From: Bacillota bacterium
Lineage (GTDB): Bacteria > Bacillota > Clostridia > Oscillospirales > Oscillospiraceae
Assembly: GCA_028719885.1 (NCBI GenBank)
Contig: JAQYLT010000082.1
Coordinates: 1 to 64,000 of the forward strand
DNA length: 64,000 nucleotides
Direction of reading: 5' to 3'
The notes beneath the pieces are model-generated. The model was not told the DNA's origin. It made no database searches and saw only the letters and a program-made list of their open reading frames with translations. Numbering within the stretch: the stretch's first letter is position 1; every line of letters begins with the position of its first letter. This document shows positions 1-64,000 of the stretch, one piece after another. The position numbers and the translations under genes were made by a program.

Positions 1-71
1 TCCTTATTGCTTTTGCGTGCCCGTTCAATCTCACTGATTTGTTCTTCGCTAAATTTATATCTGGAAGCCAT
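1..71 (-). CDS. N-terminus of a truncated CDS (MASRYKFSEEQISEIERARKSNK...), possibly IS630-type transposase/HTH protein
   Basis: Reverse complement of 1-71 is an open frame starting ATG; resembles from memory the N-terminus of IS630-family HTH orfs; truncated by window edge. Confidence 0.35.
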   Translation of the reverse strand, partial: MASRYKFSEEQISEIERARKSNK

Positions 72-263
72 ATTTATCACCCAGATATACTATACCACAT
101 CGTTGCAAATATTTAAACTGTTTTATTAAGATTTAGTATTAAATCTTCGGATTGCCAATGTGAAAAGGGCCCCCGCCCCTTTATTGTTGGATGTTTTTCT
201 GATCGGTACGTTATCGCGGCGGCGGGGGCACGCCACCCGCCCTCCGGTACGCACTTTACGCAG

Positions 264-303
264 CCATCGTAGGGGCCGATGTGGGCATCGGCCCCTACGA
301 TGG
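264..303. repeat. Perfect 17-bp inverted repeat with 6-nt loop (CCATCGTAGGGGCCGAT-GTGGGC-ATCGGCCCCTACGATGG)
   Basis: Read directly; contains GTAGGGG motif similar to the GTAGGG edge of the dispersed palindromes. Confidence 0.85.
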
Positions 304-334
304 CGTTGGTTAAATAAACGCCCCTTTTGCCGCG

Positions 335-772
335 TTACAATATGGTCCCCAGCCAATAGATCAGGCCATAAATTACGCTGGCGCTGAGGCCATACACAAT
401 TACCGGCCCGGCGATGGTGAACATCTTTGCCCCCACTCCCAGGATGAAGCCCTCGGTCTGGAATTCCACCGCCGGGGCCGCCACCGCATTGGCAAAGCCC
501 ATGATGGGCACCAGGGTTCCCGCCCCGGCATATTTGGCAATGTCGTCGTAGACACTCAGGCCGGTGAGCAGCGCCGACAGGCCCACCAGGCTGATGGAGA
601 CCCAGGCGGCGGCATCCTGCTTGGAAAGCCCCATTCCTGTGTAGCGGTTCATTAAAAACTGACCCAGCACGCAGATGAGCCCCCCCGCGGCAAAGGCATA
701 GGCGCAGTCCTTCAGCAGCGGCGAATTGGGGCTCATTTCTTTCACCAAACGGCTGTATTGCTTGTCTGTCAT
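335..772 (-). CDS. spoVAC: Stage V sporulation protein AC
   Basis: MTDKQYSRLVKEMSPNSPLLKDCAYAFAAGGLICVLGQ...GVGAKMFTIAGPVIVYG; SpoVAC-type sequence; RBS upstream. Confidence 0.85.
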   Translation of the reverse strand: MTDKQYSRLVKEMSPNSPLLKDCAYAFAAGGLICVLGQFLMNRYTGMGLSKQDAAAWVSISLVGLSALLTGLSVYDDIAKYAGAGTLVPIMGFANAVAAPAVEFQTEGFILGVGAKMFTIAGPVIVYGLSASVIYGLIYWLGTIL

Positions 773-879
773 ATGCATCCCTCCTGAAAAAAGCATAACC
801 ATTTTTACGGAAATTGACACATCCCATTTCATCATACATCCTACAAAATCCGCCGGGATAATTTGTTTTATCTGTGTGA

Positions 880-908
880 TTGCCAAGAGAAACAGTTTAT
901 GATAGAAT
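880..908 (+). promoter_or_regulatory. Candidate sigma-A promoter (TTGCCA-17 nt-TAGAAT) upstream of uxuA
   Basis: Motif and 17-nt spacing read directly. Confidence 0.5.
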
Positions 909-984
909 GTAAGAGAAATATTATGCCTATCCGGGCACTGTCCGGCAGGAATGGTATTTGATTCACAAATGGAGGGAAAAACAT

Positions 985-2079
985 ATGCCTATGAAAATGG
1001 GTTGGCGTTGGTACGGCCAGGGGAATGACCCGGTCAGCCTTGCCGACATTAAGCAGATTCCCGGCGTGACCAGCATCGTCTGGGCCCTGCATCACAAGAT
1101 GCCCGGCGAAATCTGGGAGGAAGCAGAAATCAAAGAGGTTGTTGACCAGATTCACGAATACGGCTTCGATGCCGAGGTGGTGGAATCCGTCAACGTTCAC
1201 GATGACATCAAGATCGGCCTGCCCAGCCGGGACGCGCTAATCGAAAACTACAAGGTCTGCATCCGCAACCTGGCAAAATACGGCGTAAAGGTGATCTGCT
1301 ACAACTTTATGCCCGTGTTCGACTGGACCCGCACCGACCTGTTCCACCCCATTGGTGACGGCTCCACCGCCCTGTTCTATCAGAAGGACATGATCAAGGA
1401 CGACTACAAGGCCATGGCCGAGTACATCATGAGCTTCACCGAAAAGTACAACATGACCTTCCCCGGCTGGGAGCCGGAGCGGATGGCGAAATTGGACGAG
1501 CTGTTCAAGGCCTACGCCCCTGTCACCAAGGAGAAGCTGTGGGAGAACCTGTTCTACTTCCTCCGGGCCATCATGCCCACCTGCGAGGAGTGCGACGTGA
1601 AAATGGCCATCCACATGGACGATCCCCCCTGGGACATCTTCGGCCTGCCCCGTCTGATGGTGGACGAGGCCGCCTGCGAGAAGCTGCTGACCAGCGTGGA
1701 CAGCCCCTACAACTGCCTGACCCTGTGCACCGGCTCTCTCAACGCCAACCCCAACAACAACTGCGCTGACATCATCCGCAAGCACCACGCCCGGATCGCC
1801 TTTGCCCACATCCGCAACATCCATCACTTTGACAACGGCGACTTCAGCGAGGCTGCCCACCGGGATTGCTGCGGCGAGACCGGCATCATCGAAATCCTCC
1901 GGGCCTATCACGACAACGGCTGGGAGGGCTACATCCGTCCCGACCACGGCCGCCAGCTGTGGGAGGAGGGCCCCGGCTCCTGCCGCCCCGGCTACGGCAA
2001 GTACGACCGTGCCCTGGGCATCCAGTATATGCTGGGCGTCTGGGATCTGCTGGACCGTCTGGCAGAGGAAAAGAAGTAA
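985..2079 (+). CDS. uxuA: Mannonate dehydratase
   Basis: MKMGWRWYGQGNDPVSLADIKQIPGVTSIVWALHH; UxuA family. Confidence 0.92.
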   Translation: MPMKMGWRWYGQGNDPVSLADIKQIPGVTSIVWALHHKMPGEIWEEAEIKEVVDQIHEYGFDAEVVESVNVHDDIKIGLPSRDALIENYKVCIRNLAKYGVKVICYNFMPVFDWTRTDLFHPIGDGSTALFYQKDMIKDDYKAMAEYIMSFTEKYNMTFPGWEPERMAKLDELFKAYAPVTKEKLWENLFYFLRAIMPTCEECDVKMAIHMDDPPWDIFGLPRLMVDEAACEKLLTSVDSPYNCLTLCTGSLNANPNNNCADIIRKHHARIAFAHIRNIHHFDNGDFSEAAHRDCCGETGIIEILRAYHDNGWEGYIRPDHGRQLWEEGPGSCRPGYGKYDRALGIQYMLGVWDLLDRLAEEKK

Positions 2080-2097
2080 TTTTGGAGGAACCATTCC

Positions 2098-3678
2098 ATG
2101 AAGCTGTCTGAAATTAAAAACGGTATTTCCCCCGAGTGGGCACAAAAGGGCTATCAAATGCCCACCTTCGATATTCAGGCTGTCCGGGAAAAGACCCACA
2201 AGGAGCCCACCTGGGTCCACTTCGGCGCGGGCAATATCTTCCGGGCCTTCCCCGCCGCCATCCTGAACGAGGCGCTGAACTCCGGCAAATACGACCGGGG
2301 CGTGATCGTGGCCGAGAGCTTTGACTACGAAATCATCGACAAGGCCTACCAACCCTACGACAACCTGTCCCTGCTGGTCTCTCTGAAATCCACCGGCACC
2401 ATTGAGAAAAAGGTCATCGCCTCCGTCACCGAGAGCCTGAAGGCCGACTACCAGTTTGCCGACTGGGCCCGGCTGGTGGAGATTTTCCGCAATCCCTCCC
2501 TGCAGATGATCTCCTTTACCATCACCGAAAAGGGCTACAGCGTCAACCCTGCCGACCTGGAGCGGGGACTGACCCCCGTGCTGGCCATGGGCAAGGTGGC
2601 CGCTCTGCTGCTGGAGCGGTACAACGCGGGTCAGCTGCCCCTGACGGTGCAGTCCATGGACAACTGCTCCCACAACGGCGACAAGGTGAAGGCCGGTGTG
2701 ATGCAGTATGTGAAGAAGTGGGTGGCCGACGGTCTGGCCCCCGCCGGATTCGAGGCCTATGTGCTGGACGGCACCAAGGTCACCTTCCCCTGGTCCATGA
2801 TCGACAAGATCACCCCCCGGCCCCACGAAAAGGTCCAGGCCATGCTGGCCGCCGACGGCTTTGAGGACAACTACACCCTCCAGACCGAGAAGCACACCTT
2901 CACCGCCCCCTTTGTCAACGCCGAGGAGACTGAGTATCTGGTCATTGAGGATAACTACACCAATGGCCGTCCTCCCCTGGAGCTGGGCGGTGTGATGTAC
3001 ACCGACCGGAAGACCGTGGACATGGTGGAGACCATGAAAGTCACCACCTGCCTGAATCCCCTGCATACCGCCATGTCCATCTATGGCTGCATGCTGGGCT
3101 ACACCCTGATTTCCGCCGAGATGGCCGATCACGACATCCGCAGCTTCATTCAGAAGCTGGGCTACATCGAGGCCATGCCCGTGGTCACCGATCCCGGTGT
3201 ACTGAATCCCTATGAGTTCATCGGTGCGGTGCTGAACCGCCGGCTGCCCAACCCCTTTATGCCCGACGCCCCTCAGCGTATTGCCATGGACACCAGCCAG
3301 AAGCTGGCCATCCGCTTTGGCGAAACCCTGAAAAAGTATCAGGAGCGGGGTCTGGACAAGTCCAACCTGGTGCTCATTCCCCTGGTGCTGGCCGGTTATG
3401 CCCGCTACCTGCGGGGCATTGACGACAGCGGCAATCCCTTTGAGCCCTCTCCCGATCCCCTGCTTGCCGAGCTACAGCCCATCGTTGCAGGTCTGGAAGT
3501 GAAAGAGGGAGAGCAGGACTTCTCCTGCCTGAAAAAGCTCTACGCCCGCACCGATGTGTTCGGCGTGGATGTGTACGCCATGGGCCTGGGCGAGCAGATC
3601 GAGGGCATGGTCAAGGAGCTCTATGCCGGTCCCGGCGCCGTCCGCAAAACCCTGCACAAATACGTGGAGGCCCGCTGA
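2098..3678 (+). CDS. uxuB: Mannitol dehydrogenase family protein, probable D-mannonate oxidoreductase (fructuronate reductase)
   Basis: Sequence type (HFGAGNIFRAF..., DKITPRP) and position after uxuA. Confidence 0.8.
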   Translation: MKLSEIKNGISPEWAQKGYQMPTFDIQAVREKTHKEPTWVHFGAGNIFRAFPAAILNEALNSGKYDRGVIVAESFDYEIIDKAYQPYDNLSLLVSLKSTGTIEKKVIASVTESLKADYQFADWARLVEIFRNPSLQMISFTITEKGYSVNPADLERGLTPVLAMGKVAALLLERYNAGQLPLTVQSMDNCSHNGDKVKAGVMQYVKKWVADGLAPAGFEAYVLDGTKVTFPWSMIDKITPRPHEKVQAMLAADGFEDNYTLQTEKHTFTAPFVNAEETEYLVIEDNYTNGRPPLELGGVMYTDRKTVDMVETMKVTTCLNPLHTAMSIYGCMLGYTLISAEMADHDIRSFIQKLGYIEAMPVVTDPGVLNPYEFIGAVLNRRLPNPFMPDAPQRIAMDTSQKLAIRFGETLKKYQERGLDKSNLVLIPLVLAGYARYLRGIDDSGNPFEPSPDPLLAELQPIVAGLEVKEGEQDFSCLKKLYARTDVFGVDVYAMGLGEQIEGMVKELYAGPGAVRKTLHKYVEAR

Positions 3679-3710
3679 ATTTCAGCGCAGCAGAATAAGG
3701 AGTGTCAGTT

Positions 3711-5252
3711 ATGCCAAAATGGCTGGATAACGCCGTTTTCTACGAAATCTATCCCCAGTCCTTTCTGGACACCAACGCCGACGGCATCGGTGATTTCCAG
3801 GGCATCATCAACAAGCTGGATTACATCCGGAATTTGGGCTTCAATGCCCTGTGGATCAATCCCTGCTTCCTCTCCCCCTTTGGGGATGCCGGATACGATG
3901 TGGCGGATTACTACACCGTCGCCCCCCGCTACGGCACCAATGAGGACCTGAAGCGCCTCTTTGCCGAGGCCCACAAGCGTGGAATCCATGTGCTGCTGGA
4001 CCTGGTGCCGGGCCACACCTCCGTGGAGCATCCCTGGTTCCGGGAGTCCATGAAGCCGGAGCGGAACGAGTATTCCGATCGCTATGTGTGGACCGACTCT
4101 GTGTGGGAAGCGCCGGAGAATATGGGCTGCCTGCGGGCACTTTCTCAGCGGGACGGCTCCTGTGCCGTGAATTTCTTCACCTGCCAGCCCGCCCTGAACT
4201 ACGGCTACTACAACCGCACCCGGCCCTGGCAGCAGTCCCCGGAGGACGAGGGCCCCAGAGCCACCCTGGAAGCCATGATGGATGTGATGCGCTTCTGGCT
4301 CACCATGGGCTGTGACGGCTTCCGGGTGGACATGGCCATGAGCCTGGTGAAAAACGACCCCGACGGACGGGGCACCATCGCCCTGTGGCAGAAGGTGTTC
4401 AACGTTCTGGAGCAGGAATTCCCGGAGGCTGCCATGGTCTCCGAGTGGGGCGAGCCGGAAAAATCCCTGCAGGGCGGCTTCCACATGGACTTTTTGCTCC
4501 ACTTCGGCCCCTCTCACTACAATGACCTGTTCCGCTGCCAGGAGCCCTATTTCTCCGACCGGGGCCTGGGCGACGCCTCCAAGTTTGTGGAGCGGTACCT
4601 GGAGAGCCGGGAGAAAGCGGGCAAGGATGGCCTGATCTGCATTCCCTCCGGCAACCACGACATGACCCGCCTGGCAAAGCATGTGGAGGGGGAGGAAAAG
4701 AAGCTGGCCTTCACGTTCCTGCTCACCATGCCCGGTGCGCCCTTTGTCTACTATGGCGACGAGATCGGCATGCGCTATGTGGAAAATCTCACCAGTGTAG
4801 AGGGCGGCTATGAGCGTACCGGCGCCCGGAGCCCTATGCAGTGGGATTCCTGCGTCAATGCCGGCTTCAGCGCCGCTCCCAAGGAGAAGCTCTACATCCA
4901 GCAGGACCCGGCAGCCGACCGGCCCACGGTGGCGCAGCAGCTTCCCGACCCGGACTCCCTGCTGAATTTTGTGAAGCAGTTGACCCAGCTGCGTCAGGCC
5001 CATCCCGCGCTGCAAAACCGGGGCGGCATCCATTTCGTCAGCAACGGCGCCCCCAAGCAGGCCCTGGCCTACGAACGGGAGCAGGCTGGGGAAAAGCTGC
5101 TGGTGGCCATGAATCCTTTCCGGGAGGCGGTGGCGTTCCCCTATTCCGGCAAACTGGGAGAAGCCCTTTTCACCTTTGGCGGTGCAGCTTCTCAGAAGGG
5201 CGAAGCTGTCCAGCTTCCGCCGGTGAGCGCGGTGATCTACCGGCTTGATTGA
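3711..5252 (+). CDS. GH13 family alpha-amylase/alpha-glucosidase
   Basis: FYEIYPQSFLDTNADGIGDFQGI, GFRVDMAMSL, SGNHDMTR motifs. Confidence 0.9.
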   Translation: MPKWLDNAVFYEIYPQSFLDTNADGIGDFQGIINKLDYIRNLGFNALWINPCFLSPFGDAGYDVADYYTVAPRYGTNEDLKRLFAEAHKRGIHVLLDLVPGHTSVEHPWFRESMKPERNEYSDRYVWTDSVWEAPENMGCLRALSQRDGSCAVNFFTCQPALNYGYYNRTRPWQQSPEDEGPRATLEAMMDVMRFWLTMGCDGFRVDMAMSLVKNDPDGRGTIALWQKVFNVLEQEFPEAAMVSEWGEPEKSLQGGFHMDFLLHFGPSHYNDLFRCQEPYFSDRGLGDASKFVERYLESREKAGKDGLICIPSGNHDMTRLAKHVEGEEKKLAFTFLLTMPGAPFVYYGDEIGMRYVENLTSVEGGYERTGARSPMQWDSCVNAGFSAAPKEKLYIQQDPAADRPTVAQQLPDPDSLLNFVKQLTQLRQAHPALQNRGGIHFVSNGAPKQALAYEREQAGEKLLVAMNPFREAVAFPYSGKLGEALFTFGGAASQKGEAVQLPPVSAVIYRLD

Positions 5253-5292
5253 CAGGGTAATCCCCGTCTTTCCTCCAATTTCCTTAAACAGC

Positions 5293-5328
5293 AAATCCTC
5301 CGTATGGCTGCGATCATACGGAGGATTT
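5293..5328. terminator. Hairpin terminator (AAATCCTCCGTATG...CATACGGAGGATTT)
   Basis: Perfect inverted repeat between convergent genes. Confidence 0.75.
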
Positions 5329-5350
5329 ATTGCATTAAAATCTGATCACA

Positions 5351-5815
5351 CTACTCGTTGATGCCGTTTTTCTTGATGCAGTCATTCATTTCCTTGATTC
5401 TGCTTTTCCACGCATGATACTGCATCAGCCAGACAATCAGAAAGATTGCAAAAAAGATGCCGATATAGGAAAGAATTCCCCCCACGGAGTGCTTCATCCA
5501 GTTTGTGACATAAGCAATGGGCAGCATCACGATACAGGCAACAGAAAAGTAGATTCCACTCTGTTTGGCGAGGCTCCAGGCATCTATTTCCCAGATGACG
5601 GAAGCCATTGCAAAGCCGGTTCCCATGATGCCGCAAAGAACCGTTTGAACAATCACAGCATTGAGCTCGTTTCCCATTGCTTCCATCAGTTCCAGTGTTA
5701 CTGGATAGAAGGAGCCATCCCCGACACAGACGGAAATCATGATTGTAATGACAAAGCCAATGGCAATCCCAAGAGGAAAGCCCAAAAGGCCTCGTTGAAT
5801 TAGTTTCTTTTTCAT
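5351..5815 (-). CDS. DUF3021-type membrane protein
   Basis: Four predicted TM segments; pairs with LytTR gene as typical for DUF3021. Confidence 0.7.
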   Translation of the reverse strand: MKKKLIQRGLLGFPLGIAIGFVITIMISVCVGDGSFYPVTLELMEAMGNELNAVIVQTVLCGIMGTGFAMASVIWEIDAWSLAKQSGIYFSVACIVMLPIAYVTNWMKHSVGGILSYIGIFFAIFLIVWLMQYHAWKSRIKEMNDCIKKNGINE

Positions 5816-5825
5816 GTTTATCACC

Positions 5826-6266
5826 TCATATTCCAAGAATTTGCTTGATTTTGGCCACATATCGCCTTGAAACATATGTAACCGTTCCGTTGGAAAGCAT
5901 CACACAAATTGTTCCTGAAAAGCTCAGATCAAACCCTTTTACCTTTTTCAGATTGATGATCTCAGAGTTTGAAATTCGCACAAAGCAGTGTCTGTCAAGG
6001 CGCTGCTCCAGCTCATACAAGCGGAGCCGGAGCTGGTATTCACCGCGATTTGTCTGGGCAAAAACCTTGCTGTTTGACGCATAAACCCGAAAGAGGCTGT
6101 CTGGCTCCAGCACCTCAACAATGTCGTCTCTAAACCCTGCAATCGTTTGTCCCCGTTCCTCTGAGAGTCTTTTCAGGATTTCGCTGACCTCTTCCGTCAT
6201 TCTGTCTGTGATGACAACGATCCTTGGTTCTTTGCATTTTTCGTCGATTTTGATTTCAATTTGCAT
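5826..6266 (-). CDS. LytTR-domain DNA-binding transcriptional regulator
   Basis: C-terminal ...YELEQRLDRHCFVRISNSEIINLKKVKGFDLSFSGTICVMLSNGTVTYVSRRYVAKIKQILG. Confidence 0.85.
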   Translation of the reverse strand: MQIEIKIDEKCKEPRIVVITDRMTEEVSEILKRLSEERGQTIAGFRDDIVEVLEPDSLFRVYASNSKVFAQTNRGEYQLRLRLYELEQRLDRHCFVRISNSEIINLKKVKGFDLSFSGTICVMLSNGTVTYVSRRYVAKIKQILGI

Positions 6267-6408
6267 TGATTTCCTACCTCCTTTCCACGGTGACAGTATA
6301 ATCGAACAGGAAGTGGATTTCCACAAATTCCAAACAGATGGTTCTGTGGGAATCATAAGTGGTAAAAACCGTTTAAAAAATCCGCACCCACCCCGGGTGC
6401 GGATTATG

Positions 6409-6786
6409 CTATGCTCTATGATCGATGACCCACTGAAGAAGTTCTTCATATCCCATGCTGCCATCTGCAACGGACAAGCCAACGGATACAATTTCATCAT
6501 CTGTACAACAAAGCCGAATGCCGTTCATTTCAAGGAAAGACATCATTACATAGATGCCAATTCGCTTATTGCCATCTACAAAGGCATGATTTGATATGAG
6601 AGCAAACCCCAGGCGGGCACCTTTCTCCTCTTTGGATGGGTAGAATTCCCTGTCGCCGAACCCGGCGAATGCGCTTTCCAGCGCAGAGTCCAGCAGCGCA
6701 TCATCTCTTACGCCCACGCTGCCGCCAGTGGCCTCCGCAAGTATTTGATGAAGCAGCAAAACCTTATCTTTTGAAAACCGTATCAT
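6409..6786 (-). CDS. doc: Doc-type toxin (Fic/DOC, death-on-curing)
   Basis: HAFVDGNKR motif; 4-bp overlap with antitoxin gene. Confidence 0.85.
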   Translation of the reverse strand: MIRFSKDKVLLLHQILAEATGGSVGVRDDALLDSALESAFAGFGDREFYPSKEEKGARLGFALISNHAFVDGNKRIGIYVMMSFLEMNGIRLCCTDDEIVSVGLSVADGSMGYEELLQWVIDHRA

Positions 6787-7052
6787 TTTGCCAATTCCTC
6801 AAAAGCCGCCCTGTGCTCCCGCAGGATGCGAGCGGCCACGAATTCCAGTTTTTCATCCTCGGTCATTTCGATCTGGGGTTCGGTGTCCAGATCAATAACC
6901 AAAAGCTTGGGACGATTATTCCTGAACACCACCACATGTCCCTTTTTCTCCGCCATGCGGGCGACCTTGGAGAAATTTTGATTTGCTTCTGTGGCAGATA
7001 CAATCGCATTGGAATCAATGGTCATTTTCATCACCTCAGAAATATGATACAT
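6783..7052 (-). CDS. Phd/YefM family antitoxin
   Basis: SATEANQNFSKVARMAEKKGHVVVFRNNRPKLLVID; upstream of doc. Confidence 0.85.
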   Translation of the reverse strand: MYHISEVMKMTIDSNAIVSATEANQNFSKVARMAEKKGHVVVFRNNRPKLLVIDLDTEPQIEMTEDEKLEFVAARILREHRAAFEELAK

Positions 7053-7076
7053 GATTTCTAGGTAAAAATCAACCTA

Positions 7077-8432
7077 TTATTTTCTCCTTGTTTTCAGGAC
7101 ATGCATCCCCATTCCGATGGCAAAGCCGATGAGCGCGGGGACGATCCAGCCCATGCCCAAGCCATACAGGGGGACGAACCGTCCGGCGAACTGGGTAATG
7201 CCTGCCAGGAGGCGGCTGCCCGGGATCATGCCGGAGAGGGTGCCCAGAAAATCCAATGCGGCGGCCACCAGCGTAAAGGCGGTGGTGGAGGCATAGACGG
7301 CGGGGTCCTTTCCGAACCATTTCTCCGTCAGCGCCAGCAGAATCAGGGTAATGGCCAGGGGGTACACAAACATCAGCACCGGAACGCACCAGGCGACGAT
7401 GGTGCTCAGGCCGAAATTGGCAATGCCAAAGGCAATCAGGCAAAACGCCCCGGCCCAAAAAGCATATCCCGGCCCCTTGGGGAACATCTGCACGAATGCC
7501 TCGGAGCAGCTGGTCACCAGGCCAATGGCGGTTTTCAGGCAGGCAAAGGTGACAATGGCAGCGGTGAGGATGGCGCCGGCGGAGTGAAAATAGTATTTTG
7601 CGATCACGCCCAGCACCTGACCGCCGTCGGTGCAGCTTTCGCAGATGGGGGCGCTCTGGGCGGTAATCAGGGTGATGAAAAAGTAGATGATGCCCATAAA
7701 CAGGCAGCTGAACACTCCGGCCTTGGCCGTATTCACCGCCACCCGTCCCGGCTCCTGAACGCCATGGCTTCGCACCACCTGAATCACCACAATGCCAAAG
7801 GCCAGACCGGCCAGGGCATCCAGGGTATTGTACCCCTCCAGGAAGCCGCTGAAGAAAGCGCTGCCGCCGGTGGCATAGCTCTCAGCCGGAGTCACCTGGG
7901 AAATGGATGTAATGGGCTTTGCCAGCGCCGCAATCACCAGGGCAAACAGGAACACCAAAAACACCGGATTCAGAATTTTCCCAATCCAGGTCATGATCCC
8001 ACTGGGTTTCAGAGAGAAAAACAGCACCACCACAAAGAATGCAAAGGAAAACAGGGCAAGATACAGCTTCCCGTTTCCGCCGCCAAGCAGTCCGGCAGCT
8101 CCCACGGAAAAGGAGGTGCTGGCGCAGCGGGGAATGGCAAACAGGGGTCCAATGGTGAGGTACAGCAGGGTGCAGAAGAACACACTGTATTTCTTGCCGA
8201 CCTTATTGGCCAGGGCCACCACACCCTCGCTGCGGCTTAAGCCCAGGGCCACCACTGCCAGCATGGGAATGCCCACGGCGGTGATAAACACACCGAAAAA
8301 CGCGCTCCAGAGGTTTCCTCCCGCCTCAATACCCAGCATGGCGGGAAAAATCAGATTTCCGGCGCCGAAGAACATGCCGAAAAGCATACTGGTGATGGTG
8401 ACGGTTTCCTTGAAGGTGAGGTTTCGCTTCAT
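7077..8432 (-). CDS. brnQ: Branched-chain amino acid transport system II carrier protein
   Basis: MLFGMFFGAGNLIFPAMLG; 12 TM-like; BrnQ family. Confidence 0.9.
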   Translation of the reverse strand: MKRNLTFKETVTITSMLFGMFFGAGNLIFPAMLGIEAGGNLWSAFFGVFITAVGIPMLAVVALGLSRSEGVVALANKVGKKYSVFFCTLLYLTIGPLFAIPRCASTSFSVGAAGLLGGGNGKLYLALFSFAFFVVVLFFSLKPSGIMTWIGKILNPVFLVFLFALVIAALAKPITSISQVTPAESYATGGSAFFSGFLEGYNTLDALAGLAFGIVVIQVVRSHGVQEPGRVAVNTAKAGVFSCLFMGIIYFFITLITAQSAPICESCTDGGQVLGVIAKYYFHSAGAILTAAIVTFACLKTAIGLVTSCSEAFVQMFPKGPGYAFWAGAFCLIAFGIANFGLSTIVAWCVPVLMFVYPLAITLILLALTEKWFGKDPAVYASTTAFTLVAAALDFLGTLSGMIPGSRLLAGITQFAGRFVPLYGLGMGWIVPALIGFAIGMGMHVLKTRRK

Positions 8433-8645
8433 GGGGAATCATCCTTTCCGCTTTGAATAATGCTATCTTACCCCATTGAAGACGGCAATTCAAACGAAGC
8501 AGCGTTTCTTAAAAAGAAATTTTTCTTAAGAATAGTTTCTTTATAATAGACTTTTCTTCTGAATTGGATTATACTGGAGCCAAGAACCCAAAAGAAGAAA
8601 CAAAAGAAGAGAAAAGTTGATTTTAAAGAAACAGGAGGCTCTGCC

Positions 8646-9353
8646 ATGGGAGAAATCAGCCGGGAGATCGGCCACCGAATCCGCAATTTTCGAAAGTCCC
8701 GCCATATGACGCTGGAGGAATTGTCCGCCATCGTGTGCAAAAACAAATCCACCCTGTCCAAATATGAAACCGGAGAGATCGTGCTGGACATTGAAACCAT
8801 CTACGAGATTGCCAAAGCTCTGGGCATCCATGTGGAGCAGCTGTTATACTGCACCCCCGACCGGGTGAGCATCCAGTCCTCCGGCCCCAAGCCCGCCTTT
8901 TTTAACGGCCTGTCCCAGTTCTATTCCTACTACTACGACGGCCGCTACAACCGAATCATGCGATGCGTGTTTGATGTGCTGCTGCAATCGGAGGACAGCC
9001 GGTATAAAATCATGATGTATGCCAATTTCCAGGACTACAAAAGCTATCAGAACTGTGAAACAACCTACTGGGGCTACATGGAGCACTACGACGCCATCAC
9101 CAATGTGATTCTCACCAACCAGGATTCCCCCATGGAAAAGGCCCACGGTCAGATTCTGGCCACCTACATGAATTCCGACACCAAATGGGGGCTCTTTACC
9201 GGATTGTCCGCCCGACCCATGATGCCGGTGGCCCTGAAAATGCTGTTCTCCAAAAAACGACTGCCGGAGGACGAGGCCCTGCTGCAAATGCTCAAAGTGA
9301 CCAAGGAGGACATCCGGCTGATGAAGCTGTACAACATGATGACGGTGATGTAA
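8646..9353 (+). CDS. XRE-family helix-turn-helix transcriptional regulator
   Basis: N-terminal HTH: IGHRIRNFRKSRHMTLEELSAIVCKNKSTLSKYETG. Confidence 0.85.
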   Translation: MGEISREIGHRIRNFRKSRHMTLEELSAIVCKNKSTLSKYETGEIVLDIETIYEIAKALGIHVEQLLYCTPDRVSIQSSGPKPAFFNGLSQFYSYYYDGRYNRIMRCVFDVLLQSEDSRYKIMMYANFQDYKSYQNCETTYWGYMEHYDAITNVILTNQDSPMEKAHGQILATYMNSDTKWGLFTGLSARPMMPVALKMLFSKKRLPEDEALLQMLKVTKEDIRLMKLYNMMTVM

Positions 9354-9474
9354 AAGCACGATTTTGGAGGAACAAAAATGTGAATTTTCTTCTATAGAAT
9401 ATTATTTTTGTTGCTTTTATCGGAAGAATATGGCATAATGTATTGGATATACCTATTGAAAGGATGTGATGCTC

Positions 9475-10806
9475 ATGGCAAAGCCCTTAGTGGCCATCGT
9501 CGGCCGCCCCAATGTGGGCAAATCCATGTTATTCAATAAGCTCACCGGTCAGCGCACCTCCATCGTGGAGGATACCCCCGGCGTCACCCGGGACCGAATC
9601 TACGGCGACTGCGAATGGTGCGGCCGCAGCTTCTCCCTGGTGGATACCGGCGGCATTGAGCCGGGCACCGACAGCGATATGCTGAAATTCATGCGCCGTC
9701 AGGCGGAAATCGGCATTGAATTGGCGGATGCCATCATCATGGTCACGGATGTGCGCTCCGGCGTCACCGCGGCGGACGAGGATGTGGCGGTCATGCTCCG
9801 CAAATCCGGCAAGCCCGTGGCCCTGGCGGTAAACAAATGCGACAGCGTGGGTCCCACCAATCCGGATGTGTATGAATTCTATTCCCTTGGAATCGGCGAC
9901 CTGTTTGAAACCTCCGCCGTCCACGGCCACGGCACCGGCGATCTGCTGGACTGGGTGCTGGCCAACATCCCCGAGGACGACGGTCAGGAGGAGGACGATG
10001 ACGTCATCAAGGTGGCCATCGTGGGCAAGCCCAATGTGGGCAAGTCCAGCCTGCTGAACCGGATTCTGGGAGAGGAGCGGGTGATCGTCTCCAACATCGC
10101 AGGCACCACCCGAGACGCCATCGACTCCTATTATGAGAACGAAACCGGAAAATACTGCTTCATCGACACCGCCGGCATGCGCCGGAAGAGCAAGGTGGAC
10201 GACATTATTGAGAAATACTCCAACATGCGGACCATCAGCGCCATCGAGCGGGCGGATGTGTGCCTGATTCTGGTGGATGCCAACGACGGCGTGACGGAGC
10301 AGGACACCAAAATCGCCGGCCTGGTGCATGAGGCCGGGAAAGCCGCCATCATCGTGGTGAACAAATGGGATGCGGTGGCCGACAAGGAAACCAACACCAT
10401 GCGGGACAAGGAAAACGATGTGCGCCAGGGGCTGAGCTATATGCTCTATGCGCCGGTGGTGTTCCTCTCGGCCCTCACAGGGCAGCGGGTGGACAAGCTG
10501 TTTCAGGTGATTCAGGAGGTCTACGCCCAGAACACCAAGCGCATCACCACCGGTGCGCTGAACAGTGTGCTGGCCGACGCCACCGCCCGGGTACAGCCTC
10601 CCACGGACAAGGGCCGGAGGCTCAAAATCTACTACATGACCCAGGCCAGCACCAAGCCGCCCCACTTCGTCATCTTCTGCAACGATGCCCGGCTGTTCCA
10701 CTTCTCCTATCAGCGGTATCTGGAAAACCAGATCCGGGAGGTCTTCGGCCTCCAGGGAACCCCGGTTCGCATCACCATCCGCCAGAAAGGTGACAAGGAG
10801 GAATAA
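9475..10806 (+). CDS. der: Ribosome biogenesis GTPase Der
   Basis: Two GTPase domains (GRPNVGKS, GKPNVGKS), KH-like C-terminus. Confidence 0.96.
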   Translation: MAKPLVAIVGRPNVGKSMLFNKLTGQRTSIVEDTPGVTRDRIYGDCEWCGRSFSLVDTGGIEPGTDSDMLKFMRRQAEIGIELADAIIMVTDVRSGVTAADEDVAVMLRKSGKPVALAVNKCDSVGPTNPDVYEFYSLGIGDLFETSAVHGHGTGDLLDWVLANIPEDDGQEEDDDVIKVAIVGKPNVGKSSLLNRILGEERVIVSNIAGTTRDAIDSYYENETGKYCFIDTAGMRRKSKVDDIIEKYSNMRTISAIERADVCLILVDANDGVTEQDTKIAGLVHEAGKAAIIVVNKWDAVADKETNTMRDKENDVRQGLSYMLYAPVVFLSALTGQRVDKLFQVIQEVYAQNTKRITTGALNSVLADATARVQPPTDKGRRLKIYYMTQASTKPPHFVIFCNDARLFHFSYQRYLENQIREVFGLQGTPVRITIRQKGDKEE

Positions 10807-10812
10807 GCATCC

Positions 10813-11439
10813 ATGATTCTCAAAGCAATCATCATCGCTGCCGCGGGCTATCTGCTGGGCAACCTCAACGGTGCCATTCTGATTTCCAGACTGCTGGTCC
10901 ACGACGATGTGCGCCGCCACGGCAGCGGCAACGCCGGATTTACCAATTTCTTCCGCAACTACGGCGGCCTTACCTCCTTGCTGGTGATTCTGATTGACGC
11001 TCTGAAAGCGGTGGCCGCCTGCGCTCTGGGCCGGTGGCTGTTCTCTGCCGACGGTTTTGGCCTGGAGGGAGCGGTGCTGGCGGCGCTGGCGGTGGGGATT
11101 GGTCACGACTTCCCCGCCCTGCTGGGCTTTCACGGGGGCAAGGGCATCGTCTGCGGCTTTGCCAGCGCCCTGATGCTGGACTGGCGGGTTGGTCTTGTGG
11201 CCTTTGTGGTATTCGCCGGCGTGTATCTCGCCACCAAATATGTCTCCCTCAGCTCCGTGCTGGCCGCCGTCTCTCTGGCTGTGAGCTTTGCCTGCTGGCA
11301 TTCCGACCGCATCTGGGCGGTGATCGGCTGCTCGGCCATGTGCCTTCTGGCCATTGTGATGCACCGGGAGAACATTGTCCGCCTGGTAAACAAAACCGAG
11401 CGGAAAACCGATTTCTTCAAAAAGGAGAAGCAATCATGA
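10813..11439 (+). CDS. plsY: Glycerol-3-phosphate acyltransferase PlsY
   Basis: GYLLGNLNGAILISRL, GSGNAGFTNFFRNYG, GHDFPALLGFHGGKGI. Confidence 0.93.
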   Translation: MILKAIIIAAAGYLLGNLNGAILISRLLVHDDVRRHGSGNAGFTNFFRNYGGLTSLLVILIDALKAVAACALGRWLFSADGFGLEGAVLAALAVGIGHDFPALLGFHGGKGIVCGFASALMLDWRVGLVAFVVFAGVYLATKYVSLSSVLAAVSLAVSFACWHSDRIWAVIGCSAMCLLAIVMHRENIVRLVNKTERKTDFFKKEKQS

Positions 11440-12437
11440 AAACCGCTGTTGTGGGTGCCGGTGCCTGGGGAACCGCTCTGGCCATTCTCCTGTGTAAAAA
11501 CGGACATGACACAACCCTCTGGTGCAGAAGCGAGGCCCGGGCCGCTGAAATCCGGGACACCCGGGTCAATCCCAGGCTGCCCAAGGTGGAGCTTCCCCGG
11601 CAGCTGCACATCTGCGCCGATCCTTCCTGCGTTGCGGACTGCCAGATGGTAGTAATCGCCTCTCCCTCCTTCCCCATCCGTCAGGTGCTGGCCGCCATCG
11701 CTCCCTATTTAAGGCCGGATACCCTGCTGGTTTCGGTGACAAAGGGAATTGAGGACGGTACCTTGCTTCGCATGAGCCAGGTTGTCTCCCAGGAGACCGG
11801 GCACGAAAACGTGGTGGCCCTCACCGGGCCCTGCCATGCAGAGGAAGTGGCCGTTGGCATTCCCTCCGGCTGTCTTGCCGCCTGTGGGGACAAGGGCTGC
11901 GCGGAACTGGTTCAGGACGCTTTCATGTCCGACACCTTCCGGGTGTACACCAGTCCGGATGTGGTGGGCGCGGAGCTGGGGGGCGCGCTGAAAAACGTGA
12001 TTGCGCTCTGTGCCGGTGTGGTGGCAGGACTGGGCTTTGGGGACAATACCAAGGCCATGCTCATGACCCGGGGCCTCACCGAAATGGCCCGGCTGGGGGT
12101 CTCCCTGGGGGCCCAGAAGAGCACGCTGGCCGGTCTTTCCGGCATTGGCGATCTCATCGTCACCTGCACCTCTCAGCACTCCCGGAACAACCGGGCCGGG
12201 ATGCTCATCGGCCAGGGCTGCACACCAAGGCAGGCCATGGAGCAGGTTGGCGCCGTGGTGGAGGGCTACTACGCCTCCAAATCCGCCTGGGAGCTCTGCC
12301 AGAAGCAAAATGTGGAAATGCCCATCATTCACGCCGCCTATCAGGTGCTGTATGAGGGCGCCAATCCCCGGCAGGCAGTTTCCTCCCTGCTGCTGCGCCA
12401 GCGGAGGGCGGAATCTGAGGATGCCGGCTGGCTGTGA
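11436..12437 (+). CDS. gpsA: NAD(P)H-dependent glycerol-3-phosphate dehydrogenase
   Basis: MKTAVVGAGAWGTALAILLCKNGH; start inside longer listed ORF. Confidence 0.95.
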   Translation: MKTAVVGAGAWGTALAILLCKNGHDTTLWCRSEARAAEIRDTRVNPRLPKVELPRQLHICADPSCVADCQMVVIASPSFPIRQVLAAIAPYLRPDTLLVSVTKGIEDGTLLRMSQVVSQETGHENVVALTGPCHAEEVAVGIPSGCLAACGDKGCAELVQDAFMSDTFRVYTSPDVVGAELGGALKNVIALCAGVVAGLGFGDNTKAMLMTRGLTEMARLGVSLGAQKSTLAGLSGIGDLIVTCTSQHSRNNRAGMLIGQGCTPRQAMEQVGAVVEGYYASKSAWELCQKQNVEMPIIHAAYQVLYEGANPRQAVSSLLLRQRRAESEDAGWL

Positions 12438-12446
12438 GGATTCTCT

Positions 12447-13427
12447 ATGAAAAAAGCATGTAAGACAAAGAAACGAAAGCTTCCATCCCCCAAAAAGCTT
12501 GTGCAAAAGCTCAAGGTTTTTCTCTGCCGCATCTGCCGGCGCCTGGGGCTGGAGGAACTGAAGCAGCTGCGCTGGCAGAATTTTCTGCTGCTGATTGGCG
12601 CCGGCTGCGTCAACGCGGTGGGCGTCACCATGTTCCTGGCCCCGGTGAATCTTTATGACAGCGGCATCTCCGGTACTTCCATGCTGCTGTGGCAGGCCAC
12701 GCCGCCGGAGTACACCCTTTCTCTGTTTCTTCTGATTCTCAATATCCCCCTGTTTCTGTTCGGGTTGAAAAAGCAAGGCTGGTGCTTCACCCTCTATTCT
12801 ATCTGGGCGGTGCTGATTTACTCCTGTGCTTCCTATGTGATCACCAATGTGCTTCCGGTGGATGTGTCCACCGCCTCTCCCTTTGCCGGGCAGGACCTGC
12901 TGCTGTGCGCCATCTTCGGCGGGCTGGTCTCCGGAGCGGGCAGCGGCATGACCATCCGCTTTGGCGGTGCCATTGACGGCATGGAGGTTCTGGGCGTTAC
13001 CTTTGCCAAGGGACTGGGGCTCACCGTAGGCACCTTTGTCATGATTTACAACGTGATTTTGTACATCCTGATTGGAATCATCTGGGGCAGCTGGATTCTT
13101 CCCCTTTACTCCATCATCACCTATTTTGTGGGCAACAAAACCATCGACTTCATTGTGGAAGGCCTGGATAAGGCGAAATCCGTGATGATCGTCACGGAGC
13201 GGGAGGATGAAATCTGCCAGGCCCTCTCCGCCGAGTTCGGCCGGGGAATTACCCAAATCAGCGCCCGGGGATATTTTTCCGGGGCACAGAAATGCGTGAT
13301 CTATTTTGTGGTGAACCGGTTCCAGATTCCCAAGGTAAAGAAGCTGGTCACCGGCCTGGATTCCAATGCTTTCATTACTGTCACCGAGATTTCCGATGTG
13401 ATGGGCACCAGCGTGAAGCAAAAATAA
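12447..13427 (+). CDS. YitT family membrane protein (DUF2179 C-terminus)
   Basis: SGISGTSMLLW, YFVGNKTIDFIVEGLDKAKSVMIVTE. Confidence 0.85.
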   Translation: MKKACKTKKRKLPSPKKLVQKLKVFLCRICRRLGLEELKQLRWQNFLLLIGAGCVNAVGVTMFLAPVNLYDSGISGTSMLLWQATPPEYTLSLFLLILNIPLFLFGLKKQGWCFTLYSIWAVLIYSCASYVITNVLPVDVSTASPFAGQDLLLCAIFGGLVSGAGSGMTIRFGGAIDGMEVLGVTFAKGLGLTVGTFVMIYNVILYILIGIIWGSWILPLYSIITYFVGNKTIDFIVEGLDKAKSVMIVTEREDEICQALSAEFGRGITQISARGYFSGAQKCVIYFVVNRFQIPKVKKLVTGLDSNAFITVTEISDVMGTSVKQK

Positions 13428-13460
13428 CGCAGGGACCTTTTCCCATTCTGAAAGATACAG

Positions 13461-13500
13461 CAAGAGCGCCGGTTCGCGGGAACCAGCGCTCTTGTTTTGC
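13461..13500 (+). terminator. Terminator hairpin after yitT
   Basis: CAAGAGCGCCGGTT/AACCAGCGCTCTTG then TTTT. Confidence 0.75.
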
Positions 13501-13542
13501 TCAGTTTGTTGATCTGCTTCACACAGAAAGGAGAATATGGCG

Positions 13543-13778
13543 AGATGTTTCGTAGGGAATGCATTTATGCATTCCGCTTGCGTATTGTTTCAAAATCGGT
13601 CGGATAAATGGTGAAACGCCAATCATATGTTCCCCAAAATGCCATTCAGCGAACTGTGGTGATCATCAGGGGCTTCGGAACGGATAAATCCGTTCCCTAC
13701 GAAAAGAACCAACATTTTCCCATTCAACGCACCGGCGCAAAACCGTTACCCAGGTGGAATGCATGAATGCATTCCTTT
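13543..13778. repeat. Composite palindromic-repeat element R1 (units 13551-13576, 13676-13701, 13756-13775)
   Basis: CGTAGGGAATGCATTTATGCATTCCG ... CGGAACGGATAAATCCGTTCCCTACG ... GGAATGCATGAATGCATTCC. Confidence 0.9.
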
Positions 13779-13827
13779 GTATTTATTATTCCACACTTTC
13801 CCTTTTCCTGCAACGGCTTTGAACCGT

Positions 13828-13923
13828 TCTTTGCATTCTCAGCAACTCCGCAATGCCCGCGCCTTTCGCATCCTACTTCTTCACTATTCACTATTACCTA
13901 TTACTTTCCAAAAATCCCGGATG
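13828..13923. repeat. Left copy of 96-bp direct repeat flanking the fic gene
   Basis: TCTTTGCATTCTCAGCAACTCCGCAATGCCCGCGCC...AAAAATCCCGGATG; 2 differences from right copy. Confidence 0.9.
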
Positions 13924-13999
13924 TGCATTCTTTTTTTGTATTTCATCAAACACTTTCGTTCGCAAGTTTCGGCAAAGCAGGATTCTTCTTGATAAGACT

Positions 14000-14662
14000 T
14001 TATACGGTCATTCCCTGAATCGCATTTTCATACAGGAAGGTTTTCAGTTCTTCACACACTCCCGTATTATAGTAATCCAGCAGCAATTCATTGAACCGTT
14101 CCATATGTTTATCTGTAATTGTGAGAACACCCGCCCCCGCGGCAATCAGAATCTTATTGGCAAGGGTCATACTTGTCCGCTTGTTTCCATCCCAGAAAAA
14201 CTGCCCACGGGTCCCCCAGGCAAAGGCTTCCAAAGCCTTTGCCGTTGCTGAAGCGTCTGCTTTAATGATTTTCTCCAATTCACACTTGACCTCTTCGTAT
14301 TTGGGTACAGGCGGAACATAATCTGTTCCGGAGATTCCCACACTGCCGGTACGGAGCTTGCCCCACTCCAGCGCTTCATTTCTGGCGATCAATTCATTCA
14401 GCTTGCAGAAATACGCCATCGTAATCGGCTCGCTGACCGTCGCAAACAGGAATTTCCAAACATCACGCATATTGAGAATGGCCTGTATATCATCCAACTG
14501 AACATTCGGAACATTGACTCCATTCAGAATCGTCCGGGTTTGCGGAAATGTAACCGCCCGGTTTTCCATTTTCATGCCGCAATATACATTTTCATCCCAT
14601 TTTTTCTTTGCGAGAAAAACACTCTGCTCCGGCGTAAGATGGAATTTGTCTGGAAAGCTCAT
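14000..14662 (-). CDS. Fic domain protein with variant motif (GQFFWDGNKRTS)
   Basis: Fic core QFFWDGNKRTSMTLANKIL; conventional His position is Gln (CAG). Confidence 0.8.
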   Translation of the reverse strand: MSFPDKFHLTPEQSVFLAKKKWDENVYCGMKMENRAVTFPQTRTILNGVNVPNVQLDDIQAILNMRDVWKFLFATVSEPITMAYFCKLNELIARNEALEWGKLRTGSVGISGTDYVPPVPKYEEVKCELEKIIKADASATAKALEAFAWGTRGQFFWDGNKRTSMTLANKILIAAGAGVLTITDKHMERFNELLLDYYNTGVCEELKTFLYENAIQGMTV

Positions 14663-14774
14663 TGTACCATCTCCTGTGCTTTTGATAAATCACATTATAT
14701 CAGATTCTTTCTTAATTCGCCATCCCGATTTTTTCTGGCAAAAAAGAGAATTGACATATTTCTTGTCGAATCGC

Positions 14775-14870
14775 TCTTTGCATTCTCAGCAACTCCGCAA
14801 TACCCGCGCCTTTCGCATCCTACTTCTTCACTATTCACTATTACCTATTACTTTCCAAAAATCCCGAATG
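14775..14870. repeat. Right copy of 96-bp direct repeat flanking the fic gene
   Basis: Same 96 nt as 13828-13923 with 2 substitutions. Confidence 0.9.
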
Positions 14871-14910
14871 CACAAAATAAGTAAAAGTGAAGAGTGAAGA
14901 GTGAATAGGT

Positions 14911-14944
14911 AAAAATCCCGAACGCTGGCGCATTCGGGATTTTT
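14911..14944 (-). terminator. Terminator of the tRNA operon
   Basis: AAAAATCCCGAA...TTCGGGATTTTT inverted repeat directly after tRNA-Cys CCA end. Confidence 0.75.
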
Positions 14945-15018
14945 GGAGGTACCGGCCAGATTTGAACTGGCGAATGAAGGTTTTGCAGACCTTTGCCTTA
15001 CCACTTGGCCACGGTACC
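14944..15018 (-). tRNA. tRNA-Cys (GCA), CCA encoded
   Basis: Cloverleaf read on minus strand; acceptor GGTACCG/CGGTACC; anticodon loop TCTGCAAAA. Confidence 0.93.
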
Positions 15019-15058
15019 ATATGAAATAAGGAACGCAGGGAGGCGTTCCTTATTGCTT

Positions 15059-15134
15059 TGGAGCGGGTGACGAGGCTCGAACTCGCTACCTCCACCTTGG
15101 CAAGGTGGCGCTCTACCGGATGAGCTACACCCGC
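15059..15134 (-). tRNA. tRNA-Gly (GCC), CCA encoded
   Basis: GCGGGTGTAGCTC...CTTGCCAAG...CACCCGCTCCA. Confidence 0.95.
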
Positions 15135-15180
15135 ATCTAGCCGACCTCCGGAACCGGTTGGATTCCGGAGCAGTCGGTTG

Positions 15181-15256
<76 letters not shown>

Positions 15257-15304
15257 ATGTCGAGTGGAATTGGCACTCCACTCGGATGCGAAAGATATTG
15301 AAAA

Positions 15305-15381
15305 TGGCGACCCGGAACGGACTCGAACCGTCGACCTCCAGCGTGACAGGCTGGCGTGCTAACCGACTGCACCACCGGGCC
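15305..15381 (-). tRNA. tRNA-Asp (GTC), CCA encoded
   Basis: GGCCCGGTGGTGCAGTCGG...CTGTCAC...CCGGGTCGCCA. Confidence 0.95.
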
Positions 15382-15388
15382 AGATAAT

Positions 15389-15464
15389 TGGTGGGAACAA
15401 CAGGGCTCGAACCTGTGACCCCATGCTTGTAAGGCATGTGCTCTCCCAGCTGAGCTATGCTCCC
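15389..15464 (-). tRNA. tRNA-Val (TAC), CCA encoded
   Basis: GGGAGCATAGCTCAGCTGGGAGAGC...CTTACAA...CACCA. Confidence 0.95.
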
Positions 15465-15505
15465 GCGCTCTCGCCGCCGTTGGGTTTGCCTCAACGACGG
15501 GGTTC

Positions 15506-15534
15506 ATTATACACGGAAACCCCCGATTTGTCAA
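15506..15534 (-). promoter_or_regulatory. Consensus sigma-A promoter of tRNA operon (TTGACA-17-TATAAT)
   Basis: Exact consensus hexamers with 17-nt spacer just upstream of tRNA-Val. Confidence 0.88.
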
Positions 15535-15608
15535 GCAATTTTTGCAATTTTTTTCAAAAATCATTTCCCAGCAAAAACCGGCCATTGGCCACCAATTATT
15601 GAAATATT

Positions 15609-16487
15609 TTAAACTTTTTTCAGCAGTTCTCTGATTTCCTCCGGGGTGAAGCGATACACCTGATCGCAGAACTGGCACTCCACCGGGAAGCTCTTCCCCT
15701 CCTCCATGATCTCCGTCAGTTCCTTTTTCCCCAGGCTGATGAGCACACTCTCCACCCGGCTGCGGCTGCAATAGCATTTATAGCTGACCTCCACCGTATC
15801 CAGGAACACAACGCCCAGGTCACCAAAAACCTGACCCAGAATATCCTCCGGTGTCAGCCCCTGCTCCAGCATGGGAGTTACCGCACCGGCCCGCTGGATG
15901 CCCTGCTCCACCTTGTCGATGATTTCCTCCGGCGCGCCGGGGAGCAGCTGGACCAGATAACCGCCGGCCACCTTTACGCTCATGTCCCGGTCCACCAGGA
16001 CGCCCAGAGCGCAGGCAGTAGGGGTTTGTTCACTCTGAGCAAAGTAAGCCGTCACATCATCCCCAATCTCCCCGGAGACGAGCTCTGTGGAGCCGATATA
16101 GGGTTCTTTCATCTGCAGGTCCCGGATCACCGTCAAGGTACCGTTGGTGCCCACCGTGGCGCCCACGTCCAGCTTCCCCGGATATTTCTCCACAAGGGGC
16201 ACCTTGGGCTCCGTGACGCAGCCCCGGACGTTTCCGATGGCATCGGAGACCACAGTGATGGTGCCGATGGGACCGCCGCCGCGAACCTGCAGGGTCATGG
16301 AGCCGTTGTCCACCTTCTGCATATTGCCCATCATGGATGCAGCCGTCAGGGCCCGGCCAAAGGCGGCAGTGGCATTGGGGGTGGTGCCATGAATCTGAGC
16401 TGCCCGGCGGACAATCTCCGTGGAGCGGATGGCCACCACCTTCACAAAGCCATCCATGCTCATTCCCCGTACAAGATAGTCGTTCAT
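15609..16487 (-). CDS. hslO: Redox-regulated chaperone Hsp33
   Basis: Cys pairs CYC and CQFC in C-terminus; N-terminal Hsp33 fold sequence. Confidence 0.93.
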   Translation of the reverse strand: MNDYLVRGMSMDGFVKVVAIRSTEIVRRAAQIHGTTPNATAAFGRALTAASMMGNMQKVDNGSMTLQVRGGGPIGTITVVSDAIGNVRGCVTEPKVPLVEKYPGKLDVGATVGTNGTLTVIRDLQMKEPYIGSTELVSGEIGDDVTAYFAQSEQTPTACALGVLVDRDMSVKVAGGYLVQLLPGAPEEIIDKVEQGIQRAGAVTPMLEQGLTPEDILGQVFGDLGVVFLDTVEVSYKCYCSRSRVESVLISLGKKELTEIMEEGKSFPVECQFCDQVYRFTPEEIRELLKKV

Positions 16488-17245
16488 TTTCTTTTTCCTT
16501 TCCTTGCGCTGAAATAGATTCGCTGGGCCCCTGCCTCCGGCGGTGAAAAGCTCCGGTCACCGTAAACCAGAATATGGGTGAAGCCTGCATCTTTCAGATA
16601 GTCGGTCAGCTGCTGCCGGGAATAGGCATATTCCCGATGCTCTTCAAAGGAGCGTCGCCAGAGCGTCCCCTGCCGCTGGAACAAATCCATGGCATAGGAG
16701 CAGACATTCTGCTTTTCGTCGAACTCCCCCCGCCAGACGCAATAGACATCCTCATCCTCGTCCAGAAACACCTGGCCGTCCATGGCCCGGAGCTTCTCGG
16801 GGGTGTTCACGTCAAAAATAAAAATACCGCCGGGGTTGAGCATTTTATAAACCCGGCTGATTGCCCGGGCGCACTGTGCCGGCTCTGTGATGTAATCCAG
16901 GCTGTCCAGGGCGCACACCGCCAGGTCCACACCCCTGGGAAGCCATAGCCTCGCCAGGTCCTGACAGACAAAAAAAGGCCTGGGCGTTATCGTCTGGGTT
17001 TTCTGCTGGGCCACCGTGAGCATTTCCTCGGAAAGGTCCACCCCCGTCACCAGAATGCCCCTTTGCGCCAGCAGCGCCGTGACAGAGCCCGTGCCGCAGG
17101 CCAGGTCCACCGCGCTGCGGGGGAGAATCCCCTCCCGCTCCAGAATGTCAAAATAGAAGTTCACCGTGGCCTCGTAATCCACATCGTTGGTCAGCCGGTC
17201 GTAGCTGGCGGCCAGAGCGTGATAAGCTTGCATCTTTTTCTCCAT
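16484..17245 (-). CDS. Class I SAM-dependent methyltransferase
   Basis: VDLACGTGSVTALLAQRGILVTGVDLSEEML. Confidence 0.85.
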   Translation of the reverse strand: MEKKMQAYHALAASYDRLTNDVDYEATVNFYFDILEREGILPRSAVDLACGTGSVTALLAQRGILVTGVDLSEEMLTVAQQKTQTITPRPFFVCQDLARLWLPRGVDLAVCALDSLDYITEPAQCARAISRVYKMLNPGGIFIFDVNTPEKLRAMDGQVFLDEDEDVYCVWRGEFDEKQNVCSYAMDLFQRQGTLWRRSFEEHREYAYSRQQLTDYLKDAGFTHILVYGDRSFSPPEAGAQRIYFSARKGKRK

Positions 17246-17252
17246 GTCAAAA

Positions 17253-17280
17253 ACATCCCGACCCGGTGGGGTCGGGATGT
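17253..17280 (-). terminator. Terminator between ftsZ and methyltransferase
   Basis: ACATCCCGAC/GTCGGGATGT hairpin followed by T-tract on minus strand. Confidence 0.65.
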
Positions 17281-17290
17281 GGCGTCAGAA

Positions 17291-18394
<1,104 letters not shown>

Positions 18395-18528
18395 ATCTAC
18401 TTCCTCCTATGTATCGATTTCCATAACGCAGCCAATCCGCCGCCTATTTTCAGCTATGATTTTCTATTCTAGCGTGAAAATGCGGATTGGTCAATAGAAA
18501 ATCTCATTTTTTCGGCAAAATATTCCCG

Positions 18529-19866
18529 TCAGCCAAAGGGTGTATAGCCGATTTGGTCGGGCCAGGTGGTAAAACTCACATCCAAAATGCCGGTCTGATA
18601 GTCGCTCATCTGCAAAATGGCGTTTTTCATATAGGTTATTTTGTATGCGATGTCGTATTTGCTGTTGTTGATGGAGCCCAGGTTCACCTGGTACTGGGTG
18701 CCGTACCACAGGATGATATCCTGGAGCTGGCTCACATCCACGCTGGCCGCGTCGCCGACGATATCGTTGAGCTCCAGAGCCTGAAGAATTTTCAGCGCCG
18801 CGTTCAGCCGCTGGGCGCCGGTCACCAGCACCGGCATCACCTCGCCGGACGCATCGGTTTCCGTGGGTGCCTCCTCGGTGGCAATGCCCAGCTCACTGGG
18901 CTGGGGCTGGTACAGCGTCACGCCCAGCACCTGGGTGTGGGTTTTGGCGTTTTGGGCGTTGGTCTGCTCCACTACCTTGCCGTCGGAGTTAATCAGCCAC
19001 CAGACGCCGTCCTGGTCCTGAATGGAATAAACCACAGCCTCTTCCTCTATTTCAATAATAACCGTATCCGGCAATTTTATTCCAATCCTGGCACTTTTTA
19101 CATAGGGCAGATTGGCAATGATCTGCCCGGAGGCCTTGGTGCGGCCAAAGGTCAGGAGGTTGTCCCCCTCGTTGATGCCGGACTGCTCCCGGATGGTCCA
19201 TTCGCTGTACACGTTGGCGCCCACCACGGAGATGACCTCCACCTTAAAGAACACCGACATCCCCAGAACCAGGGCCAGCACCACAGCCAGAATGGTGGTG
19301 AGCTGGATGGCCAGGCGACGGCTGTTAAAGGTCACGGGCTGGGTGTAGATCACCGCCGGTGTTTTCAGCTGCTGGGCCCGCTTGCGCTTTTTCTCTGCCT
19401 CCGCCGCCCGCTTTTCCCGCCGGGCCGCGCTGGCATCCTCGCCGAAAACCGCAGGGTCCTCCTTGTAGAATTTCCGGACGATGGGATTCTGATAAGAAAA
19501 GAACCTGGAAGCACTTTCCCGGAAGGACTTCTTTTTCTGGGCCTTTTTCCGCTGATTGGCCTGCCGGTAGGGCCGGTACTGGGTCTCTTTGTTCCGGGCC
19601 GGAGCCTTGGAAGGCGATTTCGCGGGGGCGGCCCTGCGCTGGGCAGGGGCTCTGCGTGTCCCGGAGGGAGCGCCGTCGTTCTCTGAACTGTGGCGGACCT
19701 GCTGGCTTTCCGCATCCGGGACATACACCTCATAGTCGACCTCCGCCTGGGCCGGGGGACGCTTTGCCTTGGGCCGCTGGGGGGGTGTCTTTGCTGCGGC
19801 GCTTCTGGCCGGCTTTCGCTGACCGGGAGGCGCTTTTTTCTCCCGGTTTCTTTCTTTTGTATCCAT
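18529..19866 (-). CDS. ftsQ: FtsQ/DivIB-type cell division protein with long basic N-terminal extension
   Basis: TM followed by POTRA-like region; position between murG and ftsZ. Confidence 0.8.
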   Translation of the reverse strand: MDTKERNREKKAPPGQRKPARSAAAKTPPQRPKAKRPPAQAEVDYEVYVPDAESQQVRHSSENDGAPSGTRRAPAQRRAAPAKSPSKAPARNKETQYRPYRQANQRKKAQKKKSFRESASRFFSYQNPIVRKFYKEDPAVFGEDASAARREKRAAEAEKKRKRAQQLKTPAVIYTQPVTFNSRRLAIQLTTILAVVLALVLGMSVFFKVEVISVVGANVYSEWTIREQSGINEGDNLLTFGRTKASGQIIANLPYVKSARIGIKLPDTVIIEIEEEAVVYSIQDQDGVWWLINSDGKVVEQTNAQNAKTHTQVLGVTLYQPQPSELGIATEEAPTETDASGEVMPVLVTGAQRLNAALKILQALELNDIVGDAASVDVSQLQDIILWYGTQYQVNLGSINNSKYDIAYKITYMKNAILQMSDYQTGILDVSFTTWPDQIGYTPFG

Positions 19867-19967
19867 TGTTTTCCTCCTGGGGTCCTTTGGCGCCGTTTAC
19901 AGCCTGGGCCAAAAATCCCGTTCTTTTCGAAGCTTTTCCACAACAGTGCCGTTGCACATCATATTTT

Positions 19968-20115
19968 AAAATCGGTGTTTTTCAAGATGTTTCGTAGGGA
20001 ATGCATTCATGCATTCCGCCCTGGTGGTTCATAAACCTTTCGGAATGCATAAATGCGTTCCCTACGCACACGTTGGCATATATTCCGTTGGGCGAACCCG
20101 CCAAATTCCAATTTT
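19968..20115. repeat. Composite palindromic-repeat element R2 (units 19993-20018, 20041-20066)
   Basis: CGTAGGGAATGCATTCATGCATTCCG and CGGAATGCATAAATGCGTTCCCTACG; right end CCCGCCAAATTCCAATTTT. Confidence 0.88.
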
Positions 20116-20149
20116 ATGGGAGGCAGCTGGCTGCAGCCCATAGCGTCTT

Positions 20150-21271
20150 TTATTTTGCCAATTCCTCCACGATATCGCAGATGCGTTCCGCGCTGTCCAG
20201 GGTCACCATCCGGCGCAGATTCTGGCCCATTTCCGCCCTGCGCTCCGGGTCGGAAAGCAGGGCTTTGATTTCCCCATAGAGCTTCTCCGGGGTGCAGTCC
20301 TTTTCCACCACCACCACGGCGCCGTTTCTTGCCTCCAGGAGCCGGGCGTTCTTCTCCTGATGGTTGTTGGTCACATTGGGAGAGGGAATGAGGATGCAGG
20401 GCAGTCCGGCGGCGCCGATTTCATTGCAGGTGGAAGCCCCCGCCCGGCTGATGATCACATCCGCCGCCGCCATCAGGGTGGGCATATTATAGAAATACTC
20501 CACCATTTCAATTCGGTCGGTCTTTGAAAGGTCCACGCCCTTTTCCTTTACCAGGCCGGGCATCCATTCCCAGCCGAAGCTACCGGTGGCGTGGATGTGG
20601 CGGAACGGGAAGCCCTCCTCCTTTTCCAGCCGGAACAGCTCTGCCATGGTCTGATTCATCATTTTTGCCCCAAGGCTGCCAAAGGCGGAGACCACCACCG
20701 GCTCGTCGCCGAAGCCCAGCTCCTTTCTGGCCGCCTCCCGGTCGCCATAGATAAACTCCCGGCGCACCGGCATTCCCACTACCTCCACCTTGGAGGGGTC
20801 CGGATACATGGCCTTGCTCTCTTCAAAGCAGACCAGCACCCGGTCCGCCAGCCGGGAGGCCAGCTTGGTGGTCACCCCGGGAACGGCGTTGCTCTCATGG
20901 ACGCACACCGGGATGCCCATGGAAGAACCGGCATACAGCGCGGGGAAGCTGGCATAGCCGCCGGTGCCAATGATCACATCCGGCTGAAACTCCCGGAAAA
21001 TCTTCTTGCATGCCTTCACCGCGTCCAGCACGCATTTCACCGCCTTGGCATTCTGCTTCAGACCGGCGGGAGTCAGCTTTCTGCTCAGGCCGGAGCCGGG
21101 CAGGCATTTCAGCTCGTAGCCCGCCTGGGGCACCAGCTTTTCCTCCATGTGCCCTGTGGCGCCGATGAAGAGAATGTTACACTTCGGGTCCCGCTCCCGC
21201 ATCATATTGGCTACGGCCAGGGCCGGATTGATGTGTCCGGCGGTTCCGCCGCAGGTAAAAATCAGATTCAT
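20150..21271 (-). CDS. murG: UDP-GlcNAc:MurNAc-pentapeptide-PP-undecaprenol GlcNAc transferase
   Basis: TCGGTAGHINPALAVAN; SRAGASTCNEIGAAGLPCILIPSP. Confidence 0.96.
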   Translation of the reverse strand: MNLIFTCGGTAGHINPALAVANMMRERDPKCNILFIGATGHMEEKLVPQAGYELKCLPGSGLSRKLTPAGLKQNAKAVKCVLDAVKACKKIFREFQPDVIIGTGGYASFPALYAGSSMGIPVCVHESNAVPGVTTKLASRLADRVLVCFEESKAMYPDPSKVEVVGMPVRREFIYGDREAARKELGFGDEPVVVSAFGSLGAKMMNQTMAELFRLEKEEGFPFRHIHATGSFGWEWMPGLVKEKGVDLSKTDRIEMVEYFYNMPTLMAAADVIISRAGASTCNEIGAAGLPCILIPSPNVTNNHQEKNARLLEARNGAVVVVEKDCTPEKLYGEIKALLSDPERRAEMGQNLRRMVTLDSAERICDIVEELAK

Positions 21272-21274
21272 GGA

Positions 21275-22447
21275 TTATTCCTCCAGTGTTTTTCTTTCGT
21301 CCCGGTGGCGGGAGATGCTGAGCACAATGCCCATCTCCCCCAGATTCACCGCCAGCGCCGTGCCTCCGTAGGAGAAGAACGGCAGGGAGATTCCGGTGGA
21401 GGGCAGCAAATTGGTGACTACGCCCAGATTCAGCACCGTCTGCACCGCAATCAGGGTGATAAGCCCCGCCGCAAGAACCGTGGAAAACCGGTCCTTGGCG
21501 TGGAGGGCAATCCAATAGCCCCGGAGAATCAGGGCCGCCAGCAGCACAATGATGGCCGTAGCCCCCACCAGTCCCAGCTCTTCGCAGATCACCGCGAAGA
21601 TATAGTCGTTATATTGAAAGGGCAGATAGAGATACTTCTGCCTGCTTTTTCCAAATCCAAGGCCGAATACCCCGCCGGAGCCAATGGCATAGAGGGATTG
21701 GAGTATCTGATACCCCGTGTCCCCCGGGTCCCGCTCCGGATGAAGCCAGGCCGTAATCCGGTCACCGGCATAGCCCATCAGGCTCACATACACCACCACG
21801 AACACCGCGGCAGCTCCGGCGCCGGCCAGCAGCCACCGAACTCTGGTGCCGGCCACAAACATCATCACCACGCCCACCATGCCCATGAGCATAATGGCAC
21901 TCAGGTGCTTTTCCAGCGCCAGGGGAATCAGGATGCCCAGCATGGCAACGCCGAAGCCCAACACGCCGTACTGAAATTTCTCTGCCCGGGAGCCGAATTT
22001 CCGGGTCAGCCTGCCAAACAGCAGAATCAGGGTGAATTTCGCCAGCTCCGAGGGCTGGAACTGAATGCCCGCCACGTTGATCCAACGCCGGGCACCGTTC
22101 ACCGATTCCCCCATGACCAGCACCCCCAACAGCAGGAGAATGCTGACAAAATACAGCGGCCAGGCCAGCCGGAACCAGAGCTCCGCCGGGATTCGGCTGA
22201 ACACCGCCATGGCCACCAGACCGATTCCGACGCAGATGGCCTGCTTTTGCAGATACCGGGTGGAGCTGACATAGCCGGTATCGTATTCACTCTGGGCGGA
22301 GCTGGCGGAGTAGAGCATGATGAGCCCCACGGTCAGCGCCAGCAGCACCAGCACCAAAAAAGGAACGTCCACTCTTGACTCCGCCTCCGGGAGGCGGCGG
22401 TTCTCTTTGGCACGCACAGAAGCTGCTGCCATGGGAACTCCTTCCAA
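21275..22447 (-). CDS. ftsW: FtsW/RodA/SpoVE family glycosyltransferase
   Basis: GFGKSRQKYLYLPFQYNDYIFAVICEELGL, LPSTGISLPFFSYGGTAL. Confidence 0.93.
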   Translation of the reverse strand: MEGVPMAAASVRAKENRRLPEAESRVDVPFLVLVLLALTVGLIMLYSASSAQSEYDTGYVSSTRYLQKQAICVGIGLVAMAVFSRIPAELWFRLAWPLYFVSILLLLGVLVMGESVNGARRWINVAGIQFQPSELAKFTLILLFGRLTRKFGSRAEKFQYGVLGFGVAMLGILIPLALEKHLSAIMLMGMVGVVMMFVAGTRVRWLLAGAGAAAVFVVVYVSLMGYAGDRITAWLHPERDPGDTGYQILQSLYAIGSGGVFGLGFGKSRQKYLYLPFQYNDYIFAVICEELGLVGATAIIVLLAALILRGYWIALHAKDRFSTVLAAGLITLIAVQTVLNLGVVTNLLPSTGISLPFFSYGGTALAVNLGEMGIVLSISRHRDERKTLEE

Positions 22448-22472
22448 CGTTTTCCGGGAAAACCCGGAGCGA

Positions 22473-23450
22473 TTATTGAATCAGGCCGGAAATGCCGAAC
22501 CAGGCAATCACGCACATGATGGCGGACACACCGGCAAAGGTTAAAACGATTTTCTCCTCTTTCCACCCGCACATCTCAAAATGATGGTGGATGGGGGACA
22601 TTTTGAACAGCCGCTTGCCGTGGGTCAGCTTGAAATAGCCCACCTGCAAAATCACGGACAGGGTTTCGCAGATATACACAAAGCCCACCAGGATCAGAAT
22701 CAGGGGCATATCCAGGGCAATGGCCATGGCGCAGACCACGCCTCCTAAGAACAGGGAGCCGGTGTCGCCCATGAACACCTTTGCAGGATGCCAGTTATAG
22801 AATAGATAGGCAATCAATCCGCCAATGAGCGCCGCAGGCAGCAGCGCCAAATCCATCCGGCCTCTGGCAATGGCCGCCGCGGTGAAAAACACCATCACCG
22901 GCAGCGTCACGGAGCTGCTCAGCCCATCGATGCCGTCGGTCAGGTTCACGGAGTTCACGCAGCCCACCACCACAAACATGGTAAACATCACATAAAGAAG
23001 CGGATGAAGCTGGATGGTATGGTTGACAAAGGGGATGTACAGGCCGGTGCTCAGGCTGCCGTGCTTATACAGGGCGTAGACAAACAGCGCCGCAGCCGCC
23101 ATCTGAAACAGCAGCTTCTGCAGGGCGGACAGGCCCAGATTTTCGTCATGCTTGATTTTGGCAAAATCATCCACCATGCCGATGGCTCCAAAGGCAGCGG
23201 CCATCAGATAGACATAGAAGACGGAATAGTCCTTGATGGAGCCCAGGTTGATCAGCAGGCACACCAGAGCCGCCGCAATGAACATGAGCCCGCCCATCAC
23301 CGGAGTGCCGGCCTTTTGATTATGCCAGGTGGGACCGATTTTCCGCAGCTTGATTCCGGCCTTCAGCGCCCGGAGCACCGGCAGCAGAAAATAGCCGAAA
23401 ACCCCGGACAGAACACAGCCGATCAGGGCTGTGATTAGTATTCTGGTCAT
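22473..23450 (-). CDS. mraY: Phospho-N-acetylmuramoyl-pentapeptide transferase
   Basis: GTPVMGGLMF, NLTDGIDGLSSS, MSPIHHHFE. Confidence 0.96.
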   Translation of the reverse strand: MTRILITALIGCVLSGVFGYFLLPVLRALKAGIKLRKIGPTWHNQKAGTPVMGGLMFIAAALVCLLINLGSIKDYSVFYVYLMAAAFGAIGMVDDFAKIKHDENLGLSALQKLLFQMAAAALFVYALYKHGSLSTGLYIPFVNHTIQLHPLLYVMFTMFVVVGCVNSVNLTDGIDGLSSSVTLPVMVFFTAAAIARGRMDLALLPAALIGGLIAYLFYNWHPAKVFMGDTGSLFLGGVVCAMAIALDMPLILILVGFVYICETLSVILQVGYFKLTHGKRLFKMSPIHHHFEMCGWKEEKIVLTFAGVSAIMCVIAWFGISGLIQ

Positions 23451-23468
23451 ATTTCTTCCCCCTGTGTA

Positions 23469-24830
23469 TCAGTTTTCCCTTTTCTGCAGTGCATCCACGA
23501 TCTGCTCCATGTGCATCCCCCGGCTGCCCTTTACCAGAACGTAGCTTCCCGGCTTCAGCACCCGGGTCAGTTGGGCAATCAGCTTTTCTTTCTCCGTGAA
23601 GGCCTGGGCATGAAGCGCATCCATTCCCCCGGTGAGGCAGCCGCTGACCACCCGGGAGGCATTGGGTCCATAGGCAAACACATAGTCGCTTTTCTGGGCC
23701 GCCATTCTTCCGATGCGGTAGTGCTCCGCCGGGGTGCAGGCCCCCAGCTCCAGCATGTCTCCCAAGACGGCGATTCGGCCCCCGGACTTGGTGCCCAGGA
23801 CCTTCAGCGCCGCTTCCATGGACTCGGGCCCGGCGTTGTAGCAGTCCTTGATCACCGTCACCGCGCCGATCTGCAGCACCTCCTGACGGCCGGACATGTT
23901 CCGGAAGGAATCCAGCCCCGCCCGAATCCGGTCGGGCTCCACCCCCATGGAAAGGCCCACGGTAATGGCCGCCAGAGCATCGGAAACATAGTGCAGCCCA
24001 TCCAGGTGCAGCTGCACCGGGAAGGAGTCCCCTCCGTCGTCATGCACCGTGAACTTGATAAGCCCCTCTTCCTGGGTCACATCCGTGGCATAAACATTGC
24101 ACTGCTCGTCGCTGCCGAAATAGATGATGGGCTGCTCCGGCTGCTCTTCCAAACTGCGGAGTAGGGTATCGTCTCCGTTCAGCAAGAGTCTTGCATCGGG
24201 GGCCATTCCCTCCAGAATCTCCATTTTGGCTTTGCGGATGCCCTCCTGAGAGCCCAGAAACTCCATGTGGGTGGTGCCGATGTTGGTGATGGCCGCCAGA
24301 TCCGGCCGGGCAATCCGGGACAAGTAGGCAATTTCCCGGAAATGGTTCATACCCATTTCCAGCACCGCCACCTGGGTATCCTCCGGCATGTCCAGAATGG
24401 CCATGGGCATACCAATGTCGTTATTGTGGTTGGCGGGGGTTTTGGCGGTGCGGAAGGTGGTTTCCAGCACCTGGGCCACCATCTCCTTGGTGGTGCTTTT
24501 GCCCACGGAGCCGGTGACGCCCACGATCTGCATTCCAATCCGCATTCTCTCCCGCCGGGCAATCTCTCCCAGAGCCAGCCGGGGGTCGGACACATAGATG
24601 GCGGGATAATCCCCCATCATCCGGGTGCACAGCACAGCGGCGGCGCCCTTTTTCATGGCGTCATGAATGAATTCGTGGCCGTCCCGCGCCCCCTGGAGGG
24701 CGACGAAGAGCTGGCCGGGCCGGAGGGTCCGGGTGTCGTTGTTGGCCCCCCGAAAGGGGATGTCCGCATATTTCTCTTCTACGGTGCCGCCGCACCAGGC
24801 CGCGGCCTGACGGAGTGTAATCGTTCCCAT
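23469..24830 (-). CDS. murF: UDP-MurNAc-tripeptide--D-Ala-D-Ala ligase
   Basis: GVTGSVGKSTTKEMVAQVLE; DCYNAGPESMEAAL. Confidence 0.95.
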   Translation of the reverse strand: MGTITLRQAAAWCGGTVEEKYADIPFRGANNDTRTLRPGQLFVALQGARDGHEFIHDAMKKGAAAVLCTRMMGDYPAIYVSDPRLALGEIARRERMRIGMQIVGVTGSVGKSTTKEMVAQVLETTFRTAKTPANHNNDIGMPMAILDMPEDTQVAVLEMGMNHFREIAYLSRIARPDLAAITNIGTTHMEFLGSQEGIRKAKMEILEGMAPDARLLLNGDDTLLRSLEEQPEQPIIYFGSDEQCNVYATDVTQEEGLIKFTVHDDGGDSFPVQLHLDGLHYVSDALAAITVGLSMGVEPDRIRAGLDSFRNMSGRQEVLQIGAVTVIKDCYNAGPESMEAALKVLGTKSGGRIAVLGDMLELGACTPAEHYRIGRMAAQKSDYVFAYGPNASRVVSGCLTGGMDALHAQAFTEKEKLIAQLTRVLKPGSYVLVKGSRGMHMEQIVDALQKREN

Positions 24831-26287
24831 TATTTTCGATTCCTCAATTCTTCCAGGTGGGCTGCAACCTCTTCCCGCTCATCCAGGTGATATTTCACAC
24901 CGCAGATTTCCTGATAGGTTTCATGGCCCTTTCCTGCCAATACAATTATATCATCTTTTTTCGCAATGTCCATAGCATATCTGATGGCTTTGCGGCGGTC
25001 TTCTATCACAACATACGCGCCCATGCTGGGGTTTATCCCCGCCAGGATGTCCTGAATAATGGCCATGGGCTCCTCGCTTCTGGGATTATCCGATGTAATA
25101 ATGGCAAAATCCGCGTTTTCCACGCCGATTCTGCCCATAATGGGCCGCTTCATTGGGTCCCGGTCACCGCCGCAGCCAAAGACGGAAATCAGCCTGCCCT
25201 TGCAGAAATCTCTGACAGAGCTGAGTACATTTTCCAGCCCGTCGGGAGAGTGGGCATAGTCAATCAGCACGCTGTAGGGCATGCCCGGGGTGGGGACCAC
25301 CTCCACTCTGCCCTTGACGCCTCTGGCCTTTGTCAGAGCGCCGGCAGCGGCAGGCAGGGAGACACCCAGCTCCATGGCGATGCCCAGAACGGTGAGCACA
25401 TTGTAAACCGTGAACTTTCCCGGAATGGGCAGATGCACCGGCACCCGTTCTTCTCCGGAGACGGCGGTAAAGGAAACGCCCTCCGCGTGGAGCTCCACGG
25501 CCTGCGCGTACAGGTCCGCCTTTTCCCGGACCGAGGTGGTCCGCACCGGGCAGGCTGCCGCCGACAGCATTCTGCCGGAATAGGGGTCGTCCCGGTTGAT
25601 CACCGCCCGATGGCACCGGCGGAACAGCTCTGCCTTGGCATCGCAGTAGGCATCCATGGTTTTGTGGAAGTCCAGGTGGTCCTCCGTCAGGTTGGTAAAG
25701 GCCGCCACATCATAGGTGATGCCGCCGATTCGCTCCAGGGAGATGGCATGGCTGGAAACCTCCATCACCACATGGGTACAGCCTGCGTCACGCATTTGGG
25801 CGAAAAGGCCCTGGAGCTCAAAGCTCTCCGGGGTAGTGCGTTCCGTGGGGAGCACCTGGTCGCCGATCAGATTCTCCATGGTTCCAATGAGCCCCACCTT
25901 GGCACCCAGGCAGGTTTCCAGCACCTGCTTGAGCAGCAGCGTGCTGGAGGTTTTTCCGTTGGTGCCGGTGATACCGATCATCTTCATGGATTTTGCGGGA
26001 TGACCAAAGTAATTCGTCCCAATCAGTGCCAGGGCCAGCCGGTCGGATTCCACCAGCACATAGGGCACATTTCCCTCCGGCTTCTTCGCCGTGACCACCA
26101 CGGCCGCGCCCTTTTCCATTGCCATGGGAATAAACCGGTTGCCGTCCGACGCAAAGCCGGAGATGGCCACAAACAGTGCCCCCGGCGTCACCTTGCGGGA
26201 GTCGTAGCAGACCGCCGTTATTTCCGTTTCCAAATCAGCGCTGCATTCCACCACCGGAACGCCCTGTAAAAGTTCTTTCAGTTTCAT
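24830..26287 (-). CDS. murE: UDP-MurNAc-L-Ala-D-Glu ligase (MurE)
   Basis: GITGTNGKTSSTLLLKQVLE; DYAHSPDGLENVL. Confidence 0.95.
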   Translation of the reverse strand: MKLKELLQGVPVVECSADLETEITAVCYDSRKVTPGALFVAISGFASDGNRFIPMAMEKGAAVVVTAKKPEGNVPYVLVESDRLALALIGTNYFGHPAKSMKMIGITGTNGKTSSTLLLKQVLETCLGAKVGLIGTMENLIGDQVLPTERTTPESFELQGLFAQMRDAGCTHVVMEVSSHAISLERIGGITYDVAAFTNLTEDHLDFHKTMDAYCDAKAELFRRCHRAVINRDDPYSGRMLSAAACPVRTTSVREKADLYAQAVELHAEGVSFTAVSGEERVPVHLPIPGKFTVYNVLTVLGIAMELGVSLPAAAGALTKARGVKGRVEVVPTPGMPYSVLIDYAHSPDGLENVLSSVRDFCKGRLISVFGCGGDRDPMKRPIMGRIGVENADFAIITSDNPRSEEPMAIIQDILAGINPSMGAYVVIEDRRKAIRYAMDIAKKDDIIVLAGKGHETYQEICGVKYHLDEREEVAAHLEELRNRK

Positions 26288-26407
26288 TGCGTATCCTATC
26301 CTCCTTACTCCGCAGAAAAGGAATCTATCTGCTTTTGCTCATTTAGGTTATCAGCTTAATGCAGCATAAGGGGCGTTTCGTAAATTAAGATATAAGCCAG
26401 TCGTGTG

Positions 26408-26661
26408 CGTAGGGAACGGATTTATCCGTTCCGCCCTGCTCGTAAATCACCGTGGTTCATTGAATCGAGGAATGTTGTGTTTTGCGTAGGGAACGGATTT
26501 ATCCGTTCCGAAAGGTTCGATGATCACCGCAGTTCGTTGCGTGGCATTTGGGGGAGTGGAACGGATAAATCCGTTCCCTACGAAAAGAATCAACATTTTT
26601 CCATTCAACATACCCTAATAAAGACGTTACCGGGGCGGAATGCATAAATGCATTCCCTACG
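26408..26661. repeat. Composite palindromic-repeat element R3 (units 26408-26433, 26485-26510, 26558-26582, 26636-26661)
   Basis: Four units, two forward then two reverse. Confidence 0.9.
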
Positions 26662-26754
26662 AATTGTTAATTGACAAAAGAACAATATAGCTGCGTAAAG
26701 CCGATAACCAAATTTCTCATTAGTCAGGGATATCTTATATCTTATATCTCGTTC

Positions 26755-29046
26755 TCAGTCCCGGGCGGTAGAATCCGCGAACTGCAGGGTAACCGCGCTC
26801 CCCACCGGAAGCTCCGTTCCGGCGGGCTCCTTTTGGCCGCACACCGTCACCTGGGGGGATTCCTCCTGATTGCCCGTGGCATTTACAAAAAGCCCCAATT
26901 TCCCAGCGGCCTGGCTGGCCTGCTGCCGGTTCATGCCGGTGAAATCAGGCACGGTAACCATCCGCTCCCCGTCTGCGTCTGCCAGGTACACCAGCACCTC
27001 GCTACCGGGAAGCACCTGCTCCCCCGCCGCCGGAAGCTGGGCCGTAATGGTCTCTCCCTCTCCCAGGGAGGTGACGGTGAGCTTCTGCTCCTTCACCAGC
27101 GCTCTGGCCTCCTTGAGGGTCAGGCCGGTCAGATTGTCCAGGGGAATCGCCTCCGCCTCGGCGGTTCGTTCCACCCCCAGATAGGGCAGAATGTCCGCCA
27201 TAATGGCCCCCACCGTGGGAGCCGCCATCACGCCGCCGGAAATATAGATTCCGGTGCTGCGGGAGGGGGTATCCAAAGCCGCCAATACAATATACTCCGG
27301 ATCTTCCATTGGCGCAATCCCAACAAATGACACGATTTTATCCAGAACTCTCTGGCCGTTTTCGTCAAATACATCAATTTTCTCGCTGGTTCCGGTTTTT
27401 CCCCCAATGGAGAACCCGGGAACCGCCGCGTTTTTCGCCGTTCCCTCTGTTACCACGCTGCGAATCAGCTCCCGCATGGTGGCGGAGGTTTCCGGAGAAA
27501 TGGTGGTGCGAACCACCGTGGGCTCCTGGCGCAGCAGAGTCACGCCGTTGGCATCCACCACCTCCGAGACGATGTAGGGCTCCAGGAGATTGCCGCCATT
27601 GACCACAGAGGAGATGGCCCGCACCAGCTGCAGGGGCGTGATTTTAAAGGTCTGGCCAAAGGAGCCGGAGGTCAGGGATGCGGTGCCCCACTTGTCCGTG
27701 TCGGTAATGAGCTTTTTATCAAAGAAAACCCCCTTGCTCTCCCCTGCCAGGTCGATGCCGGTTTTTTCCAGAATGCCAAAGCGCTGGACATAGTCGTAAA
27801 ACCGCTCCCCGCCCAGCTTCAGGGCGATGTGGGCAAAGGCAATGTTGCAGGAATTTTGAAGCGCTTGGGGGGTCTGCTCCGCCCCGTGTCCGGCGGAACG
27901 CCAGCAGTGCAGCAGCTGGGACCGGCCCGGAATCTGCTCCGCTCCCCGGCAATAGAAAGGCGTGGTCAGGGTAATGGCGCCGCAGTCCAGAGCCGCCGCC
28001 ATGGTCATCACCTTAAAGGTGGAGCCGGGCTCGTAGCCATCGGAGAGCACCCGGTTGCGCCACTGCTTCCACCGGGCCTCCGCCAGGGCCTTGGAATAGG
28101 CATCACTGTCCCCGCCGTTTTCCAGCAGCTGCTGAAGCGAAAGCAGGACCTTTTCATCGGCGATTTCCAGATAGTTGTTGGGGTCGTAGCTGCCCAGGGT
28201 GGCCATGGCCAGAATCTCCCCGGTTTTGCAGTTCATCACCAGGCCAAAGGCACCGTTCTGCACATCATAGCGTTCGATGGCCGTGGCCAGCTGCTTTTCC
28301 AGGCAGGCCTGAACCGTTGCGTCCAGGGTCAGAATCACATCCGCCCCCTTTTGGGAGGCCTGGAAATTTTCAAAGGAAAAGGGCATGTCCATTTCGTTGT
28401 TGCCCTTGGTGGTAATCACCTTTCCGGCGCTGCCCGCCAGGAAGCTGTTGTAGGAAGCCTCGATGCCCTCGGTGCCGTCGTTGGAGGCGTTGGTGAAGCC
28501 GATGACCTGGGCGGCCAGCGTTCCCTGGGGATACACCCGAACGGAGGTGGGCTCCAGATGGATGCCGGAAATATCATGCTCCTGAATATACGCACGGATT
28601 TGGGAGGCGGTCTGCTCCGGTATCCGGCTTCCGACCTGCTTATAGCGCCGCCGCAGGTCCTTTGCCTGCTCCGTGATCCAGCTGGGGTCTTTTTCCAGGA
28701 CGCCGCCTAAAAACTCCCCGATCTCCGAAAGATTTGCCTTGGATTGCTTCAATTCATGGGGGTCCAGGTAGACGTTTTCCCGGTTTTCGGAATAAGCCAG
28801 GATATTCAGGTTGCGGTCGTAGATGGTTCCCCGGTCGGCGGTGACGGCTGTAGAACGGGTTTGATTTCGCAGCGCCAGTCCGGAATAATATTCGTACTGG
28901 TCCACCATCAGGCTGTACAGTCGGGCAATCATGGGCAAAAAGGCCAGGATGCCCAAAAAAACGGCGATCAGCATCACCCGCCTGTGCTGACCGCTGTCCA
29001 TTCGCAGTCGGCCATACTCCTTCTGCTGCTTCCCCATCCCCACCAA
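26755..29046 (-). CDS. Class B penicillin-binding protein with C-terminal PASTA domains (FtsI/SpoVD-like)
   Basis: ADRGTIYDRN, STFKVMT, GGKTGTSEK, repeated PASTA-like C-terminus; in dcw cluster. Confidence 0.9.
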   Translation of the reverse strand: MVGMGKQQKEYGRLRMDSGQHRRVMLIAVFLGILAFLPMIARLYSLMVDQYEYYSGLALRNQTRSTAVTADRGTIYDRNLNILAYSENRENVYLDPHELKQSKANLSEIGEFLGGVLEKDPSWITEQAKDLRRRYKQVGSRIPEQTASQIRAYIQEHDISGIHLEPTSVRVYPQGTLAAQVIGFTNASNDGTEGIEASYNSFLAGSAGKVITTKGNNEMDMPFSFENFQASQKGADVILTLDATVQACLEKQLATAIERYDVQNGAFGLVMNCKTGEILAMATLGSYDPNNYLEIADEKVLLSLQQLLENGGDSDAYSKALAEARWKQWRNRVLSDGYEPGSTFKVMTMAAALDCGAITLTTPFYCRGAEQIPGRSQLLHCWRSAGHGAEQTPQALQNSCNIAFAHIALKLGGERFYDYVQRFGILEKTGIDLAGESKGVFFDKKLITDTDKWGTASLTSGSFGQTFKITPLQLVRAISSVVNGGNLLEPYIVSEVVDANGVTLLRQEPTVVRTTISPETSATMRELIRSVVTEGTAKNAAVPGFSIGGKTGTSEKIDVFDENGQRVLDKIVSFVGIAPMEDPEYIVLAALDTPSRSTGIYISGGVMAAPTVGAIMADILPYLGVERTAEAEAIPLDNLTGLTLKEARALVKEQKLTVTSLGEGETITAQLPAAGEQVLPGSEVLVYLADADGERMVTVPDFTGMNRQQASQAAGKLGLFVNATGNQEESPQVTVCGQKEPAGTELPVGSAVTLQFADSTARD

Positions 29047-29145
29047 TCCTTCCGCATAATGTCAGGAATGGGCAGCAAGGGAAACCCTCGCCGCCCACTG
29101 CAGCTGCTATTATGATTCTATGGTAAGCAGGGAGGGTTATGACAC

Positions 29146-29628
29146 TCAATTCCGTTTCGGTTCCGAAAACAGGCCCGACAGCAGCCAGACAAAATCGTCC
29201 CACGCTGAGGGCTTTTTTTCTTCCTTGGGCAAGTCGAAGAATACGGTGAAGCAATCCACTTTCTCCGCGTCCACCATGCCCAGCTCTTCGGCCTGCCGGC
29301 GGATCTCCTCCAGATCGTAGCTGGTGTGATAGGTATGGTTGAGCTTGGCATTTTCCCGCTTGATATCGGTTAGCTGTGCCTTCATCTGATCGTAGGCAGC
29401 CCTGGTATCCCGCAGATGGAAGGCGCCCACGATTAAAAGGGAGAGCATCACAATGGCAGCCAGCACGCCGCACACCGCCAGCGGGTCCACGTAGATCTTC
29501 TGCAGCCGCTCCAAATGAATGACAGGGCGCTTGATCTTTGCCTTTTGAGGCCGGGGCTTGGGCTGGGGGGCTTCACTGCCGAACACATAAAACTGACCGA
29601 CATATTGAATTTCAGGTTTCTGTGCCAT
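29146..29628 (-). CDS. FtsL-like small bitopic membrane protein
   Basis: Single TM plus coiled region, between rsmH and PBP gene. Confidence 0.65.
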   Translation of the reverse strand: MAQKPEIQYVGQFYVFGSEAPQPKPRPQKAKIKRPVIHLERLQKIYVDPLAVCGVLAAIVMLSLLIVGAFHLRDTRAAYDQMKAQLTDIKRENAKLNHTYHTSYDLEEIRRQAEELGMVDAEKVDCFTVFFDLPKEEKKPSAWDDFVWLLSGLFSEPKRN

Positions 29629-29650
29629 GGCGTTCTCTTCCCTTCCTCTT

Positions 29651-30586
29651 TTATAGCTTTTCGCAAATTCGAAGCTTGGCGCTTCTGGCTCTGGGGTTTC
29701 GCTCCAGCTCTTCCTCGCCGGAGACAATGGGCTTGCGGGTAATGAGCTTCACCTTTGGCTTTTTCCCGCAGACACAGACCGGGAAGCTGGGCGGGCAGGT
29801 GCAGCCCTTGGCCGCTGCCGCCATGGCGTTTTTCACGATTCGGTCCTCCAGGGAATGAAACGTGATCACCGCCAGCCGCCCGCCGGGATTCAGCAGGGGG
29901 ATGGCATCCTCCATGACCTTGGCCACGGCATTCAGCTCGTCGTTTACCGCAATGCGGATGGCCTGGAAGCTGCGCTTGGCCGGGTGCTGCTTTTCCCGCA
30001 GTGCCGCAGCGGGCATGGCGGAGCGAATGACCTCCACCAGCTCCAAGGTGGTTTGGATGGGAGCGGCCTCCCTCCTTTTGCAGATTGCCGACGCAATCTG
30101 GGGGGCATAGCGCTCTTCTCCGTATTCAAAAAGAATTCGTTTCAGCTCCTCATAGCTCCAGGTGTTCACCACCGTGTGCGCGCTGAGGGAATCGGAATGA
30201 TCCATCCGCATATCCAGCGGCGCATCGGTCATATAGGAAAATCCCCGGGAACCGTCGTCCAGCTGGGGGGAGGACACGCCCAAATCCAGCAGGATCCCGT
30301 CCACTCCGGGAATATTCAGCTCCTGCAAAATGGAGGCAATCCGGCAGAAATTGGAGTGGACCAGCTTCACCCGGTCAGCGTAGGGCGCCAGCCGCTTTCC
30401 GGCGGCCTCCAAAGCCACCTCATCCCGGTCGATGCCGATGAGGCAGCCGGTTGTGAGCCTTGGGGCAATTTGGCTGGAATGGCCTGCCCCGCCCAGGGTG
30501 CCGTCCACATAAATTCCCTCCGGCTTGATGGCGAGGCCCTCAATGCACTCGTCCAGCAGGACGGAAACATGATGAAATTCCGTCAT
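29651..30586 (-). CDS. rsmH: 16S rRNA (cytosine(1402)-N(4))-methyltransferase
   Basis: HVSVLLDECIEGL, DGTLGGAGHS, DLGVSSPQLDDGSRGFSY. Confidence 0.96.
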   Translation of the reverse strand: MTEFHHVSVLLDECIEGLAIKPEGIYVDGTLGGAGHSSQIAPRLTTGCLIGIDRDEVALEAAGKRLAPYADRVKLVHSNFCRIASILQELNIPGVDGILLDLGVSSPQLDDGSRGFSYMTDAPLDMRMDHSDSLSAHTVVNTWSYEELKRILFEYGEERYAPQIASAICKRREAAPIQTTLELVEVIRSAMPAAALREKQHPAKRSFQAIRIAVNDELNAVAKVMEDAIPLLNPGGRLAVITFHSLEDRIVKNAMAAAAKGCTCPPSFPVCVCGKKPKVKLITRKPIVSGEEELERNPRARSAKLRICEKL

Positions 30587-31011
30587 AGGCCTATTGCCTC
30601 CAGAGATGCCAACAGCTTTTCGGGGGTGAGGTTCTCTTCCTCAAACCGGGCAAATTCCTCTACGTCCCAGATTTCCGCCTGGCCTGCCCGGCCAACCAGC
30701 ATAACCTCCCGGTCGATTCCGGCATAACGCATGAGAAACGGGGTCAGGCTGAAACGGAACTGCTTATCGGGCGTACACTCCGCCGCGTTCATGAAAATCA
30801 GGCTGGTTGCCCCGGCCCGCTGGGAAATGCTCAGGGCATTGTAATTGTCGCTGAGGGTTTTCCACTCGGCGGCGGTGTAGACGGTGAGACAGCGATGACC
30901 GCAGTTCACGCCCAGGGTCACAAAAAACTGCTCCCCCAGCTCTTCCCGCAGCTTTGCCGGGACGATCAGACGGTTCTTCTCGTCCAGCTTGGCGCTGTAT
31001 TTGCCGATCAT
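30583..31011 (-). CDS. mraZ: Division/cell wall cluster transcriptional regulator MraZ
   Basis: MIGKYSAKLDEKNRLIVPAKLREELG. Confidence 0.95.
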   Translation of the reverse strand: MIGKYSAKLDEKNRLIVPAKLREELGEQFFVTLGVNCGHRCLTVYTAAEWKTLSDNYNALSISQRAGATSLIFMNAAECTPDKQFRFSLTPFLMRYAGIDREVMLVGRAGQAEIWDVEEFARFEEENLTPEKLLASLEAIGL

Positions 31012-31177
31012 ACGCTCCCTCCTCTCCCTTTTACTCCACTTTACATCCCTTTTACTCCACTTGGAGCCATTATAACCTCCCCACTGAAAAAAATCAATCT
31101 TTTTTCCTTGAATTTTTCACTTTACAGGGATATTTTCTTCTTTCCTGCGTATTTTGTCGAAAATTTGTTCAAAAATA

Positions 31178-33505
31178 CTAGCACTGAAAGGAGAGCACCC
31201 CCTGGTTCAGGCTGCCTTTGACCCGGGCAGGCCGGCGGCTGCAGCCCAAAAGGAAGCTGGAAAGCACATCCTCCACCTCTGTCTGAACCATGCGGCGCAG
31301 CTGCCGGGCCCCGTCCTTTTCCACACATCGGGCGCAGAGGCTCCCCGCCAGCTCCCCAGGAAGATTCAGCTGAATCCCCGCCGACGCAGCCCGGTCCTGC
31401 AGCGCCCGGAGGTATTTCTCCGCAATCCGCTCCATGGCCGCCCCGTCCAATTGGTCAAAGCGTACCGTGGCATCCAGCCGTCCCAAAAACTCCGGGGTAA
31501 AGGCCTGGCGAACCGCCTCCGCCACCTGGCTGGATTTCCCCTGGGCGCAGAAGCCCAGGCCCTCTCCCCGGACACCGCTGCCCACATTGGAGGTCATGAC
31601 CACAATGGTGTTTTTGAAGCCCACCCGCCGTCCGGTGGAATCGGTGAGCACCCCCTCCTCCATGATTTGCAGCAGCAGTCCCAGCACCTCCGGATGGGCC
31701 TTTTCCACCTCGTCCAGTAAGACAAGACTATAGGGCTTGCGCCGCACCGCTTCGGTCAGCTTGCCGCCCTCTTCGTAGCCCACGTAGCCCGGGGGTGCTC
31801 CAATCAGCCGGGACACGGAATGCTTTTCCATATACTCCGTCATGTCCAGACGAATCATGGCGTTTCTGCTGCCGTAGACCTCCTCTGCCAGCGCCCGGCA
31901 GAGCTCGGTTTTCCCCACGCCGGTGGGCCCAGTGAACAGCAGGCAGGCAATGGGCCGGTTTTCGTCCCGGATGCCGGCAAAGCCCCGGCGCACCGACTCC
32001 GCCACGATTTTCACCGCCTCCGGCTGGCCCATCACATGTGCTTCCAGCAAACTTTCCAGGTTCAGCAGCCGCTCCCGTTCCCCTGCGGTGAGCCGCCCCA
32101 CAGGGATGCCGGTTCTGGCGGACACCACCCAGGCGATATCGGAGGCGGTCACCGTCCTGCCCCGGCGATTGTCACCAGGCTTTGTCATCATGGTCTGCAT
32201 TTTATCCCGGAGCTCCGCCGCCTTTTCAAACCGCCGCTCCCGGACCGCCTCGTGGAGCTCCTCTTCCAGCTCCTTTCGAGCGGCTCCACCACGGCTCAGG
32301 CGCATTTCCTCCATCCTGGCCCGGGAGGCTCCCTCGTCCAGAAGATCAATGGCCTTATCCGGCAGAAACAGGTCCGGAAGATACCGCACAGAAAGCCGGA
32401 CGGATTCTTTCAGGGCTTCCTCGGAGATTCGCAGCCGGTGATGCCGCTCCAGGCCCGGCTTCAATGCCCGGAGGATGGCCAGGGTGGTTTCGCTGCACGG
32501 CTCCTCCACCATCACCGCCCGGAACCGGCGCTCCAATGCCGCATCCTTTTCAATATACTTCCGATATTCCTCCAACGTGGTGGCCCCCAGCATCTGCAGC
32601 TCCCCCCGGCCCAGGGCGGGCTTAAAGATGTTGGCGGCATCAATGGCCCCCTCCGCCGCCCCGGCGCCCACAATGGTGTGCATTTCGTCCACAAAGAGAA
32701 TCACATCTCCGGTGCGGTGTATTTCCGCCAGCACATCCCGCAGCCGCTCTTCAAATTCCCCCCGGTATTTGGTGCCCGCCACCAGGCTGGCCATGTTCAG
32801 GCTCACGAGCCGCTTGTCTTTCAGCTGGGGCGGCACGTTGCCCACCGCCATCCGCTGCGCCAGGCCCTCGGCAATGGCCGTTTTCCCCACTCCCGGCTCC
32901 CCCACCAGGGCGGGATTATTCTTGTTTTTTCGGCAGAGGATGCCGATTACCGTGTCGATCTCCCGATCCCGGCCAATCACCGGCTCCATGGTCGAGGCCT
33001 TTAAGATCAGGTCCTCACTGAATTGTTCCAACAGTTTCGTTGTGACCGCCTCCTTCTTCCCCCTGGCGGGAGCACTTTCCTCCCGCTGCAAGCATTCAAC
33101 CGTATGGGTAAACAGCACATTTGCGCCGATCCCGAAAATTTGAAGCAGCTTCTCCGCCTCCGTTCCCTCCGCCCTGGACAGGGCCAGCAGCACATGAACC
33201 GGCAGGATCTCCCGGGCGCCTCTTTCTTTTGCCTCCCGGGCGGCAAGCCGGAAAATCTCCCTGGCCTTGGGGGTGAAGCCCTGGGGCAGGGGCAGGTCCG
33301 GCGTGCCCGCCCCATAGAGCAGCTGGGCCATGGCCTCCACCGCCATGGGCTCCATGCCCAGCAGCCGGAGCAGGGTTCCAACCTCCCCCGGCTGGTCCAG
33401 CAGGGCCAGCAGAATATGGATGCTGCCCACATAGCTGTGGCCCAGGGAGCGGGCTTTCTCTCCGGAGGACAGAATCAGCTCGTTTGTTTGCACATGATAA
33501 CGCAT
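31178..33505 (-). CDS. clpC: ClpC-type AAA+ ATPase
   Basis: Two AAA modules (GEPGVGKTAIAEGLAQR, GPTGVGKTELCRALAEE), UVR-like segment, Clp_N repeats. Confidence 0.88.
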   Translation of the reverse strand: MRYHVQTNELILSSGEKARSLGHSYVGSIHILLALLDQPGEVGTLLRLLGMEPMAVEAMAQLLYGAGTPDLPLPQGFTPKAREIFRLAAREAKERGAREILPVHVLLALSRAEGTEAEKLLQIFGIGANVLFTHTVECLQREESAPARGKKEAVTTKLLEQFSEDLILKASTMEPVIGRDREIDTVIGILCRKNKNNPALVGEPGVGKTAIAEGLAQRMAVGNVPPQLKDKRLVSLNMASLVAGTKYRGEFEERLRDVLAEIHRTGDVILFVDEMHTIVGAGAAEGAIDAANIFKPALGRGELQMLGATTLEEYRKYIEKDAALERRFRAVMVEEPCSETTLAILRALKPGLERHHRLRISEEALKESVRLSVRYLPDLFLPDKAIDLLDEGASRARMEEMRLSRGGAARKELEEELHEAVRERRFEKAAELRDKMQTMMTKPGDNRRGRTVTASDIAWVVSARTGIPVGRLTAGERERLLNLESLLEAHVMGQPEAVKIVAESVRRGFAGIRDENRPIACLLFTGPTGVGKTELCRALAEEVYGSRNAMIRLDMTEYMEKHSVSRLIGAPPGYVGYEEGGKLTEAVRRKPYSLVLLDEVEKAHPEVLGLLLQIMEEGVLTDSTGRRVGFKNTIVVMTSNVGSGVRGEGLGFCAQGKSSQVAEAVRQAFTPEFLGRLDATVRFDQLDGAAMERIAEKYLRALQDRAASAGIQLNLPGELAGSLCARCVEKDGARQLRRMVQTEVEDVLSSFLLGCSRRPARVKGSLNQGVLSFQC

Positions 33506-33658
33506 CGTTGCGCCCCCTTTTCCAAAAAATTCTTGCCATGGGATTTTTGAAATATACGAAAATTTTGAAAAAGGAATTGCTTTTTTCTAAATCCATGCTA
33601 GAATAAATGTGCGTCCTCCTGTGGGCGCAAAAAAATATATCCATAAGGAGGTTACATC

Positions 33659-33829
33659 ATGGCTTTTAACATTACCGATGCCTGCGTCAAGTGCGGCTCC
33701 TGTGCCGATCAGTGCCCTGTCGAGGCTATCTCCGAGGGTGAGGACAAGTACGTCATCGATCCCGATGTCTGCGTCAGCTGCGGTTCCTGCGCTGATCAGT
33801 GCCCCGCCGAAGCAATCGAGGAAGCCTAA
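33659..33829 (+). CDS. 2[4Fe-4S] ferredoxin, 56 aa
   Basis: CVKCGSCADQCP...CVSCGSCADQCP; RBS AAGGAGG upstream; below the supplied ORF track's length cutoff. Confidence 0.95.
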   Translation: MAFNITDACVKCGSCADQCPVEAISEGEDKYVIDPDVCVSCGSCADQCPAEAIEEA

Positions 33830-33846
33830 TTCTTCCGCATTCAGAT

Positions 33847-33887
33847 CGGCCTGCTCTGCTTCTACGGCAGGGCAGGCCGGTTTTTTT
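33847..33887 (+). terminator. Ferredoxin terminator
   Basis: CGGCCTGCTCTGC/GCAGGGCAGGCCG then T7. Confidence 0.85.
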
Positions 33888-33902
33888 CTGCTGAAGCTTT
33901 AC

Positions 33903-34160
33903 GTTTTGCGTAGGGAACGGATTCATCCGTTCCGAAACGCGGGGGAACATCCTTGGCTCATTGGATGGCAGCGAGTCCCAGTTTTCAACATTTTTCCATT
34001 CAACATACCTCGATAAAAATGTTACCCAGGCGGAACGCATGAATGCGTTCCCTACGAAAAAATCATTGTTTTGCGATTTGTCGAACCTTGGTGATTCATA
34101 AACCTTTCGGAATGCATCAATGCATTCCATACGAAACATGCTGACAAATCCCAATTTACA
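33903..34160. repeat. Composite palindromic-repeat element R4 (units 33909-33934, 34031-34056, 34108-34133)
   Basis: CGTAGGGAACGGATTCATCCGTTCCG, CGGAACGCATGAATGCGTTCCCTACG, CGGAATGCATCAATGCATTCCATACG. Confidence 0.9.
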
Positions 34161-34200
34161 GGATTGCAACGCTGATATGCACAAAAATGATGGAGGCATT

Positions 34201-34896
34201 ATGGAATACCTTCCCCATGGGCTGCAGCTGGAGATTCCCCCGGGCTGCTTCCCCCTGACCACCGACTCCATGGTCCTGGCTGATTTTGCCGCTGCTGCGG
34301 GAGAAAAAAGCTATCTGGACTTGGGGTCCGGCTGCGGACAGCTGGGCCTGCTGCTGTGCGCCGGAAATGATCGCTGCCGGGTGACGGGAATCGAGCTGGA
34401 CCAAAATGCCCACCGGGCAGCGCTTCAAAACATCCGGCAAAACCGCCTGGACCCGCGCATGGAAAGTATATGCGCGGACCTGGGGCGAGTTCCCGGGCTT
34501 TTTGCCCCTGGGAGCTTTGACTGCTGCATTTCCAATCCTCCCTATTTTTCCGGAGGTCCCGCGTCCCAATTCACCTCGGCCCGGCGGGAGGACTGCTGCA
34601 CCCTGGCAGAGCTGATGGCCTCCGCTGCCTGGGCGCTGAAATACGGCGGCGACTTTTTCCTGGTGCACCGGCCGGAGCGGCTGGGGGAAATCATCGCCCA
34701 AGGCGCGCCTCACAAGCTGGAAGCCAAGGCGCTGACCCTGGTGCGCCACCGGGAGGATGGGCCCATTGCCCTGGTGCTGTTGAAGCTGCGAAAGGGCGCC
34801 AAGCCGGGACTGGCCATCCGGGAACTGTCCCTGCACCATCCGGACGGCTCCCCCACAAAAGAATACCAAGAAATCTATCACATCCGGGAGGATTAA
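34201..34896 (+). CDS. tRNA1(Val) (adenine(37)-N6)-methyltransferase-like protein
   Basis: DLGSGCGQLGLLL, CCISNPPYF. Confidence 0.82.
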   Translation: MEYLPHGLQLEIPPGCFPLTTDSMVLADFAAAAGEKSYLDLGSGCGQLGLLLCAGNDRCRVTGIELDQNAHRAALQNIRQNRLDPRMESICADLGRVPGLFAPGSFDCCISNPPYFSGGPASQFTSARREDCCTLAELMASAAWALKYGGDFFLVHRPERLGEIIAQGAPHKLEAKALTLVRHREDGPIALVLLKLRKGAKPGLAIRELSLHHPDGSPTKEYQEIYHIRED

Positions 34897-34898
34897 AC

Positions 34899-35735
34899 AT
34901 GGCTGGAATGTTATATCTGGTGCCCACCCCCATCGGCAATTTGGGGGATATTTCAATCCGGGCCAGGCAGACGCTGGAGGCTGCGGACTTCATCGCCGCA
35001 GAGGATACCCGGGTCACCCTGAAGCTATTAAACCATCTGGGAATCAAAAAAAGCCTTGTCAGCTACTACGAGCATAACAAGACCTTTAAAGGAAGCCAAA
35101 TTCTGGAGCGGATTCTTGCCGGGGAAACCTGCGCTCTGGTTTCCGACGCGGGAAGCCCTGCCATTTCCGACCCCGGTGAGGATTTGGTGAAGCAGTGCGC
35201 CCAGGCGGGAATCACCGTTTGCGCCATTCCCGGCCCCTGCGCCGCCATCACGGCCCTGAGCATTTCCGGCCAGTCCACCGGCAGATTCTGCTTTGAGGGC
35301 TTTCTCTCCATGTCCAAAAAAAGCCGCCGGGAGCACCTGGACTCCCTGCGTGACGAAAAACGAACCATGATTTTCTACGAAGCCCCCCACAAGCTGATGA
35401 ACACCCTGGAGGACATGACCCAGGTGTTTGGGGCGGACCGACCCATCAGCTTCTGCCGGGAGCTGACCAAGCTCCATGAGCAGGTGCTGCGTACCACCCT
35501 TGGAGAGGCCATTGCCTACTATACGGAAAATCCCCCCAAGGGGGAGTTCGTCCTGGTGGTGGCAGGCGCCCCGGAGGCAGAGAAGCAGCTTCCCACCTCC
35601 ACTGACGCCGCCGCCCGGGTGGAGGCGCTGATGGAGCAGGGGCTATCCCGGAAGGACGCGGTGAAGCAGACCGCCCAGGAGCTGAACCTGCCGAAAAACG
35701 CGGTGTACGCCGCCGCCCTGGGAGAAGAGGCATAA
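34899..35735 (+). CDS. rsmI: 16S rRNA (cytidine(1402)-2'-O)-methyltransferase
   Basis: LYLVPTPIGNLGDISIRA, AAEDTRVTLKLLNHLGI. Confidence 0.95.
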   Translation: MAGMLYLVPTPIGNLGDISIRARQTLEAADFIAAEDTRVTLKLLNHLGIKKSLVSYYEHNKTFKGSQILERILAGETCALVSDAGSPAISDPGEDLVKQCAQAGITVCAIPGPCAAITALSISGQSTGRFCFEGFLSMSKKSRREHLDSLRDEKRTMIFYEAPHKLMNTLEDMTQVFGADRPISFCRELTKLHEQVLRTTLGEAIAYYTENPPKGEFVLVVAGAPEAEKQLPTSTDAAARVEALMEQGLSRKDAVKQTAQELNLPKNAVYAAALGEEA

Positions 35736-35741
35736 CCGATT

Positions 35742-35772
35742 GATGCACAGCCCGAGCTGTGCATCTTTTTTT
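35742..35772 (+). terminator. Terminator after rsmI
   Basis: GATGCACAGC/GCTGTGCATC then T-tract. Confidence 0.8.
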
Positions 35773-35808
35773 GTTTCGGGCATAGGTTTTCCCCAGGAGG
35801 GATGGCTT

Positions 35809-36387
35809 ATGGTAATGAGTGTTGTTTGGGCGGTGCTGCTGGGGGGCTCCATCATATGTGCGCTGGTCACCGGCCGGGGACAGATGCTCTCCGCCGGGGT
35901 GATGCAGGGGGCCCAGTCGGGGGTGACCCTGGCCATTTCCATTGCGGGTTCCCTTTGCCTCTGGGCCGGGGTGGGAAGGCTGATGGAGAAAATCGGGTTC
36001 ACCGCTGCTTTGGCCCGCCTGCTTCGTCCGGTCACCGGCAGGCTTTTTCCCTCCACCCGGGAGGACCCCAAGCTTGCCCAGGCTCTGAGCGCCAACATCT
36101 GCGCCAATGTTCTGGGCCTGGGAAACGCGGCCACGCCTCCGGGAATTGAGGCGGCACAGCGGATGGCAAAGGGCTGCGGCGGCCGGGCATCTGATGAGCT
36201 GTGCCGGCTGATCGTGCTGAATACCGCCTCCATCCAATTGATACCGGCCAACGTGGCGGCGGTTCGCAGCGCTCTGGGCTGCGGACGACCTTTCGACATC
36301 CTCCCGGCGGTATGGCTGGCCAGCCTGTGCTCCGCCGGAATGGGACTGCTGATGGCCTGGCTGCTGGGGAGAATCAGCCATGACTGA
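35809..36387 (+). CDS. spmA: Spore maturation protein A
   Basis: Nucleoside-recognition-domain membrane protein; ANICANVLGLGNAATPPGIEAA. Confidence 0.88.
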   Translation: MVMSVVWAVLLGGSIICALVTGRGQMLSAGVMQGAQSGVTLAISIAGSLCLWAGVGRLMEKIGFTAALARLLRPVTGRLFPSTREDPKLAQALSANICANVLGLGNAATPPGIEAAQRMAKGCGGRASDELCRLIVLNTASIQLIPANVAAVRSALGCGRPFDILPAVWLASLCSAGMGLLMAWLLGRISHD

Positions 36388-36892
36388 CTATCTGGTGCCG
36401 CTGCTTCTGCTGTTCACCGCCCTCATCGGGCTGCGGAAAGGAGAAAACACCTATGATATTCTCCTGGGCGGGGCCGCAGAGGGGCTGTCTCTGCTGAAAA
36501 CCATTCTGCCATCTTTGATTCTGCTGCTGACGGCGGTTTCCATGTTCCGCGCCTCCGGAGGGGCGGAGCTGCTGAGCCGCCTGCTGGGGCCGGTGTTTTC
36601 CCGGTTTGGCATCCCGCCGGAATGCGCCATGCTGGTGCTGGTGCGGCCCATCAGCGGAAGCGCCGCCTTGGCCGTTGGAAGTGAGCTGATGGCCCGATAC
36701 GGCACGGATTCCCAAATCGGCCGCACTGCCGCGGTGATGCTGGGCTCCACAGAAACCACCTTTTACACCCTCAGCGTGTATTTCGGCGCCTCGGGCATCC
36801 GCAAAACCCGCTATACCCTCCCGGCAGCACTGTTTGCCGATCTGGTGGGTCTCCTCACCGCCTCCTGGTCCGTCAGGCTCTTTTTCTCATAA
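36380..36892 (+). CDS. spmB: Spore maturation protein B
   Basis: PISGSAALAVGSELMARYGTDSQIGRTAAVMLGSTETTFYTLSVYFG. Confidence 0.9.
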   Translation: MTDYLVPLLLLFTALIGLRKGENTYDILLGGAAEGLSLLKTILPSLILLLTAVSMFRASGGAELLSRLLGPVFSRFGIPPECAMLVLVRPISGSAALAVGSELMARYGTDSQIGRTAAVMLGSTETTFYTLSVYFGASGIRKTRYTLPAALFADLVGLLTASWSVRLFFS

Positions 36893-36916
36893 TGCGCCTA
36901 TGGATTCAGCCTGGGT

Positions 36917-37136
36917 AAATTGAAATTTGTCGGGATGTTTCGTAGGGAACGGATTTATCCGTTCCGCCCGGTAACGTTTTTATGGGGTGCACATTGAATG
37001 GAAAAATGTTGAAAATTGGGACCTTTTACCATCCAATAAACCATGGGTGGTAACTGACGTTTCGGAACGGATAAATCCGTTCCCTACGAACACGTTGGAA
37101 GACATCCCATCCAACGAACCCGTCAAATTCCAATTT
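36917..37136. mobile_element. 220-bp MITE-like element R5 (units 36941-36966, 37074-37099) with terminal inverted repeats
   Basis: Starts AAATTGAAATTTGTCGGG, ends CCCGTCAAATTCCAATTT; same length and about 97% identical to 39869-40088. Confidence 0.85.
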
Positions 37137-37200
37137 GTCTATTTGCTTTGTGAATAGAATTCGACCCCCCATTCCGTTTTTGGGGAATGGGGGGTAATTT

Positions 37201-38574
37201 TCAGATGGTTTCCCAGGTCAGATTGCCGCCGTAGGAAACGGTGGCTTTCCGATTCCAGCCCTGGGCATCCTGGGGATAGAAGGCGGTGGCCTGGACGCCC
37301 TTGAAGGCATTGTCCCAGATCGTCGGGGCAGCCCCCTGGAACGTCACGCTCCACATGCCGCAGTTGGAGAAGGCCTCCGTCCCGATTTCGGTGACGGCCG
37401 CGGGAATCCGGATGGTTTCCAGCTTGGAGCAGTAGCTGAACGCATATCTGCCGATGCGCTCCAGGGTCTCCGGAAGCACCACGGCAGTCAGCCCCCGGCA
37501 GTTCCGGAAGACATAGTTTCCGATTTCCGTCACGCCGCTGGGAATCATCACCGAGGTGATGGAGGCGCAGTCCCGGAAAGCGCCGTCGCCAATGGTCCGA
37601 ACGGAGCCCGGAATGGAAAGGGATGTCAGGCTGCTGCAGCCGGCAAAGGCCTCCGCGCCGATTTTTTCCAGATTGATGGAGAGCTCCGCGGATTTCAGCC
37701 CGGTGCAGCCATAAAAGGCCATTTCAGAGATGGTGGTCACCGCCTCCGGGATGGCAACGGACCGCAGGCTGCTGCAGCCATAGAAAGCCTGGCTGCCGAT
37801 GAACGACACATTTTCCGGAATGGACACATCCACCAGACTGGTGCAGCCCCGGAAGGCGGCGGTTTCAATGGCGGTGACGGAATCCGGAATGGCAACGGTG
37901 TTCAGCTTGGTGCAGCCGAAGAAGGCGTAGCCCCCCAGGGTATCCACCGTGCCGGGAATTTGAATCCAGGTGAGGGCGCTGCAATTGGCGAACGCCGCCC
38001 AGCCGATGCTTTTCAGGCTTCCAGGCAGCTTGAGCTCCTCCAGGGATGTACAGCCCCGGAAGGCCTCGTCCCCGATGGTCTCCAATTTATCCGGCAGGGT
38101 GAGCTTTTCCAGATTGATGCAGCCCACAAAGGCAAGATTGCCGATGTTGGTCACGCCCTCGGCCAGCACCACTTCTTTGATGGCTTCCCGGCTCTCGCTC
38201 CAGGGTGCAGGGCGGCCCTCCCGGAAATCAAACATCTCTCCAGTGCCGCTGACGGTCAGCACGCCTTTTTCGGACAGCTCCCAGTTCAGGGAAACGCCGC
38301 AGATGCCGGAGCCGGGCAGATTCTGAGCATCGAGGGGCACCGTGGGATTGGCATATTTCTGCTCCTCCGCCTGAACCAGAGCGTTGCGAACCTCCTCCGG
38401 CAGGCTGCTGAGGAACTGATCCAGGATGTCTCCCGCGCCGATTTCAATCAGCCGGTCAAACTCCGCCTGGGTCTCCGGTGAAATTTCCACCGCCTCTGCC
38501 CGGGGCCCGGGGAGAAGCAGGCAGGTACATAGCACAGCAGCAAGCCCAAGCTTCCATTGATTTTTCATATTCAA
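37201..38574 (-). CDS. Secreted BspA-like leucine-rich-repeat (LRR_5) protein
   Basis: Signal peptide plus about 10 repeats IG..AF.GC.SL..V.IP..V. Confidence 0.88.
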   Translation of the reverse strand: MNMKNQWKLGLAAVLCTCLLLPGPRAEAVEISPETQAEFDRLIEIGAGDILDQFLSSLPEEVRNALVQAEEQKYANPTVPLDAQNLPGSGICGVSLNWELSEKGVLTVSGTGEMFDFREGRPAPWSESREAIKEVVLAEGVTNIGNLAFVGCINLEKLTLPDKLETIGDEAFRGCTSLEELKLPGSLKSIGWAAFANCSALTWIQIPGTVDTLGGYAFFGCTKLNTVAIPDSVTAIETAAFRGCTSLVDVSIPENVSFIGSQAFYGCSSLRSVAIPEAVTTISEMAFYGCTGLKSAELSINLEKIGAEAFAGCSSLTSLSIPGSVRTIGDGAFRDCASITSVMIPSGVTEIGNYVFRNCRGLTAVVLPETLERIGRYAFSYCSKLETIRIPAAVTEIGTEAFSNCGMWSVTFQGAAPTIWDNAFKGVQATAFYPQDAQGWNRKATVSYGGNLTWETI

Positions 38575-38619
38575 TCAACCGTCCTTTCTGATGTGCCGTG
38601 AGAAAACAAAGAACCTCTC

Positions 38620-39615
38620 TTAACTCTGTTCCGCTCCCTTTTCCTTTTTGCTTCCGCCTCTGCGGCGGCGTCTGCGCTGCCGGGCCGGTGCCTCGGGCTC
38701 CGCCTTCTGCGCCCGCCGGGCGTAGGCCTCCGCCGCCTCGGAGGTGGCCTCATAGGTCAACCGGCTGACCCGAATGGTTCCGTCGGGCTGGGCGGAAAGC
38801 CGGACCCGGATGAGGAATTTCCCGTGGTCGGCGCAGGTGGCCAGGTCCATATACCGGTGCCCCGGCTGGGCAAACCACCGGGAACCCAGCATCTGCCTGC
38901 CGCAGACAGGACAGATATTCTCGCAGCCCGTCATGGCGGCCAGGGCCTCCCGCTTGTCGGCATAGTCCCGGAAGACCTTGCGGTCCAGGCAGCCGGGCAG
39001 CTCCGCGCCGTGGAAGCCGTTCTCATGGCTCCGCACCGCCTGGTCATACTCGGCAATGCCCCGGGACAGGTCCAGCCGCTGGCAGATCAGGGCCGTGTGA
39101 TAAGCGTCCCCCAGGGCATCGTGGGCCGGGCGGCTGGCCTCGATCTGAAAGGTATCCATGGCGGTTTTCAGGGCTTTCTGGGAGTTGGAGCCGTCGGTCT
39201 GGGCATTGAAAACCATCTGGACATTGTACCATCTCTCCGTCCAGCTCTGGTCCAGAGAAAACAGCTGCAGATTTTCCCGGAGGATGCCAATGTCGTCAAA
39301 GCCCCAGGTGAGAAACACCGGGCTCTCCCCGCACCAAGTACGGAATTGCTCCATGGCCTCGGGGAACGGAATCCCCTCCGCCCGGAGGCGGGTCTCCTTG
39401 ATGCCGGTGAGCTTGCTGACCCGGCGGTTTAAGTGCCTGTAATATTTGGGAGCGACCATCACCTGAAATTCATCCCCGGGGCAGCCCTGCTCGTCCAGCC
39501 GCACGGCACCGATCTGGATGATCTCCCCCCGGATGGCCACAGGCAGCACCTTTTTGGCCGAGGGTGAACCGGGCCAGGGCTGATTCCACTCCATATCCAA
39601 AACAATAAAACTCAT
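38620..39615 (-). CDS. DEDD-type 3'-5' exonuclease-domain protein
   Basis: FIVLDMEWNQ...EIIQIGAVRLDE; PAHDALGDAYHTALI. Confidence 0.8.
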   Translation of the reverse strand: MSFIVLDMEWNQPWPGSPSAKKVLPVAIRGEIIQIGAVRLDEQGCPGDEFQVMVAPKYYRHLNRRVSKLTGIKETRLRAEGIPFPEAMEQFRTWCGESPVFLTWGFDDIGILRENLQLFSLDQSWTERWYNVQMVFNAQTDGSNSQKALKTAMDTFQIEASRPAHDALGDAYHTALICQRLDLSRGIAEYDQAVRSHENGFHGAELPGCLDRKVFRDYADKREALAAMTGCENICPVCGRQMLGSRWFAQPGHRYMDLATCADHGKFLIRVRLSAQPDGTIRVSRLTYEATSEAAEAYARRAQKAEPEAPARQRRRRRRGGSKKEKGAEQS

Positions 39616-39868
39616 TACAAAACCCTCTATCTAATCGTCCTGTTACCGTATCATACCACATTGGAGGGGCTTCTGTAAACAGGAAGTTTCGCCGCGGCGG
39701 GATTTCCATGGTAACATTTTTGTGAATGTCCTGGAATTCGCGGTTTTTGGGCATGACAGATATTCCCTGATTTGGTATAATATGGTCAGAGGTGATCAGA
39801 ATAGATTTGCACCAAGTCGGAAAATTCATCGCCCAGCTCCGGAATGGACGAATGCCCCCAGCGTCAGT

Positions 39869-40088
39869 AAATTGGAATTTGCCGGGATGTTTCGTAGGGA
39901 ACGGATTTATCCGTTCCGCCCGGTAACGTTTTTATGGGGTGCACGTTGAATGGAAAAATGTTGAAAATTGGGACCCTTTACCATCCAATAAACCATGGGT
40001 GGTAACTGACGTTTCGGAACGGATAAATCCGTTCCCTACGAACACGTTGGAAAACATCCCATCCAACGAACCCGCCAAATTCCAATTT
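39869..40088. mobile_element. 220-bp MITE-like element R6 (units 39893-39918, 40015-40040) with terminal inverted repeats
   Basis: Starts AAATTGGAATTTGCCGGG, ends CCCGCCAAATTCCAATTT (17/18 inverted match). Confidence 0.87.
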
Positions 40089-40112
40089 TTATCGCAAAAG
40101 TGAATACGCTGC

Positions 40113-40152
40113 AAAAAAATGGTATGACCGGCGGTTGGGTCATACCATTTTT
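40113..40152 (-). terminator. Terminator of pilus operon
   Basis: AAATGGTATGAC/GTCATACCATTT with flanking A/T tracts. Confidence 0.8.
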
Positions 40153-40153
40153 G

Positions 40154-40825
40154 TTATTCGATTCTGTCGCAGCGGATGGCGCAGCGGGTTTGGCCGCTCA
40201 CGTTGCAGGTGAAGAGGGTCAGGTCCCAGTCGCCGCTGATCATCCGCTCCACATCGTTAGGGCCCACAGTATCGAAAGAGGAAACGGCATAGCGGAACAC
40301 GTTCCCAACGGCATCGGTAAATTTGACCTCCGTCCCCACAGGCACATATTTCAGGGGCTGGAAATGCTGGGAATAGTTATGGCCGCAGATGACCAGATTA
40401 TCCTCATACACATTCCCGGCAAAGCGGCAGGGGGAAATTTTCAGCCGTTCGTAATCCCACTGATCCATCACCGGCAGGGACAATTCCAGGGACGCCACCT
40501 CCAGCACGCCGATATAGTCGTAGCCGTTCAGCTCCACAGTGGGCATCTCCCCCTCCGGCAGCGGAGCCGGGGGCTGGGTCTGCTCCGGCGGGGCGGCTTC
40601 CTCCGTGGGGGCCGTGGTTTTCTGGGCTGAAGTCTCCTCCGTTGGTTCTGAGGCCGTCTCCCCGGGAGAGGGCAGCATGGTTTTCAGGGACTGAACTGTC
40701 TCCTGGGCCGCCACTCCCGCCCGGTGGGAATCCCACACATTATACACTGTGAGCAAAAGGGCCGCTGCCAAAAGCAGCAGCCCAATGGTAATGAAAAACG
40801 TTCCTTTTTTACCCATTTTCGTCAC
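40154..40825 (-). CDS. Sortase family protein
   Basis: VICGHNYSQHF, TLFTCN, TRCAIRCDR catalytic His/Cys/Arg. Confidence 0.82.
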   Translation of the reverse strand: MTKMGKKGTFFITIGLLLLAAALLLTVYNVWDSHRAGVAAQETVQSLKTMLPSPGETASEPTEETSAQKTTAPTEEAAPPEQTQPPAPLPEGEMPTVELNGYDYIGVLEVASLELSLPVMDQWDYERLKISPCRFAGNVYEDNLVICGHNYSQHFQPLKYVPVGTEVKFTDAVGNVFRYAVSSFDTVGPNDVERMISGDWDLTLFTCNVSGQTRCAIRCDRIE

Positions 40826-41645
40826 TTGTCCTCCGGCGCAGCAGCCCCAGGCAGAGGAACACCAGGCCGGAGAAGGCCAGGACGGAAACAGGCCACCAGA
40901 GCTGGCCGGTCTGGGGAATCTTCTTCCAAGTGTTTGTCACGATGAAAGTATTGCCCTCCCGGGTGATGGCGGAGGTGTAGCGGGGGTTGGCATCCTCGGT
41001 GACATACCAGTTATCCGGCGGCAGATTCTCCCACATGTGGCTCCACTGGTTTGCGCTGCTCAAGGTCACCGGGCTGCCATAGGCATTGCCGTTTCGCATC
41101 AGGTGAACGGTGACGCTGGCGGGCCGGTTGGATGCCTGGTCTCCCACCCAGCGCTTGACCACGGAGATATCCATGTCCATTTCCTTTTTGCCCTCGGCGG
41201 AAACATCCCACAGGAAGCTGCCGTTCTCATCCTTTTGAGGCACGGACACCAGCAGCGGCGTGGGCCAATACTGGATTCCGTTCAGTTCGCCCGGATCGCC
41301 GATCACCAGATACACGCCAATGGAGAGGTTCCGGAATACCACCTTGCCATTTGCGACCTTGGCGTTGGCCAGCTCCGTGGCGGCACCGGCGCGAACCATA
41401 TCCGCCATCACGGAGGCAGCGGCGGCATAGTCGGAGGTATCTACTTTGCTGAAAGCATCGTCCATGACAATTCCGCCGTTTTTCAGGCTTCCCACCCGGT
41501 AGATGTGGTACTGGGTATCCTCCAGCGGATAGGAGATGGTAAGCGTCCCCACATCCTCCGCTCCGGCCGTGAGCAGGGAGAGCCCCAGCACCAGACAGCA
41601 CAGCACTGCAGCCGTCAGTCGGCCAAACAATCCATGATTTTTCAA
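40809..41645 (-). CDS. Minor pilin/surface protein with IPQTG sorting signal (TTG start likely)
   Basis: Signal peptide-like N-terminus, C-terminal IPQTG-TM-RRR; RBS before TTG. Confidence 0.72.
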   Translation of the reverse strand: MKNHGLFGRLTAAVLCCLVLGLSLLTAGAEDVGTLTISYPLEDTQYHIYRVGSLKNGGIVMDDAFSKVDTSDYAAAASVMADMVRAGAATELANAKVANGKVVFRNLSIGVYLVIGDPGELNGIQYWPTPLLVSVPQKDENGSFLWDVSAEGKKEMDMDISVVKRWVGDQASNRPASVTVHLMRNGNAYGSPVTLSSANQWSHMWENLPPDNWYVTEDANPRYTSAITREGNTFIVTNTWKKIPQTGQLWWPVSVLAFSGLVFLCLGLLRRRTSDENG

Positions 41646-41659
41646 GATACGCACTTCCT

Positions 41660-42499
41660 TTATCTTGATTTCGGTTTCTTTTTTGTGGTCAGCAGCAGAA
41701 TCAGCAATAGAATCAGCAGCATGGGCGCGGCCACCACCGGCGCCACCAGGGTGGGGTCGATCTGAATCGCATCGGCGGGGACGCGGATGGCCTTTGCCTG
41801 TTTTGCGGTTTCGATGCGGTGCCCCCACACCAGCAGCCGATGGGTATTGATGCCGTAGGGGGTGCAGGTGACCAGGGTGACCAGGTCCTCTCCGGGGATG
41901 ATCTCCAGGGAGGAAAGGTCGTAGGGCTCCACGATGAGGATCTGGTCCACCTCATAGGTGAGCACCTCGTCCAAGACGTTGAGTAGGAAAGTATCCCCCA
42001 CCACCAGCTTATCCAAATCGGTAAACAGGCGGGCGGAGGGGAGCCCCCGGTGGCCGGAGAGGACGCTGTGGGTGCTCTCGCCGCCGATGGGCAGGGAGGA
42101 GCCGGGGATGTGACCCACGGCAATTTGAAGCACCGCCTCGTCTACCCCATGGTAGATGGGCAGGTTCACCTTGATTTTGGGAATCTCAATGGAGCACATA
42201 ATGCCCGTGCCGGACACGTCCAAAATTCCGGCATAGGCTTCCAGCTCTTCGGGAGAAAGATTCCATTCGCTTTTTTCCCGCTGGGAAAGAACTGCATTGT
42301 ATGCCCGGCCGTCCTCCAAAAGGGAGGAATAGCGGGAGTTGTCGATCTGGGCCACGCTTTCGGCGTAGGTTGCGATGGCCCGGGACTGATGGAGGGAATT
42401 CCAGTAGTCGCTGGCGGTGGGATACAGCAGTAAGCAAAGCCCAATGATGAGTGCCAGAACCAAAAGGACCGTGGACAGATTCTTTTTTATCCAATTCAT
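41660..42499 (-). CDS. Class C (pilus) sortase
   Basis: VLSGHRGLPSARLFTDLDKL, LVTLVTCTPYGINTHRLLVWGHR, two TM segments. Confidence 0.92.
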   Translation of the reverse strand: MNWIKKNLSTVLLVLALIIGLCLLLYPTASDYWNSLHQSRAIATYAESVAQIDNSRYSSLLEDGRAYNAVLSQREKSEWNLSPEELEAYAGILDVSGTGIMCSIEIPKIKVNLPIYHGVDEAVLQIAVGHIPGSSLPIGGESTHSVLSGHRGLPSARLFTDLDKLVVGDTFLLNVLDEVLTYEVDQILIVEPYDLSSLEIIPGEDLVTLVTCTPYGINTHRLLVWGHRIETAKQAKAIRVPADAIQIDPTLVAPVVAAPMLLILLLILLLTTKKKPKSR

Positions 42500-42582
42500 G
42501 GGGCGCTCCTTACCAATGCTCCCCCTCTCCCCGCCCCCGTGGGAGGGCGGGAAGAGGAATGGAAGAAATAGAATGAAAGGGA

Positions 42583-44016
42583 TTACTCAGCGGTGTTCAT
42601 CCGCTTCTTGGAAACCAGCAGCACCACCGCGCCGATGACCAGGATGGAGCCCACCACATAGAAGATGGTGGTGCCCATGCCGCCGGTGGAGGGCAGGGTA
42701 TTGCCGGCCTTGTTTTCCACTTCGGCAACGGTGTTGTCCTGATTGCTCACGGTCACTGTTACATCGTTGGCCTTATTGTAGCCATCAGGAGCTTCAACCT
42801 CAACCAGGGTATACGTGTCGGCATCCAGGCCCCAGATGACGATGTTCTGACCCGCAACGGTGGTAAAGGTATCCACGTTTCCATTGGGATCGACCCTGTA
42901 GTTGGCAGAATCCTGCATCGCAGACAGCTTCACAACATCCCCAGCAGCATTCTTCAGTTGGAACTTTGCACCAGCCAGCCGCTTGGACTTATCACCGTTG
43001 GCATACTTCAAAATCTCAAGCTTGTGGGTCGTGGTGCTGGTCTTGCTTTCAACGGACTGCTGATCGCCATAGGTGATGACGGTTTTATTTTCCTGAGCGT
43101 TAATCGTATACCTCCAGACGGTCTCTCCCGTCTCAGAGGATGAGGTAAAGGTAACAGCGCTTCCGTTCAGCGTAGCGGTATAGGTTAGGGTCAGCTTTGT
43201 CTCGGCGGTCAGGGTGGCAATGTATTCGTCCTTAATCACGATGGTGAACGTATCACTGTTTTCCGGAGTTCCCAGAATTTCGTAATTATCCGCAGCCAAT
43301 AGATTGCTTTCATTCACTTCCGTACCCACATAGATTTTGATGGAGCCATCAGTAAAGGTCAGGCCATCGCCCATGGTGTCGTGGATCTTCACATTCCGGG
43401 TGTGCGGCTCGATGGTGGCAATGGATTTGAACTCCACCTGCTGACCGATTTCCGCATCGTTGGTTGCGCCATAACTTCCGGTGCTGTCCTCTTTGACACT
43501 TTTTTCAATTGTATCCTCCGGGTTTTTATCCTCGATTGTCACAGCAGAGCTCTGGGGGGTGGTTTCAATCATGGCCAGGGTGCCCAGGGAGGAGGTGATC
43601 AGGTAATAACCATTGTCCAGGCCGGAAAACTCCACCGTGTTACCGGTGGCGGTTTGAGTAGAGGCAACCGTCTTTCCGTCCAGCGCGGCGGAGGCGGAAA
43701 CAGCCAAAGCAGCTGCATCTATGAAACCTTCCTTGGGGGTAACCGTGCCGGACTCGGCCACATCCACGTAAGCCGCGCCAGCGCCGGTTTTAAAGAAATC
43801 TTTCCATTCAGTGGTCACGGTGTAAGTAAAGGCCGTGGGGGCACTTGGGTCGTCCACCGACAAGTCAAACAGCTTGTAAAGCTTATAGGTTTCATTTTCC
43901 TTTGCCTTGTTGACGGTAATGGTGCAGGTTCCGCCATCGGCAAAGGCGGTGGCGCACAGGGCAGCCGTCATCATCAGCGCAAGCAGGAGCGCAAGGACTT
44001 TTCTTGTTGTTTTCAT
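42583..44016 (-). CDS. Major fimbrial/pilin subunit with isopeptide/SpaA-type domains and LPSTGG anchor
   Basis: Signal peptide, IEDKNPEDTIEKSVKEDS, LPSTGGMGT-TM-KKR. Confidence 0.9.
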   Translation of the reverse strand: MKTTRKVLALLLALMMTAALCATAFADGGTCTITVNKAKENETYKLYKLFDLSVDDPSAPTAFTYTVTTEWKDFFKTGAGAAYVDVAESGTVTPKEGFIDAAALAVSASAALDGKTVASTQTATGNTVEFSGLDNGYYLITSSLGTLAMIETTPQSSAVTIEDKNPEDTIEKSVKEDSTGSYGATNDAEIGQQVEFKSIATIEPHTRNVKIHDTMGDGLTFTDGSIKIYVGTEVNESNLLAADNYEILGTPENSDTFTIVIKDEYIATLTAETKLTLTYTATLNGSAVTFTSSSETGETVWRYTINAQENKTVITYGDQQSVESKTSTTTHKLEILKYANGDKSKRLAGAKFQLKNAAGDVVKLSAMQDSANYRVDPNGNVDTFTTVAGQNIVIWGLDADTYTLVEVEAPDGYNKANDVTVTVSNQDNTVAEVENKAGNTLPSTGGMGTTIFYVVGSILVIGAVVLLVSKKRMNTAE

Positions 44017-44126
44017 TTCGTCATTTCCTTTCTTGTTTCAGAAAATTGAGGATGCAGGTCTGGGGGGATGTGAATCAGGACCGCGCCCGATTCACAAGCC
44101 TCCGGAATGCAGGGGATGTTTTTTCA

Positions 44127-47100
44127 TCAGCGCTCCCCCTTTTTACGTTTTTTCATCAGCCCGAGTACCGCGCCAACGGAAGTTATAAGGCCCGTCACCG
44201 TGTAGCCTTCCCAGCCAATGCCGCCGGTAGAGGGGAGCATGTAGGAGGGGCGCACGGTATTGGTAAGGGTCAGGATGCCATTGGAGGTTTCCAAAGAGGC
44301 TCCGGTTCCATAGGTAATATCAAAATTGCTGCCGGGCTGTTCCAAGATGAAGTAGGTATAGCTCTTGCCCTGATTCTCTGCCAGCAAAGACATGCCGCTG
44401 CTGGACCACTTCCAGCTCCCATCCTTTGTAAGTTGATATTCCCCAACCAAGGTCACCGTTCCATCTGCCAAGGTAGCCAACTCTTCTGCCGTACTATCGT
44501 AAGACGCACCGTAGGGAGCCGCCAGGTTTGCCGAGTCAACGGTCCCGGTCCACTCTTTTCGATACAGCTTAAAGCTCACGGAATCCGGGAGCTGAGACTC
44601 TACCGCTTGCTTCCAGGTTTTCTCCACAGAAATGCTGGTATAGGTGGGCGGATTCTCCGGCTGGGTATTCGTGACGGTAATGTTACCGGTGGAAATACCG
44701 GTCATGGTACCATTCTCATTTTGGTTGGAATAGCTGATGGTATAGCCCGGGAAATCCTCCAGGACATAATAGGTGTACCACACGATTCTGTCATTGCCGT
44801 TGCTGTCCTGCACAATTCCCTGTGCAGGCAGGTTTGCAGCTGCGCTGCTCCACTTCCAGTTTTGCGCCGCAGACAGGGTGATTGTGCCGTAGCTTTCAGG
44901 ACCGACCACCACAGGCGTAGTATCTACCTCAGAGCTTCCGGTGGAAGGTGTGGTGCAGCTATAGGCATAAGTGTAATACCCCTCATTGGCACGGGAACGA
45001 ATTTCAATGCAAACACTGTAAGTTGCGGTATAGGTAAAGAAGTAGTGATCTGTTGCCTCATCATGGGTATAAGACAAGCTTTTCTGATCATAAGATACCT
45101 CTTTCAGATACAGCACACCCTCCGGCGTTTGGTGGCCACCAACATAGCCCACGTCCACCGCAAACACTGTACCCTTTGGCACGGTATAGGTTCTATTAAC
45201 CGGCGCCCCGTTGCTTCCATAACCGCCAATAATCAGGTTGACCGTTATCAAACTGGCCAAGGGGTCATTCACAGTGGTATTCTCTTTCCGCTCCGCTCCT
45301 ACCCGCATGAGGGTCAAATCAATGGAATCCACCGGTGGTGTCGTCAGATCATTGCCTTGATAATCCTTCCACTGTTTCTCCACACTGAATTGCACCGCGC
45401 TGGGAGCATTGGAAACATAACTCGAGGCGCTCTCCGACATCAAGTCCCTTGCGTTCTGCATGATGAGCTCCGAGGTAGCAGGGAGAGAATGGGTCGTATC
45501 AGCTGCGTCAGTAAAATAAAATTTCAGTTCCTGAGGGTTCTCCGGCAGGATATAGCCCGAAGGTGCTTCATATTCCTGGAGCTTGTAGAGGACATTGGCA
45601 CTATAGCCATGACTGGCTTCCACCTCAATCTTGCCATAGGAATCAGTAATGTATTCCGTCCGAACCGTTCCGTCAGTTCCTGTCAGCGTCACCGGGTTCT
45701 GATCCCAGCTCCAGCTTCCGTTCTCAGCCATTACCGCCTGATAAATCCGGAATTTTGCACCAGCAATGGTAATCATGCTGTTTCCCTCGGCAACCTTTGT
45801 AATGGTATAGCTCCTGCCGCTCTGGATAATGGCAGAGGAGCTGGATTTCTGCCAGTCTTGATATTCCTTATTGTCCGTTTTGTATACATCCGGGTTGGTA
45901 TTATAGTATACCTTATTGCTGGCGTTCAGCTTAAAAGAGGTTACCTCTTCATTGTACTGGGACAGGAGATAGCTGTACTCCAGAATCAGAGGTGTAGAAT
46001 CGGGAACCTCCAAGCGAATGATTTTTTTAACCTTGCCGAATTCCGTCATCTGCTCTTCGTCAGCCGTCCAACGCCAGCCATCGGTAACCCGACTGCCTGC
46101 AACATAGTTGCCGTTTTCATCCCTGGTGGCGGTATACAGCTTCACGCTGTTCTGAACCAGGATATATACCAAATCCAGTTCGCCGGTCTTGGGATAATAG
46201 ACAAATTCATCCGTCAGGTAGAGCTTGGAATTATCCGAGTTCAGGTCATAGCCGTTGGGATTGATCACGACCTGGTAGTCCAAGGTCTGATCATTATACT
46301 TCCACGTGCCGGTTTTTTTCAGAGAGTTCTCAAAGGGGTCTTCGGGTGTCACTTTCCACTCCTGAGTCTGAGAAACCGTCCCCAAGGATGCTTCTCCCAG
46401 CTTGGCCTCAGCGTCATTTTTGAACAATCCAGTCTTATCCGGATGGGCCTGCAGATATTCATCGGTTGGCTTGCAATTCAGAACCAAAGTAAATTCCGTT
46501 CCGGCAGGAAGCACCTCTCCCTCCGGATTACGAGTGATGGAAACCGTAACTGTTCTGTTTTCTTTCGAATAGCTACCGCTGAAGAGATACTTCTCATTGC
46601 TGCTGGAGATGCTTCCATCCTCTGCGATGGTCAGGCTGTTGTTTTGATACCACCAGTTCAGACTCCGAACAATGGCATCTGCACTCAGGCTTTCCAACTG
46701 AACTCCCTCAGGAAGTGTATCGGTGATGGTCAGCTTGGATGCACTGCTCAGGGAACCCGCAACCGCTTTCACCTTCCAAACCAGCTTGCCATCCGTGTTG
46801 GTATTGACTGTAGTACCGGTTTGGCCATTGCCGTCGGTTTTCTGAACAGAAGATGGCATATAGGTGGTATCAGAATTCGCTTCCAGTCCCCGATAACTGA
46901 CCTTATTATAGTAGGTAGTCTCGCCGGAGGGGACGGGAGCACAGGTGGAGTAGCTCAGCACAAGCTTTTTGGACCCTTGGCCCAAAGCCTCCTGGTTGGT
47001 CCCTGTTTTCAGAAACGTGATTTCCATTTTCACGGCATCTTCGCCAGTGGTCACTTTCTGATCAATGTCGTAGAAAGTAATGGTATAGTCACTGTTCAGC

Positions 47101-49817
47101 TCCAGTGTGGTCCCTCCATAAACCAAACGAATAGAGTTTTTCTGATAGTAGTGGGGCGTTTCCCAACCCTGGGGCCTGGAGTAATCCGTCAAAATAAACT
47201 GGTCAGAGACACCATCTATTGCCATCTCGACTTCAACAGTCCAATCCATGTTCACCTTTCCATCCGCAACGGAAGAAATGGTACCTTTTTCCTTGGTCAC
47301 AGTGCCATTGCTCTTCGTCACTTCAGAGGGTGCCTCTTTGTCGCCAAGCTTTGCAGTATTGGTCACCTTTGCGGAGCCCCATTGTTTTAATTCATCCGGA
47401 ACCGGGGTATAGTAGATGATCTCATATTTGTGGGTATTCGCCTGCTCTCCCGCCGGGAAAGAAATGGAGCCGGTTCCCTCATCCAACGTAAAACCGTACT
47501 GGGAGGCGTCCGTCACCTGACTGCCGTCCACCCAGACCTTGATGTCGGAAGCATTTGTTAGCTTTTTCAGCATCTCATCCGTCAAGGTCATTCCGGATAG
47601 GTTCTGGTTATTGTCGTTGATGGTAAGCTTCCAGGGAATAACCGTCTGATTCTGGCTTTCTGCAGGGTCGCCCCACAGATTTGTCTTGGACAGATTGGGA
47701 GCAGTATCCACAATTGGAGTGGGAGTGACCGTAACGGGTTTTTTATCCGTCGATACCAGAGGATCAGAGCTGTCGTCTTTCCTGGTAGAAGCCTTCACCT
47801 CGTTGTTCACAACGGTATCACTCTCCGGGGCCTCCGCCAGTTGGTAAACATATGTAATTGTGCGGCTTGTGCTGCCACCCCACTGGCCGGCGAGGAGCGC
47901 ATCGAGTTCCATAGAGAATGTATGCGTGTCACCGTTGGCAGAATAGCTGTACTGGTCGGAACTCAACTCCGTCTGGTCCAGTTTTACAGATTTCAGAGCC
48001 TCAATTGTTAAGCCGTTGGCTTTCAGCACATCCTCAATCTGGACCTTGCCGGGAGTACCGTTTTTCGAGGAAACAGTGACAGAATAGATCAATTCCTTTC
48101 CGTTAAAGCTGTAGTTGCCGTACTTGCTGACCGTTACATCCCCATCCCGGGAGGTTCCAGGAGGATAGGTAACATCAGAATCCTTGATTACCACTTCGGT
48201 ACCATCCGGCGTGGTATATTTCAGTTCTTCCTCCCCTTCCAGACTGCTCTTGCCCAGTGAGGCACTCAGCTCCATGTGACCGGACATACCGTTTTCTGCC
48301 CTAGCCACAAATTCCGGGTCCAGGCTGATTGTAGCAACAACACCATTATCCGTTCTGCTCAGGGTGTAGGTACCGACCTGGTTTACGCCCTGGAGTACCT
48401 TATGTGTCCCCTCAAACAAGCCATTGTCTCTAATGTTCAAATTACCGAGATTAATGGTAAATTCGGTGCCCACATCATTGTAGATGTTTTCCCATGTCCA
48501 TTTATCATTGGAAGGATTGAAAGCATATACCCTCTGGGAAATCGTTCCATCCGTCACATGGTAGGTCGTTCCTTTTTCCCAATAGCTACCAAACGGCCTG
48601 CTGACAAAAGTAATATCGGGAGCCGTTTGCAGCGTGAAGTCAATCTTTAAATTGAGAAAATAGCTATCAGAAGCAAGGTCATAACTCACATCGCCGCCGG
48701 TCACCGTCAAAGGGCTGGCCACGGATTTCATGCTCACAGGGTCTCCATCCGCCAGAGGCATCACGCCGCCCTCCGACAGAGGTGCCACCGAATATTGCAT
48801 TCCCTGACTAATCTGACTCAATTCATCGGCAGGTACATAGCATTTCTGGTCATGGACATGCTCCGCTTCGTCAGCAGTGCAAATCAGGAAATATCCAGCC
48901 TCTTCCGCTGCCTGAGGGTCATTCCATTGGATTGGCTGGTCCGCTTCGTCCTCGTCCATACCGTCGGAGGCCTCGGTGGCATCCGTCCCGTCATCGTCAT
49001 GCAGTTCATCATCAGAATTGGAAGGAGTTGTCACGTCGTTGAGAATTTCTTTCTGATTTTCCAAAAACGCCTCATGGGAATCCACGCAAAGCTCGGTATG
49101 AATATGCTCCTCCATTTCGCAGATGCGGGCATAGCAAGCCTCACTGTGGCGGTGCTCCGGGATATCCTCCTGGCCGCAGATCAGCTCCGGCTGGAAATCC
49201 GCAGGATAGCATTCCGCCGTATGGCTGTGGCCCGGGGTTTCCTCTTTCCCGCAGATCAGAGTCTTCTGCTCCCCGTAGCATTCTTCCCCATGGGTATGGC
49301 CCTGGGTCTCCGCCAGGGTGCAGGTGAGCTCACCCTCCACATAGCATTCCTCGCCGTGGCTGTGAGCGGGGTACTCCTCCATGCCGCAGGTCAGGACGGA
49401 CCGACTCTCATAGCAGCCGTCTCCATGGCTGTGGGCCGGAAGCTCTTCCTGGCCGCAGGCGGGCTGGGCCTTGGAGTAGCAGTCCGCACTGTGATGATGG
49501 CAGGTGCGCTCCGTCAGGGTGCAGACCAGCTGGCCGCCCTCGTAGCACTCGTCAACATGGCTGTGGGAGAAATACTCCTGCTGGCCGCAAATCAGCTGAT
49601 AGCAGTCCTGGGTATGGCTGTGCTCCGCCATGCCGCAGCTGAAGCCCTCTGTTTCCATGGTAATGGCAGGCAGAATCATCGCGTAGGTGGTACAGAACAC
49701 CACCACGGCGGCGATGCCTGTAACCACGCCGCGCCAGAGACCTTTGCGTTCTCTTTTTCTTGCAAATTTACCTGCTTTCCGAAGAATTCTCACCGGGAAT
49801 CCTCTCCTTTTGAACAT
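44127..49817 (-). CDS. Giant LPXTG-anchored surface protein/tip-adhesin candidate with N-terminal Cys/His repeats and Cna_B/SpaA-like domains
   Basis: 1896 aa; TM/signal ILPAITME; ten Cx(4-7)HxHx3C-type repeats; LPSTGGIGWEG-TM-KKRKK. Confidence 0.9.
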   Translation of the reverse strand: MFKRRGFPVRILRKAGKFARKRERKGLWRGVVTGIAAVVVFCTTYAMILPAITMETEGFSCGMAEHSHTQDCYQLICGQQEYFSHSHVDECYEGGQLVCTLTERTCHHHSADCYSKAQPACGQEELPAHSHGDGCYESRSVLTCGMEEYPAHSHGEECYVEGELTCTLAETQGHTHGEECYGEQKTLICGKEETPGHSHTAECYPADFQPELICGQEDIPEHRHSEACYARICEMEEHIHTELCVDSHEAFLENQKEILNDVTTPSNSDDELHDDDGTDATEASDGMDEDEADQPIQWNDPQAAEEAGYFLICTADEAEHVHDQKCYVPADELSQISQGMQYSVAPLSEGGVMPLADGDPVSMKSVASPLTVTGGDVSYDLASDSYFLNLKIDFTLQTAPDITFVSRPFGSYWEKGTTYHVTDGTISQRVYAFNPSNDKWTWENIYNDVGTEFTINLGNLNIRDNGLFEGTHKVLQGVNQVGTYTLSRTDNGVVATISLDPEFVARAENGMSGHMELSASLGKSSLEGEEELKYTTPDGTEVVIKDSDVTYPPGTSRDGDVTVSKYGNYSFNGKELIYSVTVSSKNGTPGKVQIEDVLKANGLTIEALKSVKLDQTELSSDQYSYSANGDTHTFSMELDALLAGQWGGSTSRTITYVYQLAEAPESDTVVNNEVKASTRKDDSSDPLVSTDKKPVTVTPTPIVDTAPNLSKTNLWGDPAESQNQTVIPWKLTINDNNQNLSGMTLTDEMLKKLTNASDIKVWVDGSQVTDASQYGFTLDEGTGSISFPAGEQANTHKYEIIYYTPVPDELKQWGSAKVTNTAKLGDKEAPSEVTKSNGTVTKEKGTISSVADGKVNMDWTVEVEMAIDGVSDQFILTDYSRPQGWETPHYYQKNSIRLVYGGTTLELNSDYTITFYDIDQKVTTGEDAVKMEITFLKTGTNQEALGQGSKKLVLSYSTCAPVPSGETTYYNKVSYRGLEANSDTTYMPSSVQKTDGNGQTGTTVNTNTDGKLVWKVKAVAGSLSSASKLTITDTLPEGVQLESLSADAIVRSLNWWYQNNSLTIAEDGSISSSNEKYLFSGSYSKENRTVTVSITRNPEGEVLPAGTEFTLVLNCKPTDEYLQAHPDKTGLFKNDAEAKLGEASLGTVSQTQEWKVTPEDPFENSLKKTGTWKYNDQTLDYQVVINPNGYDLNSDNSKLYLTDEFVYYPKTGELDLVYILVQNSVKLYTATRDENGNYVAGSRVTDGWRWTADEEQMTEFGKVKKIIRLEVPDSTPLILEYSYLLSQYNEEVTSFKLNASNKVYYNTNPDVYKTDNKEYQDWQKSSSSAIIQSGRSYTITKVAEGNSMITIAGAKFRIYQAVMAENGSWSWDQNPVTLTGTDGTVRTEYITDSYGKIEVEASHGYSANVLYKLQEYEAPSGYILPENPQELKFYFTDAADTTHSLPATSELIMQNARDLMSESASSYVSNAPSAVQFSVEKQWKDYQGNDLTTPPVDSIDLTLMRVGAERKENTTVNDPLASLITVNLIIGGYGSNGAPVNRTYTVPKGTVFAVDVGYVGGHQTPEGVLYLKEVSYDQKSLSYTHDEATDHYFFTYTATYSVCIEIRSRANEGYYTYAYSCTTPSTGSSEVDTTPVVVGPESYGTITLSAAQNWKWSSAAANLPAQGIVQDSNGNDRIVWYTYYVLEDFPGYTISYSNQNENGTMTGISTGNITVTNTQPENPPTYTSISVEKTWKQAVESQLPDSVSFKLYRKEWTGTVDSANLAAPYGASYDSTAEELATLADGTVTLVGEYQLTKDGSWKWSSSGMSLLAENQGKSYTYFILEQPGSNFDITYGTGASLETSNGILTLTNTVRPSYMLPSTGGIGWEGYTVTGLITSVGAVLGLMKKRKKGER
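49083..49637 (-). repeat. Nine tandem Cys/His protein repeats (consensus CGxEExxxHSHxxxCY) within the surface protein
   Basis: Residues about 61-245; tenth copy at residues 313-327 (48837-48881). Confidence 0.9.
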
Positions 49818-49839
49818 TCTGAGAATGTTTTCTGTTCTT

Positions 49840-50421
49840 TTATTCCACCGGGCCCATTTGGCTCAGGGGCCAAACCCGGTACAAAATCCGGCCAACTACC
49901 TGTTCCTCAAACACGCAGCCCACGGTACTGCTTCGGCTGTCTACCGAAGTGGTGCGGTGGTCACCCATCACGAACACCCGGCCATCGGGCACCTGATAGG
50001 GCAAGGTGATGTCACACTCGCCGAAGGCCTTTTCTTTCACATAGGGCTCATCCAGCAATGCGCCGTTGACATATACATTGCCATCCTCGTCGATATTGAC
50101 CCACTCGCCCTCAAAGGCGATCACCCGTTTGACCAGTATCTTATTATTATAGTAAAAGCTGATGATGTCCCCCCGGTCAAAGCTCATTTCCTTGACGGAC
50201 ACCACAATGTCCCCCTCGTACAGCGAGGGCGTCATGGAGGAACCGTAAATCCGCAGCACCGGCAGCAGCAGCGTGGCCACCAGGACCGCGATGGCCGCCA
50301 CGGTGAGCAGGGTATAAACGGTGCTTCGGATGGCGCTGTGGTAGCGCTGCCGGTAGCGAACCCGCTTGAGCTCCGCCTTCAAACTGTCCAGCCCGGGGTT
50401 TTCCAATTTTCGTTTCTTCAT
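49840..50421 (-). CDS. lepB: Signal peptidase I
   Basis: GSSMTPSLYEGDIVV, KRVIAFEGEWV, VFVMGDHRTTSVDSR. Confidence 0.93.
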   Translation of the reverse strand: MKKRKLENPGLDSLKAELKRVRYRQRYHSAIRSTVYTLLTVAAIAVLVATLLLPVLRIYGSSMTPSLYEGDIVVSVKEMSFDRGDIISFYYNNKILVKRVIAFEGEWVNIDEDGNVYVNGALLDEPYVKEKAFGECDITLPYQVPDGRVFVMGDHRTTSVDSRSSTVGCVFEEQVVGRILYRVWPLSQMGPVE

Positions 50422-50424
50422 GGC

Positions 50425-50898
50425 TTACCTTCTGTTCAGGAACCGGCCCATGAATCCCCGGGGCTCCTCCGGCTGCTGGGGCAAATCCGGGGCGGCTTCC
50501 TCCGCCGGGGCGGACTGCTGCACCCCCGCCTCTGCCAGCTGCTTTTCACAGGCACTGCGGGTTTGACGCTCCAGCTCCTGACAATCCGCCCGGGTCTTTT
50601 GGAGCAGCTGCTCACAGGCCTGCTCGGTCTGCCGCAGAAGCTGCCGGGCCTCTTCCTCTTTCTGCCGGATGCTCTGCAAATAGCGGTCGGCGGCATCCTG
50701 GGCCTGGGCAAACACATTGCTCAGGCTCAAAGCCGCCTCGGCGATGGAGCCGGATTCCTCCAGCGTGATGACCCGCTGGGCAAGCTTTTCTTCCAACTGC
50801 CTGTTCTTTTTGGCAAGCCGCTGGTTTTCCTCCGTTTGCTCAATCAGCAGCTCCAGGAGCTCTGCCCGCCGGAGCTTTTTGGCATCGTTGCCGGTCAT
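50425..50898 (-). CDS. Coiled-coil hypothetical protein, Glu/Gln/Arg-rich
   Basis: Heptad-rich sequence; 3-nt gap to lepB. Confidence 0.7.
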   Translation of the reverse strand: MTGNDAKKLRRAELLELLIEQTEENQRLAKKNRQLEEKLAQRVITLEESGSIAEAALSLSNVFAQAQDAADRYLQSIRQKEEEARQLLRQTEQACEQLLQKTRADCQELERQTRSACEKQLAEAGVQQSAPAEEAAPDLPQQPEEPRGFMGRFLNRR

Positions 50899-51296
50899 GA
50901 AAACGCCTCCCCCACGCATTCAATGGGTGCAAAAAATGGCCCCCTGCAATCCAATCCATGTATGGGAGCCTGCCATTGGCAAGTCCCCTTGAGAAATGGA
51001 CAAAAAAAGCCCACACATACAGCGGTACGCGTCGGCAACTGGCTGGGTCCGTGACCCCCTATAGTTTTGCGTCCCCTCCTCGCAAAGGGTTTGCCAGAAT
51101 ATTTAAAAACAGTTCATCTTTGTCACTGAAATTATACAATTTCTGGATTTCAAAAGTCAAGTCTTTTTCCGAAAAAGGTGCACAAAAAGGGGGGACCTTT
51201 CCTTGTGTATTTTGCAGATTTATTCCAGACAATATGTCTTTTTCAGAACCGGGATGCACTTTTTCGCCCGGGATTTTTTCTTCTTCAAAATAAAGC

Positions 51297-51325
51297 TTGC
51301 ATATTTTCTCCAACTGTGATAGTAT
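51297..51325 (+). promoter_or_regulatory. Candidate promoter (TTGCAT-17-TAGTAT) for pheST leader
   Basis: Read directly; about 6 nt upstream of the T-box leader. Confidence 0.6.
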
Positions 51326-51331
51326 AGCACC

Positions 51332-51596
51332 GATATGCAAAATGCTGCGATTGGGCTGCCTTGCATTGGTTTTGCGCTTATCAGAGAGAGCGGGATGGTG
51401 GAATCCGCTTGCGTGCAATGCCGGGCTTTCTCCCAGGAGCTGCCGCCTGAACCAAAAGTAGGGCCGGACGGGTGATGCCGTTACCCATCATGGGCGTGGA
51501 AGCGCCTGAGAGCTGCGCCGCGAAAAGCGGCGAATTGCGGGTGGTACCGCGGAAGGGTAGCCTTTCGTCCCGATGGATGGGATGGAGGGCTTTTTT
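51332..51596 (+). promoter_or_regulatory. T-box leader riboswitch upstream of pheST
   Basis: AGAGAGCGGGATGGTGGAATCCGC distal stem I pattern, GGGTGGTACCGCGG T-box sequence, CCTTTCGTCCC...GGGATGGAGGGCTTTTTT terminator. Confidence 0.92.
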
Positions 51597-51649
51597 GTTA
51601 CCTTTTCAGGCAGCATCCGTTTAATAGCATGTGCGTATTGGTTTTTGTT

Positions 51650-51850
51650 CGTAGGGAATGCATTCATGCATTCCGCACGTTATTGTTTCCAAAAGGGCGG
51701 GGTGAATGGTAAAATATCGAAAATATGTTTCAAGAAATACCATTCAACGAACCATGGAGATCACCCAACGTTTCGGAACGGATAAATCCGTTCCCTACGA
51801 ACACGTCGTCACATTTCCCGTTTATCAACCAGCCATATTTCAATTGACCG
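51650..51850. repeat. Composite palindromic-repeat element R7 between T-box terminator and pheS (units 51650-51675, 51774-51799)
   Basis: CGTAGGGAATGCATTCATGCATTCCG and CGGAACGGATAAATCCGTTCCCTACG. Confidence 0.88.
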
Positions 51851-51927
51851 CGATGGGCCAATCCCTTCTCTTTGCAAGGGGGAGCCATGATTTAATTCGT
51901 TATGTTAACCTTTTAGGAGGAAAGAAA

Positions 51928-52971
51928 ATGAAACAACAACTGGAATCCATTCGCCAGGCAGCCATGGACGCACTGGAAAAGGCCGCCACTCCCGCCGATC
52001 TGGAAGAGCTGCGGGTAAAGCTGCTGGGCAAAAAGGGCGAGCTCACCGCCGTTTTGAAGCAGATGGGCAAGCTCTCCGCCGAAGAGCGTCCCGTGATGGG
52101 TCAGCTGGCCAACAACGTCCGCGCCGCCATTGAGGAAAAACTGGAGCAGCGGAAAGCCGCCGTCCACGCCGCCGCCATGGAGGCAAAGCTTGCCGCCGAG
52201 GCCGTAGACGTCACCATCCCCGGGGACGAAATCCTCATCGGCCATCAGCACCCCATGAACCAGGTGCTCCAGCAGATCAAGGACATCTTCGTGGGCCTGG
52301 GCTATCAGGTGGTGGAGGGCCCCGAGGTGGAGCTGGCCAGCTACAACTTCACCCGGCTGAACATTGAAGAGGGCCATCCCTCCCGGGACCGGAGCGACAC
52401 CTTCTATTTCACCGATGACGACAGCGTGCTGCTTCGCACCCAGACCAGTCCTATGCAGATTCGGGTGATGGAAAACGCCAAGCCCCCCATCTGCATTCTG
52501 GCCCCTGGCCGGGTGTTCCGCAAGGACGAGGCCGACGCCACCCACTCCCCCATGTTCCATCAGATTGAGGGTCTGGTGGTGGACGAGAACATCACCATGG
52601 GCGACCTGAAGGGCGCGCTGATCTCCTGCATGAAGAAAATCTACGGTGAGGACGCGGTGATGCGGTTCCGCCCCCACCACTTCCCCTTTACGGAGCCCAG
52701 CTGCGAGATGGACATGCAGTGCCACAAGTGCCACGGCACCGGCGAAATCGACGGCGGTGTCTGCTCCACCTGCCACGGCGAGGGCTGGATCGAGCTGCTG
52801 GGCGCCGGCATGGTGCACCCTGCCGTGCTGGAAAACTGCGGCATCGACTCCACCAAGTACTCCGGCTTTGCCTTCGGCATGGGCCTGGAGCGGATGGCCA
52901 TGGGCCGTCTGAAAATCAACGACCTGCGTCTGATCTTCGACAACGACGTGCGGTTCCTGAACCAGTTCTAA
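51928..52971 (+). CDS. pheS: Phenylalanine--tRNA ligase alpha subunit
   Basis: GYQVVEGPEVE, HPSRDRSDTFYF, GFAFGMGLERMAM. Confidence 0.96.
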   Translation: MKQQLESIRQAAMDALEKAATPADLEELRVKLLGKKGELTAVLKQMGKLSAEERPVMGQLANNVRAAIEEKLEQRKAAVHAAAMEAKLAAEAVDVTIPGDEILIGHQHPMNQVLQQIKDIFVGLGYQVVEGPEVELASYNFTRLNIEEGHPSRDRSDTFYFTDDDSVLLRTQTSPMQIRVMENAKPPICILAPGRVFRKDEADATHSPMFHQIEGLVVDENITMGDLKGALISCMKKIYGEDAVMRFRPHHFPFTEPSCEMDMQCHKCHGTGEIDGGVCSTCHGEGWIELLGAGMVHPAVLENCGIDSTKYSGFAFGMGLERMAMGRLKINDLRLIFDNDVRFLNQF

Positions 52972-52984
52972 GGAGGGTGCCAAG

Positions 52985-55372
52985 ATGAAACTGAACAGAA
53001 AATGGATTAACGAGGATTTTGTTGACCTGAGCGCCGTTTCCGACAAGGAATTCGTGGAAACCATGACCGTTTTCGGTCAAAAGGTGGAAACCTGGGAACG
53101 GATGGACGCTGAGATCAAGAATGTGGTCGTGGGCAAGGTGCTCTCCATGGTGCGCCATCCCAATTCGGACCATATGTTCATCTGCCAGGTGGATGTGGGC
53201 CAGGAGGAGCCGGTGCAGATCGTCACCGGCGCCCAGAACGTCCATGAGGGTGACCTGGTGCCCGCCGCTCTGCACAACTCCTGGCTGCCCGGGGGCGTGC
53301 ACATCACCAAGGGCAAGCTCCGGGGAGAAGTCTCCAACGGCATGCTCTGCTCCTTCGCGGAGCTGGGGCTGACCCAGAATGACCTGCCCGGTGTCTTTGC
53401 CGACGGCATCTGGATTCTGGAGCCGGATTCCGCCAAGCCCGGCGACGACATCAACCCCATCATCGGCAACGATGACACGGTGGTGGATTTTGAAATCACC
53501 AACAACCGGCCGGACTGCTACTCCATCATCGGTCTGGCCCGGGAGGCTGCCGCCGCCTTCGGCAAGGAAATGAAGCACCACGAGCCCGTGGTAAAGGGCA
53601 GCGACGCCGGCTCCATCTTCCAGCACCTGGATGTGGAGGTGCCCGCCACAGAGCTTGTCAACCGCTATTCCTCCCGGATGGTGGCCAATGTGAAGATCGG
53701 TCCCTCCCCCAAGTGGCTGCGGCAGCGGCTCCGCGCCAACGGCGTGCGGCCCATCAACAACATCGTGGACATCACCAACTATGTGATGCTGGAATACGGC
53801 CAGCCCATGCACGCCTTTGACTACCGCTACGTTTCCTCCGGCAAGATCGTGGTCCGGGAGGCGCTGGAGGGCGAAACCCTCACCACCCTGGACGGCACCG
53901 TCCGCAATTTGAAAGCCGGTATGCTGGTGATCGCCGACGAGGACAAGCCCATCGGTCTGGCCGGCATCATGGGCGGTGAAAACTCTGAAATCAAGGACGA
54001 CACCACCATGGTGGTGTTTGAGTCTGCTAATTTCAACGGCACCTCCATCCGTCAAACCGCCCTGGCCCTGGGCATGCGTACCGAAGCCTCCGGCAAATTC
54101 GAGAAGAACCTGGACCCCATGATGACCATTCCCGCCGTGCAGCGGGCCTGCGAGCTGGTTGAAATGCTGGAATGCGGCGACGTGCTGGACGGCACCATCG
54201 ACATCATCAACTATGTGCCCGAGGCCAAGAAGCTGCCCCTGGAGCCGGAGCGGATCAACAAGCTCCTGGGCACCAGCATCTCCAAGGAAGATATGGTGAT
54301 GTACCTGAACCGGCTGGAAATCCCGGTGGAAGAGGACATGGTTCTGGTGCCCTCTTTCCGGCCTGACCTGAACCTGATGGCCGACCTGGCAGAGGAAGTG
54401 GGCCGCTCCTACGGCTACAATGAGATCCCCACCACCGAGTTCCGCAACTCCACCCAGGGCGGCTACTCCCAGGAGATGAAGCTGGAAGCCAAGGCGGGCC
54501 AGCTGTGCCGGGGCCTGGGCTACAGCGAGATCATCACCTACTCCTTCGTCTCCCCTGCCGTCTTCAGCCAGATTCGCATTCCCGAGGATTCCCCCCTGCG
54601 GAATGCCCTGCGGATTCAGAACCCCCTGGGCGAGGACACCTCCATTATGAGAACCATCGCCCTGCCCTCCATGCTGGAGATCCTGGGCCGGAACAACGCC
54701 TACCACAACAAGGCCGCCAAGCTCTATGAGGTGGCCAAGATCTACCTGCCCCAGGAGGGCCAGGCGCTGCCCGAGGAGCCCAAGATGCTGGTGCTGGGTT
54801 CCTACGGCGAGGACGAGACCTTCTTCAAGCTCAAGGGAGAAATCGAGGCGGTGTTCACCGGTCTGCGGCTGAAAAAAGCCAGCTATACCGCCGTAAAGGA
54901 CAATCCCAGCTACCATCCCGGCCGCTGCGCCGCCATCTTCATGGATGGAATTGAGGTGGGCGTGATGGGCCAGGTGCATCCTCTGGCCGCCAAGAACTAC
55001 GGCATCGACACCCCGGTTTACTGCGCGGAAATCAACTTCACCAAGCTGCTCACCATGCTGCTGCCGGAGGCCACCTACACCCCCCTGCCCAAGTATCCCA
55101 CCGTCTGCCGCGACCTGGCGCTGATCTGCCGGGAGGACGTCACCGTGGCCCAGGCAGAGCAGGTCATTGCCGCCTCCGCCGGAAAGCTGCTGCGGAAGAT
55201 TCAGCTCTTTGATATCTATCGGGGCGTGGGCGTGCCCGAGGGCAAGAAGAGCATGGCCTTCTCCCTGGAGCTGCGCTCCGATGAGCGCACCCTCACCGAT
55301 GCCGATTCTGAGGCCGTGGTGAACAAGGTCCTGGCTGCCCTGAAAGAAAAGCTGGACGCTGTTCTGCGCTGA
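52985..55372 (+). CDS. pheT: Phenylalanine--tRNA ligase beta subunit
   Basis: tRNA-binding N-terminus, B3/B4/B5, FDX-ACB C-terminus. Confidence 0.96.
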   Translation: MKLNRKWINEDFVDLSAVSDKEFVETMTVFGQKVETWERMDAEIKNVVVGKVLSMVRHPNSDHMFICQVDVGQEEPVQIVTGAQNVHEGDLVPAALHNSWLPGGVHITKGKLRGEVSNGMLCSFAELGLTQNDLPGVFADGIWILEPDSAKPGDDINPIIGNDDTVVDFEITNNRPDCYSIIGLAREAAAAFGKEMKHHEPVVKGSDAGSIFQHLDVEVPATELVNRYSSRMVANVKIGPSPKWLRQRLRANGVRPINNIVDITNYVMLEYGQPMHAFDYRYVSSGKIVVREALEGETLTTLDGTVRNLKAGMLVIADEDKPIGLAGIMGGENSEIKDDTTMVVFESANFNGTSIRQTALALGMRTEASGKFEKNLDPMMTIPAVQRACELVEMLECGDVLDGTIDIINYVPEAKKLPLEPERINKLLGTSISKEDMVMYLNRLEIPVEEDMVLVPSFRPDLNLMADLAEEVGRSYGYNEIPTTEFRNSTQGGYSQEMKLEAKAGQLCRGLGYSEIITYSFVSPAVFSQIRIPEDSPLRNALRIQNPLGEDTSIMRTIALPSMLEILGRNNAYHNKAAKLYEVAKIYLPQEGQALPEEPKMLVLGSYGEDETFFKLKGEIEAVFTGLRLKKASYTAVKDNPSYHPGRCAAIFMDGIEVGVMGQVHPLAAKNYGIDTPVYCAEINFTKLLTMLLPEATYTPLPKYPTVCRDLALICREDVTVAQAEQVIAASAGKLLRKIQLFDIYRGVGVPEGKKSMAFSLELRSDERTLTDADSEAVVNKVLAALKEKLDAVLR

Positions 55373-55471
55373 GGCTGGCTTGAATCGGCCGTCCTTTCCC
55401 TCATTATGTCTGCAAAAGCGTCCTTTTAAGGGTCTTCCGGTAATCATTTACAAATTTTTTACCGGAAGGCC

Positions 55472-55500
55472 TTTACAGGCTTGTCCATTTGGGATATAAT
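55472..55500 (+). promoter_or_regulatory. Sigma-A promoter (TTTACA-17-TATAAT) for ireB
   Basis: Read directly. Confidence 0.7.
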
Positions 55501-55533
55501 AGAGTATCAATTTACAAAAAGGAGGCTGAGACC

Positions 55534-55785
55534 ATGACGGGAATGGAAACCCAGACCTTTAAGGTCCCCGATGACAAAGAAAACATGCGGTATATACTCC
55601 GGAGTGTGTTCGATGCCCTGAACGAAAAAGGTTACAATCCGATCAACCAAATCGTGGGGTATCTGCTGACGGAAGACCCCACCTACATCACCAATTACGG
55701 CAGCGCCCGGAGCATGATTTCCAAAATTGACCGGGACGAATTGATGCAGGTTCTGGTTCGCGAATACCTTTTCAAAGACGAATGA
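55534..55785 (+). CDS. ireB: IreB family regulatory phosphoprotein (UPF0297)
   Basis: [44 protein letters not shown]. Confidence 0.93.
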
Positions 55786-55792
55786 CCCCCGC

Positions 55793-55824
55793 CAAGAGGC
55801 TTTTGCCACGGCAAAAGCCTCTTG
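55793..55824 (+). terminator. Terminator after ireB
   Basis: CAAGAGGCTTTTGCC/GGCAAAAGCCTCTTG. Confidence 0.8.
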
Positions 55825-55938
55825 TTATGTAACTTGTTATGTAACTTGAAAACTTCATACTTCCTCCGTCTTTTCCCCAAAACGCTTGTATCATAATTGT
55901 AAATTCTTTCCGATTAGCCCTTTTTAGCTGATCAGGGG

Positions 55939-55967
55939 TTGACAAAGATGTTACAATATGTTACAAT
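55939..55967 (+). promoter_or_regulatory. Near-consensus sigma-A promoter TTGACA-17-TACAAT
   Basis: Read directly, about 32 nt upstream of ATG at 55999. Confidence 0.82.
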
Positions 55968-55998
55968 TCCACTACAATTTTTTCAGGAGGTTCCATTC

Positions 55999-56289
55999 AT
56001 GGCTGATGAAAAAACAGTTTTGATGTACAAGGGTCGTCCGCTGATGCGGAAGGACAACCTGGTATATTATGGCTCCATGGCCGACAGCCACATCGTGATG
56101 CTGCAGGTTCTGGAAACCAAGACGGTGAACGACACCCAGATCGCCACCCGTGTATCCGTTCAGCTTCAGCTCACCGATCCCACCGCAAGAAGCAGGGACC
56201 GGGTTGTGAAGAAAAGCGAGAAAGACGGCTTCTATACCGCCCTGGATGTGGGCTGTGTCTGGCTTGAGCGGGCTCTGGCCGGTAAATAA
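55999..56289 (+). CDS. Conserved-looking hypothetical protein, 96 aa
   Basis: AGGAGG RBS, strong promoter, non-repetitive globular composition. Confidence 0.8.
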   Translation: MADEKTVLMYKGRPLMRKDNLVYYGSMADSHIVMLQVLETKTVNDTQIATRVSVQLQLTDPTARSRDRVVKKSEKDGFYTALDVGCVWLERALAGK

Positions 56290-56334
56290 ATTTTTCTAAT
56301 TCCCTGGCATTTTTCCCAGCGACGGAGGTAACGT

Positions 56335-57342
56335 ATGAAATTTTCCACGCGGGTCACGGCTCTGGCCCTGACTCTGATGATTCTTCTTTCCGGTTTTTCC
56401 ATTACCGCTTCGGCAGAGGACGGCCTCGTTTATGGCATTGGCTTTGTCAGTGCCTCCGGGCTGAATCTGCGGGAGCAGCCCTCCACCGATTCCCCTGTTC
56501 TTGCCACCGCCGATTCCGGCGAATGCGTGGTGGTTCTGGGGCTGGCGGACGGCTGGTACCACGTGAACTACAATCTGCAAAACGGCTACATGAGCGCCGA
56601 CTATCTCACCGTTTCCACTGTGGAAAACGCGGAGCTGGGCTACGGAATCGTGACCGGCGACAGCGTGAACCTGCGAAGCGGCCCCAGCACCGGCCACAGC
56701 AAGGTGGGCACCGTTTCCAGCGGTGAGAGATGCTACATAATCGGCCTGAACCAGGGCTGGTACAAGGTGCTTTACGGCAGCACCTCCTGCTACATTCGCA
56801 GCGATTTTCTGAAGCTCAGCGAAATCCCCTATGAAAACCGGGCTTCCACCAACACCCCTCAGTACTTCCGCCAGGGCAAGGCCATCGGCACTGTCCCTGC
56901 TTCCGGCCAGGCAAGCACCGTCCCTGCCTCCGGCCAGACAAACGCTGTCCAGTCCGGCTCCAACGGCTCCGCCACCGGCGCTCAGATTCTGGCCAAGGCC
57001 ACGGAATATCTGGGCACACCCTATGTCTACGGCGGTGCCTCCCCCAGCGGCTTCGACTGCTCCGGTTTTGTTTACTATGTGTATGGTACCTTCGGCATCT
57101 CCGTGGGCCGCACCCCTGCCGAGCAGTACAGCGCAGGCACCGTGGTGGACAAGGCCAGTTTACAGCCCGGGGACATTGTGCTCTTCGCGGGCACCGGCAG
57201 CAGCAGCATTTCCCACACCGGCATCTACGCCGGAAACGGGCAGTTTATCCACTCCCCCAATTCCCGCAGCACCGTCTCCTATTCCGATTTGACCAGCGGC
57301 TACTGGAGCGAGCATTTCTACTGCGGCGTTCGGGTGGTCTAA
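56335..57342 (+). CDS. Secreted SH3-domain NlpC/P60 endopeptidase
   Basis: Two bacterial SH3 repeats; YVYGGASPSGFDCSGFVYYVYG, SHTGIYAGNGQFIHSP. Confidence 0.93.
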   Translation: MKFSTRVTALALTLMILLSGFSITASAEDGLVYGIGFVSASGLNLREQPSTDSPVLATADSGECVVVLGLADGWYHVNYNLQNGYMSADYLTVSTVENAELGYGIVTGDSVNLRSGPSTGHSKVGTVSSGERCYIIGLNQGWYKVLYGSTSCYIRSDFLKLSEIPYENRASTNTPQYFRQGKAIGTVPASGQASTVPASGQTNAVQSGSNGSATGAQILAKATEYLGTPYVYGGASPSGFDCSGFVYYVYGTFGISVGRTPAEQYSAGTVVDKASLQPGDIVLFAGTGSSSISHTGIYAGNGQFIHSPNSRSTVSYSDLTSGYWSEHFYCGVRVV

Positions 57343-57355
57343 TTCCAAAGCTTCT

Positions 57356-57388
57356 CATCCGGCATGAAAAATGCCGGATGTTTTTTTG
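57356..57388 (+). terminator. Terminator after NlpC/P60 gene
   Basis: CATCCGGCAT/ATGCCGGATG then T7. Confidence 0.85.
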
Positions 57389-57451
57389 TTTTAAAAAGCC
57401 GCATTCCGGGTATAATGCTGTGCAAATCGTTTTTCAGGAAGGAACGGTCAC

Positions 57452-58471
57452 ATGGCAAAATTCAAACGGGGGAAAAGCAGCTTTTTATTCACCAGCAAAC
57501 CGGTGATCATCTCCTGGGCCAGCATTGCCGGGAAGAAAGAATCGGAAGGCCCTCTGGGCAGCTGCTTTGACAAAACCTCCTCCGATACCTTTTTCGGGCA
57601 AAAAACCTGGGAGCAGGCGGAAAAGAAAATGCAGGAGCTCTCCTTAAAGACCCTGGCGGAGAAAGCCGGACTGCACACCTGGGAAATTGACGTTGTATTC
57701 TCCGGAGATCTGCTGAACCAATGCATTGGCTCTTCCTTTTCTCTGCGGAATATGAACATTCCCCATCTGGGGCTGTACGGTGCCTGTTCCACCATGGCGG
57801 AGAGCCTGCTGCTGGCGGCCATGACCGTGGACGGAGGCTACGCCGACCGGGTGGCCGCCCTGACCTCCTCCCATTTCGCCTCCTCCGAGCGGCAATACCG
57901 CTTCCCCCTGGGCTATGGCGGCCAGCGGACCCCCACTGCCCAGTGGACGGTAACCGGCTCCGGCTCCGCCCTGGTGAGCGCCGAGGGAAAGGGCCCCCGG
58001 ATTCTCTCCGGTACCGTGGGCACCGTCCGGGACTTGGGCATCAAGGACGCGGGAAACATGGGTGCCGCCATGGCCCCGGCAGCCTGCGCCACCATCAAGG
58101 CCCATCTGGAGGACATGAAGCTGACGCCGAAGGACTACGACATGATCGTCACCGGCGATCTGGGCCAGGTGGGCAAGGATTTACTGTTGGAGCTGGCCAA
58201 ACGGGAGGGCCTGGAGCTGGAGGACCGGCTGTATGACTGCGGCACCATGGTGTTTGACCGGAAGCGGCAGGATGTCCACTCCGGCGGCTCCGGCTGCGGC
58301 TGCAGCGCCATCACCCTGTGCAGCCAGCTTTTGGGAGAGCTGTCCCGGGGCAAGCTGAAAAAAATACTGTTCTGCGGCACCGGCGCCCTGCTCTCCCCCA
58401 CCTCCACCCAGCAGGGGCTGCCCATTCCCGGGGTATGTCATGCCGTGGCCATTGAAGGAGGAATGAGCTGA
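57452..58471 (+). CDS. spoVAD: Stage V sporulation protein AD
   Basis: TSSHFASSERQYRFPLGYGGQRTPTAQWTVTGSGS, thiolase-like fold sequence. Confidence 0.95.
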   Translation: MAKFKRGKSSFLFTSKPVIISWASIAGKKESEGPLGSCFDKTSSDTFFGQKTWEQAEKKMQELSLKTLAEKAGLHTWEIDVVFSGDLLNQCIGSSFSLRNMNIPHLGLYGACSTMAESLLLAAMTVDGGYADRVAALTSSHFASSERQYRFPLGYGGQRTPTAQWTVTGSGSALVSAEGKGPRILSGTVGTVRDLGIKDAGNMGAAMAPAACATIKAHLEDMKLTPKDYDMIVTGDLGQVGKDLLLELAKREGLELEDRLYDCGTMVFDRKRQDVHSGGSGCGCSAITLCSQLLGELSRGKLKKILFCGTGALLSPTSTQQGLPIPGVCHAVAIEGGMS

Positions 58472-58828
58472 ATGGACTACCTGAAAGCATTTGTCGTGGG
58501 CGGGCTGTTCTGCCTCATCGGACAAATTCTCGTGGACAAAACCAAGCTGACCCCGGCCAGGATTTTGGTGGGGTATGTGGTCGCCGGGGTGATTCTGGGC
58601 GCTTTGGAACTCTATCAGCCCATCATCGACTTTGCCGGTGCCGGAGCCTCGGTTCCCTTAACCGGCTTCGGCGCCACATTGGCAAAGGGCGTCAAGGATG
58701 CCATTGACGAAAGCGGCGCTCTTGGCATTCTCACCGGCGGCCTGAAGGCCACGGCAGCGGGAATCACCGCGGCGATTATTTTCGGCCTGCTGGCAGGGAT
58801 TCTCTTTAAACCCAAGGATAAATCCTGA
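58472..58828 (+). CDS. spoVAE: Stage V sporulation protein AE
   Basis: GGLFCLIGQILVDKTKLTPARILV; follows spoVAD directly. Confidence 0.94.
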   Translation: MDYLKAFVVGGLFCLIGQILVDKTKLTPARILVGYVVAGVILGALELYQPIIDFAGAGASVPLTGFGATLAKGVKDAIDESGALGILTGGLKATAAGITAAIIFGLLAGILFKPKDKS

Positions 58829-58886
58829 ATTTCGGGGCAATCTATCTCTGCGGGATTTTTCCCGACCAAATTTAGGAGGAAAAAAG

Positions 58887-58997
58887 ATGAATAACCAGAA
58901 TCAGAACAAGAATCAGGAAAACAACCAGCAGAACTGCGGCCGGAACGAGAATCAGAACCGGCAGAGCAATCAGCAGAGCAACCAGCAGAGCCGCTGA
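58887..58997 (+). CDS. 36-aa Asn/Gln-rich micro-protein MNNQNQNKNQENNQQNCGRNENQNRQSNQQSNQQSR
   Basis: Strong RBS (TTTAGGAGGAAAAAAG), ATG...TGA, terminator directly downstream; below the ORF track's length cutoff. Confidence 0.75.
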   Translation: MNNQNQNKNQENNQQNCGRNENQNRQSNQQSNQQSR

Positions 58998-59003
58998 ATA
59001 CAA

Positions 59004-59035
59004 AAAAGCTGCCTCAACCGGGGCAGCTTTCTTTT
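59004..59035 (+). terminator. Terminator after the N/Q-rich ORF
   Basis: AAAGCTGCC...GGCAGCTTT then CTTTT. Confidence 0.8.
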
Positions 59036-59057
59036 ATTTGTTTTTCCTTGGAAAATA

Positions 59058-59367
59058 GACAAATTTGGAATTTGGCGGGCAGATTCGTATGGGGTATGTT
59101 CCAACGTGTGCGTAGGGAACGGATTTATCCGTTCCGAAACGTCGATTAGCCTCCAAGGTTCGTTGGATGGTAACGGGTTCCAAATAATTCCAACATTTTT
59201 CCATCTAACATACCCCCGATAAAAACATTACCGAGGCGGAACGCATGAATGCGTTCCCTACGCAAATAACAGCATTTTTATGATGATTTGAAACTGGATC
59301 CTTACCAAAACGGGCGGAACGGATAAATCCGTTCCCTACGAAACATCTCTGCAAATTCCAATTTGTC
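59058..59367. mobile_element. 310-bp MITE-like element R8 (units 59111-59136, 59238-59263, 59315-59340) with terminal inverted repeats
   Basis: GACAAATTTGGAATTTGGCGGG at left; inverted CAAATTCCAATTTGTC at right. Confidence 0.85.
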
Positions 59368-59386
59368 CGTCAGAGAGGAACATCCA

Positions 59387-62300
59387 TTATACCGGCACGA
59401 GGCGGTTCAGGTGGAAGAAATAGAGATACTTCTCTTTCACCGGCAGTTGGTAGATCCTTTCCAGCGCCTCGCCATAGGTATCCACCTGGAGCCGATAGCG
59501 CCGGAGGGTATCGGGGAGGGTTTCCTCCGTGATGTGGTCGGTTTTGAAATCCAGGACGGTGATGCCGTCCTCTTCCAGCAGGGCGCAGTCCACAACGCCC
59601 TGCAAAAGCACCTGCTCCCCCGCCAATCCATCGCCGTATTTTTCCCCATCATCCAGGATGGAGAATTTGAATTCCCGGATATGGGAAACGCCGCTGCGAA
59701 GCTTGATTCCCACCTCCGTTTGGAAGAAATGAAGAATGGTTTGGGGCTGGACCATTTGCCGCTGCTCTTCCGAAAGGTATCCCGCCTCCGTCAATCGATT
59801 CAACTCGCCGGCCACAGCGTCCAGATCGGTGCAGGCCTCATAGCGGATGAACTGCATAGCGCAGTGGACGGCATTGCCATAGGCCGTTCCCCCCTTGGCT
59901 GCCTGCCGGAAGGTGGGCTTGCGCCAGGTTTTGAGCTTTGTCCGCTGGGGCGCATCCTCCTGGGCTTCCTCATCCCGGACCCGGCCCTTGAGCCCGGTGA
60001 CCGTCTGTTTGGAGGGCGCCTGGGTGGCCGGGAGATGGTCATAGTGAAAGGCCAGGCCCTTTTTCAGCTGTTCCACCGCCTCCTGCGGGAAAGGAGCAGC
60101 CGCCTCCGTCACCTGGGAAACTTTTTCCCCAGAGGTCTCTGTTTGGAGCAGGCGGATTTTCCAGGGGTAGTCACTGATGGTCAGCTTTTCCGGTCTGCCG
60201 CCCAAGGCGTGAAGCGCTCCCGCTTCCACCCGCTGCAGGGCCGCCGCCAGAATCCAATCTCCATGGCAGTCCGCCTCCATACATACCAGCTCCTCCCCGC
60301 CCATGGAGAGCCGGTTGGCCAGCTTTTTCAGCTTCTTTTCCGGATTTTTCATGGTGCAGGTCATCACCAGCCGGTCTCTGGCCCGGGTCATGGCCACATA
60401 GAGCACCCGCAGCTCCTCGCTGACGCTCTCCGATTGGATAGAGGCGGCAATGGCCCGCTTGGAGATGGAGCTGTAGCGCAGCCGGTTCTCATTATCCGCC
60501 ACCGCCAGGCCCAGGCCCAGCTCCTGATGGCAGAGCACCGCCTCCCGGGAATCGCTGGCATTGAACCGATGGGACAGGCCGCAGAGGAACACCACCGGGA
60601 ATTCCAAGCCCTTGGACTTATGGATGCTCATAATGGTCACGCACCCGGCGCTGCTGCCGGGGGCCGCCACCTGGCTGCCCCGGAGGGTTTCCAGATGGTC
60701 CAGGAACTGATCCAGGGTTCTCAGGTTCCCCTTTTCAAAATCCACCGCCATCTGATAGAACAGATACAGATTCTCTTTTTTTGCCTTTCCCCCGGCCATG
60801 GCGCCGTAAATGCTGTCCAGCCGGGTCAGCAGGAAGCAGCTTTGCAGCAGGGCCGTCAGGCTCTCCAGTCTGGCCGTCCGCCGGAGCACCGCCAGAATAT
60901 CCAAAAATTCCCGGGCCTTCGGCTGCTTGCTGGTAAGCAGTCCGTCATAGATGTATCCCTTTTTTCCATCCCCCCGGAGCTCTGCCAGATCGTCCGCCGT
61001 AAAGCCGAAGATCGGGCTGGCCAGCACCGCCAGCAGGGGAATATCCTGCCGGGGATTGGCCACGGTTTGCAGCAGGGCGCAAAGGGTGCTGATTTCCTCC
61101 GTGTCCATCAGATTGCTGCCGCCGTCCAGGGCGCAGCGGATTCCCGCCGCCTCCAGGGCACTGCGGAAGGCCGCCGCCATGGTGCCGGGGGAGCGGAGGA
61201 GAATCACAATGTCCTCCGCCGTCACCGGACGCAGAGAATCCCCCTGCCGCACCAGGGTGCCGGATTCCAGCATCTGCCCAATGCGCTGGGCGGCAAAGGC
61301 AGCCTCTTTTTCATAGGAATCTCCATCGGTGATATCCAAAACATAGAGCTCCACCGCTTCCTCTGGCAGTGGGACATGGGGTACTCCCTCCCGCAGGGCT
61401 TCGGCCTCTCCGTAGTGCAGGCCGCCTACCTCCGGGCTCATGCAGACAGAAAACACCTGGTTGATGCCGGAAATCACCTCCGCCCCGGAGCGGAAATTGT
61501 GGCTGAGCAGAATTTTCCTTCCCTGCCTCGGCTGGGCGGACTCCACAGGAGCAAAGGAAGCATACTTTTCCAGGAAAATTCCCGGGTCGGCCAGCCGGAA
61601 GCGATAGATGGACTGTTTCACATCCCCCACCAGGAAGCAATTCTGCTTTTCCTCCGTCAACGCGGAAAAAATCGCATCCTGTACGCCGTTGGAATCCTGG
61701 TATTCATCCACCATGATCTCCCGGAAACGGCCGCTGATCTCCCGGGCCGCAGAGGTAATGCCTGTTCTGCCTTTCCCCAGAAGCAAATCCAGGGTCCGGT
61801 GCTCCAAATCGCCGAAATCCAGAATCCGGCGGCTGCGCTTGACCCGGCTGTACTCTGCGTCAAACTGACGAACCAGCCCGATGAGCCCCCGGGCCGCACC
61901 GCCGGATTGCCGCAGGTCCGTCAGCACCTGCGCCGAGGCATTGGCAAAGCATCTCGTCCGCCGTTCCAGTTCCTCCCGGCAGGCATCCCGAATGGCCTTC
62001 ACCTGCTCCGCCAGCACCGGGTCATAGGTCTTTCCGGAAAAGCGAAGCACGCCGAAGCTGATGTCCTTTCGGCTGCACACCTCGTCCCAGGTGGCGCTGG
62101 AACGGAGATATTCCAGCTGCTCAATCAATTGGGCGATATTCTGAATGGGCTTTTCCACGCCGGTATCCCTTCGCAGGCGGGCCAGGCACTCCCGCAGCAC
62201 CTCCAATTCCCTGTCCAGCCAGGAAAACAGATGCTCCATCAGGTACTTGCCCCAAAGGGACTGGCCCGCGTCGGTCACTCCCTCCAAGGCGGTATTTTCC

Positions 62301-62893
62301 AGGCAGCCATCCAGCCAGGCCTGGGGATTCAGATGGCAGCGGGCGCTGTCGTATACCTTTAAAATGATATCCGGCACCGCTCCATCGTTTCGGCCGACCC
62401 CCTGGGAATCCACAAATTCCCGAAAGCAGTCGTTTTCCTCCGGCTGCTCATAGGCCCGCTCGATCACATCATTCAGCACCTGGGCTTTCAGGTCCGTGCA
62501 TTCCGCCTCATCCGCCACCCGGAAATCCGGCGCCAGATCAATGTGGTAGGCATACTCCTTTAAAATAGAAGAGCAAAAACCGTGGACGGTGGAAATCTGG
62601 GTCAAATACAGCCGCTGCATCTGCTTTTGCAGATGCTTGTTTTCCGGCTCCTGGGCAATCCGTTCCGTCAGCTTGGCGGCAATTTTTCCCCGCAGCTCCG
62701 AGGCCGCCGCCTTGGTATAGGTGATGATCAGGAAATCGTCCAGATTGGCAGGATTTACGGAGTCCGTGAGATATTGAAGCAGACGGTCCACCAGCACCTT
62801 GGTCTTGCCGGAGCCCGCTGCCGCGCTGACCAAAAGCTTTCCCCCACGGTTGGTCACCGCCTGGGCCTGTTGGGGTGTGAGTTTTTCAGCCAT
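59387..62893 (-). CDS. addA: ATP-dependent helicase/nuclease subunit A
   Basis: LTPQQAQAVTNRGGKLLVSAAAGSGKTKVLVDRLL; IMSIHKSKGLEFPVVFLCGL; C-terminal DFKTDH nuclease motif. Confidence 0.95.
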   Translation of the reverse strand: MAEKLTPQQAQAVTNRGGKLLVSAAAGSGKTKVLVDRLLQYLTDSVNPANLDDFLIITYTKAAASELRGKIAAKLTERIAQEPENKHLQKQMQRLYLTQISTVHGFCSSILKEYAYHIDLAPDFRVADEAECTDLKAQVLNDVIERAYEQPEENDCFREFVDSQGVGRNDGAVPDIILKVYDSARCHLNPQAWLDGCLENTALEGVTDAGQSLWGKYLMEHLFSWLDRELEVLRECLARLRRDTGVEKPIQNIAQLIEQLEYLRSSATWDEVCSRKDISFGVLRFSGKTYDPVLAEQVKAIRDACREELERRTRCFANASAQVLTDLRQSGGAARGLIGLVRQFDAEYSRVKRSRRILDFGDLEHRTLDLLLGKGRTGITSAAREISGRFREIMVDEYQDSNGVQDAIFSALTEEKQNCFLVGDVKQSIYRFRLADPGIFLEKYASFAPVESAQPRQGRKILLSHNFRSGAEVISGINQVFSVCMSPEVGGLHYGEAEALREGVPHVPLPEEAVELYVLDITDGDSYEKEAAFAAQRIGQMLESGTLVRQGDSLRPVTAEDIVILLRSPGTMAAAFRSALEAAGIRCALDGGSNLMDTEEISTLCALLQTVANPRQDIPLLAVLASPIFGFTADDLAELRGDGKKGYIYDGLLTSKQPKAREFLDILAVLRRTARLESLTALLQSCFLLTRLDSIYGAMAGGKAKKENLYLFYQMAVDFEKGNLRTLDQFLDHLETLRGSQVAAPGSSAGCVTIMSIHKSKGLEFPVVFLCGLSHRFNASDSREAVLCHQELGLGLAVADNENRLRYSSISKRAIAASIQSESVSEELRVLYVAMTRARDRLVMTCTMKNPEKKLKKLANRLSMGGEELVCMEADCHGDWILAAALQRVEAGALHALGGRPEKLTISDYPWKIRLLQTETSGEKVSQVTEAAAPFPQEAVEQLKKGLAFHYDHLPATQAPSKQTVTGLKGRVRDEEAQEDAPQRTKLKTWRKPTFRQAAKGGTAYGNAVHCAMQFIRYEACTDLDAVAGELNRLTEAGYLSEEQRQMVQPQTILHFFQTEVGIKLRSGVSHIREFKFSILDDGEKYGDGLAGEQVLLQGVVDCALLEEDGITVLDFKTDHITEETLPDTLRRYRLQVDTYGEALERIYQLPVKEKYLYFFHLNRLVPV

Positions 62894-64000
62894 GCTTTTC
62901 CATCTCCTTCTCCACTTCCTCCCAAAACCGCTGGGCACTCATGGCCTGATAGTTCCGTCTTCCCGCCACGCTGCCGCTGTGACAGATGCTCCCATAGGGG
63001 CAGAAGCGGCAGGCATCGTGGCTGGAGCCCCGGGTGTAGGGATTGGGCTCCACATTCCCCGAGGCGATATCCTCCACCAGCTTTCCCAGCACCCGGAACA
63101 CATACCGCTCCAGCAGCTTCATCTGCTCCCGGTCGGCCAGGTCGCCGGTACGTTCTCCTTTTTTCTGCTTCACCGGCAGCCGCTTGGGTTCCTCCCCCGG
63201 CTCCATGGCCTGAAGCACCGCCTCGTCGTTTAAAAGAAGTCCCTGGCGCTTCCAAAGCTTCCGGCGCTCCCGTTCCAATTCCTCCGGCTCCGGCACCCCC
63301 TCCGTCAGCAGATAGGGCACCCGGGCGGGGAAATACTGAACTCCGGCAGGGACGGCCTTCTCCCCCAGCATGGGGCTGCCGCTGCTTTGCAGGGCAAAGA
63401 GATAAAGAAGCATTTGCAGCCCCACGCCGTTGAACACATCGCAGTAGTCAAAATCCTTTTTTCCGGTTTTGTAGTCCACCACCCGGTAGAACCGGCTGCC
63501 GGGGCTCTGCCACACATCCACCCGGTCCACAAAGCCCCGGAGGATTGCTCCGATTTTTCCATTGGGAATGGGAATGGCCGGCAGGGAGCCCTCCTCTTGC
63601 GCGCCGAAGGCTACCTCAAAATCCGCCGGCTCAAAGTCGGACTGCTGCAATTCCTCCCACAGCTCCTGGACAACCATATCCAGCTCCCGCAGATTTCTTC
63701 GGAACAGATACTCCATCCGCTCCGATTGGAGCTGGTCAAACCGCTCTTCTGCATACTCCTGAGAATAACGATGGGCAATGTCCAGGGTCTCCTTTAGGCT
63801 CACCTGATGGAAGCCGCCCAGCTCCCGGACGCACCGGGCGGTGTTTTCCAGCACCGCGTGGACATAGGTGCCGAACTCGGCAGGGTCCACCGTGGCCTCC
63901 TTTCGCTCCCTGGCCCGCAGGCCATAGTTCAGGAAATAGGAGAGGCGGCACTCTGCCTGCTTGTCGATCTGAGAGGCGGAGAGGCTCAGGCTCTGGCCAT
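62886..64000 (-). CDS. addB: AddB-like helicase/nuclease subunit B, partial (5' end beyond window)
   Basis: LSLSASQIDKQAECRLSYFLNYGLRARER, DYKTGKKDFDY, C-x-n-C...CRFCPYGSIC Fe-S cysteines. Confidence 0.92.
   Translation of the reverse strand, partial: GQSLSLSASQIDKQAECRLSYFLNYGLRARERKEATVDPAEFGTYVHAVLENTARCVRELGGFHQVSLKETLDIAHRYSQEYAEERFDQLQSERMEYLFRRNLRELDMVVQELWEELQQSDFEPADFEVAFGAQEEGSLPAIPIPNGKIGAILRGFVDRVDVWQSPGSRFYRVVDYKTGKKDFDYCDVFNGVGLQMLLYLFALQSSGSPMLGEKAVPAGVQYFPARVPYLLTEGVPEPEELERERRKLWKRQGLLLNDEAVLQAMEPGEEPKRLPVKQKKGERTGDLADREQMKLLERYVFRVLGKLVEDIASGNVEPNPYTRGSSHDACRFCPYGSICHSGSVAGRRNYQAMSAQRFWEEVEKEMEKHG

Follow-up and report, generated by a model that had tools for sequence, protein, structure and literature searches.

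Two near-identical 220-bp sequences lie 3 kb apart in a 64,000-nt stretch of an Oscillospiraceae contig (the window, meaning that whole stretch), on either side of genes for an LRR-repeat protein and an exonuclease, and this raises the question of what kind of element they are and how they came to be there. A first-pass annotation had taken them for non-autonomous, MITE-like mobile DNA that spread recently. The genome to which they belong (G000) is a Faecousia-like MAG of a gut bacterium, of 2.86 Mb in 83 contigs, the assembly being 96.6% complete, and the relatives named below are Faecousia/Oscillospiraceae MAGs. Analyses of the own genome that were based on stretches refer to sampled stretches covering about 42% of it.

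The basic anatomy first read from the sequence was confirmed. Both copies are exactly 220 bp long and differ at 6 positions (97.3% identity, E ~1e-105), while the 30 nt outside them are only 53% and 20% identical. In copy 2, 17 of the 18 terminal positions (AAATTGGAATTTGCCGGG and CCCGCCAAATTCCAATTT) can pair with each other. Within each copy, two 28-nt arms are 100% complementary and stand 96 nt apart, on either side of the conserved spacer, and each arm is itself a palindrome that consists of GTAG followed by GGAACGGAT TT ATCCGTTCC. No ORF of at least 80 aa was present within either copy, in agreement with the lack of coding capacity noted before. The copies are thus short and non-coding and carry a 13-bp box, here named E, inverted at both ends, as a MITE does. 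In its predicted fold as single-stranded DNA, the whole of copy 2 forms a single long hairpin (-64.1 kcal/mol, z = -9.0). A structured RNA family was rejected as an explanation, since Rfam gave no match for either copy except one below threshold at the end of copy 2. The coordinates are collected in Table 1.

Table 1. Features of the 220-bp copies and of their relatives in the window.
Feature	Position	Strand	Remark
Copy 1, E-bounded mosaic (E-arm-REP-spacer-inverted REP-arm-E)	36917..37136	+	220 bp
Copy 1 left end box E, AAATTGAAATTTG	36917..36929	+	
Copy 1 left GTAG-tagged REP palindrome, stem class A (GGAACGGAT)	36939..36966	+	
Copy 1 conserved spacer, 96 nt	36967..37062	+	67 matches in 1.2 Mb of genome
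Copy 1 right REP, inverted	37063..37090	-	
Copy 1 right end box E, CAAATTCCAATTT	37124..37136	-	
XRE-type regulator gene remnant (first part), cut off at copy 2	39790..39868	+	apparently intact longer homologue in closest species (L032)
Copy 2, 220-bp element	39869..40088	+	6 differences vs copy 1; one-hairpin fold z -9.0
Copy 2 left end box E, AAATTGGAATTTG	39869..39881	+	
Copy 2 left GTAG-tagged REP palindrome	39891..39918	+	
Copy 2 conserved spacer, 96 nt	39919..40014	+	
Copy 2 right REP, inverted	40015..40042	-	
Copy 2 right end box E	40076..40088	-	
Family member, diverged, REP-containing	13533..13775	.	
Family member, partial, one E end	20035..20114	+	
REP cluster, same family as 220-bp copies	26402..26663	-	
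Family member, diverged	33901..34157	-	
Family member, old, diverged (71.5%)	51648..51845	+	
Family member ~300 bp, E both ends, mixed REP classes	59062..59365	-	

Copy 1 is placed between convergent genes, and copy 2 lies upstream of the exonuclease gene and downstream of a sortase gene. Two near-identical copies do exist, but as a pair they are not special: the window holds at least six further relatives and the genome hundreds of end boxes and palindromes. With one family element per ~8 kb of the window, a distance of 3 kb between two copies is nothing unusual. The bracketing of the LRR and exonuclease genes, to which meaning had been given, is likewise incidental, because such elements recur every ~8 kb and the exonuclease gene adjoins the spmB-like gene in relatives that lack the LRR gene. 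A composite transposon carrying both genes was rejected on the same comparison. The LRR-repeat protein gene itself (window 37201-38574) has been added between the spmB-like and exonuclease genes; L035, L040 and L054 lack it at this place. Elsewhere in the window, five tRNA genes are clustered on the minus strand (14947-15464), and a c-di-GMP-I riboswitch is found on the minus strand at 51031-51105.

When up to one mismatch is allowed, the 2.86 Mb of the genome contain 324 instances of the end box AAATTGGAATTTG and 378 of the palindrome CGTAGGGAACGGATNNATCCGTTCC, with no occurrence of either reversed control pattern, and the 324 end boxes suggest something like 160 elements. A search of the genome with the 220-bp sequence gave at least 120 match rows, including at least 40 long matches (scores were computed for 40 of the 347 first-look candidates). 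Among the scored matches, several are full-length 220-bp copies at unrelated loci, 95-97% identical, so the further copies with the same end points that mobility calls for are plentiful. The elements in a sample of ~0.41 Mb vary in length between a minimal 78 bp (E-REP-E) and over 400 bp; their arms measure 11, ~35 or ~88 nt, and each has from one to several REPs. The 13-bp E is near-palindromic, and most of its positions are more than 95% conserved; beyond it the sequence is near-random save for a weak RYYG. Two variants were also seen: an E-bounded element at L159 14708-15012 contains another palindrome (CTCCCCCTCTGGGGGAGCTGCCGAGCGAAGTGAGGCTGAGGGGG) and lacks GTAG-REPs of the main classes, and beside several elements (L151 13785, L167 1403 and 15187) stands a module of 85 bp enclosed by two E boxes.

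The core of the elements points to one known class of enzyme. The REPs that RAYT/TnpAREP processes are characterised by a GTAG at the foot of the hairpin (PMC8266576, PMC3733652), and 238 GTAG-tagged hairpins were counted in 807 kb, with none for six control tags. Judged by its sequence, the palindrome of the 220-bp copies is a GTAG-tagged REP of the RAYT type. The stems of the GTAG-tagged hairpins fall into the classes GGAACGGAT (A), GGAATGCAT (B) and GGAACGCAT (A'), plus minor ones. Around the common spacer, whose 67 matches were located by BLAST in 1.2 Mb, the left and right REPs are A/A in 23 cases, B/A in 13, A'/A' in 4, A'/A in 3 and B/A' in 3. Since the stem classes switch around one spacer while most of the palindromes remain self-complementary, the REPs change as units.

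The enzymes that go with these REPs were found in congeners. In G002, a RAYT gene sits between two inverted copies of exactly the window REP; its product matches the REP-associated tyrosine transposase model NF047646 (E 2.6e-16, below the model cut-off). In G017, a RAYT gene is flanked and interrupted by REPs of classes A and B, the two main classes of the own genome. Several other RAYT genes of the genus are flanked by GTAG-REPs of their own, some with in-frame REPs, and the best match of the genus RAYT proteins is the NCBIfam REP-associated tyrosine transposase model, with scores below the cut-off. The RAYT genes at L128, L129, L135 and L139 contain inserted REP copies that keep the reading frame, and in-frame REPs in RAYT genes have been reported for TnpAREP subclass 2.4 (PMC6006769). 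In the own genome, one interrupted Y1_Tnp gene and two fragments were detected, all decayed or truncated and belonging with the REP class GTAGGGACACCC, and no intact class-A RAYT is present in the 96.6% complete assembly. An own-genome RAYT was therefore rejected as the mobiliser.

The 220-bp copies accordingly share with REPINs the inverted pair of GTAG-REPs. A RAYT gene flanked by the window REP exists in G002 (on both sides) and in G017 and not in the own genome, an intact cognate RAYT is likewise missing from the own genome, and the repeat unit reaches past the REPs to E. They might nevertheless be pure REPINs or BIMEs moved by RAYT only, in which case E and the arms would be hitch-hiking flanks, either fixed through descent or explained by insertion into a palindromic repeat already present. 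Such an origin would account for REPs identical to those flanking RAYT genes, for inverted dimers at a 96-nt spacing and for classes that switch as units; moreover, the window REP occurs without E in G002, G017 and G065, and Anabaena has GTAG dimers nested in longer palindromes (PMC3733652). What it does not lead one to expect is that E and the arms are included, with unchanged end points, in numerous near-identical copies; transfer from REP to REP would not produce this by itself, and we consider such an origin improbable.

A second class of enzyme is suggested by the sequence outside E. In some elements, an outer repeat (TGTGCATATCGGYTTNACTCAGC) stands immediately outside E. The outer repeat TGCNTATCGGYTTNACTCAGC was found in 51 of 136 congener genomes (control near 0), where it forms the ends of ISs of ~1 kb that encode IS1595-family transposases (E 4e-52). 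In the own genome, 23% of the E-flanks match the outer repeat at a score of at least 10, against 0.4-0.7% in controls. The majority of E-flanks carry no remnant of it, which fits either decay or a mechanism specific to E; the IS1595-type repeat is not recognisable at copy 2, and copy 1 retains at most a weak trace of it. E itself is absent from the IS1595 elements and from RAYT flanks. No IS1595 transposase was detected in the own assembly or in that of the closest relative, G165, and an own-genome IS1595 transposase was thus dropped as a candidate mobiliser.

It could also be proposed that these are ordinary MITEs ending at E and moved by a DDE transposase still to be named, with the REPs as passengers or subterminal palindromes. 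E is indeed the sharpest conserved boundary, fixed 220-bp copies occur at unrelated loci, and some E-bounded elements have no class-A REP. Against this, a 4-bp direct repeat at E was found in 0 of 59 elements, with no offset above the shuffled control, so that the TA or other target-site duplication suggested at first was not borne out. Furthermore, no autonomous element ended by E was seen in the stretches sampled, several copies have E inside IS1595-type ends, and the E of the sister species is completely different. Such an origin appears unlikely.

G165, a sister species with 84% DNA identity and the nearest relative that was found, carries a different end box, AAATTGTTGTTTR (E'), together with other REPs. 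The pattern AAATTGNNNTTTR gave 491 matches in G165 (control 4); of the 100 matches listed, nearly all read AAATTGTTGTTT[AG] and 2 read AAATTGGAATTTG. In sampled stretches, the ratio of E to E' is 79:1 in the own genome and 1:31 in G165, and REP classes A and B were absent from sampled G165. No match to the body of the 220-bp element was found in 99 relatives. The recent spread first proposed is upheld for the 220-bp subfamily, which postdates the split from G165, as indicated by the absence of the body from the 99 relatives and of the REP class from sampled G165 and by the 95-97% identity of the copies.

Sites in the two species were then set side by side, where C30b and similar labels denote joined stretches of the genome sample. 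Elements are present in the own genome only at C33:58540 and C30b:13828, in G165 only at C36:1875 and C36:6390, and in both species at C46:7668/C11, C30b:39082/C1 and C78:70349/C14. Empty sites therefore exist, the own-only sites being vacant in G165, that is, in another species and not in another strain. Together with the shared end points at unrelated loci, they sustain the description of the family as non-autonomous, MITE-like mobile DNA. The flanks at C78/C14 can be aligned as far as the E box, at 86% on one side and 73% on the other, while the interiors, of 290 and 212 bp, have no real similarity; C30b/C1 behaves alike, except that on its left side a gap of 30 nt adjoins E. Since the flanks align up to the E box at both sites, the insertion points coincide within a few bases; in all, shared borders were seen at only three fully compared sites. 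On the G165 contig that matches the window, an E' end lies beside the LRR gene terminator, at the site of copy 1, and another element follows the XRE gene, whose own-genome counterpart is truncated beside copy 2. With elements in few intergenic regions, sites are shared more often than expected, by an informal estimate from a small sample.

Shared occupancy may alternatively reflect independent insertion into one hot spot instead of replacement of the filling, a proposal that rivals only the turnover part of our interpretation and is compatible with the rest. A preference for terminators and gene ends is possible, and few shared sites have been compared. Yet at C78/C14 and C30b/C1 the alignment of the flanks, at 70-86%, runs as far as the E box, save for the gap beside E on the left of C30b/C1, and E shows only a weak preference for particular flanks, which makes hot-spot insertion rather doubtful.

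The interpretation that we favour, with moderate confidence, is that the family consists of IS1595-type MITEs filled with RAYT REPINs and bounded by a species-specific 13-bp E, whose fillings are homogenised within species. The appearance of a MITE/REPIN chimera arises because the REPs match those flanking RAYT genes and about a quarter of the ends match IS1595 ends. Such an element would have originated as an IS1595-family MITE and been filled later by RAYT REPINs. From the outside inwards, each element comprises remnants of IS1595-type terminal repeats (in some copies), E, a short arm and an inverted GTAG-REP pair around the spacer. Insertion would take place in trans, with an IS1595-type DDE transposase presumably acting on the outer repeats. 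The REP fillings may be copied between sites by the RAYT HUH nuclease at GTAG hairpins and/or by gene conversion, and REP transfer and/or gene conversion would homogenise end boxes and fillings within a species. Because no IS1595 transposase was detected in the assembly and the only RAYTs there are decayed and of another REP class, the family is probably immobile now, its enzymes having presumably been lost, or is moved by an unassembled enzyme. We propose more tentatively, and at somewhat less than an even chance, that two unrelated classes of enzyme act on the chimeric elements, the outer ends being served by an IS1595 DDE transposase and the core by a RAYT HUH nuclease, and that fillings and end boxes are replaced in place, genome-wide and species-specifically, so that contents turn over between sister species while ancestral sites persist.

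The family resembles REPINs and BIMEs in the GTAG foot, the perfect 9-bp stem, the inverted doublets at less than 100-nt spacing, the hundreds of copies, the cognate RAYT flanked by the same REP (in congeners) and the in-frame REPs in RAYT genes (PMC6006769). It differs from them in that the unit boundary lies at the conserved E, 11-35 nt or more outside the REPs, REP classes are mixed within an element, and an intact cognate RAYT is absent from the own assembly. In Anabaena variabilis, GTAG-15 dimers are similarly nested in a longer inverted repeat that is not found without the dimer (PMC3733652). Those repeats have other sequences and belong to another phylum, whereas here the outer palindrome of some copies has been traced to IS1595 ends and the fillings vary between species at shared sites; the main text of that paper does not mention Firmicutes. 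With IS1595-family ISs and MITEs, some of the present elements share the outer repeat TGCNTATCGGYTTNACTCAGC, which matches the ends of congeneric ISs with IS1595 transposases, but most own elements lack recognisable outer repeats and contain a REPIN filling in place of a deleted transposase. BOX of Streptococcus pneumoniae and other modular miniature repeats are, like the present family, modular, high-copy, non-coding and interspersed; BOX modules, however, are not GTAG-REPs.

REPs and MITEs are commonly regarded as distinct classes with distinct enzymes, and here one family bears the signatures of both. Literature searches on REPIN/RAYT in Firmicutes, on REP in Ruminococcaceae and on MITEs with Faecalibacterium found nothing, and the present data document REP/RAYT systems in the Oscillospiraceae. 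The surprising part is the in-place turnover to which a pair of related species points, with identical insertion points and wholly different fillings and end boxes. Since the same insertion points have different contents, the concerted turnover of interspersed repeats becomes directly testable at orthologous sites.

Two further arrangements involve E and IS1595-type sequences. At L240 1002-2028 in G032, an IS1595-family IS lies between direct 12-bp repeats, AAATTGGAATTT, and is thus inserted in an E box. Palindromes of ~70 bp, in which two outer repeats surround a single E, occur in the own genome at C13:6567-6636 and at L154 636-690 and are possibly solo or ancestral forms.
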